Of a stretch of 64,000 nt of DNA, positions 1 through 64,000 are shown piece after piece. Made by a program: the position numbers and the translations under genes. The notes beneath the pieces were generated by a model. That model ran no database searches. It had not been told where the DNA came from and worked only from the letters and a program-made list of their open reading frames with translations. How positions within the stretch are numbered: the first letter of the stretch is position 1; each line of letters starts with the position of its first letter. Source of the DNA: Hyphomicrobiales bacterium (lineage in GTDB: Bacteria > Pseudomonadota > Alphaproteobacteria > Rhizobiales > Rhizobiaceae); NCBI GenBank assembly GCA_900466875.1, contig UBNQ01000031.1, positions 1-64,000 of the forward strand. Reading direction: 5' to 3'.

Positions 1-139
1 AGAAGGTGCCGGCAGGCGGATGAGCGGCATCGCCGACGCCGAAGGGTGAATGAATTCTCTCCACCACGACCGGGTTTTCATTTTCGTTGGTTCGTATAAT
101 TTCGCCGTCACCACTTCGGACGGGTTCAAGGGGGCGGCC

Positions 140-631
140 ATGGTATCGAAACGACTTTCGCGGCTTGAAGGCCACAGGCGCAAGTTCATGGCGGTCATTG
201 ACGGCACGCCGGAATGCGAAAAAGCGGTCCATTATGCCGGACGCCGCGCCAAGAACACCAATGGCGGACTGGTTCTTCTCTATGTCATCCCCGAAGGCGA
301 TTTCCAGCAATGGCTGGGCGTCGAGCAGATCATGCGCGCCGAGGCGATGGAAGAGGCGGAAGCCGTTATGGCCAAGGCCGCCCATCGGGTGCGCGAGACG
401 ATCGGCATCGATCCCGAAATCGTCATCCGCGAAGGCAGCGCCCCCGAACAGATCAACGGACTGGTCGAGGAAGACCGCGACATCGCGATCCTCGTGCTTG
501 CCGCAGGTTCCGCAAAGGAAGGGCCAGGCCCACTGGTGTCTGCTGTTGCGGGCAGAGCTGCAGCGTTCCCGATCCCCGTGACCGTCCTGCCGGACACGCT
601 TTCCGACGAGGAAATCGACTCGCTCGCATAA
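140..631 (+). CDS. universal stress protein (UspA family)
   Basis: A 163-residue single-domain Usp protein, probably cytoplasmic and involved in general stress survival. The N-terminus has the beta-strand/Asp pattern FMAVIDGTPE typical of UspA, and the C-terminal part has a Gly-rich segment (LAAGSAKEG...) where family members bind ATP, followed by PIPVTVLP, the usual last strand. The frame is open from position 50, but I chose ATG 140 because AAGGGGG lies just upstream and the family match begins there. A TATAAT hexamer at 95-100 could be the -10 element, though no good -35 accompanies it. It reads in the same direction as the Nfu gene that follows. The substrate is unknown. Confidence 0.85.
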   Translation: MVSKRLSRLEGHRRKFMAVIDGTPECEKAVHYAGRRAKNTNGGLVLLYVIPEGDFQQWLGVEQIMRAEAMEEAEAVMAKAAHRVRETIGIDPEIVIREGSAPEQINGLVEEDRDIAILVLAAGSAKEGPGPLVSAVAGRAAAFPIPVTVLPDTLSDEEIDSLA

Positions 632-692
632 TCCTCTTGACCGGCAACGGTCAAAGGAGCACTTGAACCCAAAGATGAGAATGTTTATCTTA

Positions 693-709
693 TTTGGAAG
701 AATTCTAAA
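693..709. promoter_or_regulatory. ICE box (putative Irr operator)
   Basis: TTTGGAA-GAA-TTCTAAA is an inverted repeat matching 13 of 14 arm positions of the iron-control element TTTAGAA-N3-TTCTAAA that rhizobial Irr recognises (consensus from memory). It ends 32 bp before the start of an Fe-S cluster scaffold gene, a functional class known to fall under Irr control in rhizobia. Confidence 0.7.
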
Positions 710-741
710 CTGAATGCCGCTCGCCGGCCAGGAGCAAGCCC

Positions 742-1308
742 ATGTTCATCCAGACGGAAGCCACGCCGAACCCGGCGACCCTGAAGTTTCTTCCCGGTAA
801 AGTGGTCATGGAAAAAGGCACGGCCGAGTTTCGCAATGAAGCCGAAGCCGCTGCATCTCCGCTGGCCCTGCGCCTCTTCAACGTTCCCGGCGTCACCGGC
901 GTTTATTTCGGTTACGACTTCATCACCGTCACCAAGTCCGATTCCGAGTGGCAGCACCTGAAGCCGGCCATTCTCGGCTCGATCATGGAGCACTTCATGT
1001 CCGGTCAGCCGGTCATGGGCGGCGGCTCTGCCCTTGCCGAGGCTTCCGACGAGGAAGGCGAATTCTTCGATGAAGGCGACGAAACGCTGGTTGCCACGAT
1101 CAAGGAACTGCTTGAGACCCGCGTTCGCCCGGCCGTGGCGCAGGATGGCGGCGACATCACCTTCAAGGGTTTCAAGGACGGTACCGTCTATCTGAACATG
1201 AAGGGCGCCTGCTCCGGTTGCCCGTCTTCCACCGCGACGCTGAAGCATGGTGTGCAGAACCTGCTCAAGCACTTCGTCCCCGAAGTGCAGGCCGTCGAGG
1301 CTCTCTGA
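742..1308 (+). CDS. NifU-like (Nfu) Fe-S cluster carrier protein
   Basis: This 188-residue protein carries or delivers Fe-S clusters to apo-proteins in the cytoplasm. It has the two-domain Nfu layout: an N-terminal Nfu_N domain (about residues 1-88, beginning MFIQTEATPNP) and a C-terminal NifU domain (about 105-180) with the cluster-binding pair Cys157/Cys160 in GACSGCPSS. The start is supported by GGAG 7 bp upstream. An ICE-type palindrome at 693-709 suggests Irr control in response to iron and haem, so the gene would be iron-responsive. tsaB follows 18 bp downstream and may be cotranscribed. Rhizobial homologues have been called fssA, as I recall. Confidence 0.93.
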   Translation: MFIQTEATPNPATLKFLPGKVVMEKGTAEFRNEAEAAASPLALRLFNVPGVTGVYFGYDFITVTKSDSEWQHLKPAILGSIMEHFMSGQPVMGGGSALAEASDEEGEFFDEGDETLVATIKELLETRVRPAVAQDGGDITFKGFKDGTVYLNMKGACSGCPSSTATLKHGVQNLLKHFVPEVQAVEAL

Positions 1309-1326
1309 TACCCGCAAGACCTGTTC

Positions 1327-1965
1327 ATGATCGTTCTCGCTATCGACACTGCAGGCATTGATTGTTCTGCGGCGGTTCTCGACAGTTCCGCCGGCACGCT
1401 GCTGTCTGCCGTTTCGGAAGAAATCGGCAAGGGGCACGCGGAACGCCTGATGGCCGTCATCGACCAGGCGCTCGATGAAGCCGGTATCCAACTCCAGGCC
1501 GTCGGCAAGATTGCCGTAGCGATCGGCCCCGGCTCCTTCACCGGCATCCGTGTCGGTGTCGCCGCAGCCCGCGGTTTGTCGCTTTCGCTCGGCATCGATT
1601 GCGTCGGCGTGTCGACGCTGGAAACGCTGGCCGCATCCCATCGGGCGGCCGGCCGTTCCGAAAAGCTGGTCATCGTCGCCATGGATGCCAAGCGCGAGGA
1701 AATCTATGCGCAGGCGTTTGGCACGGACGGTTCTCCCCTGAATGAGCCTGCGGCCCTGTCTGCGGACGATGTGGGCAAGCTGGCCGTTTCACTGTCGGCG
1801 GAGTTGACGGGTTCATGGGCAAGTAAGGCCGGCGATCGTTTCGACATCGGCATGGTTGCTCGGATCGGCGCCCGGAAGGATGCTGCCGGAACCCGGCCAA
1901 AGCCGCTTTATCTGCGTGGTCCGGACGCCAAGCCCCAGTTGGGGTTTGCACTGGCAAGAGTGTGA
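1327..1965 (+). CDS. tsaB: tRNA threonylcarbamoyladenosine biosynthesis protein TsaB
   Basis: TsaB is the inactive Gcp-like partner that scaffolds TsaD (with TsaE) in making t6A at position 37 of ANN-decoding tRNAs. At 212 residues it has the usual short form of the ASKHA fold: the N-terminal phosphate loop reads IDTAGIDCSAAV and the GPGSFTGIRVG segment is the family signature. It lies between the Nfu gene and rimI, the arrangement often seen in rhizobia, where tsaB and rimI pair as in many bacteria. Its stop is 7 bp before the rimI start, so coupled translation is likely. Confidence 0.94.
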   Translation: MIVLAIDTAGIDCSAAVLDSSAGTLLSAVSEEIGKGHAERLMAVIDQALDEAGIQLQAVGKIAVAIGPGSFTGIRVGVAAARGLSLSLGIDCVGVSTLETLAASHRAAGRSEKLVIVAMDAKREEIYAQAFGTDGSPLNEPAALSADDVGKLAVSLSAELTGSWASKAGDRFDIGMVARIGARKDAAGTRPKPLYLRGPDAKPQLGFALARV

Positions 1966-1972
1966 GCGAACC

Positions 1973-2467
1973 ATGTTCGACGAATATCTGAGCTGGAAGC
2001 CGTTTTTCGAGGTCGTGCCGATCGAGGATGAGGATTGCCGCGAGATTTCCGAACTGCATGGCCTGCGGTTTCCGCGGCAATGGAGTGACGACGAGTTCCA
2101 GAACCTCCTTATGCAACCGAATGTCTTCGGTTTCGCCGCGCGCCAGACCAATGCCTTCTTTTCCAAGCCGCTTGGCGGCTTTGTCCTGAGCCGCGAGGCA
2201 GGTGGCGAGGCGGAGATCCTGACGGTTGCCGTGTCGGAAAAGTTCGGTCGCCAGGGGCTCGGCTGGCGCCTGATGCAGGCGGCTGTCCGTGAGGCGATCT
2301 CGCGCGGTGCCGACAGCATGTTTCTCGAGGTCGAGGCCGAAAACAGGCCGGCCGTTGCGCTCTATGGCAAGCTCGGTTTTGCCAAGGTGGCAGAGAGGCC
2401 GGCTTATTACCTGGGCGCGGACGGACGACGGACCGCGGCGCTTGTCATGCGCCGCGTTCTTCGCTAG
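1973..2467 (+). CDS. rimI: ribosomal protein-alanine N-acetyltransferase RimI
   Basis: A GNAT-fold enzyme of 164 residues, expected to acetylate the N-terminal alanine of ribosomal protein S18 using acetyl-CoA. The acetyl-CoA loop appears in FGRQGLGWRLM, and EVEAENRPAVALYGKLGF is the RimI signature. The reading frame is open from 1856, inside tsaB, but ATG 1973 gives the family length and follows the tsaB stop by 7 bp. The location directly after tsaB supports RimI over other GNAT proteins; activity on other N-termini cannot be excluded. Confidence 0.9.
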   Translation: MFDEYLSWKPFFEVVPIEDEDCREISELHGLRFPRQWSDDEFQNLLMQPNVFGFAARQTNAFFSKPLGGFVLSREAGGEAEILTVAVSEKFGRQGLGWRLMQAAVREAISRGADSMFLEVEAENRPAVALYGKLGFAKVAERPAYYLGADGRRTAALVMRRVLR

Positions 2468-2506
2468 TCCCACAGCATACGTGAATATTTCGAAGGCCAG
2501 AACGTC

Positions 2507-2935
2507 ATGACAGACCTTTCCAAAACCCTGGAAGAGTTGTGTGCCGAAAAGGGCATGCGCATGACGGACCAGCGACGGGTGATTGCCCGGATATTGCAGG
2601 ATTCCGACGATCATCCGGATGTCGAGGAGCTTTACCGACGCTCCTCCAAGGTGGATCCGCGCATCTCCATTTCGACCGTTTATCGAACGGTAAAACTGTT
2701 CGAGGACGAGGGAATCATCGAGCGCCACGATTTCCGTGACGGCCGCTCGCGCTACGAGACCGTACCGGAAGAGCATCACGATCACATGATCGATTTGAAC
2801 ACCGGCAATGTCATCGAGTTCCAGTCCGCCGAGATCGAAGCCCTTCAGGAGCGCATCGCCCGCGAACTCGGTTTCCGCCTGGTCGGCCACCGGCTCGAGC
2901 TTTACGGCATCCCGCTCGACAAGAACGATGATTGA
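2507..2935 (+). CDS. mur: Fur-family regulator, Mur type (manganese uptake regulator)
   Basis: A 142-residue DNA-binding repressor. The winged helix occupies about residues 1-83 (recognition region ISISTVYRTVKLFEDEGI), followed by the metal-sensing dimerisation domain with EEHHDH (His90, His91, His93) and His128. The C-terminal CxxC zinc motif of enterobacterial Fur is absent. In rhizobia the protein of this type and position (rimI-fur-plsC) responds to manganese and represses mntH or sitABCD, while iron is handled by RirA and Irr. Assignment to Mur rather than Fur rests on lineage and synteny. The last bases overlap or abut plsC, so the two are probably cotranscribed. Confidence 0.88.
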   Translation: MTDLSKTLEELCAEKGMRMTDQRRVIARILQDSDDHPDVEELYRRSSKVDPRISISTVYRTVKLFEDEGIIERHDFRDGRSRYETVPEEHHDHMIDLNTGNVIEFQSAEIEALQERIARELGFRLVGHRLELYGIPLDKNDD

Positions 2936-2958
2936 GCGGAACCGGCAAGGATAACCCA

Positions 2959-3762
2959 GTGATCACCTCCATCCGGATCGGCCTTGTTGTCGTCTGTCTC
3001 GTGATCGTCACGCTGGTGCTGCTTCCGTTTCAGCTTGTGGGTCTCGCTTTCGACTGGAAGATCCGCCGTTATGTGCCGCGCCTCTGGCACCGTTCCGCCT
3101 GCTGGCTGCTCGGCATCCGTATCCGCGTTCACGGCCATCCGGAGCGTCGACGGCCTCTGATGCTGGCGGCCAACCACGTGTCCTGGAAGGACATTCTGGT
3201 CCTCGGCGCGGTGGCGGATGTCGTCTATATCGCCAAGGCGGAAGTGGCCAACTGGCCGGTCTTCGGCATTCTTGCCAAACTTCAGAAGACGATTTTCGTC
3301 GTGCGGGAAGAAAAGCGCCGCACCGGCGAACAGGTCAACGAGATTGCTGCGCGCATGAATGCCGGCGAGATCGTCGTTCTGTTTCCCGAAGGCACGACTT
3401 CCGATGGCAACCGGCTTCTTGAGGTGAAATCCTCGCTGTTCGGCGCCGCCGCCGCAGCGGTGCCGCACACGCCTCACGGTGTGGTGCATGTCCAGCCGGT
3501 CTCGATCGCCTATACCCGCGTCCACGGCATGGCGATGGGCCGTTTTCATCGCCCGCTCGCCGCATGGCCGGGCGATATCGAGCTGCTGCCGCATCTGATG
3601 GGCGTGCTGAAGGAAGGCGCGCTCGATGTCGATGTCGCGTTCGGCGAAACGGTCGATTTCCGCACCGGCGACAACCGCAAGCATCTCAGCCAGAATGTGA
3701 CCGCCCAGCTCCGCCGCATGCTGATAAGGCATCTGCGGCAGCGGGAGTATGATGCGGGGTGA
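2959..3762 (+). CDS. plsC: 1-acyl-sn-glycerol-3-phosphate acyltransferase
   Basis: A membrane acyltransferase of 267 residues that makes phosphatidic acid from lysophosphatidic acid. There is an N-terminal membrane helix (about residues 5-30), then the catalytic NHVSWKD motif (His73, Asp78) and the substrate motif FPEGTTS (about 144-150). The frame could begin at TTG 2932, overlapping the mur stop, but GTG 2959 has AAGGA 7 bp upstream and is preferred. In rhizobia similar enzymes next to fur can also be ornithine-lipid acyltransferases (OlsA); the glycerophosphate role is more likely from context but not proven. It closes the tsaB-rimI-mur-plsC run. Confidence 0.87.
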   Translation: MITSIRIGLVVVCLVIVTLVLLPFQLVGLAFDWKIRRYVPRLWHRSACWLLGIRIRVHGHPERRRPLMLAANHVSWKDILVLGAVADVVYIAKAEVANWPVFGILAKLQKTIFVVREEKRRTGEQVNEIAARMNAGEIVVLFPEGTTSDGNRLLEVKSSLFGAAAAAVPHTPHGVVHVQPVSIAYTRVHGMAMGRFHRPLAAWPGDIELLPHLMGVLKEGALDVDVAFGETVDFRTGDNRKHLSQNVTAQLRRMLIRHLRQREYDAG

Positions 3763-3848
3763 GGAGGCTGCGCGTCTTTGATGCGCGTTTCCCCCGCATG
3801 CGGCAGGCGGTCGCGACAGCCAACAAGTGAGCGGTTGCAGATTTGTGC

Positions 3849-3878
3849 ATGGATCCTCGGGTCAAGCCCGAGGATGAC
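3849..3878 (+). repeat. 30-bp palindromic intergenic repeat, copy A
   Basis: Each unit is itself a hairpin: ATCCTCGGG and CCCGAGGAT are 9-bp arms around a TCAAG loop. This copy is the exact reverse complement of the unit at 3962-3991. When translated, the repeat gives the peptide MDPRVKPEDD, which I recall from many spurious hypothetical proteins in alphaproteobacteria, so it is likely to be a widespread dispersed element. Confidence 0.8.
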
Positions 3879-3961
3879 CGCGGAGGGGTGGAACTAGGTT
3901 GCCACAAGCAAAGCAATGACTCGACGTCCCGGTAGGCACTGTCTCGCATCCCCACAGGTCC

Positions 3962-3991
3962 GTCATCCTCGGGCTTGACCCGAGGATCCAT
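3962..3991 (-). repeat. 30-bp palindromic intergenic repeat, copy B
   Basis: Exact inverted copy of the unit at 3849-3878, 83 bp away. The pair could form either two small hairpins or one long stem enclosing the region between them. Confidence 0.8.
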
Positions 3992-4196
3992 ACGCAAGCC
4001 CCTAAAACCCCAGCATTGACGGGCATAAGTGGTCCAAGAGCCATGCCAAGCATGGCGGGATATCTCCACATCATCCCCAGGCACAAGCACGGAACGCTCC
4101 ATATCGGCGTAATGTCCGATCTTGAGCGACGGTCCGGCAGCATCGTGAGGCTGCTGGAGGCTTCAATTCCGCCCTGTCTTGGAGTATGGAAGCGGC

Positions 4197-5621
4197 ATGA
4201 ACGAACATGTCTCCATTCCCGCGCCGGCCGACGAGGCCGCTCACTGTCCGGACAGCCGTCCCAACACCCGCAAGGTCTTCATCAAGACCTACGGCTGTCA
4301 AATGAATGTCTATGACAGCACCCGCATGGGCGATGCGCTGGCGGGCGAGGGGTATGTGACGACGGAAGACATGGGGGAGGCGGATCTCGTCCTGCTCAAC
4401 ACCTGTCATATCCGTGAGAAGGCTGCGGAAAAGGTCTATTCCGCGCTTGGCCGTCTGCGTGACATGAAGAAGGAGCGCGCCGCCGAAGGTCGCGAATTCA
4501 TGATCGGCGTTGCCGGCTGCGTGGCGCAGGCCGAAGGCGAAGAGATTATTCGCCGAGCCCCGGCCGTCGACGTGGTCATCGGCCCGCAGACCTATCACCG
4601 CCTGCCGGATGCCTTGAGAAAGGCCCGTGGGGGTGAGCGCGTCGTCGATACGGAATATGCCGTCGAGGACAAGTTCGAACATCTGCCGGCAACGGAAAAG
4701 AAGGTGATCCGCTCGCGCGGCGTCACCGCATTCCTGACCGTGCAGGAAGGTTGCGACAAGTTCTGCACCTTCTGTGTCGTGCCTTATACGCGCGGTTCGG
4801 AAGTTTCCCGCCCGGTCGGCCAGATCATCGATGAGGCCAGGCGTCTGGTTGATGCCGGCGTTCGTGAGGTCACGCTTCTGGGCCAGAACGTCAATGCCTG
4901 GCGCTCCGAGGACGAAAAGGGCAAGGCACTCGGCCTCGCAGATCTGCTCTACAGTCTCTCAGACATCCCCGGTCTTGCCCGGCTGCGTTATACGACCAGC
5001 CATCCGCGCGACATGGATGACCGCCTGATCGAGGCACATCGCGATCTGCGCAATCTCATGCCCTACCTGCATTTGCCGGTTCAGTCGGGTTCCGACCGTG
5101 TCCTCAAGGCGATGAACCGCCGCCATACCGGCGCGGACTATCTGCGGCTGATCGAGCGCATCCGCGCGGCGCGTCCCGATATCGCCATGTCGGGCGATTT
5201 CATCGTCGGTTTCCCCGGCGAGACGGATCAGGATTTCGAGGACACGCTTCGGATCGTCGAGGAGGTGAATTACGCCTCGGCCTTCTCGTTCAAATATTCA
5301 AGCCGTCCGGGTACGCCGGGTGCCGATCTGCCCGACCATGTGGCCGAAGATGTGAAGACCGAACGGTTGGAACGGCTGCAGGCGCTGCTCTTGAAACAGC
5401 AGGGCGAATTCGCCACATCCTGCGTTGGAAAGACCATCGATTTGCTGCTGGAAAAACCCGGCCGCATGCCCGGCCAGGTGATCGGACGCTCGCCGTGGCT
5501 TCAGTCTGTGAATGTTGATGCAAAAACATCGCAAATCGGTGAGATTATCAGTGTACGAATCATCGGCACCGGCCCGAACAGCTTGTTTGCCGAGCGGACA
5601 GAGAGTTTAATCGAGGTCTAA
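4197..5621 (+). CDS. miaB: tRNA-2-methylthio-N6-dimethylallyladenosine synthase MiaB
   Basis: A radical-SAM methylthiotransferase of 474 residues that converts i6A37 to ms2i6A37 in tRNAs. The N-terminal UPF0004 domain holds the auxiliary cluster cysteines Cys34 (YGCQMN), Cys70 (NTCHIRE) and Cys108 (AGCVAQ). The radical-SAM cluster motif is Cys186-x3-Cys190-x2-Cys193 (GCDKFCTFC), and a TRAM domain forms the C-terminus. ATG 4197 is chosen, with GGAAG shortly upstream; TTG 4179 in the same frame is an alternative. It heads the conserved miaB-phoH-ybeY-corC-lnt run, all on the plus strand. Confidence 0.96.
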
Positions 5622-5644
5622 TCCAGGTTGAGGAGCTTGCTTAC

Positions 5645-6703
5645 TTGAACGCATCAGAACTGGTTTCTTCGACAGCGCGCCAACCCCGATCTGCAGCGAC
5701 CGACGCCAACCACTTCGTCTTGACGTTCGAGAACAACAGGCTAGCCAGCGAGCTTTTTGGCCAGTTCGACCAGAATCTCAAGCTTCTCGAACAGCGCCTC
5801 AATGTCGATGCTCGTCCGCGCGGAAACTCGGTTTCCATTTCCGGCGATGTCATTGCCACCAATCAGGCCCGGCGCGCCCTCGATTTCCTCTATGAACGTC
5901 TGCAGAAAGGCGGTTCCGTGGAAGCGTCCGACGTCGAAGGTGCGATCCGCATGGCACAGGCAGCCGACGACCAGCTGACCCTGCCGACACTGGAACGCAA
6001 GGCAAAGCTCTCCATGGCGCAGATTTCCACCCGCAAGAAGACCATCCAGGCCCGCACGCCCACGCAGGACGCCTATATGCGGGCGCTGGAACGTGCCGAG
6101 CTCGTCTTCGGTGTCGGCCCGGCCGGCACCGGCAAGACCTATCTGGCCTGCGCCCACGCCGCCCAGCTTCTGGAGCGCGGGGCCGTCGACAAGATCATCC
6201 TGACCCGTCCGGCTGTCGAGGCCGGCGAGCGCCTGGGCTTCCTGCCGGGCGACATGAAGGAAAAGGTCGATCCCTATCTGCGGCCGCTCTATGACGCGCT
6301 TTACGACATGATCCCGGCCGACAAGGTCGACCGCGCGATCACTGCCGGCGTCATCGAGATTGCACCACTTGCCTTCATGCGCGGCCGCACGCTGCAGAAT
6401 GCCGCGATCATTCTCGACGAGGCGCAGAACACGACATCGATGCAGATGAAGATGTTCCTGACCCGTCTTGGCGAGAACGGCCGCATGATCATCACCGGCG
6501 ACCCGAGCCAGGTGGATTTGCCGCGCGGCGTCAAATCAGGTCTGGTCGAAGCCCTGCAGATCCTGAAAGGCGTCGAGGGTATCTCGGTCGTCCGCTTCAA
6601 GGATACCGACGTGGTCCGCCATCCGCTCGTCGGCCGCATCGTCAGGGCCTATGACGCGCAATATGCCGTTCATGAGGAAAGCGAGGATGCCTCCGACCGG
6701 TAA
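5645..6703 (+). CDS. phoH: PhoH-family ATPase
   Basis: A 352-residue cytoplasmic ATPase of the PhoH/YbeZ type. A short N-terminal KH-like region precedes the ATPase domain, where the Walker A motif GPAGTGKT lies at 158-165 and Walker B IILDEAQ at about 255-261. YbeZ proteins act with the RNase YbeY, encoded next, in RNA and ribosome quality control. Translation appears to start at TTG 5645 with AGGAG 9 bp upstream, after a 23-bp gap from miaB. The old link to phosphate starvation is by name only; no Pho box is visible. Confidence 0.93.
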   Translation: MNASELVSSTARQPRSAATDANHFVLTFENNRLASELFGQFDQNLKLLEQRLNVDARPRGNSVSISGDVIATNQARRALDFLYERLQKGGSVEASDVEGAIRMAQAADDQLTLPTLERKAKLSMAQISTRKKTIQARTPTQDAYMRALERAELVFGVGPAGTGKTYLACAHAAQLLERGAVDKIILTRPAVEAGERLGFLPGDMKEKVDPYLRPLYDALYDMIPADKVDRAITAGVIEIAPLAFMRGRTLQNAAIILDEAQNTTSMQMKMFLTRLGENGRMIITGDPSQVDLPRGVKSGLVEALQILKGVEGISVVRFKDTDVVRHPLVGRIVRAYDAQYAVHEESEDASDR

Positions 6704-6723
6704 TCCGGCCGGGGCCACCGTTC

Positions 6724-7233
6724 ATGCCCGAACTCGACATACAGATCAGCGTGGAAGACGGCGGCTGGCCGGATGAGGCCGTCTTGGCCTCTCTGGCGAG
6801 CCGCGTGCTTGGCGCTGCCGCGGACTATCTGGCCCGCGAAGAGGAGCAACCTTTCCCGAAAATGGCCCCGGAACTGTCTCTGGTCTTCACCAATGACGAT
6901 TCCATCCAGGAAATTAATGCCGAGTGGCGGGATCAGGACAAGCCGACCAACGTCTTGTCTTTCCCCGCTTTTCCGCTCGAACCCGGTGGCATGCCCGGCC
7001 CCATGCTGGGCGATATCGTGGTTGCAAGGGAAACTGTCGAGCGCGAGGCGGTTGATCTCGACAAGACTTTCGACGATCATCTGACCCATCTGCTCGTCCA
7101 TGGTTTCCTCCATCTGTTCGGCTACGACCACTTGGAAAAGGACGAAGCGGAAGAGATGGAAGCACTTGAGACTCGCATTTTGGCCGGTCTCGGCCTATCT
7201 GACCCCTATGCGGGGCAGGACCCGTTAATGTAG
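6724..7233 (+). CDS. ybeY: endoribonuclease YbeY (rRNA maturation factor)
   Basis: This 169-residue metalloprotein is a single-strand-specific RNase needed for 16S rRNA 3' end maturation and 70S quality control. The zinc site HGFLHLFGYDH is intact with His126, His130 and His136. The preceding segment NVLSFPAF is also characteristic of the family. It lies between phoH and the CorC-like gene with small gaps (20 and 9 bp), matching the usual functional linkage with PhoH and CorC. Confidence 0.96.
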   Translation: MPELDIQISVEDGGWPDEAVLASLASRVLGAAADYLAREEEQPFPKMAPELSLVFTNDDSIQEINAEWRDQDKPTNVLSFPAFPLEPGGMPGPMLGDIVVARETVEREAVDLDKTFDDHLTHLLVHGFLHLFGYDHLEKDEAEEMEALETRILAGLGLSDPYAGQDPLM

Positions 7234-7242
7234 TTTGGAACA

Positions 7243-8436
7243 ATGAACGATTATTCGAGCAATGTCGCCCGAGAGGGCAAGGACAGTTCGGACTCTGCCT
7301 CGTCGGACGAGGGCAGTAGTTCGGCGAGGTCCGAACATCACCCAAAATCCCACAATTCCTTCTGGTCGAGGGCCGTGCGCCTGCTTCGGCCATCGCAGGG
7401 CGAACAGCTCCGCGAGGATCTCGCCGACGCGTTGATGACGGATACCAATGTCAGCAACGCCTTTTCGCCCGATGAGCGGGCGATGCTGCACAACATCCTC
7501 CGTTTCCGCGAAGTGCGCGTCGAGGACATCATGGTGCCCCGCGCCGACATCGAGGCGGTGGACATGAACATGACCATCGGCGAGCTGATGATCCATTTCG
7601 AGGAGACCGGGCGCTCGCGCATGCCGGTCTATAGCGACAATCTCGACGATGCCCGCGGTTTCGTCCACATTCGCGACCTCCTGTCCTATCTGGCCAAGCA
7701 GGCCCGCAACAAGCGCCGCGTCGGTGCCAAGGCGTCGACGGTGCAGATCTCTGCGGCGGTCAACGGAAACGGCGCCGGTCCGGCAAAGCCTGTCCGAGCC
7801 CCAAAGCCTGCTTTCGATCTTGGCCGGGTCAATCTCGAGCAGACGGTTGCCGAAGCCGGGCTCGTGCGAAAACTGCTCTTCGTGCCGCCGTCCATGCTGG
7901 CGTCCGATCTGCTGCGCAGCATGCAGGCTGCCCGCACGCAGATGGCTCTCGTCATCGACGAATATGGCGGAACCGACGGTCTCGTCTCCCATGAGGATAT
8001 CGTCGAAATGGTCATCGGCGATGTCGAGGACGAGCACGACAACGAAGAAGTGATGTTCTCCAAGACCGCGGAGGACGTGTTCGTCGCCGATGCCCGCATC
8101 GAGCTGGAAGAGATCTCGCAGGCCATCGGCCCGGATTTCGATGTCCGCGATCGAATTGAGGATGTCGATACGCTGGGCGGCCTGATCTTCTCGGCGCTTG
8201 GCCGTATTCCCGTACGCGGCGAAGTGGTGCAGGCGGTTCCGGGCTTCGAGTTCCAGATTCTCGATGCCGATCCGCGCCGCATCAAGCGCGTCAAGATCCT
8301 GCGCAAGCGCGCGCTGGCACGCCGCCGACAGGTCAAGGGAGAAGGGGAGGCATTGATTGTCGCCCCGCCTCAGCCTGCGGCACTGCTTCCGCCGCCCCCG
8401 CCGCCCGAAGCCGGTTCCGCTCGCACCGAAGCCTGA
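7243..8436 (+). CDS. CorC/HlyC-family CBS-domain protein (TlyC-like)
   Basis: A protein of 397 residues with two CBS domains (about residues 95-155 and 200-260, within EDIMVPRADIEAV and IDEYGGTDGLVSHEDIVE) followed by a C-terminal CorC_HlyC transporter-associated domain. No transmembrane helices are seen, so this is the soluble type. Long low-complexity tails, Ser-rich at the N-terminus and Pro-rich at the C-terminus, flank the core. Between the CBS domains is an insertion of about 50 residues rich in Ala, Gly and Lys. CorC is often credited with magnesium and cobalt efflux, but in the ybeY-lnt setting its role is unsettled; some homologues were named haemolysin C. Confidence 0.88.
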   Translation: MNDYSSNVAREGKDSSDSASSDEGSSSARSEHHPKSHNSFWSRAVRLLRPSQGEQLREDLADALMTDTNVSNAFSPDERAMLHNILRFREVRVEDIMVPRADIEAVDMNMTIGELMIHFEETGRSRMPVYSDNLDDARGFVHIRDLLSYLAKQARNKRRVGAKASTVQISAAVNGNGAGPAKPVRAPKPAFDLGRVNLEQTVAEAGLVRKLLFVPPSMLASDLLRSMQAARTQMALVIDEYGGTDGLVSHEDIVEMVIGDVEDEHDNEEVMFSKTAEDVFVADARIELEEISQAIGPDFDVRDRIEDVDTLGGLIFSALGRIPVRGEVVQAVPGFEFQILDADPRRIKRVKILRKRALARRRQVKGEGEALIVAPPQPAALLPPPPPPEAGSARTEA

Positions 8437-8510
8437 TCCATCGCCGCCCCGCGACAGGGCGCAGTTTTTTTGAAACACTGCGCCCCTGATTCGCGAAAAA
8501 GGGGACTGTC

Positions 8511-10100
8511 ATGGAGCGGCTGGCGGGCAAGGTCATGCTTCTTTCGGGGTGGCCCCGGATTTTACTCGCCGTGTTTGCGGGTGCCATCGGTGCGCTGGCG
8601 CTTCCCCCCTTCGGCGTTTTCGCCACGCTTTTCGTGTCGTTCACGCTGCTCGTCTGGCTGATCGACGGATCGACCGGCAATCCCGACGGCGGTATCGCCA
8701 GTCGGTTGCGGTCCGCCTTCGCACTCGGCTGGCTTTTCGGCTTCGGCTATTTCGTCGCCAATCTCTGGTGGCTGGGCAATGCCTTGCTGGTCGAGGCCGA
8801 TGAGTTTGCCTGGGCGCTGCCGCTCGCCGTTCTTGGCGTGCCCGCCTATCTCGCAGTTTTCTACGGCCTGGCGACGGCGCTTGCGCGGGCCTTCTGGTCC
8901 GATGGCGTCGGGCGACTGGCGGCGCTCGGCGCCGCGTTCGGCGTTGCGGAATGGCTGCGAAGCTTCGTTCTGACCGGCTTTCCTTGGAATGCCATAGGCT
9001 ATGGCGCGATGCCGGTTCCGCTGCTGATGCAGTCGGATGCCGTTTTGGGGATTTTCGGTATCAGCGCCCTGGCCGTCTTCGTTTTTTCCGCACCGGCGCT
9101 GCTCGGTACGGGCAAGGGCAAGCTCATCGGCCTTGCCGCGGCCGTGCTCCTGACGGCGGGACATGTCGGTTTTGGTGCGTGGCGACTAAATGTCGCAGAT
9201 GAACGGTTGGCTGTCGGCGAGGGCAAAAAGACAACCATACGTATCGTTCAGCCGATGATCGACCAGGCGCAGAAGCTGGACGATACGAACCGGGTGGAAA
9301 TCTTCGAGGAGCATCTTCGGCTCACGGCCACGCCGCTCGCGGATGGTCAGGCGCGACCGGATATGGTCGTCTGGCCGGAGACATCGGTGCCCTTCATCCT
9401 GACCGAAAATCCGGATGCGCTGGCTCGGATCGCCGAGGTTCTCGAGGACGGACAGGTGCTGGTAACCGGCGCCGTGCGGTCCGAAAACGCTGGTTCCGGC
9501 GTTGCTCCGCGATTCTATAACTCGATCTATGTTATTGATAGTGAAGGGCAAGTCATCTCAGCAGCGGACAAGGTGCATCTTGTGCCCTATGGCGAATATG
9601 TCCCCTATGAGAGCATCCTTGCGTCGCTTGGAATTACCCAGGCGATCGCCATGCCGGGCGGGTTTACGGCTGCGTCCTCGCGCAGCCTTCTCACCCTGCC
9701 GGGTGGTGCACTTCTTTATCCGCTCATTTGTTACGAGGCGATCTTCCCGGGCGAGATCGGCCCGGATGTCGAGCGGACATCGGCCATGCTGAACGTGACC
9801 AATGACGGCTGGTTCGGTGCGACACCGGGTCCTTATCAGCATTTCCAGCAGGCCCGTCTGAGGGCTGTCGAGAACGGTTTGTTCCTGATTCGTGGCGCCA
9901 ATACTGGCATTTCGGCCATCGTGGACCCATTTGGCCGTGTAGTGAAGGGGTTGGGATACAATCAAAAGGGTGTGATCGACGCCACCATAGGTGGCGAAAA
10001 AATCGAAAATTGGAGCAATAACAGCCGCCAGTGGTACTTTTGGTTGGTTGTAACGTTAATGTCTGTGATTGCAGTGTCTTCGCGTCTAAGTTTTAAATAG
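8511..10100 (+). CDS. lnt: apolipoprotein N-acyltransferase Lnt
   Basis: Lnt adds the third acyl chain to the N-terminal cysteine of lipoproteins at the periplasmic face of the inner membrane. The protein of 529 residues has about six membrane helices in its first 210 residues and then a nitrilase-fold domain with the catalytic triad visible: Glu290 in VWPETSVPF, Lys354 in DKVHLVPYGEYVPYE and Cys407 in ICYEAIFPGE. A last membrane helix lies near the C-terminus (WYFWLVVTLMSVIAV). In Sinorhizobium the homologue is actA, required for acid tolerance and adjacent to phrR, as here. Confidence 0.96.
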   Translation: MERLAGKVMLLSGWPRILLAVFAGAIGALALPPFGVFATLFVSFTLLVWLIDGSTGNPDGGIASRLRSAFALGWLFGFGYFVANLWWLGNALLVEADEFAWALPLAVLGVPAYLAVFYGLATALARAFWSDGVGRLAALGAAFGVAEWLRSFVLTGFPWNAIGYGAMPVPLLMQSDAVLGIFGISALAVFVFSAPALLGTGKGKLIGLAAAVLLTAGHVGFGAWRLNVADERLAVGEGKKTTIRIVQPMIDQAQKLDDTNRVEIFEEHLRLTATPLADGQARPDMVVWPETSVPFILTENPDALARIAEVLEDGQVLVTGAVRSENAGSGVAPRFYNSIYVIDSEGQVISAADKVHLVPYGEYVPYESILASLGITQAIAMPGGFTAASSRSLLTLPGGALLYPLICYEAIFPGEIGPDVERTSAMLNVTNDGWFGATPGPYQHFQQARLRAVENGLFLIRGANTGISAIVDPFGRVVKGLGYNQKGVIDATIGGEKIENWSNNSRQWYFWLVVTLMSVIAVSSRLSFK

Positions 10101-10108
10101 CGCGCGAA

Positions 10109-10137
10109 TTGACCAAAAACCCCTAAAATTGCATAGT
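10109..10137 (+). promoter_or_regulatory. putative promoter of the PhrR/PraR-type gene
   Basis: TTGACC at 10109-10114 and CATAGT at 10132-10137 are separated by exactly 17 bp, a plausible housekeeping promoter directly after lnt. It would give a leader of about 120 nt before ATG 10263. Confidence 0.45.
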
Positions 10138-10262
10138 GAGAATGCCTACCGTCTCGTCATATGCTTCGCGTATTGGTTCTGTCGTCCCAATCGCGTGGAG
10201 TGTATTCTCCATACGCGGACCGGGTTGAAAACATAACTGCAACTTCACCAGGACCCCCCACT

Positions 10263-10679
10263 ATGATTGAAAACAAGAAAAAGCCGAACCCGATCGACAT
10301 TCACGTCGGGAGCCGGATCCGTCTGCGCAGAACGATGCTGGGCATGAGTCAGGAAAAGCTGGGTGAAAGCCTCGGCATTACTTTCCAGCAGATCCAGAAA
10401 TACGAAAAAGGGACGAACCGCGTCGGCGCAAGCCGTCTGCAGAACATCTCAAGCATCCTCAACGTGCCGGTGTCCTTCTTCTTCGAGGATGCACCGGGCG
10501 ATCAGGCCGGCGGTGCAACCGGTATGGCCGAAGCATCGAGCTCGAATTATGTTGTCGACTTTCTGTCGTCCTCAGAAGGTCTTCAGCTCAACCGTGCATT
10601 CGTGAAGATCGCCGATCCGAAGGTTCGTCGCCGGCTCGTCGATCTGGTCAAGGCACTGGCGGCCGAAGCCGAAGAATAG
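10263..10679 (+). CDS. phrR: XRE-family transcriptional regulator, PhrR/PraR type
   Basis: A 138-residue repressor-like protein with one helix-turn-helix domain at about residues 16-70 (RLRRTMLGMSQEKLGESLG, then QIQKYEKGTNRVGASRL). The remainder is a short conserved tail. The frame extends to 10161, but ATG 10263 with AGGA upstream begins the family homology (MIENKKKPNPIDIHVG). In Sinorhizobium phrR is acid-inducible and sits next to actA (lnt); in Rhizobium leguminosarum the orthologue PraR controls biofilm and quorum-sensing genes. The structured leader before it hints at post-transcriptional control. Identification relies on synteny and remembered sequence. Confidence 0.82.
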   Translation: MIENKKKPNPIDIHVGSRIRLRRTMLGMSQEKLGESLGITFQQIQKYEKGTNRVGASRLQNISSILNVPVSFFFEDAPGDQAGGATGMAEASSSNYVVDFLSSSEGLQLNRAFVKIADPKVRRRLVDLVKALAAEAEE

Positions 10680-10703
10680 TCGCCTGACAGAGGCGGGGAG
10701 GAG

Positions 10704-10730
10704 AAAGCGGCTTTTACAGCCGCTTTTTTT
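10704..10730 (+). terminator. rho-independent terminator after phrR
   Basis: Arms AAAGCGGC and GCCGCTTT (8 bp) enclose a TTTTACA loop and run into seven T residues. It cleanly separates the upstream run from metK. Confidence 0.88.
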
Positions 10731-10763
10731 ATGTTTGCGATCAGATCAGTAATCAATTTTACG

Positions 10764-10781
10764 CATAAAGATATATTTATG
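10764..10781. promoter_or_regulatory. 18-bp palindrome upstream of metK (possible SahR-type operator)
   Basis: CATAAAGAT and ATATTTATG form 9-bp half sites with a single mismatch. The site lies 73 bp before metK in an AT-rich leader. It resembles, from memory, operators of the ArsR-family regulator SahR, which controls SAM-cycle genes in Proteobacteria. Confidence 0.5.
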
Positions 10782-10853
10782 TCGTTGTGTTCTTGTTTTT
10801 GTCAGGTGAACTCACTAAACATTTTCCTGTCCATTCTTTGAGGGGTTCCCCGC

Positions 10854-12116
10854 ATGCACGCCAATTATCTGTTCACCAGCGAATCCGTGGCAGAAGGCCA
10901 TCCGGACAAGGTTTGTGACCGCATTTCCGATGAGATCGTGGACCTCGTGTACCGCGAAGCTGCAAAAACAGGTGTTGATCCGTGGAAGATTCGCGTTGCC
11001 TGCGAAACCCTGGCAACCACGAACCGCGTGGTGATCGCCGGTGAAGTTCGCCTGCCGCCGAGCCTGATGAAGAAGGACAAGAACGGCAACGACGTCATCA
11101 ACCCGTCCAAGTTCAAGTCTGCGGCCCGCAAGGCGATCCGCGACATCGGCTACGAGCAGGACGGTTTCCACTGGAAGACGGCGAAGATCGACGTTCTCCT
11201 GCACTCCCAGTCCGCCGATATCGCGCAGGGCGTTGACAGTGCAGCCGACAAGCAGGGCGACGAAGGTGCCGGTGACCAGGGCATCATGTTCGGTTACGCC
11301 TGCAAGGAAACCCCGGACCTCATGCCGGCCCCGATCTACTACTCCCACAAGATCCTGCAGCTGCTTGCGACCGCCCGCAAGAAGGGTGAGGGCGATGCCG
11401 GCAAGCTCGGCCCCGACGCCAAGAGCCAGGTGACCGTACGCTACGAAAACGGCAAGCCGACCTCTGTCGACTCGATCGTTCTCTCCACCCAGCACATCGA
11501 TGCCAGCTGGGACAGCAAGAAGGTTCGCCAGGTCGTCGAACCCTATATCCGCGAAGCGCTGGGCGAGCTGCCGATCGCTGCCGATTGCAAGTGGTACATC
11601 AACCCGACCGGCAAGTTCGTCATCGGTGGCCCGGATGGTGACGCAGGCCTCACCGGCCGCAAGATCATCGTCGACACCTATGGCGGTGCAGCCCCCCACG
11701 GTGGCGGCGCATTCTCCGGCAAGGACACGACCAAGGTCGACCGTTCGGCCGCCTACGCCGCCCGTTACCTTGCCAAGAACGTCGTTGCCGCAGGCTTTGC
11801 CGATCGCTGCACGATCCAGATCTCCTATGCGATCGGTATCGCCCAGCCGCTGTCGATCTATGTCGACCTGCACCAGACCGGCAAGAACGTCACCGAAGAC
11901 CAGATCGAGAACGCCATCCGCAAGGTCATGGACTTGTCCCCGACCGGCATCCGTCGCCATCTCGACCTCAACAAGCCGATCTATGCCAAGACTTCGGCTT
12001 ATGGTCACTTCGGCCGCAAGTCCGGCCGTGACGGTTCGTTCTCCTGGGAAAAGACCGATCTCGTGAAGCCGCTCAAGGACGCCCTGAAGGAAGACCTTCT
12101 GGTTGCTGCCGAATAA
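10854..12116 (+). CDS. metK: S-adenosylmethionine synthetase
   Basis: MetK makes S-adenosylmethionine from methionine and ATP in the cytoplasm. At 420 residues it is slightly longer than the E. coli enzyme, as is usual in rhizobia. Signature motifs are intact: the methionine-site GHPDKVCD near the N-terminus, [12 protein letters not shown], and the phosphate loop GGGAFSGKD. The start has GAGGGG about 8 bp upstream. It has its own leader after the phrR terminator, with an AT-rich palindrome (10764-10781) as a candidate operator. I looked for a SAM riboswitch in the leader and did not recognise one. The product supplies methyl groups to TrmB, encoded next, among many users. Confidence 0.97.
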
Positions 12117-12160
12117 GGCTTTTCCGATCGGGGCTTTACCGATCCGGTTATGACACGCTA

Positions 12161-12200
12161 AAGCGGGTGCCTTCTGCGGGCATCCGCTTATTTGTTTTTG
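12161..12200 (+). terminator. rho-independent terminator after metK
   Basis: An 11-bp stem (AAGCGGGTGCC with GGCATCCGCTT, one G-T pair) closes a 7-nt loop and is followed by a T-rich run. It lies just before trmB. Confidence 0.75.
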
Positions 12201-12211
12201 GACGATGTATC

Positions 12212-12916
12212 ATGAGTGACGATCAGCAGCACCCGAGCCGTGCGACGGAAGCGTTTTATGGCCGCCGGAAAGGCAAACCACTCCGCGAGCGCCAGGCCGA
12301 AGGCATGGCGACGCTGTTGCCGACCCTCAAGCTCGATCTTGCGTCACCCGCGCCGGATGACCTTCACACGCTCTATTCCGTGCCTGTCGAACGCATGAGG
12401 CTGGAAATCGGCTTTGGCGGCGGCGAACATCTGGTTCATCGCGCCAGCGAAAACCAGATGACGGGTTTCATCGGCGTCGAGCCTTTCGTCAATTCCATGG
12501 CCAAGCTGCTGTCTCAGGTCGAGATCCACGATCTGAAGAACATTCGGGTCTATGACGACGACGCGACGCAGGTTCTGGATTGGCTGCCGACGGGCTCGAT
12601 CGACCAGATCGACCTTCTTTATGCCGACCCCTGGCCGAAGCGGAAACACTGGAAGCGCCGATTCGTCTCACAGGTGAACCTGGAGCGTTTCCATCGCGTG
12701 CTGAAGCCCGGCGGCACGTTCTGCTTCGCCTCAGATATCGATACCTATATCAATCACACGCTGATGCATTGCCGCGATCACGGCGGTTTCGCCTGGCAGG
12801 CAGAACAGTCTTCCGACTGGCTGACGCCCTATGCCGGCTGGCCGGGAACGCGTTATGAGAACAAGGCCCGCAGGGAAGGGCGGTCGTCCGCCTACCTGAC
12901 ATTTATCCGGGCCTGA
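12212..12916 (+). CDS. trmB: tRNA (guanine-N7)-methyltransferase
   Basis: A class I SAM-dependent methyltransferase, 234 residues, forming m7G46 in tRNA. The SAM-binding segment [11 protein letters not shown] and the family motif [14 protein letters not shown] are both present. The frame is open from 12167, but ATG 12212 lies after the metK terminator and fits the family. In many rhizobia trmB is followed by rimP and nusA; here it faces a DUF1150 gene on the opposite strand with only 28 bp between stops, which marks a rearrangement point. Confidence 0.94.
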
Positions 12917-12944
12917 TCGGAGGCCGGGCGTAGATGGCAGACGG

Positions 12945-13202
12945 TCAGTGCAGGCTGACTGTCTTCAGATCGTCTTCTGCTGCCTTGAAAAAGGTGCTGG
13001 AGCGATTGTCGGTCAGAAGGATCGGCGTGCCGTCCGCGCCGAACAGCGCCCAGAGGTCGAGAGTCGGATCGATATCGGGGGCCTCGGGGAAACAGCGGGA
13101 AACCTCTTCCGACCGCATCTTGCGAATATATCCGACCTCGCCGGCACCAAGATGCGCCAATTCGGACAACGTCAATTGCGTGTTCGCTTCTTTCAAGAGC
13201 AT
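12945..13202 (-). CDS. DUF1150 family protein
   Basis: A small acidic protein of 85 residues, conserved in Rhizobiales and commonly found beside an Hsp20 gene, as here. The central segment (LGAGEVGYIRKM, later LWALFGADGTPILLTDNR) is the family core; no catalytic motif or membrane segment is evident and its function is unknown. ATG 13202 is preferred over the upstream GTG at 13214 because GGAGG lies 5 bp before it. The gap to the upstream Hsp20 gene is 43 bp, so they probably share a transcript and heat-shock control. Confidence 0.85.
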   Translation of the reverse strand: MLLKEANTQLTLSELAHLGAGEVGYIRKMRSEEVSRCFPEAPDIDPTLDLWALFGADGTPILLTDNRSSTFFKAAEDDLKTVSLH

Positions 13203-13245
13203 TCCAGCCTCCACTTGAGGGTATCGGCCTTGATGCCGACACGTC

Positions 13246-13674
13246 CTAGTCTGAGACGGAAATGTTAATTTTTCTCACTACGCGCTGCGGTTCCGGCCGC
13301 ACCAGGTCAACCGAAAGAAGGCCGTTCTTCAATGAAGCGGACGAGACTTCCATGCCATCCGCGAGCACGAAAACCCGCTGAAACTGGCGCGCTGCAATGC
13401 CCCGGTGCAGATAGTCGCGCTCGGTTTGCTCAATCTGGCGACCGCGGATAACCAGCTGATTTTCTTCAGTCGTGACGTCGAGTTCGTCTTCGGAAAAGCC
13501 TGCGACCGCCAGCGTGATGCGCAATTTCTCATGGCCGTCAGGGGAGGCCGATCCGATTCGCTCGATATTGTAGGGAGGGTAGCCTTCATTCGCCTTGGCG
13601 AGGCGCTCCAGCGTTTTTTCCATCGCATCGAAGCCCAGAAGCAGAGGGCTTGCGAAGGGTGTCATCCGGGTCAT
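13246..13674 (-). CDS. Hsp20/alpha-crystallin family small heat-shock protein
   Basis: An IbpA-like chaperone of 142 residues that holds unfolded proteins until ATP-dependent chaperones act. The N-terminal TPFASPLLLGFD segment, the PPYNIERI start of the crystallin domain (about 32) and the beta-sandwich through residue 130 are typical of class A rhizobial sHsps. A C-terminal IxI-like element is present in INISVSD. A heat-shock-type promoter is visible at 13737-13765. The short leader can fold a small hairpin over the AAGGA ribosome site (CTTG/CAAG), which is weak evidence for an RNA thermometer. Confidence 0.93.
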   Translation of the reverse strand: MTRMTPFASPLLLGFDAMEKTLERLAKANEGYPPYNIERIGSASPDGHEKLRITLAVAGFSEDELDVTTEENQLVIRGRQIEQTERDYLHRGIAARQFQRVFVLADGMEVSSASLKNGLLSVDLVRPEPQRVVRKINISVSD

Positions 13675-13736
13675 CGTTCAGTCCTTGCATCAAGCGACCA
13701 TGCCAGCGCCCAGAAGGCACGCCGGAACTCCTTTTT

Positions 13737-13765
13737 ATATGGGTGGCCGCGGTTGGGATCGCAAG
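13737..13765 (-). promoter_or_regulatory. putative sigma-32 (heat-shock) promoter of the hsp20 gene
   Basis: On the minus strand CTTGCG is followed after 15 bp by ACCCATAT, matching CTTGAA-N13-15-CCCCATNT at 4/6 and 7/8 positions. It lies about 60 bp upstream of the hsp20 start. Confidence 0.5.
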
Positions 13766-13862
13766 CCGTGGGATGATGCGAAGCGGGTGAAAGCCGACCC
13801 GGATATCCTTGACAAACCATACGCGGACCGCCACCAATCCCCCCGAATTGAGGGGATGAACA

Positions 13863-14804
13863 ATGTCGCCACGTAAGATCATTATCGATACCGACCCGGG
13901 CCAGGACGATGCCGCAGCACTGATGCTGGCCTTCGCGAGCCCGCAGGAACTGGACATTCTCGGCCTCTGCGCGGTCGCGGGAAATGTCCCCCTCTCGTTT
14001 ACCAGCCGTAATCTGCGCATCGTCTGCGAACTTTGCGGCAAACCGGATGCCAAGGTCTATGAGGGCGCGCTGAAGCCCCTCAATCGGCCACAGGTGACCG
14101 CTGAACATGTCCATGGCCGCACCGGGATGGATGGCGCCGAACTGCCGGAACCGGTAATGGTGGCGCAGCCGATACATGCCGTCGACTTCATCATCGAGAC
14201 GCTGCGGAACGAACCTGCCGGAACGGTGACGATCTGCACGCTGGGGCCGCTGACCAATCTGGCGCTGGCGCTCGAAAAGGCACCGGACATCGCCGGCCGT
14301 ATCCAGGAACTGGTGATGATGGGCGGCGGCTGTTTCGAAGGTGGCAACATCACGCCGGCGGCCGAGTTCAACATCTATGTCGATCCGGAAGCGGCGAAAA
14401 TCGTTTTCGACGCCGGCATCCCGACCGTCATTCTGCCGCTGGATGTCACCCACCAGCTTTTGACGACCAGGGACCGCGTCTCAAGGATTGCAGCGCTCGG
14501 TACGCGCCCCGCCCAGGTTCTGGTCGAATGGCTGGCCTTCTTCGAGCGTTTCGACATCGAGAAATACGGCTCCGACGGCGGGCCGCTGCATGACCCGAGC
14601 GTGATTGCCTATCTCCTCAAGCCGGAACTCTTTTCCGGCCGGCTCTGCAATGTCGAGATCGAGGTTCGGTCGGAGCTGACGGTCGGCATGACCGTGGTCG
14701 ACTGGTGGCATGTCACCGACCGCAGGCGGAATGCCACATTCATGCGCAATGTCGACGCCGATGGTTTCTTCGCGCTGCTGACGGAACGCGTGGCGCGCCT
14801 TTGA
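13863..14804 (+). CDS. inosine-uridine preferring nucleoside hydrolase family protein
   Basis: A calcium-dependent N-ribohydrolase of 313 residues that splits ribonucleosides into base and ribose for salvage. The N-terminal DTDPGQDDA loop is the calcium and ribose binding signature, and the motif TICTLGPLTNLALALE supports the IunH fold. The specific substrate (inosine, uridine or other) cannot be read off. It is transcribed away from the hsp20 gene, with AGGGG before ATG 13863. A ribokinase encoded nearby (17368-18267) could phosphorylate the released ribose, though the genes are not in one operon. Confidence 0.93.
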   Translation: MSPRKIIIDTDPGQDDAAALMLAFASPQELDILGLCAVAGNVPLSFTSRNLRIVCELCGKPDAKVYEGALKPLNRPQVTAEHVHGRTGMDGAELPEPVMVAQPIHAVDFIIETLRNEPAGTVTICTLGPLTNLALALEKAPDIAGRIQELVMMGGGCFEGGNITPAAEFNIYVDPEAAKIVFDAGIPTVILPLDVTHQLLTTRDRVSRIAALGTRPAQVLVEWLAFFERFDIEKYGSDGGPLHDPSVIAYLLKPELFSGRLCNVEIEVRSELTVGMTVVDWWHVTDRRRNATFMRNVDADGFFALLTERVARL

Positions 14805-14848
14805 ATGTCATGGATGCCGCCCTTGGCGCGCGGCATCCATGAAGCTTC

Positions 14849-17188
14849 TCAGAACTCTTCCCAGCTTTCCGCAACGGCTGCCGAGCCGTGCGAAACGCCC
14901 GCAACCTTGCGCGGCGTATAGGAGGCAGGAGCCTCCGCCCGCCGGGGGGCCGCGGATCGCATCGTCTGCGCCATCTGGCGAAGCGGCTGCGCTGCACCGG
15001 CGCTCGGTGCCGACGTGCGAAAGCGCTGGACGAGATCTCGCAGCGTTTCCGCCTCGCCGTTCAGAACGGCGCTGGCAGCGGTGGTTTCCTCCACCATGGC
15101 GGCATTCTGCTGGGTCACCTGATCCATCTGGTTGACGGCCGAGTTGATCTCTTTCAGCCCCACGGCCTGCTCGCCGGCGGAAGAGGAAATCTGGCGGATC
15201 AGCCCGTTGATCTGCATAACCTGGATTGCGATCTTCTGCAGCGCATCGCCCGCCTTGCCGACGAGGTCGACGCCGTCATGGACCTGCGTCGTCGATGCAT
15301 TGATCAGTACCTTGATTTCTTTCGCAGCCGTCGCGGAGCGCTGGGCGAGTTCACGCACTTCCTGGGCGACGACGGCAAATCCCTTGCCGGCTTCGCCCGC
15401 GCGGGCAGCTTCCACGCCTGCATTGAGCGCCAGAAGATTGGTCTGGAAGGCGATTTCGTCGATCACGCCGATGATGCGCGAGATTTCCTGCGAGGAATGG
15501 GCAATGGCCTGCATCGAGGCGACAGCCTTCTGCACGACTTCGCCGGATTTCTCGGCATCCTCGCAGGCGAGATTGACCGTCGAGGCCGCGGTGCCGGCGT
15601 TTTCGGCGCTGGAATTGACCTGCTCGGTCAGCTCGTTCAGTGCCGCGGCGGTCTGTTCCAGGCTTGCCGCCTGCTGTTCTGTGCGGTGGGAAAGATCGCC
15701 CGTGCTTGCCGTGATCTCGCGGGTGCCGGTGCCGATATTCTGGACCGAAGAGGCAACCGCGATCACCGTGCCTTCGATACTGTCGACTGCGTTGTTGAAG
15801 TCATGCTTCAGCTTTGCATAGTCGCCGGGGAAATCTTCCGTCAGGCGGTGCTGCAGGTTGCCGTTGGAAAGCTCTGCAAGGCCGGAAGCCAGAAGCCGGA
15901 CGATGTGAGCCTGTTGCTGCGCCGCGGCTTCGCGTTCGGCGGCCGAGCGATGGCGCAGGTCTTCGGCTGAGTGGCGCTGCGTTTCCGCTTCTGCTGCCAG
16001 CCGCTTGCCATCGGCCAGCGTGTGACGGAAACCTTCGAGGGATTTTGCCAGCGCGCCGACCTCGTCATTGCGGTCCTGGCCCTGAACGATGTCGTCATAC
16101 TTGCCGTCGCCGAGCTGGCTGACGCTTACCAGAAGGGCATTCAGCGGACGGCGCAGCAACGAGCCGCTTGCCAGGGAGAGCGTGACGATGACGGCCGCCA
16201 GCAGGAGGATGCCGCTGACGATCATCATCCAGGTCTGGTCGGTGACCGGCGCCATGATGACGCTCATCGGCACGTCGACGACGACGGCCCAGCGCGTGTT
16301 CAGATCCGGGACGCTGAACGGATAGACGACCCGTTCGAAAAGCTCGCCGCCGGCGCCGGCCAGATTGTCGATCGTTGCGGGATTGCCGGATTTCAGTGTC
16401 GAAAGCAGCGTCTCGGCACCTTCGCCTTCGACGGACTTCATCAGATTGTCCGCAGCGTCGGGAACGATCCACTTGCCCCCTTGCGAGACGAGCAGAACCC
16501 GGCCGGAACCGAAGGGGCGCATCTCCTGCAGCGTCTTCGAAAGCGTCGCCATCGATACGTCCACGCCCGCGATGCCGATGAGTTTGCCGCCGGACACGAC
16601 GGGGTAGGCGATCGAGCTCATGGCGGTCTTGTCGCCGGTCGAGCTTTCGATATAGGGCTGGGTCAGCGCACCTTTTTTCGTGCTTTCAGGCAGGCTGTAC
16701 CATTCCGCCTTGGGATCGACGTCGAAGACGCTGTAGGCAATGTTGCCGGCCTTGTTCTTCGTCCAGTAAGGGGCAAGCTCGCCCTTCTTGTTTGCGCCGA
16801 ATTCGCTGTTGCCGATGAACTCGGCATTCCGACCGTCGAAGCTGCCGGGCACTTCCGCAAACCAGCTGCCATAGGCGAATGTGTTCTGCTCGAGATTGGA
16901 CCTCAGCGCGTCCACGACATTCTTGCGGTCCATATAACCGGCAGCATGGCCGCGTCCGATCACACCGGCCATCGAGCGCGCAGCGCCGGCGAGCTGGCCG
17001 ATTTCGGCAGCGACCTCGTTGCCGATAGATCGGGCTTCGGCATTGGCCTGCTCAAGAGTGAGGGCCTTGACCCTGTCGCTCGTCTGGGAAATGAGGAAGA
17101 CGTTGGAGACGACGAGCAGCAGCGCGATGGCGCTGCTGGTGACGACGATCAGTTTTTTGGATAGGGAATTCAGGCGCAGGAAGGACAT
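14849..17188 (-). CDS. methyl-accepting chemotaxis protein with large periplasmic sensor
   Basis: A transmembrane chemoreceptor of 779 residues. TM1 spans about 13-34, a periplasmic Cache-type sensor of roughly 285 residues follows (with DVDPKAEWYSLPESTKKG and GVDVSMATLSKTL, typical of dCache domains), then TM2, a HAMP domain and the methyl-accepting signalling domain with the conserved hairpin tip [21 protein letters not shown]... The protein ends in SWEEF, an xWxxF pentapeptide able to tether CheR or CheB. ATG 17188 is chosen because hydrophobic TM1 follows at once; the open frame runs to 17233. No che operon lies nearby, so the ligand is unknown. Confidence 0.93.
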   Translation of the reverse strand: MSFLRLNSLSKKLIVVTSSAIALLLVVSNVFLISQTSDRVKALTLEQANAEARSIGNEVAAEIGQLAGAARSMAGVIGRGHAAGYMDRKNVVDALRSNLEQNTFAYGSWFAEVPGSFDGRNAEFIGNSEFGANKKGELAPYWTKNKAGNIAYSVFDVDPKAEWYSLPESTKKGALTQPYIESSTGDKTAMSSIAYPVVSGGKLIGIAGVDVSMATLSKTLQEMRPFGSGRVLLVSQGGKWIVPDAADNLMKSVEGEGAETLLSTLKSGNPATIDNLAGAGGELFERVVYPFSVPDLNTRWAVVVDVPMSVIMAPVTDQTWMMIVSGILLLAAVIVTLSLASGSLLRRPLNALLVSVSQLGDGKYDDIVQGQDRNDEVGALAKSLEGFRHTLADGKRLAAEAETQRHSAEDLRHRSAAEREAAAQQQAHIVRLLASGLAELSNGNLQHRLTEDFPGDYAKLKHDFNNAVDSIEGTVIAVASSVQNIGTGTREITASTGDLSHRTEQQAASLEQTAAALNELTEQVNSSAENAGTAASTVNLACEDAEKSGEVVQKAVASMQAIAHSSQEISRIIGVIDEIAFQTNLLALNAGVEAARAGEAGKGFAVVAQEVRELAQRSATAAKEIKVLINASTTQVHDGVDLVGKAGDALQKIAIQVMQINGLIRQISSSAGEQAVGLKEINSAVNQMDQVTQQNAAMVEETTAASAVLNGEAETLRDLVQRFRTSAPSAGAAQPLRQMAQTMRSAAPRRAEAPASYTPRKVAGVSHGSAAVAESWEEF

Positions 17189-17367
17189 GACTTGCCTCGT
17201 GGATCCATAGGGCGAAGATCGCGGACATGGCAAGTCGGGACCCGGTCATCGGGCCGTTCTGCACGGCTGATGCCGAGAGAGAAAGATGCCGGCGTGACAT
17301 TGCGCCGCATCTATTAAATTAGACTAAAATTGTAGCATCATTCCCCGGAATCCAGGGTTTTCCGCCG

Positions 17368-18267
17368 CTATAGCGCCTGATCGACGGCTTCGGCGAGCGG
17401 AATGGAGGGCTGAGCGCCGCGGGAAAGGCAGGCCAGCGATCCGGCCACGGCCGCCCGGCGAAGCGCCTGCGCAAAACTGAGACCCTGGTCCAGGCTGGCC
17501 GCGAGATAGCCGCAGAACGTGTCGCCTGCTCCCACCGTATCGACCGGCTCGATGGTGAGGCCCTTGGTTGTCAGGATTTCGCCATTACGAATGGCGACGA
17601 CCCCGTCACCGCCAAGCGTCACGACGAATGTCTGGCCGCTTTGTGAATTCATGCTCTTGAGCGCCGCGATCCGTGCCTCGGCGCTTGCGGCGGCCTCGCC
17701 GGCGACAAGGTCGAACTCCGTCTCGTTGGCAACGACGATATCGGCAAGCCCGGAGAGCCGGACTGCGTCACCCGTGAATGGCGCGGTATTGAGGATCGTG
17801 GTGACGCCCTTTTCCCGAGCGGCCTTGAGGGCGGCTTCGACGGCAGCAGCCGGAATTTCGAGCTGCAGCATCAGGATATCGCCGGCAGACATGGCCTCGA
17901 CCGTCTTGACGGCTTCATCGGCCGTGATCGCGCCATTGGCGCCGGGAATGACGGCAATCATGTTCTCGCCATTGCCGCCGACCAGAATGAGAGCGGTCCC
18001 GGTCGGCTCGCTGGCCTTCAGCACGGACGACAGGTCTGTCCCCGCCTCCTTCAGCAGCGCAAGCGCCGGTTCGGCAAACGTGTCGCTTCCGACGGCTCCG
18101 GCCATTTTCACCGTGGCTCCGGCGCGACGGGCCGCAAGCGCCTGGTTGGCGCCTTTGCCGCCGGCCGCCGTCGAGAAGGTTTGACCGGGAACCGTTTCGC
18201 CCGGTTTCGGCAGCTCTGCCGTGGTCGCGATAAGATCCATGTTGATGGAGCCGAAAACGGTAATCAT
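17368..18267 (-). CDS. rbsK: ribokinase
   Basis: A PfkB-family sugar kinase of 299 residues, phosphorylating ribose to ribose 5-phosphate. The N-terminal GSINMDLI, the substrate glycine pair in GGKGANQA and the C-terminal anion-hole signature DTVGAGDTFCGY with catalytic Asp are intact. The start at 18267 (MITVFGSINMD) is preceded by AGCAGG; upstream in-frame codons add non-homologous residues. No rbs transporter genes are close, so it may serve nucleoside-derived ribose, for example from the hydrolase at 13863-14804. It is 49 bp downstream of rmuC on the same strand. Confidence 0.9.
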   Translation of the reverse strand: MITVFGSINMDLIATTAELPKPGETVPGQTFSTAAGGKGANQALAARRAGATVKMAGAVGSDTFAEPALALLKEAGTDLSSVLKASEPTGTALILVGGNGENMIAVIPGANGAITADEAVKTVEAMSAGDILMLQLEIPAAAVEAALKAAREKGVTTILNTAPFTGDAVRLSGLADIVVANETEFDLVAGEAAASAEARIAALKSMNSQSGQTFVVTLGGDGVVAIRNGEILTTKGLTIEPVDTVGAGDTFCGYLAASLDQGLSFAQALRRAAVAGSLACLSRGAQPSIPLAEAVDQAL

Positions 18268-18316
18268 GGTCAAGCCTGCTGCTGATGAAAGAACGGCGGG
18301 ACAGTGCCCGAGAGGA

Positions 18317-19516
18317 TCACTCCTCGTCAACCACCCGAAGGCGCAGAAGGCCTGTACGGCTCTCGACCGATTTTGGCGGAGCCTCGACCGGTGGTTCCGC
18401 CACCGATGGCGTTTGCAGGTCCAGCGCCGTTATCCGGTTGCCGCGGCGCGTCAGTTTTTCGGTCGACGTCAGGATCTGTTCGACATCCTTTTCGGCCGCC
18501 AGAAAATGCGATTGAAGTTTGCGTGTCCTGTCATCCAGTCGCGTCAGATCTTCCATCAAAAGCCCGACCTCGCCCTGGATCAGATGCGCCTGTTCGCGCA
18601 TCCGCTGGTCGCGCAAGACGGCCTGGATGACCTGGATCGAGAGGAGCAGCAGAGACGGCGAAACGATGACCACGCGGGAGCGCTGTGCTTTCTGCACCAC
18701 CGCATCGAAATGTTCGTGGATCTCGGCAAAGATCGATTCCGACGGGACGAAGAGGAGCACGGTATCCTGCGTTTCACCGGCAATCAGGTATTTTTCGGAG
18801 ACGTCCCTGATATGGACCTCCATGTCCCGTCGGAACTGCTGGGCCGCAGCGCGGCGCGCTTCCGGTGAGGCGGCCTCACGAAAGGCGGTCCAGGCTTCCA
18901 GCGGGAATTTCGCGTCGATGACGAGAGGTGGCGCGCCATTCGGCATGCGGATGACGCAGTCCGGGCGGGTGCCGTTGGACAGCGGTGACTGGAAGGAATA
19001 GGCGCCGTGCGGCAGGCCGTCGGCAACGATCGTCTCCATCCGGCCCTGGCCGAATGCTCCGCGCGTCTGCTTGTTGGAAAGGATCGCCTGCAGGCCGACG
19101 ACATCCTTGGCCAGCGTCTGGATGTTGTTTTGCGCGGCGTCGATGATGGCCAGCCGCTCCTGCAGCTTGCGCAGGTTTTCATGTGTCGATTTGGTCTGTT
19201 CGGTAATGGTCGAGCCCAGCCGGTGGGTCATGCCATCGAGCCGCTGGTTGACGGCGTGATTGAGTTCCGCCTGGCGGCTGGTGATCGTTTCCGCCATGGC
19301 GGCGACGCGGCCGTGCATCTCGCCCTGCATCCGCACCAGTTCGGCCAGGCGTGCCTCCGCATCCACCGTCCGCTGCGTCATCTCCTCGCGCTGGCTTCCG
19401 CCGCGCAGGATCATGAAAAGGGCGATCACGACCGCCAGAACGGCAAAAATTGCTCCGATGAGCAGGATTGGCAGCGCCAGATCGGGCGGCAGGACGTCGA
19501 CAAGCATCTCTCTCAT
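18317..19516 (-). CDS. rmuC: DNA recombination protein RmuC homologue
   Basis: A protein of 399 residues with an N-terminal membrane helix (about 14-37), a coiled-coil segment rich in Glu, Gln and Arg (about 45-140) and a C-terminal nuclease-like RmuC domain containing VIDAKFPLEAW. RmuC limits inversions at short inverted repeats in E. coli and is predicted to act as a nuclease. In rhizobia rmuC lies divergently next to def, exactly as here. Start chosen at the first ATG, 19516, which precedes the membrane helix by 13 residues. Confidence 0.9.
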   Translation of the reverse strand: MREMLVDVLPPDLALPILLIGAIFAVLAVVIALFMILRGGSQREEMTQRTVDAEARLAELVRMQGEMHGRVAAMAETITSRQAELNHAVNQRLDGMTHRLGSTITEQTKSTHENLRKLQERLAIIDAAQNNIQTLAKDVVGLQAILSNKQTRGAFGQGRMETIVADGLPHGAYSFQSPLSNGTRPDCVIRMPNGAPPLVIDAKFPLEAWTAFREAASPEARRAAAQQFRRDMEVHIRDVSEKYLIAGETQDTVLLFVPSESIFAEIHEHFDAVVQKAQRSRVVIVSPSLLLLSIQVIQAVLRDQRMREQAHLIQGEVGLLMEDLTRLDDRTRKLQSHFLAAEKDVEQILTSTEKLTRRGNRITALDLQTPSVAEPPVEAPPKSVESRTGLLRLRVVDEE

Positions 19517-19628
19517 GCCGTCACTCTAGCAGATTACGCCTGCAACGAAAGATCAAAGCGTGAACAAACATCAAGAAGCGTGCTGCATACATGTTCCATT
19601 GGCGCAAAAGATGCGCTATGGGGGCAAA

Positions 19629-20144
19629 ATGACAATAAAGCCGCTCATTATCCTTCCCGATCCGCTTCTCCGGCAGGTCTCAGTACCGATCGAAACGGTG
19701 AACGCCGAGCTCTTGAAGCTCGCCGACGACATGCTGGAAACCATGTATGACGCGCCGGGCATTGGCCTTGCCGCGATCCAGATCGGCGTGCCGAAGCGCA
19801 TGCTGGTCATCGACGTGTCGCGCGAGGACGAGGAGAAGAACCCGCAGGTCTTCATCAACCCGGAAATCGTCAAGTCTTCGGATGATCTGTCTCTCTACGA
19901 AGAGGGCTGCCTGTCGATCCCGGACTATTATGCCGAGGTCGAACGACCGGCCACGATCGCCGTGAAATATGTCGGACGTGACGGCAAGGAACATATGGTC
20001 GAAGCCGATGGCCTTCTCGCTACCTGCTTGCAGCACGAGATGGACCACCTGAACGGCGTCCTCTTCATCGACCATATTTCGCGGCTGAAGCGGGAGATGG
20101 TGATCAAGAAGTTCACCAAGCTTGCCAAGGGCAAGGCTGTTTAG
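19629..20144 (+). CDS. def: peptide deformylase
   Basis: A metalloenzyme, 171 residues, removing the formyl group from nascent proteins. All three family motifs are visible: [17 protein letters not shown] and HEMDH, giving the Cys and two His metal ligands. ATG 19629 after a run of G residues is chosen; the open frame begins at 19560. The partner gene fmt follows in the usual order, but a toxin-antitoxin pair is inserted between them. Confidence 0.96.
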
Positions 20145-20151
20145 GTCACGC

Positions 20152-20195
20152 TTGAAACAGCCTTGGATCGACATTATGATATCGCTGATATCATA
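20152..20195 (+). promoter_or_regulatory. promoter and palindromic operator of the toxin-antitoxin pair
   Basis: TTGAAA (20152-20157) and TATGAT (20175-20180) are spaced by 17 bp, a strong housekeeping-type promoter. A perfect palindrome with 9-bp arms, TATGATATC-GCT-GATATCATA (20175-20195), covers the -10 element and probable start site and abuts the AGGAGG ribosome site. This is the expected position for autorepression by the antitoxin or the complex. Confidence 0.75.
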
Positions 20196-20205
20196 GGAGG
20201 CGCCG

Positions 20206-20463
20206 ATGGGTGATCTGCTGATCCGGAATCTTGATGATGGTTTGAAACAGCAGCTTTTGGAGCAGGCGAAGCAGAATGGCCGGAGCCTCTCGGAAGAGGC
20301 GATCCACCTCATTCGTAGAAATATTACGGCTAACCGTTCGATTTCGACCGGCGACTGGTTGCGTTCGGCTTTAGGTGCAGAACGTTTGACGGAAGAGGAA
20401 ATTGCCGCGATCGAAGCATCGCGCCATGAGCCTGAACGTGAGCCGCCACGGTTTGACGAATGA
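20206..20463 (+). CDS. FitA/VapB-like antitoxin (ribbon-helix-helix)
   Basis: A protein of 85 residues. The N-terminal strand-helix-helix pattern (MGDLLIRNLDDGLKQQL, then GRSLSEEAIHLIRR) is a ribbon-helix-helix DNA-binding fold of the Arc/FitA kind; the acidic C-terminal tail (LTEEEIAAIEASRHEPE) would wrap the toxin. Translation starts 6 bp after a perfect AGGAGG. The stop overlaps the toxin start (ATGA), so the two proteins are translationally coupled. It should repress its own promoter through the palindrome at 20175-20195. Confidence 0.88.
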   Translation: MGDLLIRNLDDGLKQQLLEQAKQNGRSLSEEAIHLIRRNITANRSISTGDWLRSALGAERLTEEEIAAIEASRHEPEREPPRFDE

Positions 20464-20879
20464 TCGTTCTCGATACGAATGTTGTATCTGAACTTCAGGG
20501 GCGCAAGAACAGCGAATATGTTCTGGCTTGGCTTTCCCAATATGAGCGAGAATCCTTGTTTCTGACGACAGTCGTTGTCGCAGAGATTCGTTATGGCCTG
20601 GAGCTTTTGCCGCAGGGGCAAAGGCAGGCAGAATTGCTGAGGGCACTCGATACCATTCAGGAGCGTTTTCTAGGAAGAATATTGGGGTTCTCGGTACAGG
20701 CCGCCGGTTACTACGGTATCCTGCGTGCGCGCCGCCGGAAAATCGGCCGGCCGATCGAAACGAAGGACGCCATGATCGCTGCAACCTGTCTCGCTCATGG
20801 CGCAACGCTTGCCACCCGCAACGTAAAAGACTTCGAGGGGCTTGATCTTCGGCTGGTAAACCCGTTTGAAGGCGCCTGA
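20460..20879 (+). CDS. PIN-domain ribonuclease toxin (FitB/VapC-like)
   Basis: A 139-residue PIN-domain protein, expected to be a magnesium-dependent RNase neutralised by the upstream antitoxin. The acidic active-site residues are in place: Asp5 (VLDTNVVSE), Glu42 (VAEIRYG), Asp103 (KDAMIAA) and Asp124 (NVKDF). Length and motifs match FitB more than the tRNA-cleaving VapC of enterics, although target RNA cannot be predicted. The gene ends 21 bp before fmt, so fmt may be read through from the toxin-antitoxin promoter. Confidence 0.9.
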   Translation: MIVLDTNVVSELQGRKNSEYVLAWLSQYERESLFLTTVVVAEIRYGLELLPQGQRQAELLRALDTIQERFLGRILGFSVQAAGYYGILRARRRKIGRPIETKDAMIAATCLAHGATLATRNVKDFEGLDLRLVNPFEGA

Positions 20880-20900
20880 ACATCAAGACAGGTCAAGCGC

Positions 20901-21848
20901 ATGTCACTTCGCATCATCTTCATGGGCACGCCGGATTTTTCCGTGCCGACATTGCAGAACCTCAAACAGGCAGGCCACGAGATCGTTGCGGTCTATAGCC
21001 AGCCGCCACGCCCGGCCGGCCGCCGCGGTCTCGATCTCACCAAGTCACCGGTGCATCAGGCCGCCGAGTTGCTCGGCATTCCGGTTCTCACACCCTTGAA
21101 CTTCAAGGCAGAAGAAGACCGCCAGACATTTCGCGATTTCAACGCGGATGTGGCGGTCGTCGTCGCCTATGGCCTGCTTCTGCCGGTCGCCATCCTCGAA
21201 GGCACCAGGCTCGGATGTTACAATGGTCACGCCTCGCTCCTGCCGCGCTGGCGCGGTGCAGCGCCCATCCAGCGCGCCATCATGGCCGGTGACGAAAAGA
21301 CCGGAATGATCGTGATGAAGATGGAAAAGGGTCTTGATACCGGCCCCATGGCGCTGACGAAGGAAGTTGAGATCACGCAAGCGATGACGGCCGGCGAACT
21401 GCATGACAAGCTCATGCTCGTCGGCGCCCGCGCCATGGTCGAGGCGATGGAGAAGCTTGAGGCCGACGACCTGCCGCTGACGCCTCAGCCGGAAGAGGGC
21501 GTGCTTTACGCCGCCAAGATCGACAAGGGCGAGACCCGTATCGATTTTTCCAGATCGGCGCGCGATGTGCATAACCATATCCGCGGACTTTCGCCGTTTC
21601 CGGGCGCCTGGTTTGAAGCCGAGATCAATGGCAAGCCGGAGCGCATCAAGGTACTTTCTTCCGCTATCGGGGAAGGAAGCGGGGCCGCAGGCCGGCTTCT
21701 GGACGACGTGCTGACCGTTGCCTGCGGTGAGGGCGCCGTGAGACTGACGCGCCTGCAGAAGGCAGGCGGGAAACCTCTCGATGCGAGCGATTTCCTGCGC
21801 GGCACGGCGCTTCCGAAAGGCACCGTGCTTTCGGTCGGATCCGCCTGA
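20901..21848 (+). CDS. fmt: methionyl-tRNA formyltransferase
   Basis: This enzyme of 315 residues formylates initiator Met-tRNA using 10-formyl-tetrahydrofolate. The N-terminal catalytic domain shows [12 protein letters not shown] and the folate-site region [19 protein letters not shown]; the C-terminal OB-like domain completes the family length. Its last base overlaps the truA start. Normally it follows def directly; here the antitoxin-toxin pair intervenes. Confidence 0.96.
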
Positions 21849-22603
21849 TGCCGCGTTTTCGCATGATCGTCGAATATGACGGGACGTCCTATGTTGGCTG
21901 GCAAAAACAGGACAACGGCCATTCTGTGCAGGCTGCGCTTCAGAATGCCATCCTGTCTCTCACCGGCGAAACCGTCTCGGTTCGCGGGGCGGGGCGTACG
22001 GATAGTGGTGTCCATGCGAGGGGCCAGGTCATCCATGCCGATCTGTCCCGCGACTGGCAGCCCTTCAAGCTGCGCAACGCGCTGAACGCTCATCTGATGA
22101 TGGCGAGTGAGCGTGTTTCGGTCATCGATGTACAACAGGTTTCCGACGATTTCGATGCGCGTTTTTCGGCGGTGAAGCGGCATTATCTCTATCGCATCAT
22201 CACCCGTCCGTCGCCGCTGGCGATCGAGGCCGGGCGCGCCTGGTGGGTCCCGAAGGAGCTGGATCACGAGGCCATGCATGCGGCTGCCCAGATGCTCGTT
22301 GGCCATCACGACTTCACCACATTCCGCTCCGTCCATTGCCAGGCGAAAAGCCCGGTCCGGACCTTGGATCGGCTGGATGTGACGCGGACAGGCGATCTGA
22401 TCGAAATCCGCGCCAGCGCGCAAAGTTTTCTGCACAATCAGATCCGCTCTTTCGCCGGTACGCTGAAGCTGGCCGGTGAGGCGAAGATGTCACCCGACGA
22501 CGTGCGTGCGGCACTTGAAGCGCGTGACCGCAAGGAATGCGGCCCGGTGGCGCCGCCGGAGGGCCTCTATTTCATGAAGGTCGATTATCCCGGCGATGCT
22601 TGA
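21848..22603 (+). CDS. truA: tRNA pseudouridine synthase A
   Basis: TruA isomerises uridines 38-40 in tRNA anticodon stems. The protein is 251 residues; the catalytic aspartate is Asp52 in [11 protein letters not shown], and the strand [12 protein letters not shown] near the N-terminus is also conserved. ATG 21848 overlaps the fmt stop by one base, indicating translational coupling. A truncated RIME-like repeat begins immediately after its stop. Confidence 0.96.
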
Positions 22604-22604
22604 A

Positions 22605-22647
22605 GCAATTCCAGCAAAGTGTGAACCGGTTTTGCGACCGGAATTGC
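22605..22647 (+). repeat. RIME-like repeat, truncated copy
   Basis: Arms GCAATTCC and GGAATTGC enclose the sequence shared with the longer copies at 49557-49657 and 59821-59921. Only the first of the two palindromes is present here. Confidence 0.7.
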
Positions 22648-22658
22648 GCCCACATAAA

Positions 22659-23255
22659 TCAGTAGGGCGAGACGCCAAGATAGGATTGCAGCAGGTCGGC
22701 GATGATGAGACCCGGCACCAGCAGCACAAGCATGGTTGTCGCGACGACAAGCGGCTCTGGTCCGCAGATCTGCCGCACGAAGCGGGAAATGGCGAAGATC
22801 GTCGCGATCAGCAAGGCAAGCTGCACAAGCGCAATCACGCCCGCAGCAAAGGGCACGAGAAACAGAAGCAGCGTCAGCACCGCATAGGCATAGGATATCG
22901 GAACCGACAGCCAATTGGTCGCCACCACGATGGCTGTGAAATTGCGTTCGGTCTTGAGCAGCAGGCACAGAATGCCGAGCAGCACCAGCGGCAGGATCCA
23001 GTTGATCCCTTCGATCAGGAAGAGCCTGAGATAGAAGCCGATACCTGCCTTGGTTCCTTCCGTGCTTGAAGAAAGGAAGGCGAACCTCATTCCGGTCCAA
23101 TAGACGAACATCGCCGGCAGGCACCAGACGAAGGCCCAGAACGACCGCATCATGCCGCGGTCGGTCATGTCGAGCTTTTTCAGGCCCTGCGGGTCGCCTT
23201 TGAAGAGCAGCCAGAGGCCGCTGATATAGAATTTGACTTCAGGAAATGGAGGCAT
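22659..23255 (-). CDS. conserved membrane protein, function unknown
   Basis: A 198-residue integral membrane protein with about five predicted helices (starting near residues 41-58, 77-98, 107-123, 127-155 and 172-190). I do not recognise a catalytic motif; the overall pattern resembles Yip1-like or similar small membrane families. The start overlaps the dapE stop by 17 bp, so it is probably the last gene of dapD-dapE-x. This position after dapE is common in rhizobia, but no link to lysine synthesis is known. Confidence 0.78.
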   Translation of the reverse strand: MPPFPEVKFYISGLWLLFKGDPQGLKKLDMTDRGMMRSFWAFVWCLPAMFVYWTGMRFAFLSSSTEGTKAGIGFYLRLFLIEGINWILPLVLLGILCLLLKTERNFTAIVVATNWLSVPISYAYAVLTLLLFLVPFAAGVIALVQLALLIATIFAISRFVRQICGPEPLVVATTMLVLLVPGLIIADLLQSYLGVSPY

Positions 23256-24435
23256 CGCCGAACCAGCGGGAGAGGAAGGTTCCGTAGATCTGGGTCAGCG
23301 TTTCGAGATCGGCAAGGGCGACGCGTTCGTCCACCATGTGCATCGTCTGTCCGACAAGACCGAATTCCACCACCGGGCAATAGTCCTTGATGAAACGGGC
23401 ATCCGATGTGCCGCCGGTCGTCGAAAGCTTCGGCTGCTTGCCGGTCACGGCTTCCACGGCACTGGACAGCGAACCGATCAGCGCATTGTTGCGGGTCAGG
23501 AACACATGGCTCGGGCGCTCTGCCCAGACGAGTTCGTAAGTCGTCGGTTTGCGATCCGGGCGCAGCGCCTGGTCGGCCGCAGCCTCGTCCAGCCGGCGTA
23601 AAATCTCCGCCTTCACCGTATCGGCGGTCCATGTATCGTTGAAGCGGATATTGAAAGCGAATGTGGCCTTGGCCGGCACGACATTGGTCGCAGGATTGCC
23701 CACATCGACCGTCGTGACTTCCAGATTGGAAGCCGGAAACTCGGGTGTGCCTGCGTCGAAGGGTGGATCCATCAGCGCAGCGCTGAGCGGAAGCAGACCG
23801 CGAACGGCATTGTCCGCCAGATGCGGATAGGCTGCATGGCCCTGCACGCCGAAGACAGTGACCTTGCCGGAGACGGAGCCACGACGGCCGATCTTGATCA
23901 TGTCGCCGAGAACGTCCGGATTGGTCGGCTCGCCGACCAGGCATGCGTCCCAGCGCTCACCCTTTTCGGCGGCCCATTTCAAAAGCTTTTCCGTGCCGTT
24001 GACGGAGGGGCCTTCCTCGTCGCCGGTAATCAGGAAGGAGATCGAGCCTTGTGGTGCGCCATGCTCTTCGATATGGCGGGCGACCGCTGCGATGAAGCAG
24101 GCAATGCCGCCCTTCATGTCGACTGCGCCGCGGCCGAACATTTCACCATCGGCAATGTCGGCGGCAAAGGGCGTATGGCTCCACGCGCTTTCGTCGCCGG
24201 GCGGCACGACATCGGTATGCCCGGCGAACATCAGATGCGGCCCGTCTGTTCCAAGACGAGCATAGAGGTTTTCGACATCGGGCAGGCCCGGCTCCGTTGC
24301 GATCATCCGCTCGACCTTGAAGCCGAGCGGCGTGAGCATCGCTTCGAGCGCCGAAAGCGCGCCGCCTTCCGCCGGGGTGACGGAAGGGCAACGGATCAGC
24401 GTTTGCAGGTTTGCAATCGGATCAGAAACAGACAT
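23239..24435 (-). CDS. dapE: succinyl-diaminopimelate desuccinylase
   Basis: A zinc-dependent M20 amidohydrolase of 398 residues that releases LL-diaminopimelate and succinate in lysine and peptidoglycan precursor synthesis. Metal and catalytic motifs are GHTDVVPPGD, DMKGG and the DEEGPSVNGT segment carrying the general-base Glu. A start at 24435 (MSVSDPIANLQTL) suits the family; the open frame extends about 105 codons further upstream into dapD, with no homology there. It is 17 bp downstream of dapD and clearly cotranscribed. Confidence 0.95.
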   Translation of the reverse strand: MSVSDPIANLQTLIRCPSVTPAEGGALSALEAMLTPLGFKVERMIATEPGLPDVENLYARLGTDGPHLMFAGHTDVVPPGDESAWSHTPFAADIADGEMFGRGAVDMKGGIACFIAAVARHIEEHGAPQGSISFLITGDEEGPSVNGTEKLLKWAAEKGERWDACLVGEPTNPDVLGDMIKIGRRGSVSGKVTVFGVQGHAAYPHLADNAVRGLLPLSAALMDPPFDAGTPEFPASNLEVTTVDVGNPATNVVPAKATFAFNIRFNDTWTADTVKAEILRRLDEAAADQALRPDRKPTTYELVWAERPSHVFLTRNNALIGSLSSAVEAVTGKQPKLSTTGGTSDARFIKDYCPVVEFGLVGQTMHMVDERVALADLETLTQIYGTFLSRWFGDASIS

Positions 24436-24452
24436 CGAAACTATATCCTGGC

Positions 24453-25313
24453 TTAGTCGCGCAGCAGCTCGTTGATACCCGTCTTGGAACGGGTCTTCTC
24501 GTCGACCGTCTTGACGATGACGGCGCAATAGAGATGCGGAGCGGCCAGACCGTTCGGCATCGTGGCATTGCCTGAGGGCATCGAGCCGGCAACGACGACC
24601 GAATAGGGCGGGACTTCGCCATAGCTCACTTCGCCTGTGGCGCGATTGACGATCTTGGTCGACTTGCCGATGTAGACGCCCATGCCGAGAACCGAGCCTT
24701 CGCGGATGATGCAGCCTTCGACGACTTCCGAACGGGCGCCGATGAAGCAATTGTCCTCGATGATGGTCGGGCCCGCCTGCATCGGTTCCAGAACGCCGCC
24801 GATACCGACGCCGCCCGACAGATGCACATGCTTGCCGATCTGCGCGCAGGAACCGACGGTTGCCCAGGTATCGACCATCGTGCCTTCATCGACGAAAGCG
24901 CCGAGATTGACGAAGGACGGCATCAGCACGACATTCTTGGCGATATAGGCCGAGCGGCGCACGACGGCATTCGGCACGGCACGGAAACCGGCGGAGCGGA
25001 ACTGGTTCTCGCCCCAGCCTTCGAACTTGGAGGGAACCTTGTCCCACCAGGTGGAAGCGCCCGGGCCGCCCTTGACGACTTCCATGTCGTTCAGACGGAA
25101 GGAGAGCAGAACGGCCTTCTTCAGCCACTGGTTGACGGCCCATGTGCCGTCTTCGCCGCGCACGGCGACACGGGCCTTGCCGGCGTCGAGCAGGTTGAGC
25201 GATTCTTCCACTGCATCGCGAACCTCGCCTTTGGTCGAAACACTGACGCTGTCGCGGTTGTCGAAAGCGGTCTCGATTGTCTTTTCGAGGGCGGCGAGGT
25301 CGAAGCTGCTCAT
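24453..25313 (-). CDS. dapD: tetrahydrodipicolinate N-succinyltransferase
   Basis: A left-handed beta-helix (hexapeptide repeat) acyltransferase of 286 residues that succinylates tetrahydrodipicolinate. The helical coil region is evident from about residue 120 to 220 ([27 protein letters not shown] and following, read as repeats of hydrophobic-G-x). It catalyses the step just before DapC and DapE. AGGA precedes ATG 25313. The divergent gene for a LOG-family protein starts 139 bp away. Confidence 0.96.
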
Positions 25314-25451
25314 GGAAGATCCTTAAACGTCACGCGGTATCGTGATGGCTGGGAAGGTGGTCAATTGGTCCCATTTGCTCTAAGCGACCGCCACTCAAGC
25401 GTCAATGTGAATTGGCGTCAACGCGGGTTGGCGCGGGAAGGAAGCATCAGC

Positions 25452-26312
25452 ATGACAAAGAAGCCGTCTGCAGCGCGGGGCAATGAGGAGAAGGTGTGGG
25501 AACCGCTGAAGGACAGCACGGCCGACAAGCATGCCGCCGCCGCCCAGCCCAAGACACCACAAACCCAGTCGCCCTCCTATCGTCTCGCCTTTGCCGATGA
25601 GGACTTCCTCTGCAGCAAGGAATTGCGGCCGTTGCGGCTGCAGCTCGAACTGCTCAAGGCCGAGATGATCCTGGCCGAGAAGGGTATCGCATCGACGGTC
25701 GTCCTGTTCGGCGGCGCTCGTATTCCGGCACCCGGCCAGAAGCCGTGGGCGGCCCAGAACGAGACTCAGCACAACAATCTCCAGGCCGCATCCGTCTATT
25801 ATGACGAAGCGCGAAAATTTGCCGCGCTCTGTGGGGAATATTCGGCCAAGTTCGATCACAAGGAATATGTCGTTGTCACCGGCGGTGGTCCGGGCGTGAT
25901 GGAAGCGGGCAATCGCGGTGCGACGGAAGCGGGCGCTCCCACGATTGGCCTCAACATCATGCTGCCGCACGAGCAGGCGCCCAACCCCTATGTGACGCCG
26001 GAACTCTCGTTCAACTTCCACTATTTCGCCATCCGCAAGATGCATTTCATGATGCGGGCAAAGGCGGTTGCGGTTTTCCCCGGCGGCTTCGGCACGCTGG
26101 ACGAAATGTTCGAGGCGCTGACGCTGATCCAGACCAAGCGGATGGAGCGTATTCCGCTCATCCTGTTTGCCGAAAAATTCTGGCGCAGCATCATCAATTT
26201 CGAGGCGCTGGCCGATTTCGGCACGATCGCACCGGAAGATATCGAGCTGATCAATTTCGTCGAAACCGCCGACGAAGCCTGGAAAGTCATCCAGGATTTC
26301 TACGAGAAATAA
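25452..26312 (+). CDS. LOG-family protein (cytokinin riboside 5'-monophosphate phosphoribohydrolase-like)
   Basis: A 286-residue protein with a Rossmann-like LOG domain from about residue 80. The nucleotide-binding signature GGGPGVMEAGNRGA and the catalytic PGGFGTLDE are intact. Proteins of this family remove ribose 5-phosphate from nucleoside monophosphates; some produce active cytokinins and others act in purine turnover (PpnN). The N-terminal 50 residues are Lys/Ala-rich and probably disordered. ATG 25452, after GGAAGGAAG, is chosen; the open frame runs 210 codons upstream across dapD and is not coding there. Plant-related function is possible in a rhizobium but unproven. Confidence 0.88.
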   Translation: MTKKPSAARGNEEKVWEPLKDSTADKHAAAAQPKTPQTQSPSYRLAFADEDFLCSKELRPLRLQLELLKAEMILAEKGIASTVVLFGGARIPAPGQKPWAAQNETQHNNLQAASVYYDEARKFAALCGEYSAKFDHKEYVVVTGGGPGVMEAGNRGATEAGAPTIGLNIMLPHEQAPNPYVTPELSFNFHYFAIRKMHFMMRAKAVAVFPGGFGTLDEMFEALTLIQTKRMERIPLILFAEKFWRSIINFEALADFGTIAPEDIELINFVETADEAWKVIQDFYEK

Positions 26313-26331
26313 GAGCCTTCAAAACATAGAA

Positions 26332-26363
26332 GACCCGCCCCTCGGGGGGAGAGGCGGGCCTTT
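26332..26363. terminator. bidirectional terminator between convergent genes
   Basis: CCCGCC (26334-26339) pairs with GGCGGG (26353-26358), extended by an imperfect CTC/GAG pair; T residues follow on the plus side. It lies between the LOG and EF-hand genes, whose stops face each other. Confidence 0.6.
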
Positions 26364-26406
26364 GTCGACAACTGCCGGGCTAGTTCCGTAATGCGGGGGC
26401 GGGGAA

Positions 26407-27051
26407 CTAGAGGGGGCGGTCCGGCAGGTCGTCGATGGAAATGACACCGTCTTTGTTGGTGTCCATGCGGGCAAACAGCTTGTCGCTGGCAGCCGACGCT
26501 TCGGCTTTGGTGATCTTGTTGTCGCGGTCTTCATCGACCATCCGGAAGAAGCGGCCACCGCCCATGCCACCGTGACGCTCGAAGCGGGCCTTTCGGAATT
26601 CTCCGTGTCGGCCGTCATCCCTGTCGGCGCGTTCATGCCGCGGACCATCGTGATCCTTGCGTTCGGCACGTTCCGGGCGGTCTTCGCCTTCTTCCGCCGC
26701 TTCGGGCCGCGGGTTGTTCTTTCTGAACTCCTCACGCTTGGCAACGCGGTAATCGAGAAGTTCGCCGCGGGTGATGCTGCCGTCCTTGTTGGCGTCGATT
26801 TCCGTGAACAGCGCTTCCTGGCGGGCAGCCACTTCTTCCTTGGAAATCCTGCCGTCCTTGTTGGTGTCGGCGGTCTTCAGGAGGCGGACGAAGGTCATGT
26901 CCTGCATCATCGCGCCGCGCATCATGCCATGCTGTCCATGCGGGCCGCCGGGGCCGCGGTCAGGCCGTTCGGGCGCGGCGAATGCCGGGATTGCGGCGCC
27001 TGCGACCAATACGGCTGCGAGGGTCGAAAAAACGATCTTCTTAGCGGTCAT
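26407..27051 (-). CDS. exported EF-hand calcium-binding protein
   Basis: A protein of 214 residues with a signal peptide (about 1-26, ending AIPAFA-AP), so periplasmic or secreted. Four EF-hand loops are visible: DTNKDGRISKEE (about 62-73), DANKDGSITRGE (86-97), DEDRDNKITKAE and DTNKDGVISIDD near the C-terminus. A linker between the pairs of about 60 residues is extremely rich in Arg, Asp, Glu and His. ATG 27051 is chosen over an upstream in-frame codon since the signal peptide begins there. It may buffer or sense calcium; no partner gene suggests a more precise role. Confidence 0.87.
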   Translation of the reverse strand: MTAKKIVFSTLAAVLVAGAAIPAFAAPERPDRGPGGPHGQHGMMRGAMMQDMTFVRLLKTADTNKDGRISKEEVAARQEALFTEIDANKDGSITRGELLDYRVAKREEFRKNNPRPEAAEEGEDRPERAERKDHDGPRHERADRDDGRHGEFRKARFERHGGMGGGRFFRMVDEDRDNKITKAEASAASDKLFARMDTNKDGVISIDDLPDRPL

Positions 27052-27170
27052 CGACGGGTTCCTTCCGGTTATTTCGATAACCCCAAGGTATGGCCGCCAA
27101 GCCGCGGCGACCACTTAAACTCCCGTAATGTGGATGAATTCTTTGTAATGCTTGCGGCCTTATTTAAGCG

Positions 27171-27884
27171 TCAGGCCGGCACGACGCCCTTCAGGAACGT
27201 CGCGAGATCGTCGGTCAGGTAATCGATGTGGTCGTCTTCCTCGGAAAACGTCTCCCAGCGTTCCATCAGCACTTCGTCGAGATTGCGCGGGGTCAGAAGT
27301 ATCGTCCGCATGCCGAGCGTTTTCGGCACGGTAAGATTGCGCGGCAGATCCTCGAACATTGCCGCATTGGCCGTATCCACCTGGTGCAGGCTGGCGAACT
27401 TGTCGTAGGTCTCGCCCGCCGGCTTCGGCACGTAACCGGCCGCGACGATGTCGAAGATGTCGTCGAAATTGTCGAGTATGCCGAGTGCTCTGGCCGCCGC
27501 TTCCGCATGCGGCACGCTGCCGTTCGTAAAGATGAATTTGCGACCAGGAAGCGCCTTGATCGCCTCGCCCAGCTCGGGGTTCGGTATCAGGATCGAATAG
27601 TCGATCGCATGCGCCTTTTCCAGAAACCCGTCCGGATCGATGCCGTGGTTGCGCATCAGGCCCTGCAGGGTTGTGCCATGCTCGTGGTAATAGCGTTTCT
27701 GCAGCGCCCGTGCCTCGTCTCGCTCCAGTTGCAGCAATTCCTGCACATAATCCGTCATGTTGACGTCGATCTGCGCGAAGAGATTGATGTGATGCGGGTA
27801 GAGCGTGTTGTCGAGATCGAAGACCCAGTCACGGATATGGGCGAAATCGGCAGCGTCGGCAGAGGTCTTGGGTTTCTTGTCCAT
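27171..27884 (-). CDS. HAD-family pyrimidine 5'-nucleotidase
   Basis: A 237-residue HAD phosphatase of the yeast Sdt1/Phm8 type, expected to dephosphorylate UMP, CMP or similar. Motif I reads DLDNTLYP near residue 23, motif II is FTNGS, motif III carries the Lys in VPKPAGETYDKF and motif IV appears in MFEDLPRNL. The alpha-helical cap lies between motifs I and II. ATG 27884 is used because the open frame extends 123 codons further without family similarity. It is divergent from the DMT transporter gene. Confidence 0.88.
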   Translation of the reverse strand: MDKKPKTSADAADFAHIRDWVFDLDNTLYPHHINLFAQIDVNMTDYVQELLQLERDEARALQKRYYHEHGTTLQGLMRNHGIDPDGFLEKAHAIDYSILIPNPELGEAIKALPGRKFIFTNGSVPHAEAAARALGILDNFDDIFDIVAAGYVPKPAGETYDKFASLHQVDTANAAMFEDLPRNLTVPKTLGMRTILLTPRNLDEVLMERWETFSEEDDHIDYLTDDLATFLKGVVPA

Positions 27885-27989
27885 GGCGCGTTTATGCACT
27901 GCCTCGCCGATAAAGAAAATCGAAAAGGCGACGGCTCGCCGCCGCATCCGGCTTGGCGATAAATCTGCCTGCGTGATACCGCCAATGGT

Positions 27990-28892
27990 ATGGAACTCTG
28001 GATCCCTATCACCATTGCCGCGGCCTTCCTGCAGAACCTGCGGTCGGCCTTGCAGAAGCATCTCCAGGGGAGGCTCGGCACCCGTGGCGCGAGCTTCGTC
28101 CGTTTCGGTTACGGCTTTCCGGTGGCCATCCTCTATGTCGTGCTCCTGCATCAACTGGCCGGATTTGCGATCCCCGATGTCAACTGGACGTTTGCCATCT
28201 GGGCCGTGATCGGCGGTCTGGCGCAGATTTTTGCCACCATCATGCTGGTCCACCTCTTCTCGCTGCGGAACTTCGCCGTCGGTACAGCCTATTCGAAGAC
28301 CGAGCCGGTACAGGCCGCGATCTTCGGCTTTATCCTGCTTGGCGAAAAACTGACGGTCGGGGCGATCGGCGCGATCATCACCGGGGTCATCGGTGTGATG
28401 CTGATCTCCATGGCGCGCATGCCTTTGTCATGGAAAAACACGGTCACGGCGCTGGCCAGCCGGACGGCGCTGGTGGGTATCGCCTCCGGTGCCGTGTTCG
28501 GCATCTCGGCGGTCGCCTATCGCAGCGCGTCGCTGTCGCTCGATGGACCAAATCCCGTCATGCAGGCAGCCATGACACTTGCCTGCGTCACCACGTTCCA
28601 GACCGTCTTCATGCTTGTCTGGATGGTGTTGAAGGACAAGAACGAGATCGTGCAGGTGCTGAAGACCTGGCGTTCATCCTCACTGGTGGGGCTCGCCAGC
28701 GTTTTCGGTTCGGCGTGCTGGTTCACCGCCATGACGCTGCAGCAGGTGGCTTATGTTCGCGCGCTCGGCCAGATCGAACTCGTCTTCACCTTCATGGCCT
28801 CGTATTTTCTCTTCCACGAGCGGATCAACCGCATGGAGATCCTGGGATGCCTGCTGATCGTTGCGGGCATCCTCGGGCTGCTGGCAGGCTGA
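27990..28892 (+). CDS. DMT-superfamily (EamA) transporter
   Basis: An inner-membrane permease of 300 residues with about ten transmembrane helices in two EamA repeats (roughly residues 5-140 and 155-299). The end of the first repeat shows KTEPVQAAIFGFILLGEKLT, with the usual conserved Glu in GE. Members export amino acids or metabolites; the substrate here cannot be told. A hairpin at 28901-28918 lies between it and convergent argB. Confidence 0.85.
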   Translation: MELWIPITIAAAFLQNLRSALQKHLQGRLGTRGASFVRFGYGFPVAILYVVLLHQLAGFAIPDVNWTFAIWAVIGGLAQIFATIMLVHLFSLRNFAVGTAYSKTEPVQAAIFGFILLGEKLTVGAIGAIITGVIGVMLISMARMPLSWKNTVTALASRTALVGIASGAVFGISAVAYRSASLSLDGPNPVMQAAMTLACVTTFQTVFMLVWMVLKDKNEIVQVLKTWRSSSLVGLASVFGSACWFTAMTLQQVAYVRALGQIELVFTFMASYFLFHERINRMEILGCLLIVAGILGLLAG

Positions 28893-28895
28893 AAC

Positions 28896-28918
28896 GAAAA
28901 AGGCGCCCTTCGGCGCCT
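28896..28918 (-). terminator. rho-independent terminator of argB
   Basis: Arms AGGCGCC and GGCGCCT (7 bp) with a four-base loop at 28901-28918. Read on the minus strand it is followed by a T-rich run, so it ends argB transcription; on the plus strand it can also stop the DMT transporter message. Confidence 0.85.
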
Positions 28919-28943
28919 CATTCAAATCACATCGATCCGCGGA

Positions 28944-29831
28944 TCAGGGCACGATCAGCGTGCCGGCACCGTGTTCGGTGAAGATCTCGAGCAGTACGGA
29001 GTGGGCAGTCTTGCCGTTGAGGATGACGACACCCTTCACGCCGGCGCGGATCGCGTCGATACAGGTCTCGACCTTCGGGATCATGCCGCCGGAAATCGTG
29101 CCGTCCTTGATCAGCGCCTGCGCCTGGGCAACCGTCAGTTCCTTGATCAGGTTCTTGTCCTTATCGAGCACGCCCGGAACGTCGGTGAGGAACAGCAGAC
29201 GGGTCGCGTGCAGCGCACCGGCAATCGCGCCGGCAAACGTGTCGGCATTGATATTGTAGGTCGCGCCGTCACGGCCCGGAGCAACCGGTGCGATGACCGG
29301 GATCATCTCGGACTTGGCGAGCAGGTCGAGCAGCGTGCGGTCGACTTCGACCACTTCACCGACAAAGCCGAGATCGAGCACACGCTCGATATTGCTGTCG
29401 GGATCGACAACCGTCTTCTTCGCCTTTTCGGCAAAGACCATGTTGCCGTCCTTGCCGCACAGGCCGATCGCCCATTCGCCGGTCTGGTTGATCAGCGCGA
29501 CGATTTCCTTGTTGATCGAGCCGGCGAGAACCATTTCGACAATCTCGACCGTCTTGGCATCGGTGACGCGAAGGCCGCCTTCGAATTTTGATTCGATGCC
29601 CATCTTGGTCAGCATCGCGCCGATCTGCGGGCCGCCGCCATGGACAACGATCGGGTTGACGCCGGACTGCTTGAGAAGCGCGATATCGGCGGCAAAAGCC
29701 TTGCCGAGCTCGGTATCGCCCATCGCGTGGCCGCCATATTTCACCACGATCGTCTTGTTCTCGTAGCGCTGCATGTAGGGCAGAGCCTGGGCGAGGAGTT
29801 TGGCCTGGAGTTCGCTATCCGACGTCGTCAT
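28944..29831 (-). CDS. argB: acetylglutamate kinase
   Basis: ArgB phosphorylates N-acetylglutamate, the committed step of arginine synthesis. The 295-residue protein has the amino-acid kinase fold: VVKYGGHAM near the N-terminus, VHGGGPQIG for the phosphate loop and [15 protein letters not shown] further on. The N-terminal helix of about 25 residues is typical of hexameric, arginine-inhibited enzymes. In other rhizobia argB lies downstream of engB on the same strand; here a three-gene cassette on the opposite strand separates them. Confidence 0.96.
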
Positions 29832-29965
29832 GAAAATCCCTCACATCAAAGGTGGGGCGCTTTTAGCGCATCTTTTTGACAGATGAAACAATCTGGTGGA
29901 AAGATTTGGCCGTAGCAGTTGGAGAGCGGGGAGAACGCGAACCTCCATCGGCTCGGGAGGTTGAA

Positions 29966-30508
29966 TTGGCACCAGAAAGCGACATCGCCGCCTTGCTCGG
30001 GCGTGTGGCACTGCGCGACAGGGCGGCATTTGCCGAACTTTATTCTCAGGTCTCGCCGAAACTTTTTTCCGTCTGCCTTCGTATCCTCAAGGATCGTGGC
30101 GAGGCGGAAGATGCTTTGCAGGAAGTTTTCGTCAAGATCTGGCAAAGGGCCGGGCGTTTTGCCGCGGCAGGCAACAGTGTGGTGGCATGGCTGGTGACGA
30201 TCGCTCGAAACCATTCTATTGATGTATTGAGAGCGCGTCGTCCAGTGGGCGAAAGCCGGGATGATGATTGGCAGATTGCCGATCCGGCTCCCGACCCCGA
30301 ACACGAGGCCGTGCTGAAATGGGAAGGCAAGCGCATTGACAGGTGCATGGAGGAGTTGGATCCTGACCGTGCCGGAGCAGTCCGCAGCGCCTATGTCGAG
30401 GGCCTGACCTATCAGGAACTGGCCGAACGACATGCAGTCCCGATCAATACAATGCGAACCTGGCTGCGACGCAGCCTTCTGAAACTGAGAGAGTGTCTCG
30501 ATCGATGA
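29966..30508 (+). CDS. ECF RNA polymerase sigma factor, SigK/RskA-linked type
   Basis: A sigma-70 region 2/region 4 protein of 180 residues. Region 2 covers about 20-90 (DRAAFAELYSQVSPKLFSVCLRIL, then EDALQEVFVKIWQ), and region 4 lies at 125-178 (YVEGLTYQELAERHAVPINTMRTW). I place the start at TTG 29966 because GGGAGG sits 5 bp before it; another in-frame TTG at 29876 would add 30 residues without region 2 homology. The stop overlaps the anti-sigma start (ATGA). Cotranscription with an RskA-like gene and proximity to a fasciclin gene match the ECF group that includes mycobacterial SigK. Confidence 0.9.
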   Translation: MAPESDIAALLGRVALRDRAAFAELYSQVSPKLFSVCLRILKDRGEAEDALQEVFVKIWQRAGRFAAAGNSVVAWLVTIARNHSIDVLRARRPVGESRDDDWQIADPAPDPEHEAVLKWEGKRIDRCMEELDPDRAGAVRSAYVEGLTYQELAERHAVPINTMRTWLRRSLLKLRECLDR

Positions 30509-31236
30509 GCAAGCCGGAACAAAGCGAAGGGGATCGCTCCCGCGACCAGCTTTTGGCCGGAGAATACGTGCTGGGCGTCCTGCCGGAAGCGGATCGGCGC
30601 AAGGTCGAAGCTCGCATGATCAAGGACCGCGCATTCGCGGCCATGGTCGCAAGCTGGCAGGAAAATCTCTCCGGTTTTGACGCCGACTATGAAGAGCAGG
30701 CGCCGCCATCACGGACATATTCCAGGATCGAAGCCAGGCTGTTTCCCGCCAGGACATTTCAGCAGCAACTGTTGTCGTCCGGCGGCTGGTGGAATTCGCT
30801 GGCCCTGTGGCGCGGGCTGGCAATCGCCTCGTTTGCGACACTGGTCACGTATGTCTCGTTCCAATCGGGATGGATTGGTGAAGAACCGTCATCCCGAACG
30901 CTGGTGGCGCAGTTGAGTGGCGACAGCAATGCCGCACTCGGCCTCATGGCGCGTTATGACACCGGCAGTGGCCTACTGCAGCTCATGCCGGTGGCCGCGA
31001 AGGCCGACGACGCGCGCTCGCTGCAGCTCTGGCTGGTGCCCGATGGCGGCGATGCGCCGGTTTCTCTCGGCATCCTGCCGCAGACGGGCGAGGGCGCTGT
31101 CGACATTCCCGCCGACCTGCGGCCGCGCCTCAGGGACGGCGTGACCTTTGCCGTCAGCCTCGAACCTTTCGGCGGCTCGCCCACCGGACTGCCGACCGGA
31201 CCCGTCATTGCATCCGGCAAGGCGCAAGGCATCTAG
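30505..31236 (+). CDS. anti-sigma factor, RskA/SigK-type
   Basis: A 247-residue single-pass membrane protein. The N-terminal cytoplasmic part (about 1-80) contains LLAGEYVLGVLPEADRRKVE, the zinc-free anti-sigma region seen in RskA proteins. One membrane helix lies at about 98-118 (GLAIASFATLVTYVSFQSGW), and the periplasmic RskA domain (about 130-245) includes LQLWLVPDGGDAPVSLG. It would hold the upstream sigma factor inactive until a periplasmic signal triggers proteolysis. Start and sigma stop overlap by 4 bp. Confidence 0.9.
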   Translation: MSKPEQSEGDRSRDQLLAGEYVLGVLPEADRRKVEARMIKDRAFAAMVASWQENLSGFDADYEEQAPPSRTYSRIEARLFPARTFQQQLLSSGGWWNSLALWRGLAIASFATLVTYVSFQSGWIGEEPSSRTLVAQLSGDSNAALGLMARYDTGSGLLQLMPVAAKADDARSLQLWLVPDGGDAPVSLGILPQTGEGAVDIPADLRPRLRDGVTFAVSLEPFGGSPTGLPTGPVIASGKAQGI

Positions 31237-31259
31237 TCTGAAATACATCATGAAAATCA

Positions 31260-31288
31260 GCGGCCTGGTGTTTTCGGGCCGTTTTTTT
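31260..31288 (+). terminator. rho-independent terminator after the anti-sigma gene
   Basis: CGGCC (31261-31265) and GGCCG (31277-31281) followed directly by seven T residues. The fasciclin gene downstream therefore needs its own promoter. Confidence 0.8.
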
Positions 31289-31414
31289 CGTTCGACCTGA
31301 AACTCTTTTCTCCAGTGTCCCGTCCTTTGTTATGTCGCCGCTCTGATGGGGCGGCAAGCCTTTGAAAGGCGCGTATCCGCGCCGGGGCGAATTCCTTCGG
31401 GAGGAAGAGAAGTC

Positions 31415-31972
31415 ATGTTCAAGTCCACATTTCGCACGCTCGCCATCGCTACCGCAGTTTCTGTCATTGCTGTCGGCGCGCATGCCGCCAACCCCAAGGT
31501 CGGCGGTGCCGCCATGTTCGAAGACAAGAACATTGTCGAGAACGCGATGAACTCCAAGGACCACACGACGCTGGTCGCGGCCGTGAAGGCGGCCGGCCTT
31601 GTCGAAACGCTTCAGGGCAAGGGGCCGTTCACGGTCTTTGCGCCGACCAACGAAGCCTTCGCTGCCCTGCCCAAGGGCACGGTTGACACACTCCTGAAGC
31701 CGGAGAACAAGGCTCAGCTGACCAAGGTTCTGACCTGCCACGTTGTGGCTGCCGACGCGATGTCCACGACCATCGAAAAGATGATCAAGGACGACAAGGG
31801 CACCCATGACGTCAAGACCGTCGGCGGTTGCATCCTGAAAGCCAAGGAAAGCATGGGCAAGATCACGCTGACCGACGAAATGGGTGGCGTTGCCCACGTC
31901 ACGATCGCCGACGTCAAGCAGTCGAACGGCGTCATTCACGTCATCGACAAGGTTCTGCTCCCCAAAATGTAA
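31415..31972 (+). CDS. exported fasciclin (FAS1) domain protein
   Basis: A 185-residue protein with a signal peptide (about 1-24, ending GAHA-AN) and a single FAS1 domain, recognised by TVFAPTNEAFAALP and the closing NGVIHVIDKVLLPK. FAS1 domains mediate adhesion or binding to carbohydrate and lipid surfaces. ATG 31415 follows GGGAGGAAG. Although separated from the anti-sigma gene by a terminator, the pairing with a SigK/RskA module mirrors mycobacteria, where SigK drives the FAS1 proteins MPT70 and MPT83. Two internal cysteines (LTCHVV, GGCILK) could form a disulfide. Confidence 0.9.
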   Translation: MFKSTFRTLAIATAVSVIAVGAHAANPKVGGAAMFEDKNIVENAMNSKDHTTLVAAVKAAGLVETLQGKGPFTVFAPTNEAFAALPKGTVDTLLKPENKAQLTKVLTCHVVAADAMSTTIEKMIKDDKGTHDVKTVGGCILKAKESMGKITLTDEMGGVAHVTIADVKQSNGVIHVIDKVLLPKM

Positions 31973-32006
31973 GCGCGGTTCGCCCGAACCTGCCGCTTGC
32001 ATTGAG

Positions 32007-32040
32007 ATCCGGCCGCTCCCCGTGGGGCGACCGGATTTTT
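32007..32040 (+). terminator. terminator after the fasciclin gene
   Basis: ATCCGG pairs with CCGGAT around an inner CCCC/GGGG stem, followed by TTTT. It may serve as the 3' end for the plus-strand cassette before convergent engB. Confidence 0.7.
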
Positions 32041-32060
32041 GCGTTTAACAGGATGCGCTT

Positions 32061-32699
32061 TTAGCTGACGGCCTCGACAATTGCTGCGCGCAGCTCGTCC
32101 ACGCCCTTGCCCTTTTCCGATGACGTGGAGAGAACGAAAGGATAGGCAGCAGGTCGTTTGCGGATTTTCTCCAGTGTCTCGTCGATCAATTTCGGCACCG
32201 CCGGTTCCTTGATCTTGTCGGTCTTGGTCAGCACGATCTGATAGGAAACGGCTGCCTTGTCGAGCAGATCGAGAACGTCATCGTCGTTCTTCTTCAACCC
32301 GTGACGGCTGTCGATCAGCACATAGACGCGCTTCAGCGTCGAGCGTCCGCGCAGATAGTCGAAAACGAGCTTCGTCCAGGCATCGACCATTTCCTTCGGC
32401 GCTTGCGCATAGCCGTAACCGGGCATATCGACCAGCGCCATCGGCGGAAGATCGCCTTCCTGACCGGAATATCCATCGGGCACGAAATAGTTGAGTTCCT
32501 GCGTCCGGCCCGGTGTGTTCGATGTCCGCGCCAGCCCCTTCTGGCCGACCAGCGCATTGATGAGCGACGATTTACCCACATTGGAACGGCCGGCGAAAGC
32601 GACTTCCAGAGGGCCTTCGGGCGGCAGGAACTTCATCGAAGGCACGCCACGGATGAAGATCCAGGGCCGGCCGAACAGGGGCTTGTCGTTGGTTGTCAT
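32061..32699 (-). CDS. engB: ribosome biogenesis GTP-binding protein EngB (YsxC)
   Basis: A TRAFAC GTPase needed for 50S subunit assembly. With the start at ATG 32699 it is 212 residues: G1 GRSNVGKS (37-44), G2 threonine in SNTPGRTQ, G3 DMPGYGYA and G4 TKTD are all present. An in-frame ATG at 32792 would add 31 residues but has no ribosome site and falls next to the yidC terminator. It follows yidC on the same strand, separated by that terminator, so partial read-through or a separate promoter is needed. Confidence 0.93.
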
Positions 32700-32802
32700 C
32701 CGATTGTCTATCTCTGCGCTTGCTGGAAAATAAACCGCATCCGGGTTTTGGGCGCCGATGTCAAGGCTTGGCTGGAAAGCGACAGCTGTCATCGTACCAA
32801 AA

Positions 32803-32830
32803 GAAAACCCCGGTCGAAGCCGGGGTTTTC
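32803..32830 (-). terminator. rho-independent terminator after yidC
   Basis: A perfect 11-bp stem (GAAAACCCCGG with CCGGGGTTTTC, loop of 6). On the minus strand the stem is followed by TTTT, so it ends the rpmH-rnpA-yidC transcript. Confidence 0.85.
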
Positions 32831-32834
32831 AGGA

Positions 32835-34640
32835 TTATTTGCTTTCTGCGGGCTTTCGCTTGAAGAAGCCCTTCAGGTTGTCGAAGAGCTCGATCTTGGC
32901 GCCGTGACGCTTCATGATCAATGCCTGCTGGGAAACCGAAAGCGTGTTGTTCCATGCCCAGTAGATCACGAGACCCGACGGGAACGAGGCCAGCATGAAG
33001 GTGAAGACCAACGGCATCCAGTTGAAGATCATCTGCTGCGTCGGGTCCGGCGGCGTCGGGTTCATGCGCATCTGCAGGAACATCGTGATGCCCATGATAA
33101 GCGGCCAGACGCCGATCATCAGGAAGTGCGGAACGTCGTAGGGCAGCAGGCCGAACAGATTGAACAGCGAAGTCGGATCCGGCGCGGAAAGGTCCTGAAT
33201 CCAGCCGAAGAACGGTGCATGGCGCATCTCGATCGTGACATAGATGACCTTATAGAGTGCGAAGAACACCGGGATCTGCAAGAGCACCGGCCAGCAGCCG
33301 GCGATCGGGTTGATCTTCTCTTCCTTGTAGAGCGCCATCATCGCCTGCTGCAGCGCCATGCGGTCGTCGCCGTGCTTGGCTTTCAGCTCTTCCATCTTCG
33401 GCTGCATGCGCTTCATGTTCGCCATCGAGGCGTACTGCTTGCTGGCGAGCGGGAAGAAGATCAGCTTCACGACAACGGTCGTGAGAAGGATCGCGACACC
33501 GAAATTGCCGACATGACGGAAGAAGAAGTCCATCAGCTGGAACATCGGCTTGGTGATGAAGTAGAACCAGCCCCAGTCGATCAGCAGGTCGAAATGCGGG
33601 ATGGCATATTCTTCGGCATAACGGTCGACGAGAGGAACACGCTTGGCGCCGGCGAAGACCATGTTCTTCAGTTCGGTCGACTGGCCGGGCTGGATGGTCA
33701 GCGCGTCACCCTTGTAGTCTGCCTGATAACGCGGCTGACCGTCGGTGAAATGCGTGAAACGGCCTTCATAAGGCATTGCCTGCGGCGGTACGATCGCTGC
33801 AGCCCAGTATTTATCGGTGATGCCGAGCCAGCCGCCGGTAGCCTTGGCGTTGGTGACGGCTTCTTCCTCGATATTGGAATAGGTGTGTTCGCTGAGGCTG
33901 CCGTCCTTGCCGGGTACGCCGAGGAAGCCCTCGTGGATGACCCAGACCGAAGGTGTCACCGGCTTGTTGTTGCGGGTGATGCGGCCGTAGGAGGAAAGCG
34001 TGATTGCTTCTGCGCCGGGGTTCTCGACCTTGTCGGTCATGGAGATCATGTAGTGATCGTCGATCGAGATCGTGCGGTTGAAGACGACGCCCTTTTCATT
34101 GGTGAAGCTGAGTGTCACCGGGGTTGTTGCCGTCAGCTTCTCGCCGCTTGCAAGCGTCCAGGTCGTGCCCGGACCGGGAACCGTGCCGCTATTGTCGCTG
34201 CCGATATAACCGACTTCGCCGAAATAGCCGTCCCTGGTGTCTGCCGGCGAGAAGAGCGTGATGAGCGGGCTCGAGTTGTCGACGGTCTCGTGATATTCGC
34301 GCAGCTTCAGGTCGTCGAAGCGGGCGCCGGTGAGGTTGATCGAGCCTGAAACGGCCGGAGTGTCGATTGCAACGCGTTCGGACTTGGCAAGCGCCTGTTC
34401 GCGGGTCGCGGTCGCCTGGGCCTGACCTGCACCCGGCAGGTTGCCGGTGGTCGTGGCGGCGCCGGGGCTTTCCGGCGTGAATGTCGGGTTCTGCGCGGCC
34501 TGCTGCTGCTGCAATGCCTGCTGGGCTTCAGCGGCACGCTGCTGCGCTTCCATGCGCGGGTTCATGTAAAGGAACTGCCAGCCAAGGACGATGACGACCG
34601 ATAGGCCGATCGCGATGAAGTAATTTCGGTTTTTTTCCAT
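32835..34640 (-). CDS. yidC: membrane protein insertase YidC
   Basis: YidC inserts and folds proteins in the inner membrane, alone or with SecYEG. The 601-residue product has TM1 at about residues 6-26, a large periplasmic beta-domain to about 350, and a C-terminal conserved core of five helices (from LIDWGWFYFITKPM through FTFMLASFPSGLVIYW). A Gln/Ala-rich stretch lies at about 32-50. Two adjacent ATG codons occur; the second (34640) is better spaced from AGGAA. It overlaps the end of rnpA, the classic rpmH-rnpA-yidC order. Confidence 0.96.
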   Translation of the reverse strand: MEKNRNYFIAIGLSVVIVLGWQFLYMNPRMEAQQRAAEAQQALQQQQAAQNPTFTPESPGAATTTGNLPGAGQAQATATREQALAKSERVAIDTPAVSGSINLTGARFDDLKLREYHETVDNSSPLITLFSPADTRDGYFGEVGYIGSDNSGTVPGPGTTWTLASGEKLTATTPVTLSFTNEKGVVFNRTISIDDHYMISMTDKVENPGAEAITLSSYGRITRNNKPVTPSVWVIHEGFLGVPGKDGSLSEHTYSNIEEEAVTNAKATGGWLGITDKYWAAAIVPPQAMPYEGRFTHFTDGQPRYQADYKGDALTIQPGQSTELKNMVFAGAKRVPLVDRYAEEYAIPHFDLLIDWGWFYFITKPMFQLMDFFFRHVGNFGVAILLTTVVVKLIFFPLASKQYASMANMKRMQPKMEELKAKHGDDRMALQQAMMALYKEEKINPIAGCWPVLLQIPVFFALYKVIYVTIEMRHAPFFGWIQDLSAPDPTSLFNLFGLLPYDVPHFLMIGVWPLIMGITMFLQMRMNPTPPDPTQQMIFNWMPLVFTFMLASFPSGLVIYWAWNNTLSVSQQALIMKRHGAKIELFDNLKGFFKRKPAESK

Positions 34641-35032
34641 CATGCTTTCCTGGAAGGTGTTCCTGAGACAGGCTTGGCTTTTTGCCTGCCTTCAATCCGT
34701 GCTGCAAGTTGTTCGGTCAAATTTGAGAAGGAAATGCCGAGCACCTCCCTGCGCGCGACGATCACATAGTCGTGTCCGTTTTCCATTGCAAATCCGGCGG
34801 ATTTGCGCACGGCTTCCTTCAGCCGCCGCCGCATTCGGTTCCGCTCGACGGCGTTGCCGTGCTTTTTGGTAACGGTAAAGCCGACACGTGGCGGCTCATC
34901 AGGCTGCTTGCGATCGAGAACTTCCAGGAGAAACGTTCTCCCGCGGCGTGCTTCGCCTTTCCGAACAGCAAGAAACTGCGGCCGGCTTTTCAGCCGCCCG
35001 ACAGTGTTTTTCTTTTCTTTACTCGTCGTCAC
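34640..35032 (-). CDS. rnpA: ribonuclease P protein component
   Basis: The protein subunit of RNase P, 130 residues, helps the RNA bind pre-tRNA leaders. The family signature [23 protein letters not shown] is present at about 54-76, with an N-terminal [18 protein letters not shown]. Initiation appears to be at a GTG (35032) with a poor ribosome site, so translation coupling is possible. Its stop overlaps the yidC start. The upstream gene is rpmH. Confidence 0.94.
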
Positions 35033-35056
35033 TGCCCGATCCGGGCAAGTCGGCCG

Positions 35057-35191
35057 TTAGGCCGACAGACTGGCACGGCCGCGTGCGCGACGAGCCGAAA
35101 GAACCTTGCGGCCACCCTTGGTAGCCATGCGGGCACGGAAACCATGACGACGCTTGCGAACAAGCTTGGACGGTTGGTAGGTACGCTTCAT
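35057..35191 (-). CDS. rpmH: 50S ribosomal protein L34
   Basis: A short basic ribosomal protein of 44 residues, beginning [18 protein letters not shown] and ending ARGRASLSA, a textbook L34. It leads the rpmH-rnpA-yidC transcript; its stop is 24 bp before the rnpA start. A strong housekeeping-type promoter lies about 120 bp upstream (35313-35342 on this strand). Confidence 0.97.
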
Positions 35192-35668
35192 TTTTTTAAT
35201 GCCGCGGTGTGCGGCCCTTCTTGAAGATTGCCTCTATCGAAGCAAGAGCGTTTCGGAAAATGCGAAGAGACGTGAGGATGCATGAGGCAGTCCGCCGTCT
35301 GAGCGCGCGGGCATATAGTTCAGGTTGGGCCTGAAAGTCAATCCGCAGGGCCCGGCAGGCAGGAAAGCCGCATTGATGGCTGATGTATTTAAGTAAGATT
35401 GAATGCAATTATTAATTTTGGAGACGGGTATTTGGTTTCGCTTAGATTGTGCGAACGATCAGCTTTTTCTACCTGATGAGCATTAGCTCGATTTATGAGA
35501 AAACATATCGCCGATTACGCAGTCTCATCGGGAGATTTTTGCGTCTTCTGATGGAAATTGATCGCGATACACCATCAGCCATTATTAACAATTTTATGCT
35601 AATTTTCGTAGTCATCAAGAACAGTCGCTGATGTTGGCGCTGCTCTGGTGTCTTTGGAGGGGATTACC
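35192..35668. other. AT-rich intergenic region between divergent rpmH and chemoreceptor genes
   Basis: A gap of 477 bp. The left part holds the rpmH promoter (35313-35342). The right part (about 35380-35640) is distinctly AT-richer than the rest of the window, with short direct A/T runs and one small dyad (GAGC-ATTA-GCTC near 35480), and must hold the promoter of the chemoreceptor gene. A 60-codon open frame at 35449-35631 has no ribosome site or recognisable similarity and I do not call it a gene. Confidence 0.6.
35313..35342 (-). promoter_or_regulatory. promoter of rpmH with palindromic spacer
   Basis: On the minus strand ATTGAC and CTATAT are separated by 18 bp, close to the rhizobial housekeeping consensus CTTGAC-N17-CTATAT. 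The spacer itself contains TTCAGG-CCCAA-CCTGAA, an inverted repeat with 6-bp arms, a possible operator. Confidence 0.7.
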
Positions 35669-37681
35669 GTGAAAATTGGAGTGAAGATCAACCTTCTCGT
35701 GGGGTTGATGAGCCTTGTCGCGTGCGCAATTGCCGGATTGTCGATTTTCGCGGTCACCGAATATCATGCCAAGCAGAGCGGCTATGCCAATATTGCCGAC
35801 CGCGTCTATAAGGGCGAGCGGCTGAACCGTCTGGTCACGGCGGCGGTGATGGATGCCCGCGGCATGTATGCCGCAAAGGATATCGGAGCCGCCAAGCCCT
35901 TTGGCGAAGGCGTGACGAAAAGCCTCGGCGATATGGACAAGCTGGTTGCCGATTGGGCCGCGGTCGTTCCTGCAGCGCAGAAGGCGCAGTTCGACAAGCT
36001 CACGGCAGGCTTCCGGGAATTCAAGGCATTCCGCACCGAAACGGTTCGCCTCGGAGCAACGGAAGGCCCGCAGGCCGCTAATGTTCAGGGTAATAACGAA
36101 GCCAACCGCGCCAACCGCAAGGCCTACCAGGCCGAAATCGACAAGGTGGTCGCTGCGGATCTGGCCGATCTCGACGTGCTGAGCGCGGAGATGGGGTCGT
36201 TCGGCAACCTGATCTTTTATTCCGTTCTCATCGTCGCAATTTTCGGCGTCGGCGGTGGTCTGGCCTTCGGCCTTTATCTCGGACGCAGCCAGATCAGCGG
36301 TCCGATCCTGACCCTGACATCTTCCATGGGCCGGCTGGCGCAGGGAGATTATGACGCAAAGGTTCCGTTCTTCGGCCGCAAGGACGAGATCGGCGACATG
36401 GCGGCGGCAGTCGAGGTCTTCAAGACGAATGGTCTCGAAGTCGCGCGCATGACCAATGCCGAGGCAGGCCTGAAGGCCAAGAGCGACGATCTGCAGACGC
36501 GCATGTCTACGGTTGTCCAGGCCGCGGCTGAAGGTGACTTCACCCGGCGCATCGACAAGCAGTGGGATGTCGAAAGCCTCGACCGCGTCGCCCGCAATAT
36601 CGATGCGCTGGTCAAAAGCGTCGATGCCGGCGTATCCGAGACACGCCGTGTCGTCAGAAGCCTGTCCGATGGCGATCTGACCGACAGCATGCGGGGCGAC
36701 TTCAAGGGCGCGTTTGCGGAACTGCAGGAAAACGTCAACGCCACGATGCAGACGCTTCAGTCGACCATGGGCAAGGTTCGCAATGCGACCGGCGCCATGA
36801 ACGACGGCGCTTCCGAGCTGAGCAGTGCCGCCAACGATCTGTCGAAACGCACCGAGCAGCAGGCCGCAGCCTTGGAAGAAACATCCGCTGCGCTCGATGA
36901 AATCACTTCGGTGGTGAAAACCTCGACCGAACGGGCCAATGAAGCAACGGTCATGGTCGGCGAGGCGAAGGAGAGTGCGGTTCAATCCGGCGCCGTCGTT
37001 CGCGATGCCGTCGCGGCGATGGGCCGTATCGAACAGGCCTCACGCGAAATCGCGCAGATCACCAACGTGATCGACGAGATTGCCTTCCAGACAAACCTTC
37101 TGGCCCTCAACGCAGGGGTCGAGGCGGCACGCGCCGGCGAGGCCGGCAAGGGATTTGCCGTCGTTGCCCAGGAAGTCCGCGAGCTTGCGCAGCGGTCCGC
37201 CAGTGCCGCCAAGGACATCAAGGGCCTGATCGGCAAGTCGGGCGAAGAGGTCGCAGGCGGCGTCAAGCTGGTGCAGAAGACGGGCGAGGCGCTGTCGGAG
37301 ATCGAGTTGCGCGTCAGCCGCATCAACGACCATATCCATTCGATCGCCGTCGCGTCGCGCGAGCAGGCGACCGGCCTTGCCGAGGTGAATACCGCGGTCA
37401 ACCAGATGGACCAGGTCACCCAGCAGAACGCAGCCATGGTGGAAGAAAGCTCGGCGGCAACCAGCAAGCTCTCGGCCGAAGCGGACGCGCTCTATCGCCT
37501 CGTTGCGCATTTCAGGATCGATGAAGAGGCGGGCCGTTCGACCCGTCTAGCATCGGCCGATGCCGCTCATCGTCCGCAGCCGTCGCCGGCAAGAAAACTG
37601 ACCGCAGCACTCGGCCGTGCTTTCGGCGGACGCAGCTCGGCGGCAGCAACATCCAACGCCGCGGATTGGGAAGAATTCTGA
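35669..37681 (+). CDS. methyl-accepting chemotaxis protein
   Basis: A chemoreceptor of 670 residues. TM1 is at about 7-28, a helical periplasmic domain follows (about 29-180), TM2 lies near 188-212, then HAMP, a second HAMP-like segment (about 290-350) and the signalling domain whose tip is [17 protein letters not shown]. The last five residues are DWEEF, a CheR/CheB tether of the xWxxF type. GTG 35669 is preferred: GGAGGGG lies 6 bp upstream and TM1 follows at once. The ligand cannot be predicted; the receptor is isolated from other che genes. Confidence 0.92.
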
Positions 37682-37720
37682 TCCACAGCATGTCGCACAA
37701 AAGGCATGCCCTGAAATAGA

Positions 37721-37770
37721 GACTTTAAGCGTGATGAGCGAATCTGAAGGATCGCAGCACGCTTTAAGTC
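37721..37770. repeat. long perfect inverted repeat downstream of chemoreceptor gene
   Basis: GACTTTAAGCGTG (37721-37733) and CACGCTTTAAGTC (37758-37770) are perfect 13-bp arms around 24 nt, inside which GCGA/TCGC can pair further. It lacks a T run. It looks like a REP-type element of rhizobial genomes. Confidence 0.65.
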
Positions 37771-37790
37771 CTAACATTACCGAAATTTAA

Positions 37791-37819
37791 GGCGGAGGCG
37801 CGGTTTGCCTCTGCCTTTT
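37791..37819 (+). terminator. terminator after the chemoreceptor gene
   Basis: A 9-bp stem (GGCGGAGGC with GCCTCTGCC, one G-T pair) and a 7-nt loop, followed by TTTT. Confidence 0.7.
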
Positions 37820-37910
37820 GCGTTTGTCTGGGGTGTTCAAATCTTGGTGACACGGTAAAATGGCCACATACACGCGGAGTTGAAACCCGTGGCCGAAACT
37901 GGAGATCCGT

Positions 37911-39407
37911 ATGGATAACGAGGTTCATACCTCGGAACATCAGGGAACGTGGCCGGACGGCGCCGGGCCGGAGCCGATGCCGACGATCCTGCGCGGCCTG
38001 TCCGGGCGGTTGCTCTGGCTGACGGTCATCTTCGTCATGCTGGCCGAAATCCTGATCTTCATGCCGTCCGTCTCCGGCATGCGTACCAACTGGCTGCGTG
38101 ATCGTCTGGATACGGCCGCTGCCGCCGGCATCGTGATCGACGGTTTGCAGCCTGCCGAACTGCCGCGCGCCGTGCAGGACGATACGCTGCTGGCGACAGG
38201 AACCAAGGTCATCGCGCTGCGCAAGGATGGAACATCCAGGCTGCTGGCGGCAATCGAGGTTCCTCCGGAAATCGACGCCCAATACGATCTGGCCCATACG
38301 TCAATGCTCGGCTCCATGCGCGATGCGCTGGATACGCTGGTTTTCGGCGGAGACCGGGTAATGCGCGTTTTCGGACCGGTCGGCGAGAGCGACATGATCA
38401 TCGAACTGGTCATGACCGACACGGCCCTTCGCAAGGACATGCTGATCTACTCGAAGATGATGTTCCTCATCTCGCTGCTGATCTCCCTGATTACGGCAGT
38501 GCTGATCTTCCTTGCCATCAACCGCATGATGATTTCACCGATCCGGCGGCTGACGCACAGCATGCAGCTGTTTTCCGAGCGGCCGGATGATCCCTCCCGC
38601 GTTTTCTCCGCCGATCGCTCTCGCGGCGAGCTGGCCGTCGCGGGGCGCCATCTTGCGGCCATGCAGGTCGAGCTTCAGCGAACATTGAAGCAGCAGAAGA
38701 ATCTCGCGGATCTTGGCCTCGCCGTCTCGAAGATCAACCATGACATGCGCAACATCCTTGCCTCGGCCCAGCTGATGTCGGACCGCCTGACGGATGTCGA
38801 GGATCCGATGGTCAGGAGCTTTGCGCCGAAACTGCTGCGCACCATCGACCGGGCTGTCGGCTATACCAACGAGGTTCTGGCCTACGGTCAGGCATCGGAG
38901 GCTGCTCCGCGTCGCCGTAGGGTCGATCTCACCGATCTTTGCCAGGAAGTGCGCGACATGCTGGCCATCGATCCGGAGACCGGCATCGAGTTCATCGAGC
39001 AGATATCGGAAGGCGTCGAGGTCGATTGCGACGGCGAGCAGATTTTCCGCGTAGTTCACAATCTCTGCCGCAATGCCGTTCAGGCGCTGCTCACCCATGA
39101 CGCCAACGACCCGAAAGCCGTGCGGCGGGTCACGCTGTCCGCGCACCGCCTCGGCAGCGTCGTCAGCATCACCGTGGACGACACTGGCCCAGGCATGCCG
39201 CGCAAGGCACGCGAAAATCTTTTCTCGGCCTTCAGGGGCTCCGCACGGTCCGGCGGCACAGGGCTTGGTCTCGTCATCGCACGTGAACTTGTGCTGGCTC
39301 ATGGCGGTACAATTGCGCTTGTCGAGAAGCCCGGCCCGGGCACGCAATTCCGCATCGAAATTCCCGACCGTCCCGTCTCGCTTGAGGACTACCGCGCCAG
39401 GGCGTGA
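37911..39407 (+). CDS. sensor histidine kinase (orphan)
   Basis: A 498-residue membrane kinase. TM1 is at about 34-54, a periplasmic domain of about 125 residues follows, TM2 lies near 184-206 and a HAMP-like linker leads to the phosphoacceptor helix with His277 in KINHDMRNILAS. The HATPase domain shows the N box (HNLCRNAVQAL), G1 (DDTGPGMP) and G2 (GGTGLGLVIA). No response regulator is encoded nearby, so the partner is unknown. The C-terminal domain looks fully competent for autophosphorylation. Confidence 0.9.
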   Translation: MDNEVHTSEHQGTWPDGAGPEPMPTILRGLSGRLLWLTVIFVMLAEILIFMPSVSGMRTNWLRDRLDTAAAAGIVIDGLQPAELPRAVQDDTLLATGTKVIALRKDGTSRLLAAIEVPPEIDAQYDLAHTSMLGSMRDALDTLVFGGDRVMRVFGPVGESDMIIELVMTDTALRKDMLIYSKMMFLISLLISLITAVLIFLAINRMMISPIRRLTHSMQLFSERPDDPSRVFSADRSRGELAVAGRHLAAMQVELQRTLKQQKNLADLGLAVSKINHDMRNILASAQLMSDRLTDVEDPMVRSFAPKLLRTIDRAVGYTNEVLAYGQASEAAPRRRRVDLTDLCQEVRDMLAIDPETGIEFIEQISEGVEVDCDGEQIFRVVHNLCRNAVQALLTHDANDPKAVRRVTLSAHRLGSVVSITVDDTGPGMPRKARENLFSAFRGSARSGGTGLGLVIARELVLAHGGTIALVEKPGPGTQFRIEIPDRPVSLEDYRARA

Positions 39408-39542
39408 GTAATATTCATTTTAAAACAATGGCTTGGTTTGTTTGCGAAGATAAAATGACATCAAGCCGGGGAAAATCGCTTGCAATCCTTCTCGGCAGCC
39501 TTTAGAGGATCGCCACGCCAGCGGAACACACCGCTGACAGAC

Positions 39543-39619
39543 GCACCCGTAGCTCAGCTGGATAGAGCACCAGACTACGAATCTGGGGGTCAGGAGTTCG
39601 AATCTCTTCGGGTGCGCCA
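39543..39619 (+). tRNA. tRNA-Arg (anticodon ACG)
   Basis: A full cloverleaf: acceptor GCACCCG with CGGGTGC, anticodon stem CCAGA/TCTGG with loop CTACGAA, and T arm around TTCGAAT. The 3' CCA is encoded (39617-39619). The ACG anticodon is normally deaminated to ICG by TadA to read CGU, CGC and CGA. Confidence 0.97.
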
Positions 39620-39842
39620 TTCTTTTCCTTCCTAAAAAAACATTGAATATTGCGCGGCAATACGCTTTGCCGCCATGATCCGGAGCATACCGGTTCGATC
39701 GATATTCTATGGCAATTCGTTTCGTTTTTAGCTGCGTGCCCGATGGGCAGAACACGCGGCTTGCGCTATCCAGAACAGGCATGTGAATCAGTCCTTTGCC
39801 GCAGCCGCCTGAGCCGCTGCTGTCTGTTCGGAGTCGAATGTC

Positions 39843-40883
39843 ATGAGATGGAAGCGTACGATCCAGTTGCTGGATGTTCATGCGGAAGGCGAGATCGGCC
39901 GCGTGGCGATCGGCGGTGTCCCGAAGATCCCCGGCAATACCGTGGCAGAGCAGCTCGCCTGGATGAATTCCGATCCGAAAGGGCAGGAGCTTCGCCGCTT
40001 CCTTTGCCTCGAGCCGCGTGGCACCCCGATCGGCTCCGTCAATCTTCTCCTGCCGCCAAAACATCCCGATGCCGATGCCGCCTTCATCATCCTGCAGCCG
40101 GATCAGGCGCATGCCAGCTCGGGTTCCAACTCCATCTGCGCCACCACGGCGCTGCTCGAAGCCGGCATCGTTGAGATGAAGGAGCCTGAAACGGTCGTCA
40201 CGCTGGAAACGGCGGCCGGTCTCGTCAAGGCCGTCGCCACCTGCCGGGACGGCCGGTGCGAAAAGGTGAAGCTCACCATGGTCCCGTCCTTCATTCATGA
40301 GCTGGACGTCAAGCTGCAGACACCGGAATGGGGCGAGATCACGCTCGATATTTCCTATGGCGGCATTTTTTACGGTCTTGTGGACGTATCGCAGATCGGC
40401 CTGACCATCGAAAAGAAAAATGCTGCGGCACTCGTGCAGGCAGGCATGATCCTGAAGGATTTGATCAATCGACAGATCCCGGTGGTCCATCCGGAAATTC
40501 CGGCGATCTCCGGCGTCGCCTATGTGATGTTCCGCGATACGGAATCGGACGGAACCGTCCGCACCTGCACGACCATGTGGCCGGGCAGGGCGGACCGCTC
40601 GCCCTGCGGCACGGGCAATTCGGCAAACCTTGCAACATTGCATGCGCGTGGAAAAGTGAAGGTCGGGGACGTGTTCCTGTCCCGCTCGATCATCGGAACG
40701 CAGTTCGAGGTGGGGCTCTCAGCCGAAACGCAGGTCGCGGGAAAGCCGGCAATCGTTCCAACGATCGCCGGCCGCGGATTTACCTTCGGCTTGCATCAGG
40801 TGGCTCTCGACCCATTCGATCCGCTGGCGGATGGTTTCGCCATGACCGACGTCTGGGGGCCATCAGCCGGCGACATCATCTGA
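39843..40883 (+). CDS. proline racemase superfamily enzyme (Ser/Cys active site)
   Basis: A 346-residue cytoplasmic enzyme of the proline racemase/hydroxyproline epimerase fold. The second catalytic cysteine is normal (Cys255 in DRSPCGTGNSA), but the first is replaced by serine (Ser93, SSGSNSI instead of MCGHGTI). Members with Cys/Cys are racemases or 4-hydroxyproline epimerases, Cys/Thr enzymes dehydrate trans-3-hydroxyproline, and Ser/Cys enzymes form a less well-defined class. No hydroxyproline catabolic genes are adjacent, so the substrate is open. The stop is 4 bp from the convergent Sel1-gene stop. Confidence 0.86.
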   Translation: MRWKRTIQLLDVHAEGEIGRVAIGGVPKIPGNTVAEQLAWMNSDPKGQELRRFLCLEPRGTPIGSVNLLLPPKHPDADAAFIILQPDQAHASSGSNSICATTALLEAGIVEMKEPETVVTLETAAGLVKAVATCRDGRCEKVKLTMVPSFIHELDVKLQTPEWGEITLDISYGGIFYGLVDVSQIGLTIEKKNAAALVQAGMILKDLINRQIPVVHPEIPAISGVAYVMFRDTESDGTVRTCTTMWPGRADRSPCGTGNSANLATLHARGKVKVGDVFLSRSIIGTQFEVGLSAETQVAGKPAIVPTIAGRGFTFGLHQVALDPFDPLADGFAMTDVWGPSAGDII

Positions 40884-40887
40884 TCGG

Positions 40888-41811
40888 TCAGATCTCGCGG
40901 CCGACCTTGGCCGGAGTTTCGACGTCGCCCTGCTTCAGGACCAGGGAGCTGACACCTTCCACACCTTCGGAAGAAGGCGCTGGGATGACGCCCAATTCCT
41001 GGAACTGGATATATTTGGAAGCGCCGAACATGTCGCCCTTCGCTGCCGCCAGGCGATACATCTCGGCAGCCTTTTCGGCATTGGCCGGAATGCCCTCACC
41101 GGTCTCGTACATGATGCCGAGATTGATCATGGCGTCGGTATTGCCGCGCTGGGCAGCAAGGTCGTACCAGGCGATTGCCGTCTGATCGTCTGCGTCGACA
41201 AGCTGGCCTTCGTCATAGATCGCGCCGATGTTGAAGGCTGCGGTGTCGTCGCCTTCGGCTGCGGCCTTCTCAAACCACTTGAGGGCTTTCTGGACATCGG
41301 GCTGCGTGCCAAGGCCATCGCGATAGGCAACGCCGAGATTGTAGGCAGCAAGCGTGTTGCCGCTGTCGGCGGCCTTCTGGTAATAGGCAAACTCTGCCTT
41401 GTCGTCGCCCAGACGGCCCATCAGCATGCCATAATTGACCATCGCTGCAGCGTATCCATCGTTGACGGCGGTATTGTAGGCGCTCATTGCCTGATCCGGC
41501 TCGTCAACGCTGTTGAGGGCTCGGCCGAGCTGGTAGGCGAAGCGCGGATTGCCCGTCGCGTCGAAAGCAATCCGGCACGCTTCGACAGCCTGATTGCCGA
41601 TGTCGGCGATGTTGACCGGAGCAAAGTCGCCGTTGCGCTGCTGGTCATAGGGGCTGCCGGCCAGGCGATCGCAATCGCCCTGTTGCACGGATGCGAGAAC
41701 GAGGTTGTTGCGCTCCGCAGCATCAGGTGAAACCGTCAGCGCAAGAAGTGCGACAGCGGCACCTGTGGTAATCGCAAAACCCTTGTTGACTTTCAGAGTC
41801 CGGGATTTCAT
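40888..41811 (-). CDS. exported Sel1-repeat protein
   Basis: A 307-residue protein with an N-terminal hydrophobic signal segment (about 11-32). At least four Sel1-like repeats follow (about 115-265), each with the A-x-x-x-L-G/Y pattern, for example AAYNLGVAYRDGLGTQPDVQKALKWFEKAA. Such alpha-solenoids bind partner proteins; in rhizobia ExoR, another periplasmic Sel1 protein, regulates ExoS/ChvI, but this is not clearly ExoR. The long intergenic space on its 5' side (41812-42062) has no visible feature. Confidence 0.85.
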   Translation of the reverse strand: MKSRTLKVNKGFAITTGAAVALLALTVSPDAAERNNLVLASVQQGDCDRLAGSPYDQQRNGDFAPVNIADIGNQAVEACRIAFDATGNPRFAYQLGRALNSVDEPDQAMSAYNTAVNDGYAAAMVNYGMLMGRLGDDKAEFAYYQKAADSGNTLAAYNLGVAYRDGLGTQPDVQKALKWFEKAAAEGDDTAAFNIGAIYDEGQLVDADDQTAIAWYDLAAQRGNTDAMINLGIMYETGEGIPANAEKAAEMYRLAAAKGDMFGASKYIQFQELGVIPAPSSEGVEGVSSLVLKQGDVETPAKVGREI

Positions 41812-42062
41812 TGTTCGCTCCGACTCAAAACACTTTCAGATTGCTTAATGAACGCAGCACTCGTGTGCTTGTTCCGCGTGTTTTGCCTCGAACCCCCATT
41901 CAAAGCCTTTGCAATCTGCACGATCTCGTGAACCCTAGCGTGATATTACCGGTTTCGATTGGATGTTCCGCTGCCGCTTGGGCCAGCTTGTGAGATTGTC
42001 TTCGCGTCCGCTTTGATGGTAAGCGGGATCGACATCCCCAGAACACTCAGCGGAACAGCTCG

Positions 42063-43103
42063 ATGAAAACGCTTCAGATTCGCCGCCCCGACGATTGGCA
42101 TCTCCATCTGCGCGATGGCGCAGTGCTGGAAGGCGTGATCGGGGATACGAGCCGTCATTTCGCCCGTGCGATCATCATGCCGAACCTCGTCCCGCCGGTC
42201 GTGACCACGGCAGATGCCATCGCATACCGCACGCGGATCATGGCTGCCTTGCCGAAAGGGCATGCGTTCGAGCCGTTGATGACCCTCTACCTGACGGAAC
42301 ATACCAATCCGGATGATGTGGAAGAGGGCAAGAAGAGCGGACTGATCACCGCCGTGAAGCTTTATCCCGCCGGTGCCACGACCAACTCCCATGGCGGCGT
42401 GCGTGACTTCGAGAAAGCCATGCCGGTGCTGGAGCGCATGGCGAAGATCGGTCTTCCGCTCTGCGTGCATGGTGAAGTCACCACGCCCGAAGTTGATATC
42501 TTCGACCGTGAGGCCGTCTTTATCGAAACAGTGCTCGATCCGTTGCGCAATCGGCTGCCGGAACTGAAGGTGACGATGGAACATGTGACGACCTCGGACG
42601 GCATCGACTATATCAAGTCGTCCAAGGCGAACCTTGCCGGTTCGATCACGACCCATCACCTGATCATCAACCGCAACGACATCCTCGTCGGCGGTATCCG
42701 CCCGCATTATTATTGCCTTCCGGTTGCCAAGCGCGAAAGCCATCGCCTCGCCCTGCGGGCTGCCGCCACATCCGGCGACCCTCGTTTCTTCCTCGGCACG
42801 GATTCCGCGCCGCATGTCGACCCGTTGAAGGAATGCGCCTGCGGTTGCGCGGGCATCTACACCTCCGTCAACACGATGAGCTGCCTTGCCCATGTTTTCG
42901 AGCAGGACAGCGCTCTGGACAAGCTGGAAGCGTTTGCGTCGCTGAACGGCCCGGCCTGGTATGGTCTGCAGCCGAACGAAGAGATGATCACGCTCGAAAA
43001 GCAGGACGTTCAGGTCGAGTTTCCTGCAAAACGCGAGACCGCAGGCGGTGCAATCACGGTATTCGACCCCGGCTTCCAGATCTTCTGGAACGTTCTGGAC
43101 TGA
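42063..43103 (+). CDS. pyrC: dihydroorotase (type II)
   Basis: PyrC cyclises carbamoyl-aspartate to dihydroorotate in pyrimidine synthesis. At 346 residues it is the E. coli-like class; the metal-site motif [10 protein letters not shown] is near the N-terminus, the bridging lysine lies in [14 protein letters not shown], and the catalytic Asp in GTDSAPH. pyrE is only 1.5 kb downstream in the same direction, but a diguanylate cyclase gene lies between. The upstream gap with the Sel1 gene presumably carries its promoter. Confidence 0.96.
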
Positions 43104-43144
43104 AAATACCGGTAGTTTTGCTGATTAGTATTTATTAGGGTTGT

Positions 43145-43174
43145 ATCTCTCCAAAGGTAACACTTTGGAGAGAT
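43145..43174. promoter_or_regulatory. perfect 12-bp palindrome between pyrC and the diguanylate cyclase gene
   Basis: ATCTCTCCAAAG and CTTTGGAGAGAT are perfect arms around GTAACA. There is no T run after it, so it is not a standard terminator. A possible promoter (TTGCTG at 43118-43123, TTGTAT at 43141-43146, 17 bp apart) would place the palindrome over the transcription start. Confidence 0.55.
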
Positions 43175-43228
43175 TCCCATCATAGCTTCTGCTCGTTTAT
43201 TGAATAAATCTTCGAAGAGAATTCCGGC

Positions 43229-44410
43229 ATGATGCTTGACTATCCGTCTCTTCTGCTTGCGCTTGGCGTTTCAGCCGCATGCCTGATGGTGACCTTGTTC
43301 GGCACCTGGTATTCCCGCCGCACTGATTCTTTTCTTCTGACCCTGGTTATTTCGCTTTGCCTGATCGTCGCCGGCATTGTTGTTTACAGCAGGTTCACGC
43401 CCCAGTCGGGTATCGCTCCCGCCGCGATCGCCTATGCGCTGTTGATGGGTGGTTTTTCCACCATCTATGCCGCTTCCGTCCAGTTCCGCACCGGCACGCC
43501 CCCCTGGCGCCTGGCCGGCACTCTCTTCTTCGTCAGCCTTGCGCTCGGCTTGCCGCTCATCCTCGTCGGCCTCGACGGGCTTGGCCTGATGATCCTGAAC
43601 GTCCTGACGGCCATTCTTCTCGTCGGCACGGGGTGCCAATATTGGGCGGCGCGCAGGGAAGCTCCCGGTCCTTTGCTTGGCATGGTCATTCTCTATTGTG
43701 TCAGCGGTTTTTCCTTTGCCCTGTGCGCCGGTGTGCTGATCGCAGACGGCCGGTTGAGCCTGGGTGAGCCGCCGGTCAACTGGGCGGAAAACCTCAATAT
43801 CGGCATCTGCATCGCCGGCATGACCGGCATCGGTGCGCTGTCGCTGGCGCTTCACCAATGGCGAATGGCAGCCCTTCACCGGCATGAGGCCATGACGGAC
43901 GCACTGACGGGTCTTCTTAATCGCAGGGCCCTGTTCGATCAGTATGGCGGCCGAAGACTGAACGCGTCCACTGCCGTGATCGTCTTCGATATCGACCGCT
44001 TCAAGCTGATCAACGACCGTTTCGGCCATTCCGCAGGCGACGAGGTTCTGAAACTTTTCGCGCAGGACATGATGGCCGAGATGGTTCCGGCCGCAACAGC
44101 GGCACGGTTGGGTGGCGAGGAGTTCGCCATGGTTGTCGGCGAGGTCATGCCCGGTCGCGCTGAAAGGATCGCCAACGCGGTGCGGATGCGTTTCGCAGCT
44201 CGTGATATCGTCATCGATGGCAAGCTTCTTCGCTGCACGGTCAGTGCAGGCGTATCCGTCGGCACCCCTGAGGGCCAACCGTTCGAAGCCGTCCTTAACC
44301 TCGCCGACGGCGCGCTTTACCAGGCAAAGGACGCCGGGCGCGACCGCGTCGAAATCGCATCCTATCTCCGCGCCATCCGCCCTGCGCCTGACAGCCGCAC
44401 ATCGGCCTGA
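43229..44410 (+). CDS. membrane diguanylate cyclase (GGDEF)
   Basis: A 393-residue protein with about six or seven N-terminal membrane helices (1-210) and a C-terminal GGDEF domain from about residue 230. The active site reads GGEEF, with the substrate and metal motifs [15 protein letters not shown] intact, so c-di-GMP synthesis is expected. The inhibitory I-site RxxD just before GGEEF is missing (the segment reads AATAARL), so product feedback may be absent. No EAL domain is present. Two adjacent ATG codons occur at 43229 and 43232. Its location between pyrC and pyrE looks like an insertion. Confidence 0.92.
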
Positions 44411-44556
44411 AAACTCGATCGCCTCATCTCTTCGCTGGCGTAAGGAACGCCATGCTGCTATTGCGGCGCGTGGTTTCAAGCAATGTCCGGCGAAAGTGTG
44501 CAGCGGTTTCGCCTTCGGACTTGCGGATGAAAAAGCAGCGATCAAGGAGCGGGCGC

Positions 44557-45252
44557 GTGATCCAGACCACATTTATCGACAGGACTGTAATGGCCGAACT
44601 GATGGCCAAGATGCTCTGGGAAATCGGAGCCGTGCATTTCAGTGCCGACAAGCCCTACAAGTTCTCCTCCGGCATGATGAGCCCTGTCTATATCGACTGC
44701 CGCAAGCTGATCTCCTACCCGCGCATTCGTTCGACGATCATGGATTTTGCAGCAGCGACCGTCATGCGCGAAGCCGGCTTTGAAAAGTTCGACTGTATCG
44801 CCGGCGGCGAAACGGCCGGTATTCCCTTCGCAGCCTTCCTGTCCGAGCGTCTCGGCCTGCCGATGATCTATGTGCGCAAGAAGCCGAAGGGCCACGGTCG
44901 TGCAGCGCAGATCGAGGGCCATCTGCCGGAAGGCGCGCGCGTGCTGGTCATCGAGGATCTCGTCACCGTCGGCGGCGGCATGTTCACCTTCATCGATGCC
45001 ATTCGCGCCGCAGGCGGCGTGGTCGAGCACGGCCTGGGCCTGTTCTTCTACGACATGTACCCGCAGGTCGAGGAGCGTTTTGCCAATGGCAAGGTTCAGC
45101 TCCACCACATCGCCACATGGCGCAATGTCCTGGCCGTCGCCCGCGAACAGAAACTGTTCGACGAAAAGACCCTGTCGGAAGTCGAATCCTTTCTCGATGC
45201 GCCCATGGCTTGGTCTGGTCGGCATGGCGGAATTACTGAGCTTTCGCTCTAG
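44557..45252 (+). CDS. pyrE: orotate phosphoribosyltransferase
   Basis: PyrE joins orotate with PRPP to give OMP. The product is 231 residues; the PRPP-binding loop reads [14 protein letters not shown], and the N-terminal part has the IETTF-like start (MIQTTF). GTG 44557 is chosen since AAGGAG lies 7 bp upstream and family homology starts there; an earlier ATG at 44452 adds a non-homologous arginine-rich stretch. A sugar kinase gene follows after 57 bp. Confidence 0.95.
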
Positions 45253-45309
45253 CGTCGATACAAAAGCTCAGGTATCGGTGGGTGAAACAATGATCTCGGG
45301 AGGAAATCG

Positions 45310-46236
45310 ATGATCCTGTGCTGCGGCGAAGCTTTGATCGACATGTTGCCGCGTGAGACGACGCTCGGTGAACCGGCATTTTCGCCTTATGCCGGCGGTG
45401 CCGTCTTCAATACCGCGATCGCACTTGGCCGCCTGGGTGTTCCGACGGCCTTTTTCACCGGTCTTGCCGATGACATGATGGGCGACATCCTGCGCGACAC
45501 GCTGCGTAAGAGCAATGTCGACTTCAGCTATTGCGCCATCGCTTCGCGTCCGTCGACAATCGCGTTCGTCAAGCTGGTGGATGGTCATGCGACCTATGCC
45601 TTTTACGACGAGGGCACGGCCGGCCGCATGATCACCGAGGCTGATCTGCCGGCGATCGGTGAAGAGTGCGAGGCGCTGCATTTCGGCGCGATCAGCCTGA
45701 TCCCCGAACCCTGCGGCTCGACCTATGAGGCGCTGCTTGTGCGCGAGCATCAAAAGCGCGTCATCTCGCTCGATCCCAACATCCGCCCCGGCTTCATCAA
45801 GGACAAGGCATCCCATCTTGCCCGTATCCGCCGCATGGCGGCCATGTCGGATATCGTCAAGTTTTCGGATGAAGATCTGGCCTGGTTCGGCCTGGAAGGC
45901 GACGAGGATACGCTCGCCCGCCATTGGCTGCATCACGGCGCAAAGCTTGTCGTCGTTACCCGCGGTGCCGAAGGTGCCGTCGGCTACACGGCAAGCCACA
46001 AGGTCACTGTTCCGAGTGAACGGGTGACGGTCGTCGATACGGTCGGTGCCGGCGACACGTTCGATGCCGGTATTCTGGCATCGCTGAAGATGCAGAACCT
46101 GCTCACCAAGGCGCAAGTCGCAAGCCTGACCGAAGACCAGATCGCCAAGGCGCTGGCGCTCGGCGCAAAGGCCGCGGCTGTCACGGTTTCGCGGGCAGGG
46201 GCAAATCCTCCGTTTGCGAACGAGATCGGGCTGTAA
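45310..46236 (+). CDS. PfkB-family sugar kinase, probable fructokinase
   Basis: A ribokinase-fold kinase of 308 residues. N-terminal CCGEALIDMLPR and GGAVFNTAIALGRLG are the sugar site, and the C-terminal signature DTVGAGDTFDAG has the catalytic Asp. It resembles rhizobial fructokinases (Frk), and the nearby glucose-6-phosphate isomerase gene fits a role in feeding fructose into central metabolism. Other sugars or nucleosides remain possible. Confidence 0.85.
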   Translation: MILCCGEALIDMLPRETTLGEPAFSPYAGGAVFNTAIALGRLGVPTAFFTGLADDMMGDILRDTLRKSNVDFSYCAIASRPSTIAFVKLVDGHATYAFYDEGTAGRMITEADLPAIGEECEALHFGAISLIPEPCGSTYEALLVREHQKRVISLDPNIRPGFIKDKASHLARIRRMAAMSDIVKFSDEDLAWFGLEGDEDTLARHWLHHGAKLVVVTRGAEGAVGYTASHKVTVPSERVTVVDTVGAGDTFDAGILASLKMQNLLTKAQVASLTEDQIAKALALGAKAAAVTVSRAGANPPFANEIGL

Positions 46237-46259
46237 AAACTGGTCTCGCGCACAAGCCT

Positions 46260-46397
46260 GCCCCTCACCCTAATCCTCTCCCCGCAGGCGGGGCGAGGGG
46301 ACGTGCCGCGCTCAACGCTGGCGAGGGGCGGAGAGGTTGCAACACAAGTCCTTCTCCCCGCGAGCGGGGAGAAGGTGGCGGCAGCCGGATGAGGGGC
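46260..46397. repeat. GC-rich mosaic palindromic element
   Basis: Outer arms GCCCCTCA (46260-46267) and TGAGGGGC (46390-46397) bound two inner palindromes: CTCTCCCCGC with GCGGGGCGAG, and a perfect 10-bp pair CTTCTCCCCG/CGGGGAGAAG at 46351-46374. This kind of CCCCTCACCC element is scattered in rhizobial genomes. It fills the space between the convergent kinase and pgi genes. Confidence 0.7.
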
Positions 46398-46439
46398 AAC
46401 CTCAAGCTCTCAATTAAGCCTGACCAGCCCCACCCAAAC

Positions 46440-48065
46440 TCACTTCTTCAACCCGGCCAGCGTCTTCACCAGCCCTTGAGTCGATGAATCGTGCCCCTCG
46501 GCACTTTCCTTGCCTTCGACGACCGGAAGCAGGCCCGTTGCCAGTTCCTTGCCAAGCTCCACGCCCCACTGGTCGAAGGAGTTGATGCGGAACAGCACGC
46601 CTTCGACGAAGACCCGGTGCTCGTAAAGCGCCACGAGCCGGCCGAAGGCAAACGGGGTCAGCTTGTCATGCACGAAGGTGATTGACGGGCGGTTGCCGGT
46701 AAACACCCGGTGCGGCGCGATGAAATCGGCCTGTTTATCGTCCATGCCTTTGGAGGTCAGCTGCGCCTTGGCTTCTTCGAAGGTGCGACCCTTCATCAGC
46801 GCTTCCGACTGCGCCAGGCAATTGGCGATCAGCAGATCATGCTGGTGGCGAAGCTCAGGCTCAAAACCGTTTGCCGCGATCATGAACTCGGTAGGGATGA
46901 TGCTCGTGCCCTGATGGATCAGCTGGTAGAAGGCGTGCTGGCCGTTGGTGCCGGGCTCGCCCCAGACGACCGGGCCGGAATTGCCTTCGACCGGCGTGCC
47001 GTCGATCGTAACGCCCTTGCCGTTGGACTCCATGTCGAGCTGCTGCAGATAGGCCGGGAAGCGCAGCAGGCGCTGGTCATAGGGCAGGATCGCGCGGGTG
47101 GGATAACCCAGAACGTTGCGATGGTAAAAACCGATCAGGCCAAGCAGCATCGGCAGGTTTTCGCGGACCGGAGCCTCGCGGAAATGCGTGTCCATCGCAT
47201 GTGCGCCATCGAGGAATTTGCCGAAATTCTCCGGCCCGATGGCGATCATCAGCGGCAGGCCGATGGCCGACCAGATCGAATAGCGACCGCCGACCCAGTC
47301 CCAGAAACCGAAGACGCGTGTCGCATCGATCCCGAAGGCCGAAACCTTGTCGAGTGCGGTGGAGACGGCGGCAAAATGGTGCTGCACGGCGTCGTCGCCC
47401 AGCGTGTCAGCGATGAACTTGCGCGCCGAAGCGGCATTGGTCATCGTTTCGATCGTCGTGAATGTCTTCGAAGCGACGATGAACAGCGTCGTTTCCGCAT
47501 CGAGCAGCTTCAGCGTATCGGCAATATGTGCACCGTCGACATTGGAGACGAAATGCGCCCGCGGTCCATCGTGGAAAGGCGCAAGCGCCAGCGTCGCCAT
47601 GACCGGGCCGAGGTCCGAACCGCCGATGCCGATATTGACCACATCGGTGATCTTTTTGCCGGTCGCGCCCTTGAGTGCTCCCGAACGGATGCCATCGGCG
47701 AACTTGCCCATCGCCGCCAGCACGGCATTCACATCCGGCATCACATCCTTGCCGTCAACCAGCACCGGCGTGTTCGAGCGATTGCGCAGCGCCGTGTGCA
47801 GGACTGCGCGGTTTTCGGTGAAGTTGATGGCAACGCCGGAGAACATCTCCTCGCGCTTTTTCGCCACGCCGCCGGCTTCCGCGAGCTTTTCGAAGAGCGC
47901 GAGGATCTCCTCGTTCACGGCAGTCTTCGAATAGTCCATCGTGAGGTCGTCGAAACGGGTGTTGAATTTCTCGAAGCGTCCGGCATCACTGGCGAAGGCG
48001 GCACGGATATCCGTTGCCCTGGTTTTATCTGCGGTGGCCTTGAGATCTTTGACGATGGTCTGCAT
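46440..48065 (-). CDS. pgi: glucose-6-phosphate isomerase
   Basis: Interconverts glucose 6-phosphate and fructose 6-phosphate. The 541-residue protein has the family motifs [14 protein letters not shown], the signature [13 protein letters not shown] and the C-terminal [13 protein letters not shown]. In rhizobia it feeds the Entner-Doudoroff and pentose routes and gluconeogenesis. It is transcribed toward the mosaic repeat. Confidence 0.97.
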
Positions 48066-48172
48066 GGGTTCCTCGCATTCTGCAGATGATGCACGGGAAC
48101 CTATTCGCTTTCCTGTTCAAATCAAGCGCCCGCGAAGCGTCTTTTGCGTAACGGCATAGTCAATTGTTCAGC

Positions 48173-49420
48173 TTACTGGCCGACAGCCGTTTCCACCGTG
48201 TTGCCGAGCGCCTGCCCGAAGCGGCCGACCTGGTCGTTGTAGGTACGCCGTGTCGTCGGATCGAAGATAGCGATCGGCGTGCTGACGGCGACGCTGGCTG
48301 CGCCGCCGACGGTTTGCGCCGTGCCGAGCGCCACTGCCCCCAGCCTCTCGCCAAGCCCGACATCACTGTCGGTCACGGTCTGGCCTGCAATCAGGCGGTT
48401 ACCGATCAGTTTCACCACTTCCGGGCTCTCGGCAAATTTGCCGTGGTTCAGGCGGTCGCCGCCCTGCAGCTTGGTGAGATCGAGCACGACAATGCCCGAT
48501 TTTTCAAACTCGGTTCGATAAGGCTCGATCGTCGGATCCACCTGGCCCAGGCGGTCGATATTGCCGGAGATGCGGCGCGACAGGCTGAGTGCCCGATCGT
48601 CCTGCGAGACGAAGAGAGTGAAATGCGGACGGTTCTTGCCCAGCTCCGCCATCTGTCTGCCAAACACATCGACGTCGAGATCGGGCGATGCGAGAATGAC
48701 ATTCTTGATCTTCGGGGCGACGCGCCCGTCGCGGATCGCCATCTGGCGCAGCGCCTCGACCGTCAGCCATGAGCCCATCGAATGGGCCATGATCGTTACC
48801 TCGTCGACGCTGTTTTCGGTTGCGAGCCGGCGCAACATCGTCTCCAGCGCATCGCGGGAATAGTTGGTGCTTTCCTTGTCGTAATTATACGCGAAGATGC
48901 TGCCACGCGATGGCCAGGTGAACAGCACCGGTGCCGCATCGGCGCCGCTGTCGTGCACGATCTGGGCAAAGCGGTAGACCGCATCTTCGTAACGGTTGTT
49001 GAAGCCGTGGACGAACACCATCACCCGCCGGCTTTTGGTCAGATGGCCACGAAGCCAGCGCGGGGCATCGGTCGCTTCCATCGGTGTGACGGAAAGGGTG
49101 GCAAATTCCTTCGCAGGATCGGCTGGAAGCTTTTTCGGCCATTGCACCTGGCCCGCTTCACGGGCGCTGTCGGGAGGGATTGACACCGCAATCTCGGTAA
49201 CAGTTGGTTCCTTGCCGCGCTCGCCGGAAAACAGCACGCCCGGCTGCTCGGTCGACTTGCGGGTCGTTGCGACAAGCACATCGACCTTGGAGGCTCCAGG
49301 TGCGGAGGCCCCGGTCGTTGGCACCAGCACGCCTTCAGGCCTTCCGGCGCATCCCGAAAGGGCGGCCAGAACAGAAACGACGGCAATCAGGCGAAACGAA
49401 AATCCGGCACGGTTTTGCAA
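48173..49420 (-). CDS. lipoprotein alpha/beta hydrolase (DUF900 family)
   Basis: A protein of 415 residues with a lipoprotein signal: hydrophobic stretch (about 8-23) and lipobox LSGC with Cys24. The hydrolase domain contains VFVHGFNNRYEDA (oxyanion hole) and the nucleophile elbow AHSMGSW. The C-terminal 90 residues are less structured. TTG 49420 is chosen because GGAG lies 5 to 6 bp before it and the signal peptide begins there. The open frame continues to 49609, but that part translates a RIME-like repeat (PDAKPVPTFAGIA) and is not real. The substrate is unknown. Confidence 0.83.
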   Translation of the reverse strand: MQNRAGFSFRLIAVVSVLAALSGCAGRPEGVLVPTTGASAPGASKVDVLVATTRKSTEQPGVLFSGERGKEPTVTEIAVSIPPDSAREAGQVQWPKKLPADPAKEFATLSVTPMEATDAPRWLRGHLTKSRRVMVFVHGFNNRYEDAVYRFAQIVHDSGADAAPVLFTWPSRGSIFAYNYDKESTNYSRDALETMLRRLATENSVDEVTIMAHSMGSWLTVEALRQMAIRDGRVAPKIKNVILASPDLDVDVFGRQMAELGKNRPHFTLFVSQDDRALSLSRRISGNIDRLGQVDPTIEPYRTEFEKSGIVVLDLTKLQGGDRLNHGKFAESPEVVKLIGNRLIAGQTVTDSDVGLGERLGAVALGTAQTVGGAASVAVSTPIAIFDPTTRRTYNDQVGRFGQALGNTVETAVGQ

Positions 49421-49556
49421 GCGAACTCCAACAGCTTTTCCCGGCACCACAACCTGTGGGTAATGGAGCGCGAAGGTGCCGTCCACTGCTAAACGGGGGA
49501 GATGACGGCGACAAGCCACTCTTGGTTTTAACCTGTCGCCGTGTTGCAACGGCGCT

Positions 49557-49657
49557 GGAGCAATTCCAGCAAAAGTGGGAACCGGTTTTGCGTCCGGAAT
49601 TGCGCTCAAACAAAGAGCTAGAGTATTTCCGCGTTTCTAAGAAAGGCGGAAATACTT
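49557..49657 (+). repeat. RIME-like intergenic repeat, full copy
   Basis: Two palindromes in tandem: GCAATTCC...GGAATTGC, then AGTATTTCCGC (49622-49632) and GCGGAAATACT (49646-49656). It is about 85% identical by eye to the copy at 59821-59921 and matches my memory of the Rhizobium-specific intergenic mosaic element. Confidence 0.8.
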
Positions 49658-49664
49658 TAGCGGC

Positions 49665-51359
49665 TTACCGCAGCTCCCGCCGCAGGATCTTGCCGACATT
49701 GGATTTCGGCAGCTGATCGCGAAACTCGATGATGCGGGGGCGCTTGTAGTTGGTCAGGTTCGCCGCGCAATGGGCCTTGAGGTCGGCCTCGGTCAGCTCC
49801 GGATCCTTCTTCACCACGAAAAGTTTCACCGCCTCGCCGGAATTGGCGTCTGCAACACCTACCGCCGCACATTCCAGCACGCCGGGATGCATCGACGCGA
49901 CTTCCTCGACCTCGTTCGGATAGACGTTGAAGCCGGAGACGAGGATCATGTCCTTCTTCCGGTCGACGATTTTGACGTAACCCTCGCGGTCCATGTAGCC
50001 CATGTCGCCGGTGCGGAAAAAGCCGTCGGATGTCATAACCTTGGCCGTCTCGTCCGGTCGGTTCCAATAGCCCGCCATCACCTGGGGGCCACGGATACAG
50101 ATTTCGCCGACATTGCCGAGATCGACGTCATGGTCGTCGTCGTCGCGGATCGAGATTTCCGTCGACGAGACCGGCAGGCCGATCATGCCGGAAAATTCCT
50201 TCGCATCGAGCCGGTTGGCCGTCGCGACGGGAGAGGTTTCGGAAAGCCCGTACCCTTCCGTGATCTGGCAACCGGTCATAGCCAGCCAGCGTTCGGCGAC
50301 CGATCGTTGCACCGACATGCCGCCGCCGAAGACGAGAAGCAGCGAAGAATGGTCGAGCTTCTGGAAATCGGCATTGTTCATCAGCGCGTTGAACAAGGTA
50401 TTCAACCCCGGAAAGATATGAACCGGGTGCTTTTGCAATTCCTTGACGAATGCGGGGATGTCACGCGGGTTGGCGATCAGCAGATTGTGACTGCCGGTCG
50501 CAACGCCCATCAGCGAATTCACCGTCAGCGCGAAGATATGATAGAGCGGCAGCGCACAGAGGAACTGCAGCTGTTCCGGGCGTGGCTTGTTGAGAAACGC
50601 GGTCTCCAGCCAGGTGCCCATCTGCTCCTTGTTGGCGAGCAGGTTTGCGTGGGTGAGGATCGCCCCCTTGGACACGCCTGTCGTACCCCCGGTATATTGA
50701 AGGAAGGCGACGTCATGCGGCCCGACATCGACCGATCGTGGTGTCGCTTTTGCGCCGTCGGCCAGGATTGAGCTGAAGCTGGAATGGCCGGGCAGAGACC
50801 AGGCAGGCACCAGCTTCTTGATCTTGCGCACGACCAGATTAACGATATGTCCCTTCAGGCCCAGCATGTCGCCCATCGTCGCGACGACCACATGCTTCAC
50901 GGACGTGGCGGGCAGGGCCTGCTGTGCGGTGGCGGCAAAATTCTCCAGCAGGAACAGCGCTTTCGCCCCGGAATCCTTGAGCTGATATTCGAGTTCGCGC
51001 GGCGTATAGAGTGGGTTGATATTGACGACCACAAGCCCTGCGCGAAGAATACCGTAGACGATCACCGGGTTCTGCAGCACGTTCGGCAGCATCACCGCCA
51101 CGCGATCGCCCTTTTCGAGGCCCTTTGCCTGCAGCCATGCGGTGATCTTGCGGCTCTCAGCCTCAAGCTGACGAAATGTCAGCGATTTTCCCATGCTGGT
51201 AAAAGCAGGGCGGTCGCCAAAGCGGGCGCAACTGTCTTCAAACAGTTGCCCAAGCGACCGATGGGCCAGTGGCGCGATTTCTTCGGGCACCCCGGGCGGA
51301 TAGGATTTCAGCCAGATCTTGCGCGGGTTCGTCGGGGCTCTCGCCACCTGTTCGTTCAT
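49665..51359 (-). CDS. fadD: long-chain fatty-acid CoA ligase
   Basis: A 564-residue ANL-superfamily enzyme activating fatty acids to acyl-CoA. The phosphate-binding motif YTGGTTGVSKGA, the A5-type GYGLSETSP, the GDMGYMDREG motif and the C-terminal lysine in KSNVGKILRREL are present. ATG 51359 has GGAGG 8 bp before it; ATG 51374 is an alternative. Upstream (51484-51504) lies a palindrome directly after a -35-like TTGACG, also found before the nitronate monooxygenase gene, suggesting control with fatty-acid or branched-chain catabolism. Confidence 0.93.
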   Translation of the reverse strand: MNEQVARAPTNPRKIWLKSYPPGVPEEIAPLAHRSLGQLFEDSCARFGDRPAFTSMGKSLTFRQLEAESRKITAWLQAKGLEKGDRVAVMLPNVLQNPVIVYGILRAGLVVVNINPLYTPRELEYQLKDSGAKALFLLENFAATAQQALPATSVKHVVVATMGDMLGLKGHIVNLVVRKIKKLVPAWSLPGHSSFSSILADGAKATPRSVDVGPHDVAFLQYTGGTTGVSKGAILTHANLLANKEQMGTWLETAFLNKPRPEQLQFLCALPLYHIFALTVNSLMGVATGSHNLLIANPRDIPAFVKELQKHPVHIFPGLNTLFNALMNNADFQKLDHSSLLLVFGGGMSVQRSVAERWLAMTGCQITEGYGLSETSPVATANRLDAKEFSGMIGLPVSSTEISIRDDDDHDVDLGNVGEICIRGPQVMAGYWNRPDETAKVMTSDGFFRTGDMGYMDREGYVKIVDRKKDMILVSGFNVYPNEVEEVASMHPGVLECAAVGVADANSGEAVKLFVVKKDPELTEADLKAHCAANLTNYKRPRIIEFRDQLPKSNVGKILRRELR

Positions 51360-51483
51360 GAGAGCATCCTCCATGCTCGTTGGCCTTATCTCAAGACGAT
51401 GGAAAAGTCCTCCACTTCTCCAACATCTATATTAGGTCATTCACAGGAGCCGGGAAAGACTGGTCCATTCTCGGACAGCTATC

Positions 51484-51504
51484 TTACATTCACGTAAGCG
51501 TCAA
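51484..51504 (-). promoter_or_regulatory. putative LiuR-like operator and -35 element of fadD
   Basis: The palindrome TTACAT-TC-ACGTAA (one mismatch, 51484-51497) sits directly downstream of TTGACG (51499-51504) on the minus strand. This is the place where MerR-family regulators bind, between -35 and -10. Confidence 0.5.
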
Positions 51505-51528
51505 TTGTCGCAGGTGGCAGGGATGCGT

Positions 51529-51555
51529 GGAACGATTATCCGGCGCGGAAGTTCT
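51529..51555 (+). promoter_or_regulatory. putative EcfG/RpoE2-type general stress promoter
   Basis: GGAAC at 51529-51533 followed by 18 bp and TT (or 16 bp and AGTT) fits the alphaproteobacterial general stress response consensus. It is 38 bp before the PRC-barrel gene start, a gene class often in this regulon. Confidence 0.5.
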
Positions 51556-51592
51556 ATTCACATGACGAGAAACGACTTGGAAGGAGTAACTC

Positions 51593-51985
51593 ATGTTGCA
51601 TAATGAACCTCGTGCGGGACAGGATCCTTACGTGAAAGACACTCCGTCGCTGATCGCAAGCGACAAGGTCGAAGGGACGGCAGTCTATGGTGCCGACGGC
51701 AAGCGAATTGGTTCGGTTGCCCGTATTCTTCTCGAAAAGCGCGGCGGCCGGGTCGGTTATGCCGTATTGAGCTTCGGCGGTTTCCTCGGCATTGGCGACG
51801 ATTATTATCCGCTGCCATGGGAAAAGCTTCGCTACGACGAAGAGCTCGACGGCTACCGGATCGACCTGACCAAGGACCAGATCACCGGGGCTCCGAAATA
51901 TCATGACCTCGATGACGACAGCTTTTATCGGGCGAATGACAGGAAGGTCTACGACTACTACGGCGTTCCGCCTTACTGGATGTAA
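51593..51985 (+). CDS. PRC-barrel domain protein
   Basis: A 130-residue protein, largely one PRC-barrel domain (about 20-95), the fold found in photosynthetic reaction centre H subunit and RimM. The core YGADGKRIGSVARILLEKRGGRVGYAVLSFGGFLGIGDDYYPLPW is typical of small stress-related rhizobial proteins; the C-terminus is rich in Asp and Tyr. AAGGAG precedes ATG 51593. A GGAAC-type promoter upstream suggests general stress induction. Molecular role unknown. Confidence 0.88.
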   Translation: MLHNEPRAGQDPYVKDTPSLIASDKVEGTAVYGADGKRIGSVARILLEKRGGRVGYAVLSFGGFLGIGDDYYPLPWEKLRYDEELDGYRIDLTKDQITGAPKYHDLDDDSFYRANDRKVYDYYGVPPYWM

Positions 51986-52003
51986 TCCGGTTCGCTAATC
52001 CTG

Positions 52004-52029
52004 AAAGAGGCCCCATGCGGGCCTCTTTT
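52004..52029 (+). terminator. rho-independent terminator after the PRC-barrel gene
   Basis: A perfect 10-bp stem, AAAGAGGCCC with GGGCCTCTTT, five-base loop, followed by TTC. Confidence 0.85.
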
Positions 52030-52093
52030 CGTTTGCTTAAGCCTATTCTGGCACGGTCCCGCCATGGCGGTTTGGCCGGTGGGGATTGGTGTC

Positions 52094-53203
52094 ATGGCGG
52101 AAAAGGCAGGCGGGGTGCGCAATCTGGAGCGGGAGGATCTACCTTCCGTCGCCGCACTGTTTCAGAAGACGTTCCGCAGCGCGCAGCCTGTCCGCCCCTC
52201 GATGATCCAATATCTGCGAGAGGTGTTTTTCGATCACCCCTGGTATGACGAGGATATCCGCTCCAAGGTTTTCATCGATGCCGGCGGCGGTGTGCAGGGT
52301 TTTATCGGCGTCTTTCCGTCTCGCCTCGAGATAAACGGCCGACCCATCCGGGCGGCCTTTGCAGGCTCGATGATGGTCGATCGGCACGAGCAGAATCCGC
52401 TTGCCGGCGCACGTCTGCTGCGCGCCTTTCTCACCGGACCGCAGGATATTTCGCTGACGGAAACGGCCAATTCGCTGGCGCTCGGCATGTGGCAGAAGCT
52501 CGCTCTGCCGCTGGATATCGCCTACAGCCTCAACTGGCTGCGCGTGTTGCGCCCCACCGGCACGGCCATTCAGGTCGCCGAGCGCGGGTTGAAGGCCGCG
52601 CGTTTTCTGCGCCCCATGGCGTCGCTTTCCGACGGCTTGATCGAGCGCATGGGCGTCAAATCATTTCGAGCGCAGCCGGTCCAGGCAGCTGGGCGGGTGA
52701 ACTTCTGGGACGCATCTCGGGAAGAATTCGCCGAGGCGGTGCTGAAATTGTCCGGGCTTTTTCCCCTGCGTCCGCAATGGGATCGCGCTTCGCTGGACTG
52801 GTTCATGGACCACGCGCAGCAAAAGCGCCAGTTCGGCAAGCCTTCGTGGCGCATTGCCGAGTCTCGCAGCGGCGAACTGGTCGGCTGTTACGTCTATTAT
52901 GGCCGCCCGGGCGGCATCGGTTGGCTGCTGCAGGCCGTCTGCGCTCCCAATGTCGCCGGAGAACTGGTCGACGACCTTTTTGCACATGCCGATGCTTCAG
53001 GCTGCGTCGCGATCCGCGGTGCCGGTCATCCCTGGCTGACGCCCGAACTCATCAGCCGCAAGACGCTGTTTTATGGGCGGGCCTTTTTCGTCGCCCACGC
53101 CAAGGACAAGAGTCTGCTGGAGCCGGTCAGGGCCGGCGAAGCCCTGATCAGCGGTCTAGCGGGAGAAAACTGGATGCGCCTGATCGGCGACAGTTTCGAC
53201 TGA
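52094..53203 (+). CDS. GNAT-like acyltransferase, unknown substrate
   Basis: A 369-residue protein with an N-terminal GNAT-like half (NLEREDLPSVAALFQKTF, then FIGVFPSRLEINGRPIRAAFAGSMMVD) and a second half with similar strand pattern (ELVGCYVYYGRPGGIGWLLQAVCA), so it may be a tandem GNAT or FemAB-like protein. No signal peptide is present. ATG 52094 after a G-rich stretch is preferred over 52064. Its stop is 12 bp from the convergent nadE-like stop, a pairing that suggests a joint pathway with the ACP/ligase genes: acyl-ACP could be its donor. That is inference only. Confidence 0.72.
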   Translation: MAEKAGGVRNLEREDLPSVAALFQKTFRSAQPVRPSMIQYLREVFFDHPWYDEDIRSKVFIDAGGGVQGFIGVFPSRLEINGRPIRAAFAGSMMVDRHEQNPLAGARLLRAFLTGPQDISLTETANSLALGMWQKLALPLDIAYSLNWLRVLRPTGTAIQVAERGLKAARFLRPMASLSDGLIERMGVKSFRAQPVQAAGRVNFWDASREEFAEAVLKLSGLFPLRPQWDRASLDWFMDHAQQKRQFGKPSWRIAESRSGELVGCYVYYGRPGGIGWLLQAVCAPNVAGELVDDLFAHADASGCVAIRGAGHPWLTPELISRKTLFYGRAFFVAHAKDKSLLEPVRAGEALISGLAGENWMRLIGDSFD

Positions 53204-53215
53204 GCCCGGTCAGAC

Positions 53216-54214
53216 TCAGCCGAGCATCGTCGTCGGCTGGGCGTGCAGATAATCCGCAACCTTTCGCTTCGAGGCGATATTGCGCCATACCGCATCCACC
53301 TGATCCGGCGTCAGCGCCGCGGCATCGGCGGTTTCCTCTCGGGAAATGCCGTTATCCAGCGCGTAGAGGCAGATATCCATCCGGTCGTAAGGCAGCGAGA
53401 AATAATATTCGTCCTGCCCCTGCGGAAGCGACCATGTATCGGTTGTCGGCGGGCGGCGGCGGATTTCTTCCGGCACGCCGAGCGCTTCCGCCAGCTGATA
53501 GACCTGGGTCTTGTAAAGATGCGCGATCGGCTTGAAATCGGCCGCGCCATCGCCGTTCTTGACGAAAAAGCCCTGGTCGTATTCCAGCCGGTTCGGCGTG
53601 CCGGCAACGGCAAAGTTCAGCCGGTCGGCATGGTAATATTCCATCTGCTTGCGCGTCCGCTGCTTCATGTTGGCGGCGGCAATCATGCCGAGATAGACGT
53701 CGAGCGGCATACGGTGGCGGCTCTGCTCGCCGGCCGGATTGGCGACCACCAGCCAGGAGATGTTGTAGCCGCGCCCGGTCAGCGCGTCTTCCAGTACTAC
53801 CTTGCAGCCCCAACCTTCACCGAATTCCGGCACAACTTGACGGATGAAGCCGTCTCGGCGGGCATAACAGCCCTGGGCGGCAAGCGACGGGCCGATATCC
53901 TCCAGCACGGTTTCGATGCCGACCGCTTCCGCCAGCGCCTTGCCGAGCCGCAAGCTGTCCGGATCGCTGTCATGTTCAGGCATGAACACGCCGGCCACCT
54001 TGGCCGTGCCGAGCGCACGTGCGCAAAGTGCTGCCGTGACGCTGGAATCGATGCCGCCGGAAAGGCCGAGCACCGCACCGCGCTTGCGCAGGTCCTTCAT
54101 CACGGTCAAGCGCAGCCATTCGCAGATGCGTTCGATCTCGGCTTCCGCGTCGAGCACGAGGCTCTGGGCGGAAAACGCGGCAGTCTTTTTCAATGCGGCG
54201 GAGATATTCGTCAT
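53216..54214 (-). CDS. NAD synthase family protein (ammonia-dependent NadE-like)
   Basis: A 332-residue N-type ATP pyrophosphatase. The PP-loop GLSGGIDSSV is intact at about 51-60 and later regions match NadE (VAGTPNRLEYDQGFFVKNGDGAADFKPIAHLYKTQVYQLAEALG). There is no glutaminase domain, although rhizobia usually have a glutamine-dependent two-domain NadE, so this may be a specialised paralogue. The C-terminus (PPTTDTWSLPQGQDEYYF) departs from the standard PTADLE-type ending. The start overlaps the ligase stop by 4 bp, implying cotranscription with ligase and ACP and a role in their pathway. Confidence 0.8.
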   Translation of the reverse strand: MTNISAALKKTAAFSAQSLVLDAEAEIERICEWLRLTVMKDLRKRGAVLGLSGGIDSSVTAALCARALGTAKVAGVFMPEHDSDPDSLRLGKALAEAVGIETVLEDIGPSLAAQGCYARRDGFIRQVVPEFGEGWGCKVVLEDALTGRGYNISWLVVANPAGEQSRHRMPLDVYLGMIAAANMKQRTRKQMEYYHADRLNFAVAGTPNRLEYDQGFFVKNGDGAADFKPIAHLYKTQVYQLAEALGVPEEIRRRPPTTDTWSLPQGQDEYYFSLPYDRMDICLYALDNGISREETADAAALTPDQVDAVWRNIASKRKVADYLHAQPTTMLG

Positions 54215-55779
54215 GCAGCGTTTTCCTTGATCTCGGGTGCGGGCGGTTCGGAAGTCGATGGCTCTGCGGTCAGTCTGATCTTGCCGGTGCTCGTCTTCGG
54301 CAGCGCGTCGCGAAACTCGACGCTTTTCGGCACCATGTAGTCTTCGAGGTTGAGCGCGCAGTGGCGCAGGATCTCTTTTTCGGAGAGTTCGGCCGATGGC
54401 TCAAGCGCCACATAGGCACGGATCAACTGGCCGAAGACCGGATCGTCGATGCCGGCGACGGCCGCCTCGCGAATGCCGGGCAGGGCGTAAAGCACCCGCT
54501 CCACTTCCTGAGGACTGACCTTCTCACCACGCGTCTTGATGATGTCGTCGCGCCGGCTGACGAAATAGAGAAAGCCGTCTTCGTCGGTCGTGAAAAGGTC
54601 TCCCGTATAAAGCCGACGGCCGTCGGCGATGGGGGCGGCCTTGCCCACGCCTGCCTGATCATCCTGCCAGTAGCCCGTCATCACATGCGGGCCTTCGACC
54701 ACAAGCTCCCCGGTCACGCCGGACGGCACCGGATTGCCCGCCTCATCGATCACATAAGCCCGGCCGCCCGGAATGGCGCGGCCGACGGAAAGCGGCCGAT
54801 GGTCAGCCTCGCCCCAAGGCAGGTAGCTCGCTCTGATACATTCCGTCTGGCCGTACATCAGGAAAAGCCGGGTTTCCGACAACAGCTCGCGCAGGCGCTG
54901 CGTGGTCGAGGGCGGCATGGCGGCCGCGGCACTGGTGATGTAGCGCAGATCGGGCAGGAAACTCGGCGCCAGATCCTGCATGCCGGCGATCACCGCCGCC
55001 ATGGCGGGAACGATCGGAAAACCGGTGGCTCTGGTTTCCACCAGTCGGGCAAGCACCTTGCGCGGAAAGGCGAAGCTCTTCTCCAGCACCACAGTGCCGC
55101 CAACCATAACCATCGTCAGGATCTGCGTGATGCCGTAGCCGAAGGAGATCGGCAGAACGCTCAGCACGATGTCGTCGTCGGTGTTTTCCAGATAGTCGAT
55201 GATCGCGCCGCAGGCGGCAAGCAGGCTGGCATGGCTATGCATCACACCCTTCGGCGTACCGGTCGAGCCGGATGTATGGATCAAAATCGCCAGCGTTTCG
55301 CTGTCCATTTGCCGCGGCAGCTCTATGGTGATGTCCCGAGCGACCATCGCCTCATAGGCCAGCCAACCTTCGACGACATTCACCGGCGTCGCGCCGAATG
55401 ATATCTTGAGAGGAGTGCAGTTCGCAGCGCTCGATGCAGCATCCACCATGCCGCAGAACCGGGCCTGCGTGAAGATCGCAAAAGGTGTCGTGCTGTCGAT
55501 GATGGCGCGCAGCTTGTCCTGCTTGATCGAGGCATGCAGAGGGCAGGGCACGGCGCCCGCTTTCCACGCAGCGAAAAACGCCACCACCGCCTCGGCGGAG
55601 TTTTCGGCGATCATCAGAATCCGGTCGCCCGTATTGATCCCTTGCGCGATCAGGCCGGTGGCCAGATGATCCGACAGCCGGTCCAGTTCAGCATAAGACA
55701 AACGGGTCTCGCCGGCGATCAGCGCCGTTTTCGATCCGAAACGGCCGGCGCTCTGGCGAAGATGATCCTCGATACGCAT
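54211..55779 (-). CDS. acyl-AMP ligase (ANL superfamily), probably loads an ACP
   Basis: A 522-residue adenylate-forming enzyme. Key motifs: IHTSGSTGTPKGVMHSH (phosphate loop), MYGQTECIRASYLP, YTGDLFTTDEDGF and C-terminal PKTSTGKIRL with the catalytic lysine. Because a stand-alone acyl carrier protein gene lies 15 bp upstream in the same operon, the likely reaction is ATP-dependent loading of an acyl or aminoacyl group onto that ACP rather than onto CoA. Related enzymes in exosortase-linked clusters have the same partner. The acid activated is unknown. Confidence 0.85.
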   Translation of the reverse strand: MRIEDHLRQSAGRFGSKTALIAGETRLSYAELDRLSDHLATGLIAQGINTGDRILMIAENSAEAVVAFFAAWKAGAVPCPLHASIKQDKLRAIIDSTTPFAIFTQARFCGMVDAASSAANCTPLKISFGATPVNVVEGWLAYEAMVARDITIELPRQMDSETLAILIHTSGSTGTPKGVMHSHASLLAACGAIIDYLENTDDDIVLSVLPISFGYGITQILTMVMVGGTVVLEKSFAFPRKVLARLVETRATGFPIVPAMAAVIAGMQDLAPSFLPDLRYITSAAAAMPPSTTQRLRELLSETRLFLMYGQTECIRASYLPWGEADHRPLSVGRAIPGGRAYVIDEAGNPVPSGVTGELVVEGPHVMTGYWQDDQAGVGKAAPIADGRRLYTGDLFTTDEDGFLYFVSRRDDIIKTRGEKVSPQEVERVLYALPGIREAAVAGIDDPVFGQLIRAYVALEPSAELSEKEILRHCALNLEDYMVPKSVEFRDALPKTSTGKIRLTAEPSTSEPPAPEIKENAA

Positions 55780-55794
55780 GGCCGATCCGCCGGA

Positions 55795-56055
55795 TCAGGC
55801 CGCTGCAGCCGGCAGCTTCGATGCCAGATAGCGGGTCATGTTGTTGATGCTGTCGAGGTTTTCCGGGACGATGTCTTCATCTGCGATGGAAATGCCGAAG
55901 GTCTGTTCCAGAAACGCAATCACTTCGAGCACGCCGGTGGAATCGATCACGCCGCTTTCCAAAAGAGACTGGTCGTCGTCGAGCTCCGCATCGGCGCGAA
56001 ACAGGAAGTTTTCCGCAATGAATTCCCGCACGGCGGTGTTGAGCTTGTCAGTCAT
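55795..56055 (-). CDS. acyl carrier protein (stand-alone)
   Basis: An 86-residue ACP with the phosphopantetheine serine in VIDSTGVLEVIAFLEQTFG; DST replaces the usual DSL. The helical pattern and acidic composition fit a carrier protein. It is distinct from the fatty-acid AcpP, which normally sits between fabG and fabF. ATG 56055 with GGGGAAGG upstream is chosen rather than 56085. It is the first gene of the ACP-ligase-NadE operon. Confidence 0.88.
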   Translation of the reverse strand: MTDKLNTAVREFIAENFLFRADAELDDDQSLLESGVIDSTGVLEVIAFLEQTFGISIADEDIVPENLDSINNMTRYLASKLPAAAA

Positions 56056-56233
56056 CGAATAAACCTTCCCCAGAGGGTGGCCCATCCAGCGATTTCAACA
56101 CGCGCGGCCACCATTACCCATGGTTTGACCTTGCCGCAAAGACCTGAATCTTTCGCTAAACCTGAATTACCACTTTGACACATTCCCGAAAACGCTCAGC
56201 TCTGGGCGTGATGGAATGCAAAAGCCGGCCACA

Positions 56234-57187
56234 TCAGAGAGCGTTCGAAGGCGTGCCCTTCTGGAAATTCTCGATATGCTCGACGACCTGTGCCCAGAGA
56301 CCCTGCATCGCCTCGTCGCTCGCCCAGGCGACATGCGGGGTGAGGATCACATTCGGCCGGTCGATCACGGTCAGCAGCGGATTGTCCGCGGCCGGCGGTT
56401 CCTTGGTCAGCACGTCGAACCCGGCGCCGCCGATCAGTCCCTCGTCCAGCGCCGTCACCAGATCCGCCTCGTTCACCAGTCCGCCACGTGCGGTATTGAT
56501 GATCAGCGGATGTTTTTTCATTTTGCGGAATTCGTCGATCCCGATCAGATCGCGCGTCTCCGGTTTCAGCGGCATGTGCAGGGTGATGACGTCCGCCTGC
56601 TCGAGCACCGTCTCGAATGGCGTGTAGCCCTCAGTCACCTCGCTTGCCCCCTTGCGGCCGGCAAACAGCACCGTCATGCCCAGCGCCTCGGCGATCCGCG
56701 CCACCGATTTGCCCAATGTCCCGCCGCCGAAAATGCCGATCGTGGAATTGGCCAGATCGCGGATCGGATGGGTGAAGATGCAGAACTGGTTGGCACGCTG
56801 CCATTCGCCGGCAATCACATCCTCACGGAAACCGACGATCGAGCGTCGAAGCGCGAAGATCAGCGCAAACGTATGTTCCGGCACGGTATTGACCGCATAA
56901 CCGCGGATATTCGAGACCACGATGCCGCGCTGCTTGACAAAGGCGAGATCGATCACGTCATAGCCGGTCGCCGCCACCGTGATCATCTTCAGCTTCGGCG
57001 CAGCGGCAATCGATGCTTCGCGCACAGGCGCCTTGTTGGTGATGACGATATCGGCATCGCGGATCCGGTCTGCGACCTCGGCTTCCGGCGTCTTGCCGTA
57101 TTCGACCCATTCATGGGGAAAGCTTGGGCGGGTGATCGTGACCGCCGGACCGATCGTGTCGCGATCGAGGAAAACAATCTTCAGCAT
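56234..57187 (-). CDS. D-isomer 2-hydroxyacid dehydrogenase (glycerate dehydrogenase/hydroxypyruvate reductase-like)
   Basis: An NAD(P)H-dependent dehydrogenase of 317 residues. The dinucleotide loop reads GIFGGGTLGKSVA, catalytic Arg lies in NTARGGLVNE, Glu in the following FDVLTKEPP segment and His in NVILTPHVAW. It resembles glycerate dehydrogenase (HprA). It precedes the ACP gene on the same strand by 178 bp, so it may be either the head of that cassette or separate. The FAD oxidase gene is divergent. Confidence 0.87.
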   Translation of the reverse strand: MLKIVFLDRDTIGPAVTITRPSFPHEWVEYGKTPEAEVADRIRDADIVITNKAPVREASIAAAPKLKMITVAATGYDVIDLAFVKQRGIVVSNIRGYAVNTVPEHTFALIFALRRSIVGFREDVIAGEWQRANQFCIFTHPIRDLANSTIGIFGGGTLGKSVARIAEALGMTVLFAGRKGASEVTEGYTPFETVLEQADVITLHMPLKPETRDLIGIDEFRKMKKHPLIINTARGGLVNEADLVTALDEGLIGGAGFDVLTKEPPAADNPLLTVIDRPNVILTPHVAWASDEAMQGLWAQVVEHIENFQKGTPSNAL

Positions 57188-57242
57188 ACCGCCTCCCGAA
57201 AATTAGTTGCCGCTTGATTTCGAAACGCGGCTGTTTGAGGAA

Positions 57243-57254
57243 TGTAGTCCTACA
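57243..57254. promoter_or_regulatory. palindrome in the divergent dehydrogenase/oxidase promoter region
   Basis: TGTAG-TC-CTACA, flanked by AATG and AACATT, lies in the 128 bp between the two divergent genes. GntR-type regulators often bind such sites. No regulator gene is adjacent. Confidence 0.35.
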
Positions 57255-57315
57255 ACATTCGGGCCGTCCTGAAAGCCCGAAGAGAAGCCAAGGGGATCAG
57301 GATAGGGGGAATTGC

Positions 57316-58431
57316 ATGGGGGAAATTCTCGACCTCGATTGCGTCGTGATCGGTGGTGGTGTCGTGGGTCTGGCGATCGCCCGTCGGCTGGCAATCGCGG
57401 GCAGGGAGGTCATCGTCCTCGAAAGCGAGCCGCTCACCGGCAGCATCACCTCGTCGCGCAACAGCGAGGTCATCCATGCCGGCCTTTATTATGCGACAGG
57501 CAGCCGCAAGGCGGAACTCTGTGTCAAGGGCAAGGAGGCGCTTTACGCCTATTGCCGCGAACGCCACGTCCCGCACCGCCAATGCGGCAAGCTTGTCGTC
57601 GCCTCCAGCCCGGCCGAGGTCGCCTATCTGGAAAAGCTGCTGAAACAGGCCGTGGCCAACGGCGTCGACGACTGTTACCTCATCGATGCCGCGGAACTTC
57701 ACGCGCTCGAGCCTCAGATCGAAGGCCATGCGGCGCTCGTCTCTCCGTCAACTGGCATCATCGACAGCCATGGCCTGATGGACGCCTATATCGCCGATAT
57801 CGAGGCCCATGGCGGCACGGTTGTCGTCAATTCCCCTGTGCTATCCGGCGAACTGACGGCGGAAAGCCTGCTTCTCTCCGTTGGTGGCGCCGATCCCTTC
57901 GATGCGAAAGCACGGCTTGTCATCAACTCGGCCGGGCTTGAGGCCTGGTCTGTTTCCGAAAACCTGGTAGGGCTCGATCGGGCAACGATCCCGTACTGTG
58001 CCTATGCCAAGGGCAACTATTTCGCCCTGTCCGGCAAGGCGCCCGCCACTCGTCTGATCTATCCGGTGCCGGAACCGGGTGGTCTCGGCACCCACCTGAC
58101 GCTTGATCTAGCCGGCCAGGCGCGCTTCGGCCCTGATGTCGAATGGGTGGATACACCGAATTATGACGTCGATCCGGCGCGCTCGGAAAAATTCTACGCC
58201 GCGATCCGCAAATACTGGCCGCACCTGAAGGACGCGTCTCTCCAGCCTGCCTATGCCGGTGTGCGGCCAAAGACCGTTGGGCCAGAAGGCGGCGGTGGCG
58301 GCGACTTCATCATCCAGGGACCAGATATCACCGGCCATCAGAGTTATGTGGCGCTCTATGGCATCGAATCGCCGGGCCTTACCTCGTCGCTCGCAATTGC
58401 CGACGAGGTCTGGCGGCTGATCTCCGAATAA
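57316..58431 (+). CDS. FAD-dependent oxidoreductase, L-2-hydroxyglutarate dehydrogenase-like (LhgO)
   Basis: A 371-residue DAO-family flavoprotein. The FAD-binding GxGxxG occurs at the N-terminus as VIGGGVVGLAIARRL; SSRNSEVIHAGLYY and the C-terminal GIESPGLTSSLAIADEV match LhgO. Such enzymes oxidise L-2-hydroxyglutarate to 2-oxoglutarate, feeding electrons to quinone. ATG 57316 is used; the open frame goes to 57214 but the homology starts here. The neighbouring 2-hydroxyacid dehydrogenase suggests a shared theme of hydroxyacid turnover. Confidence 0.88.
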   Translation: MGEILDLDCVVIGGGVVGLAIARRLAIAGREVIVLESEPLTGSITSSRNSEVIHAGLYYATGSRKAELCVKGKEALYAYCRERHVPHRQCGKLVVASSPAEVAYLEKLLKQAVANGVDDCYLIDAAELHALEPQIEGHAALVSPSTGIIDSHGLMDAYIADIEAHGGTVVVNSPVLSGELTAESLLLSVGGADPFDAKARLVINSAGLEAWSVSENLVGLDRATIPYCAYAKGNYFALSGKAPATRLIYPVPEPGGLGTHLTLDLAGQARFGPDVEWVDTPNYDVDPARSEKFYAAIRKYWPHLKDASLQPAYAGVRPKTVGPEGGGGGDFIIQGPDITGHQSYVALYGIESPGLTSSLAIADEVWRLISE

Positions 58432-58585
58432 ACCGGTGGTTATATCCCGCCGCTTCCCGGCTTCCGCGTGTCTGTCATGCGGCTGACATCTGCCCGTGCT
58501 TGGCTCCTTCGCCAAGCCCGATGAGCCGCGCCGTATGAAGGCGAAACCCGACGTTGACATATCGAGGCCCAACGGAGACTGGTTG

Positions 58586-59737
58586 ATGTCGCTTTTTCTT
58601 GGCCTTGCTTCCGGCGTGCTGATTGCTGCCAACGGCATCAGCATCGGTATCGCGATGGGGCGTCTGGCCCGCAACGGCAGCCCGGCGCCCGCACTCACGG
58701 AAAAACCTCCGGTTTCCGTCGTCGTCCCGACTTGCGGCATCGAGAATTTCACCAGTCTCACTTTGGAGCGGGCATTCGATCTCGATTGGCCGGATTACGA
58801 GTTGATCTTCTGCGTCGCCGATGCGCGGGATCCGGTAATTCCGGCCGTGAAGGAAGCCATGGCGCGGCATCCCGGCGTCACAGCAATCCTGCTGATCGGC
58901 GATGACCGGGTCAGCGCCAATCCCAAACTCAACAATTGCGTCAAGGGCTGGCGCGCCGCGGTCAACGACTGGGTAGTGCTGGCCGATTCCAACGTCCTGA
59001 TGCCGCGCGATTACATCGCCCATCTCATGGCCGCGCGGCGCAAAAACACCGGCCTCGTCTGCTCGACTCCGCTCGGTTCCCGCCCGGAAGGTTTCTGGGC
59101 CGAGGTCGAATGCGCGTTTCTCAATTCACAGCAGGCGCGCTGGCAATATGCCGGTGAGGCGGTCGGCCTCGGTTTTGCCCAGGGCAAAAGCATGCTGTGG
59201 TACAAGCCGATGCTGGATGCCGAAGGCGGTATTGCCGCATTGGGCGCCGAAATCGCCGAGGATGCCGCCGCAACCAAGCTGGTGCGTCGCTTGGGCCGCA
59301 AGGTTCATCTTGTCTCGTCTCCTTTCGAACAGCCGCTCGGCCGCCGTGAGCTTGCCCAGATCTGGTCGCGACAGGCCCGCTGGGCGCGCCTGCGCCGGGT
59401 CACGTTCCCGGCCTTCTTCGCGCCGGAAATCCTGCTCGGCTGCCTGCCGCCGCTTGTGCTGGCGCTGGCCGCCGCGGTCCTGTCGACCGGTGACCTGTCA
59501 TTTGCCACGGTCATCCCTGCGGTTCTCGCCGCCGTCTATCTTCCGGAACTCGCCCTCATCCGGGCGAAGAACTGGCGCCTTTCGATCTGGACCCTGCCGG
59601 CCATGCTGGTGCGCGACGTTCTCAGTCCCGCAATCTGGGTCAAAAGCTGGCTGGGCGGCTCGTTCGACTGGCGCGGTAACACGATGACGATCGGCACCGA
59701 GACCAGTGAACTGAGTTCCGCGTCCCCCTCGCATTGA
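58586..59737 (+). CDS. GT21-family glycosyltransferase, ceramide glucosyltransferase-like
   Basis: A 383-residue membrane glycosyltransferase. One helix is at the N-terminus (about 2-24) and two or three near the C-terminus (about 275-345). The GT21 motifs are visible: CVADARD, the metal-site VLADSNVLMP (DxD-like), and RQARWARLRR for the Q/RxxRW motif. Bacterial members in Agrobacterium synthesise glucosylceramide or related glycolipids. ATG 58586 (GGAG 8 bp upstream) is preferred to an upstream GTG 58496 since TM1 follows directly. Confidence 0.86.
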   Translation: MSLFLGLASGVLIAANGISIGIAMGRLARNGSPAPALTEKPPVSVVVPTCGIENFTSLTLERAFDLDWPDYELIFCVADARDPVIPAVKEAMARHPGVTAILLIGDDRVSANPKLNNCVKGWRAAVNDWVVLADSNVLMPRDYIAHLMAARRKNTGLVCSTPLGSRPEGFWAEVECAFLNSQQARWQYAGEAVGLGFAQGKSMLWYKPMLDAEGGIAALGAEIAEDAAATKLVRRLGRKVHLVSSPFEQPLGRRELAQIWSRQARWARLRRVTFPAFFAPEILLGCLPPLVLALAAAVLSTGDLSFATVIPAVLAAVYLPELALIRAKNWRLSIWTLPAMLVRDVLSPAIWVKSWLGGSFDWRGNTMTIGTETSELSSASPSH

Positions 59738-59820
59738 AGCTGGTATTGTCGGCGACATCGCGGCAACCTTTCCATTTGGCCGCGAACCGCTCTATACCTT
59801 GCTCAGCCAGTTGACGGCTT

Positions 59821-59921
59821 GGAGCAATTCCAGCAAAAGTGGGAACCGGTTTTGCGTCCGGAAGTGCGTTAAAACAAAGAGATAGAGCAGTTCGCATTTC
59901 GAAGAAGGACGGAAATGCTCC
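59821..59921 (+). repeat. RIME-like intergenic repeat, full copy
   Basis: Begins GGAGCA and ends TGCTCC (inverted ends) and shares its first 60 bp almost fully with 49557-49657. It separates the GT21 gene from the capsule-type gene. Confidence 0.8.
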
Positions 59922-59933
59922 AAGGCAGGCGCG

Positions 59934-61751
59934 ATGATCGGAGATATAGAGAGGAGAGTGCGGGCAGGCAGGAACCTGCGGACCATGCGCATCCTGCTCG
60001 GCTCAGCCGCCTTTTTCCTTCCGCCCCTTGCCGCACTGAAAAAGCTGTCTGCCCTCGTCTTCGAAGGGCGTATGCTGATCGAATACCATGCCAATCGCCC
60101 GGCGGCGGCGGAAAACCTGTTTGTCCATTACGCGCGCAAAGGGCAGCTCACCTTCTGGGGCGTGTCGACCTTTATCGCAAGAGTGGTTGAGCCCGGCCTC
60201 GCGCGGCGATTGACCGAAATCCTCGACGATCCGCGATTGTCTCCGGGCGCGAGGGTGCTTCTGCGCGCAGCATATATGCGTCACCAGGAAGGCAGGAGCC
60301 GGCCGAAGGAAACGGACGACCCCGACCAACTGCGTTACCACGAACAACTGGCCGAGGACGGGCAGGCATTCATGCAGGCGGAGCCCGAATACCTCGACGC
60401 GACGCTCGCCCTTTCGACCGCTCTTTCCGCCGAGGCCTGCAATCGCGAGGACATTTTTGGCTGTGCTATTCGGCACCTGATCACGCAGCTGGAGCGTATC
60501 GAAACGGATAAAAACCTGGCGCGGGAGCATATGGCCGATGTGGTGACGGCAAGGCTCAGCCTGTTCGATCTCGACGGTGCACGGCATTTCCTGTCCACCC
60601 CCGCCGTGTCCGAGACGAAGAAGGCGCAAAAACTCAGCGCCGAGCTTCATGCCATCCTGGATGAGACCGCGGACTTTCGCCACGCGATCCGCTCCGCCCA
60701 CGAGGATATTTTGGCACGCGCCGCCGGCACGCAGGCCCCGGTCGACGGATTGCCGATCATTCTGTTGCCGGCAGCAGCTTTTCGCCGGAACAAGATCGAC
60801 TATCCGGGCTTCCGCTCGGACATAAGGTTTGTCCTCTCCGGCATCGTCAGGGCGCTCGACAAGCATGGAATATCCTATTGTGTGAGGAGCAGGCTGCGGA
60901 CCCATGGCGTGCGGAACCTGTCGGCACCTTTCTTCGCCTATCACACGGTTTCCGACACGGATTTCGGCCTTCATTTCAAGGAGACTGACAGGCCGTCGCT
61001 GTTCAGCTTCGACCGGCGCGGTTATGCGGGCTGGTCGAAATTCTCCGCCATGACGCTGCCCGAACTGCGCTCCGCCGACGTGACGACCCAGGCCGCCGCC
61101 GACTTCTTCGATCGCGAGAAGCAACGGGTCATCGGTGGCAATCTGTCGAAATACCGGCAGGCGGATGTTTCGGATGTCGAGGAACTGCCGGAGAGATTCA
61201 TCTTCGTGGCACTGCAGCTGATCGGAGATGCCGTCAGCCAGCTGGCCTATCTCGACCTTTTCGACATGGTGGATGAGGTCATCCGCACGGCAGAAACCCA
61301 AGGCTTGTCGGTCGTGATCAAGCGGCACCCGCTATGCACGACCCCGGAGGTCTCGCAATATCTCGGTGAGCTTGGCTCCAGAAATGCTGTCCGCCAGGTC
61401 TATTCGAGCATCCATGCCATCATCCCGAAGGCGCAAGCCGTCTGTGTCATCAATTCCGGCGTGGGCGCGGAAGCACTGCTCCATGAAAAGCCGGTCTATG
61501 TTTTCGGCCGGGCGGATTACATGGCCGGATGTTTCGTCTGCAAAGGCCGCGGCGATTTCGCAGCCCAGTTCGTTCCGGGCAATTCGATGCTCTCGCCGGA
61601 TGAATTGCGGACATTCTGGTATCTGTTGCGCAACAGTTATGCCGTGGACCTGCGCGACAGGGATCGCGCAACGACCGAAATCGAAACACGCGTAATCGGC
61701 CACCTGAAAGCACTTCAGGCAAATGGTCCAAACGTTGGCATAGAACACTGA
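59934..61751 (+). CDS. capsule-type glycosyltransferase (KpsC/KpsS-like domain)
   Basis: A 605-residue protein. The N-terminal 260 residues are helical, with a hydrophobic stretch at about 22-38. The C-terminal part (about 270-590) resembles the KpsC/S beta-Kdo transferase fold: VVIKRHPLCTTPE (near 455) and VINSGVGAEALLHEKPVYVFGRADY (near 505) are the two signature regions. KpsC/S enzymes build the poly-Kdo linker of group 2 capsules. Here no kps or kdo genes are next to it, so a different surface glycan is possible. ATG 59934 follows AAGGCAGG. Confidence 0.75.
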   Translation: MIGDIERRVRAGRNLRTMRILLGSAAFFLPPLAALKKLSALVFEGRMLIEYHANRPAAAENLFVHYARKGQLTFWGVSTFIARVVEPGLARRLTEILDDPRLSPGARVLLRAAYMRHQEGRSRPKETDDPDQLRYHEQLAEDGQAFMQAEPEYLDATLALSTALSAEACNREDIFGCAIRHLITQLERIETDKNLAREHMADVVTARLSLFDLDGARHFLSTPAVSETKKAQKLSAELHAILDETADFRHAIRSAHEDILARAAGTQAPVDGLPIILLPAAAFRRNKIDYPGFRSDIRFVLSGIVRALDKHGISYCVRSRLRTHGVRNLSAPFFAYHTVSDTDFGLHFKETDRPSLFSFDRRGYAGWSKFSAMTLPELRSADVTTQAAADFFDREKQRVIGGNLSKYRQADVSDVEELPERFIFVALQLIGDAVSQLAYLDLFDMVDEVIRTAETQGLSVVIKRHPLCTTPEVSQYLGELGSRNAVRQVYSSIHAIIPKAQAVCVINSGVGAEALLHEKPVYVFGRADYMAGCFVCKGRGDFAAQFVPGNSMLSPDELRTFWYLLRNSYAVDLRDRDRATTEIETRVIGHLKALQANGPNVGIEH

Positions 61752-61810
61752 AGCCTACAGCGAGCGTTCTCGACGGCAAATGCGTGACTTGATGGCGTGA
61801 GATGGGAAAC

Positions 61811-61886
61811 TGGTGCCGCTTGCAGGACTCGAACCTGCGACCCCATCATTACGAATGATGTGCTCTACCACCTGAGCTAAAGCGGC
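61811..61886 (-). tRNA. tRNA-Thr (anticodon CGT)
   Basis: Read on the minus strand: acceptor GCCGCTT with AAGCGGC, D arm GCTC/GAGC, anticodon stem CATCA/TGATG with loop TTCGTAA, T arm GCAGG/CCTGC, and encoded CCA. The CGT anticodon reads ACG. Confidence 0.96.
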
Positions 61887-61972
61887 CCGGCAGCGGCGAC
61901 GGGCGCCATGCTGCGAGTGATGCGCTGATACAGGCAACCAATTCCGATTTCAAGCCGGTTTTCGCGATCCTG

Positions 61973-62959
61973 TCATTTTTCCCCGAACGGAGCCCGGTCG
62001 GCTTGAAGGCCGAGCCTTTGTCGGGCCGCCAGATATTCTCCGTCCAGCCGATCGACCAGTTGAGCGACCGACGACACGGTCTTGACTGCGCCTACGCCTT
62101 GGCCGGCGCCCCAGATTTCCTTCCAGGCTTTTGCCCCGGTTGTCGCCTTGTCGAAATCCATCTTCGACGGATCGGCTTCCGGCAATGCGTTCGGATCGAG
62201 CCCCATCGCCGCGATCGACCCTTTCAAGTAATTCCCGTGAATGCCGGTGAAGTAGTTGGAATAGACGATATCGGCTGCGTTCGAATCCACGATCATCTGC
62301 TTGTAGCCGTCCGATGCCCGCGCCTCCTGCGTCGCGATGAAAGGCGAGCCGATATAGGCCATGTCGGCGCCCATCGCCTGTGCTGCGAGAATACTGCCGC
62401 CGGTGGCGATTGCGCCCGCCAGCAGCAGCGGCCCATCGAACCATTCGCGGATTTCCTGCACCAGCGCAAACGGCGACACGGTGCCCGCATGGCCGCCGGC
62501 CCCTGTGGCGACCGCGATCAGCCCGTCCGCTCCCTTGCGGATGGCCGAGTTCGCGTGCCGGTTGTTGATGATGTCATGCAGTACGATGCCGCCATAGGAA
62601 TGCACGGCGGCATTCACCTCCGGCACGGCCCCGAGCGAGGAGATCACGATCGGCACCTTGTATTTCACGCACATCATCAGATCGTGTTCCAGCCGCTTGT
62701 TCGACGTGTGGACGATCTGGTTGACGGCAAATGGCGCCGATGGCCTGCTCGGATTGGCCGCGTCATGGGCCGCGAGCTCTTCCGTAATCTGCGCCAGCCA
62801 TTCGTCGAGCTGGCTTTCAGGCCGCGCATTCAAAGCCGGAAAGGAGCCGACAACACCGGCCTTGCATTGCGCCAGCGTCAGCTCCGGATGCGATATGATG
62901 AAGAGCGGCGATGCCACGACCGGCAGCCGCAGCCTGTCCTTGAGGACCGCTGGAAGCAT
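61973..62959 (-). CDS. nitronate monooxygenase family protein
   Basis: An FMN-dependent TIM-barrel oxidoreductase of 328 residues. Flavin-site motifs include VASPLFIISHPELT near the N-terminus, GAGGHAG in the centre and GADMAYIGSPFIATQEA. It may oxidise propionate 3-nitronate or other nitroalkanes; some family members are enoyl reductases. GGGAGG lies 8 bp before the start. An operator-like palindrome at 62977-62990 resembles that of fadD, implying control together with acyl-CoA metabolism. Confidence 0.9.
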   Translation of the reverse strand: MLPAVLKDRLRLPVVASPLFIISHPELTLAQCKAGVVGSFPALNARPESQLDEWLAQITEELAAHDAANPSRPSAPFAVNQIVHTSNKRLEHDLMMCVKYKVPIVISSLGAVPEVNAAVHSYGGIVLHDIINNRHANSAIRKGADGLIAVATGAGGHAGTVSPFALVQEIREWFDGPLLLAGAIATGGSILAAQAMGADMAYIGSPFIATQEARASDGYKQMIVDSNAADIVYSNYFTGIHGNYLKGSIAAMGLDPNALPEADPSKMDFDKATTGAKAWKEIWGAGQGVGAVKTVSSVAQLVDRLDGEYLAARQRLGLQADRAPFGEK

Positions 62960-62976
62960 GAAGGGAACCTCCCGAA

Positions 62977-62990
62977 TTACCTTTACGTAA
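62977..62990 (-). promoter_or_regulatory. putative LiuR-like operator of the nitronate monooxygenase gene
   Basis: TTACCT-TT-ACGTAA, a 14-bp palindrome with one mismatch, 17 bp upstream of the start. It matches the fadD site TTACAT-TC-ACGTAA in 11 of 14 positions and in all of the ACGTAA half. Confidence 0.5.
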
Positions 62991-63206
62991 GATGGTGTAT
63001 CAGATGAATTTCACGGGGGGAAGTCGCGTCGATTTGGTTCGTTGCGTGCTATCGCCATGGATTTGCCACCATGTTTCGGCCGTCTCATGCCGGGATGAGT
63101 GGGGACGCCTTCTTGCAGTTCGCCGTCTTAGACGTTACCGAGAGGTTAAAACGCGGACGGGACGAAGATTGCGTCTGAATGTTGGAATGAACCGGAAGGA
63201 CCGGCA

Positions 63207-64000
63207 GTGAGCGGCCTGGAAGCAGCCATAAGAAATGCGTTGGATCGCGCCGAACGTGGCGATGGTCAGGTGCGCGCCCGGATCTATCAGTCGGCTCGCC
63301 AGGCTCTCGATGCCGGACTGCGCAAGCAGGGCGTGACCGACAATCTTGTCATTCTGCAGCAGCGCAAGCGTCTGGAGGACAAGATCGGTGAGATCGAGAA
63401 CGAGGAAATCGACCGCCTGGCGCAATCGGCGCAACCTGCTCTGGCGGCCGATGCGGATCCTTTCATCGAGATGGATGCACCTGTTCGCCGAAGTGCCGCG
63501 CCTGCTGCGCCCGAAGTCTCGGTATCTGTCGATGCTCCACCTGTGCCAGCAGCGCATGCAGCCGATATCGGTGCGCTTGGTGGGGTAACCCGATCAGACA
63601 CAACGGCAGATCGCCATTCCGAAACGCCGCCGATGGCGCCGGAAATCGCGCCGACGGGGTATGCTTCGGAACCCGTTTCGACCGTGGCCGCGCAAGCGCC
63701 CGCAATCGGCGAGACTGCCGCAGATGCCAAGGCCAGGGGGCGCAGAGGCCGCAGGAGCAAGGCGTCTGCCGATCTCCCCGCGGCGCGTGCGCGCCGCAAA
63801 AAACGGGGCTTTTTGTCCCACCTCGTCACATGGCTCGTAACGATTGGCGTGGTCGCCGTCGGCTGTTTTGTCTTTTATCAATCAGGCATGGTGCAATCGA
63901 TCATCGATGAGGCGATGCGCAGTGCCAACCGCCCCTCGGCGCTGAACGCGTCGGGGCAGGGCCCCTCGGCGCTGTCTTCGCGTGGCGGGTTCTCGGAAGA
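63207..64000 (+). CDS. hypothetical membrane protein (partial, cut by window end)
   Basis: At least 264 codons remain open to the end of the window. Start GTG 63207 has AAGGA nearby. The N-terminal 80 residues are helical (MSGLEAAIRNALDRAERGDG, then a charged coiled-coil-like stretch with RKRLEDKIGEIENEE). A long Ala/Pro-rich linker follows, then a basic cluster (RGRRGRRSK, RARRKKRG) and one membrane helix at about 211-231 (LVTWLVTIGVVAVGCFVFY). So a type II membrane topology is likely, with a C-terminal periplasmic domain outside the window. I do not recognise the family beyond a rhizobial hypothetical. Confidence 0.8.
   Translation, partial: MSGLEAAIRNALDRAERGDGQVRARIYQSARQALDAGLRKQGVTDNLVILQQRKRLEDKIGEIENEEIDRLAQSAQPALAADADPFIEMDAPVRRSAAPAAPEVSVSVDAPPVPAAHAADIGALGGVTRSDTTADRHSETPPMAPEIAPTGYASEPVSTVAAQAPAIGETAADAKARGRRGRRSKASADLPAARARRKKRGFLSHLVTWLVTIGVVAVGCFVFYQSGMVQSIIDEAMRSANRPSALNASGQGPSALSSRGGFSE

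What the first reader, a model, noticed from the sequence alone, without database searches (positions are those of the whole stretch)
52094..57187. ACP / acyl-AMP ligase / NadE-like operon facing a GNAT-like gene: a candidate undescribed biosynthetic cassette
Seen: on the minus strand ACP (56055-55795), ligase (55779-54211) and NadE-like gene (54214-53216) are spaced 15 bp and overlap by 4 bp; a 369-residue GNAT-like gene is convergent with 12 bp between stops; a hydroxyacid dehydrogenase gene lies 178 bp upstream. Known: free ACP plus ANL ligase pairs load non-fatty-acid acyl groups; NadE-type ATP pyrophosphatases use ammonia to attack an adenylated carboxylate. Inference: an acid is loaded on the ACP, and either amidated or activated by the NadE paralogue, then transferred by the GNAT-like protein. 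The ACP carries DST rather than DSL, and the NadE-like protein has no glutaminase domain and an atypical C-terminus, as expected if it has a special substrate. Similar ligase/ACP/acyltransferase groupings occur beside exosortase systems, but no exosortase is seen here.
Basis: partly seen in the sequence, partly recalled or inferred. Interest (0 to 1): 0.72.

Follow-up and report, generated by a model that had tools for sequence, protein, structure and literature searches.

The report
Conserved five-gene amide-and-acyl transfer cassette
A set of genes that travels together across many soil bacteria appears to load an acid onto a carrier protein, turn acid groups into amides with two different enzymes, and attach the product to another molecule, probably a surface polysaccharide; one of these enzymes is a relative of NAD synthetase that seems to have taken on a new job.

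Summary
ACP, AMP-forming ligase and NadE-like gene form one operon (15-bp gap, 4-bp overlap); a GNAT gene is convergent 12 bp away. ACP and ligase lie on the same strand within 6.5 kb of this NadE type in 95 of 95 loci, against 0 of 20 canonical NadE loci. The genome has two other NadE genes, so NAD supply is unlikely to be its role. It is in the same locus in 69 of 70 loci outside the window's clade. In the window's genome it lies on another contig, yet it occurs in exactly the 24 of 121 family genomes with the NadE-like gene; trees indicate a swap from another lineage. The GNAT models as a tandem GNAT. A PrmC-like methyltransferase occurs only in cassette genomes (8 of 24 against 0 of 97). 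Wzx/Wzy genes adjoin in some. Best reading: an ACP-bound acid is amidated and transferred by the GNAT to an amino sugar of a surface polysaccharide. Substrate and product are unknown. The hydroxyacid dehydrogenase is not a member.

The parts
55795..56055 (-). free-standing acyl carrier protein, 86 aa, phosphopantetheine site in the motif IDST
   Evidence: PF00550 E 2.8e-7; DST in 92 of 95 cassette ACPs
54211..55779 (-). AMP-forming acid:ACP ligase (ANL superfamily), 522 aa
   Evidence: PF00501 + PF13193; best NCBIfam match TIGR03098 exosortase-A-associated ligase, 383 bits, below its 592-bit cut-off; near ACP and NadE-like gene in 95 of 95 loci
53216..54214 (-). NadE-like N-type ATP pyrophosphatase / amide ligase, 332 aa, no glutaminase domain, family-specific insert at about residues 113-174
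   Evidence: NF002048 499 bits, cut-off 313; model pLDDT 88.8, Foldseek best hits NH3-dependent NadEs; insert seen against solved NadEs and against the genome's other two NadEs
52094..53203 (+). tandem-GNAT acyltransferase, 369 aa, convergent with the operon
   Evidence: model pLDDT 88.1; Foldseek best hits N-myristoyltransferases, probability 1.00, TM about 0.5; found in 77 of 95 loci and in 22 of 24 cassette genomes at E<=1e-80 against 0 of 97 others
56234..57187 (-). D-2-hydroxyacid dehydrogenase: neighbour, judged NOT part of the cassette
   Evidence: PF02826/PF00389; directly before the ACP only in the window and L054-L056

Best explanation
The window carries the core of a widespread five-protein cassette that makes and transfers an amidated acyl group. 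The ligase adenylates a carboxylic acid (identity unknown) and loads it on the phosphopantetheine of the free ACP. Two ammonia ligases, an AsnB-type enzyme (glutamine-dependent, encoded elsewhere in this genome) and the NadE-like enzyme (no glutaminase), turn carboxylates into carboxamides, most likely on the ACP-bound acid, possibly one of them on the acceptor. The tandem GNAT protein moves the acyl group from the ACP to an amine, most likely an amino sugar of a Wzx/Wzy-type surface polysaccharide precursor. Where present, a truncated PrmC-like enzyme N-methylates the amide. Shown by computation: membership, co-occurrence, folds, conserved motifs, conflicting ancestry of AsnB and NadE. Inferred: order of steps, substrate, acceptor, product.
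For: Operon spacing. ACP+ligase in 95/95 loci against 0/20 canonical NadE loci. AsnB at E<=1e-200 in exactly the 24 of 121 family genomes with the NadE-like gene, although unlinked in two of them (Fisher 7e-26). GNAT 22/24 against 0/97 at E<=1e-80. PrmC-like MTase 8/24 against 0/97, NPPYIS in 22/22 found by motif. Tandem GNAT fold. NadE fold, SGGIDSS loop kept. Another NadE in 20/20 cassette genomes. AsnB and NadE trees conflict (AU p 3e-13 and 5e-4). Polysaccharide link: in the congener AsnB lies directly upstream of Wzx-GNAT2-Wzz-Wzy-deacetylase-GT4, a cluster that adjoins the cassette GNAT in Ensifer L090 and has relatives in Bosea L114; marker genes in 22/70 loci against 0/20 controls; in this genome AsnB is followed by a GT2 51% identical to one in the congener's cluster; three genomes outside the order carry the set near polysaccharide or glycosyltransferase genes.
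Against: No enzyme of the cassette has been assayed. 48 of 70 loci outside the window's clade, and 25 of 25 inside it, have none of the polysaccharide markers within the fetched stretch (about 10 kb a side), and those markers were taken from cassette loci. The same Wzx family also occurs in 5 of 97 family genomes without the cassette. The GNAT was not found in 18 of 95 loci (six of them type B) and in 2 of 24 genomes, both of which have the MTase. Type B cassettes carry another adenylating protein (NRPS-like with thioesterase in L043), which could mean a small-molecule product. ABC ATPases occur in 24 of 70 loci outside the clade and were not resolved. Residues recalled as deamido-NAD ligands are mostly conserved in the NadE-like protein, so a dinucleotide-like substrate is not excluded. 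Co-occurrence counts are not phylogenetically independent.
Confidence: 0.55

Rival explanations
1. The NadE-like protein is an ordinary extra NAD synthetase that happens to sit in an acyl-activation operon.
For: Fold and most catalytic residues are those of NadE; the public model calls it NAD(+) synthase.
Against: Every cassette genome tested has another NadE (20 of 20); the family has its own insert of about 60 residues; ACP and ligase accompany it in 95 of 95 loci.
Confidence: 0.1
2. The cassette makes a diffusible small molecule (amide-bearing secondary metabolite) rather than decorating a polysaccharide.
For: Type B cassettes add an adenylating protein, in L043 with a thioesterase domain, and lack the GNAT; the ligase's best solved relatives are NRPS adenylation domains; no polysaccharide marker in 48 of 70 loci; ABC ATPases in 24 of 70 loci could be exporters, not resolved.
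Against: Among the 20 recurrent families listed, those beyond the cassette that I could annotate are largely polysaccharide genes; genomes outside the order show such genes too.
Confidence: 0.2
3. The cassette acylates a protein or a lipid: the GNAT resembles N-myristoyltransferase, and ACP-ligase-acyltransferase sets make amide lipids such as bacterial ceramides (recalled) or ornithine lipids.
For: Foldseek best hits are N-myristoyltransferases; the ACP's best NCBIfam match is the OlsHI ornithine-lipid ACP, though at 45 bits against a cut-off of 130.
Against: TM-scores of about 0.5 show the double-GNAT build rather than function; no lipid-backbone enzyme was recognised among the 20 families (not all were annotated); two ammonia ligases have no role in those lipids (recalled).
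Confidence: 0.1

Closest known systems
NF002048 / PRK00876 'NAD(+) synthase' subfamily
   Same: The window protein is a member (499 bits, cut-off 313).
   Different: The name implies NAD synthesis; the genomic evidence here points elsewhere.
Exosortase A (XrtA/PEP-CTERM) associated ligase TIGR03098 and amidotransferase TIGR03108
   Same: Closest curated relative of the ligase (383 bits) and, after the general asparagine synthase model, of the AsnB (440 bits).
   Different: Both are below their cut-offs (592 and 817 bits); no exosortase found in 19 of 20 cassette genomes, this one included; NadE-like protein added.
Caulobacter HfsK with deacetylase HfsH (PMC5362036)
   Same: Double-GNAT protein proposed to acylate a polysaccharide, perhaps on amines freed by a deacetylase; the acyl group is left open.
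   Different: No ACP/ligase/AsnB/NadE set is mentioned in the passages and discussion that I read; homology of HfsK to the window GNAT was not tested.
PrmC/HemK glutamine N5-methyltransferase
   Same: The cassette MTase matches TIGR03534 at 166-178 bits (cut-off 199) and keeps NPPY.
   Different: The match begins at profile position 44-51, so the N-terminal part is missing; at family level found only in cassette genomes. Not found in this genome.
Dlt-type loading (D-alanine ligase DltA with carrier DltC)
   Same: Works alike: a free-standing ligase and carrier feed a surface polymer (recalled).
   Different: Different acid and transferase; two ammonia ligases.

Membership tests
NAD synthetase (NadE) | N-type ATP pyrophosphatase fold with SGGxDS loop | tested here: met
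NAD synthetase (NadE) | is the cell's needed NadE | tested here: not met
   two other NadEs in the genome; 20 of 20 cassette genomes have another over the cut-off
NAD synthetase (NadE) | amidates deamido-NAD | not testable with these tools
   most ligand residues as recalled are kept (K219, D226); the His before the C-terminal Lys is not
NF002048 subfamily | score above the curated cut-off of 313 bits | tested here: met
   499 bits
Exosortase A associated module (TIGR03098/TIGR03108) | ligase and amidotransferase above the curated cut-offs | tested here: not met
   383 of 592 bits and 440 of 817 bits
Exosortase A associated module (TIGR03098/TIGR03108) | exosortase (PF09721) in the genome | tested here: not met
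   none at E<=1e-5 in the own genome; 1 of 20 cassette genomes
Carrier-protein loading pair (ANL ligase + free ACP) | both genes close together and co-conserved | tested here: met
   95 of 95 loci
Carrier-protein loading pair (ANL ligase + free ACP) | ligase loads this ACP and not CoA | not testable with these tools
   inference from co-conservation
Tandem-GNAT polysaccharide acyltransferase (HfsK/FemX-like) | two GNAT domains in one chain | tested here: met
   full-length match to double-GNAT N-myristoyltransferases
Tandem-GNAT polysaccharide acyltransferase (HfsK/FemX-like) | sequence homology to HfsK | not tested
   HfsK sequence was not at hand

The most novel reading that the evidence does not exclude
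A widespread, undescribed pathway in which an ACP-tethered acid is amidated by two unrelated ammonia ligases, an AsnB and a NadE branch that has left NAD metabolism, sometimes N-methylated by a PrmC-like enzyme, and then placed on surface polysaccharide by a tandem GNAT, giving bacteria carboxamide or N-methylamide decorations. In the window's lineage the AsnB partner was replaced by a foreign copy working in trans.
Probability: 0.4. Interest if true: 0.75.

Novelty: new variant of a known kind. Interest (0 to 1): 0.62.

Why it matters
If the reading holds, it adds an ammonia ligase with a new substrate, gives a genetically tractable route to carboxamide-bearing surface groups in plant-associated bacteria, and offers a candidate acyl-donor system for double-GNAT enzymes of the HfsK kind, whose acyl group the authors of PMC5362036 left open. 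The strict co-occurrence of an unlinked AsnB also makes a clean epistasis test possible.

Tried and rejected
Hydroxyacid dehydrogenase as a member: rejected. Exosortase link: rejected for this genome. An AsnB next to the operon in the window: not there; it is at G000:C42. Ligase specificity from the A4 motif: inconclusive; the position that in NRPS adenylation domains holds Asp (recalled) is mostly D or G among cassette ligases, G in the window. The amidase gene between GNAT and NadE: seen only in the congener (L050 and L061 are the same record) and L059, treated as an insertion. Literature: ten searches (open-licence PMC papers only) showed no listed paper on the combination; I saw listings only, apart from PMC5362036 (passages and the whole discussion) and PMC1569441 (term search without hits). 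S. meliloti gene names and locus tags that I guessed for led nowhere. Type B loci (second adenylating protein) were described but not resolved. The residues that bind ATP, Mg and deamido-NAD in NadE, and Asp235 of adenylation domains, are recalled, not from a call.
Full report
What is there. The minus-strand operon ACP - ligase - NadE-like has a 15-bp gap and a 4-bp overlap; the GNAT-like gene is convergent, 12 bp between stops. Domains: PF00550; PF00501 + PF13193; PF02540 with NCBIfam NF002048 (499 bits, cut-off 313); GNAT by sequence only at E 0.0059.

Is the NadE-like protein the cell's NAD synthetase? The genome has a two-domain NadE of 557 aa (L140:4618-6291) and a single-domain NadE of 275 aa (L139:5658-6485). 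The order sample held 20 cassette genomes among 297, the own one included; 20 of 20 have another NadE over the TIGR00552 cut-off, two of them only just (65 and 67 bits against 63.65). The cassette protein keeps the P-loop and, as far as I recall the site, the ATP and metal residues, but carries about 60 extra residues (113-174), with several invariant positions in the 37 aligned members, that solved NadEs and the genome's other two lack. AlphaFold gives a NadE fold (pLDDT 88.8; Foldseek best 2e18, TM 0.82 by target length). So it is an ammonia ligase of NadE build with an added element; that its substrate is not deamido-NAD is inference.

Is the cassette real? ACP and ligase are on the same strand within 6.5 kb of the NadE-like gene in 95 of 95. 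In 20 control loci around canonical NadE genes of the same order (two cut short by contig ends), 0 of 20. The ACP motif is DST in 92 of 95. Six more neighbourhoods, three of them from outside the order, also hold ACP and ligase.

The missing partner. In 69 of the 70 loci outside the window's clade an AsnB-type gene lies on the same strand within 6.5 kb; the one miss, L101, is a contig of 3.7 kb that holds a fragment of it. SGGLDS is kept in 69 of 69 and the N-terminal MC[GA] pattern was found in 57 of 69 (the pattern did not fit the rest). In the window's clade (L054-L077 and L079, 25 loci, NadE at least 83% identical) it is not there. The window's genome has it at G000:C42:79759-81732. In 121 genomes of the family, 24 have the NadE-like gene and exactly those 24 have this AsnB at E<=1e-200; two of the other 97 have 39% identical paralogues. 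It is linked in 22 of 24 and unlinked in the window's genome and its congener G295. Maximum-likelihood trees of 29 rows each disagree: the window's NadE groups with Ciceribacter (L078), its AsnB with L084 and the Sinorhizobium type; holding AsnB with L078 is rejected (AU p 3e-13), holding NadE with L084 is rejected (p 5e-4). L078 is a long branch in both trees and the tests were framed after a quick tree. The simplest reading: the lineage lost the native AsnB and keeps a foreign one in trans.

The transferase. The GNAT-like protein models as a double GNAT (pLDDT 88.1); the best 50 Foldseek matches are N-myristoyltransferases, TM about 0.5. It was found in 77 of 95 loci (25 of 25 in the window's clade, 52 of 70 outside); the 18 without it include the six type B loci, and in S. 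meliloti it lies about 10 kb off, so 'not found' is not 'absent'. At family level it is in 22 of 24 cassette genomes at E<=1e-80 against 0 of 97. Three of those 97 have a weaker match (1e-48 to 1e-63), a second subfamily (GNAT2) that sits next to the Wzx gene.

The methyltransferase. 24 of 70 loci outside the clade carry a truncated PrmC/HemK-type methyltransferase (0 of 25 inside); 22 of 22 found by motif keep NPPYIS. At family level it is in 8 of 24 cassette genomes and 0 of 97 others. PrmC methylates a glutamine side-chain amide (established), so an amide made by the cassette is its likely target (inference). It was not found in the window's genome.

Context. In Ensifer L090 a Wzx, GNAT2, Wzz, Wzy, HfsH-like deacetylase and GT4 cluster follows the cassette GNAT and the methyltransferase. 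In the congener G295 the displaced AsnB lies directly upstream of the same kind of cluster. In the window's genome AsnB is followed by a GT2 that is 51% identical to one in that cluster and 45-52% identical to GT2s of eight other cassette loci; a more distant Wzx/Wzz/Wzy set (39-44%) is on a third contig. Any of the markers: 22 of 70 loci outside the clade, 0 of 25 inside, 0 of 20 controls; the markers came from cassette loci, so this tests those families only. The Wzx family is in 6 of 24 cassette genomes and 5 of 97 others: a tendency, not a rule. ABC ATPases, common in these bacteria, occur in 24 of 70 loci and were not followed. Outside the order, L149, L150 and L151 repeat the set; L149 has a Wzy-type ligase upstream, L150 a GNAT gene next to NadE and a polysaccharide deacetylase, L151 a GT4-like gene. 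In S. meliloti pSymB (strain ml47) the cassette is annotated asnB - acyl carrier protein - adenylate-forming enzyme - nadE, with the GNAT (annotated hypothetical), methyltransferase, flippase and GumC genes 10-20 kb on.

Mechanism. Shown: the parts, their joint inheritance, folds and motifs. Inferred: the ligase loads an acid on the ACP; AsnB and NadE-like enzymes amidate; GNAT transfers to an amine; an amino sugar of a Wzx/Wzy polysaccharide is the best-supported acceptor. Why two ammonia ligases are needed is not known: two carboxyls on one acid, one on the acid and one on a uronic sugar, or amide then amidine are all open.

Known kinds. The nearest curated relatives are the exosortase-A-linked ligase and amidotransferase, but both fall under their cut-offs, and an exosortase was found in 1 of 20 cassette genomes. 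HfsK/HfsH of Caulobacter works alike in outline (PMC5362036, passages and discussion read). Ten literature searches listed no paper on this combination; only open-licence papers were searched.

Noticed in passing
window about 49556-49594 and 59820-59858 (minus-strand ORFs 48173-49609 and 59640-59897): Two unrelated ORFs begin with nearly the same translated string (DAKPVPTFAGIAP), and a similar one opens an ORF at L137:13642; this suggests a dispersed intergenic repeat running through ORF starts.
   Followed up: no
L038, L043, L044, L045, L049, L051, L152: A second cassette layout (type B): another adenylating protein (with a thioesterase domain in L043), NadE-like, AsnB, ligase, ACP and PrmC-like methyltransferase; next to sugar transferase and epimerase genes in L043. 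No GNAT found in the six of these that were scanned.
   Followed up: partly
L050:7656-9239 (congener, same record as L061), L059:11039-12595: An amidase-like gene between the GNAT and NadE-like genes, seen only in the congener and one other close relative.
   Followed up: no
L133 (record titled Bacillus subtilis SK6B4): A cassette of the rhizobial type in a record named Bacillus subtilis: probably contamination or mislabelling of the public record.
   Followed up: no
control genome Methanosarcina acetivorans: An archaeon has an NF002048 protein over the curated cut-off; its neighbourhood was not read and would test whether the cassette crosses domains.
   Followed up: no
G353:C2:98958-100875: A second copy of the AsnB, matched in two pieces, beside a second copy of the GNAT in one genome: perhaps a duplicated cassette with a broken gene.
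   Followed up: no
window 59934-61751: 605-aa protein with a C-terminal capsule-synthesis (PF05159) domain, about 4 kb from the operon and kept nearby in L054-L056; possibly another surface-polysaccharide gene.
   Followed up: no
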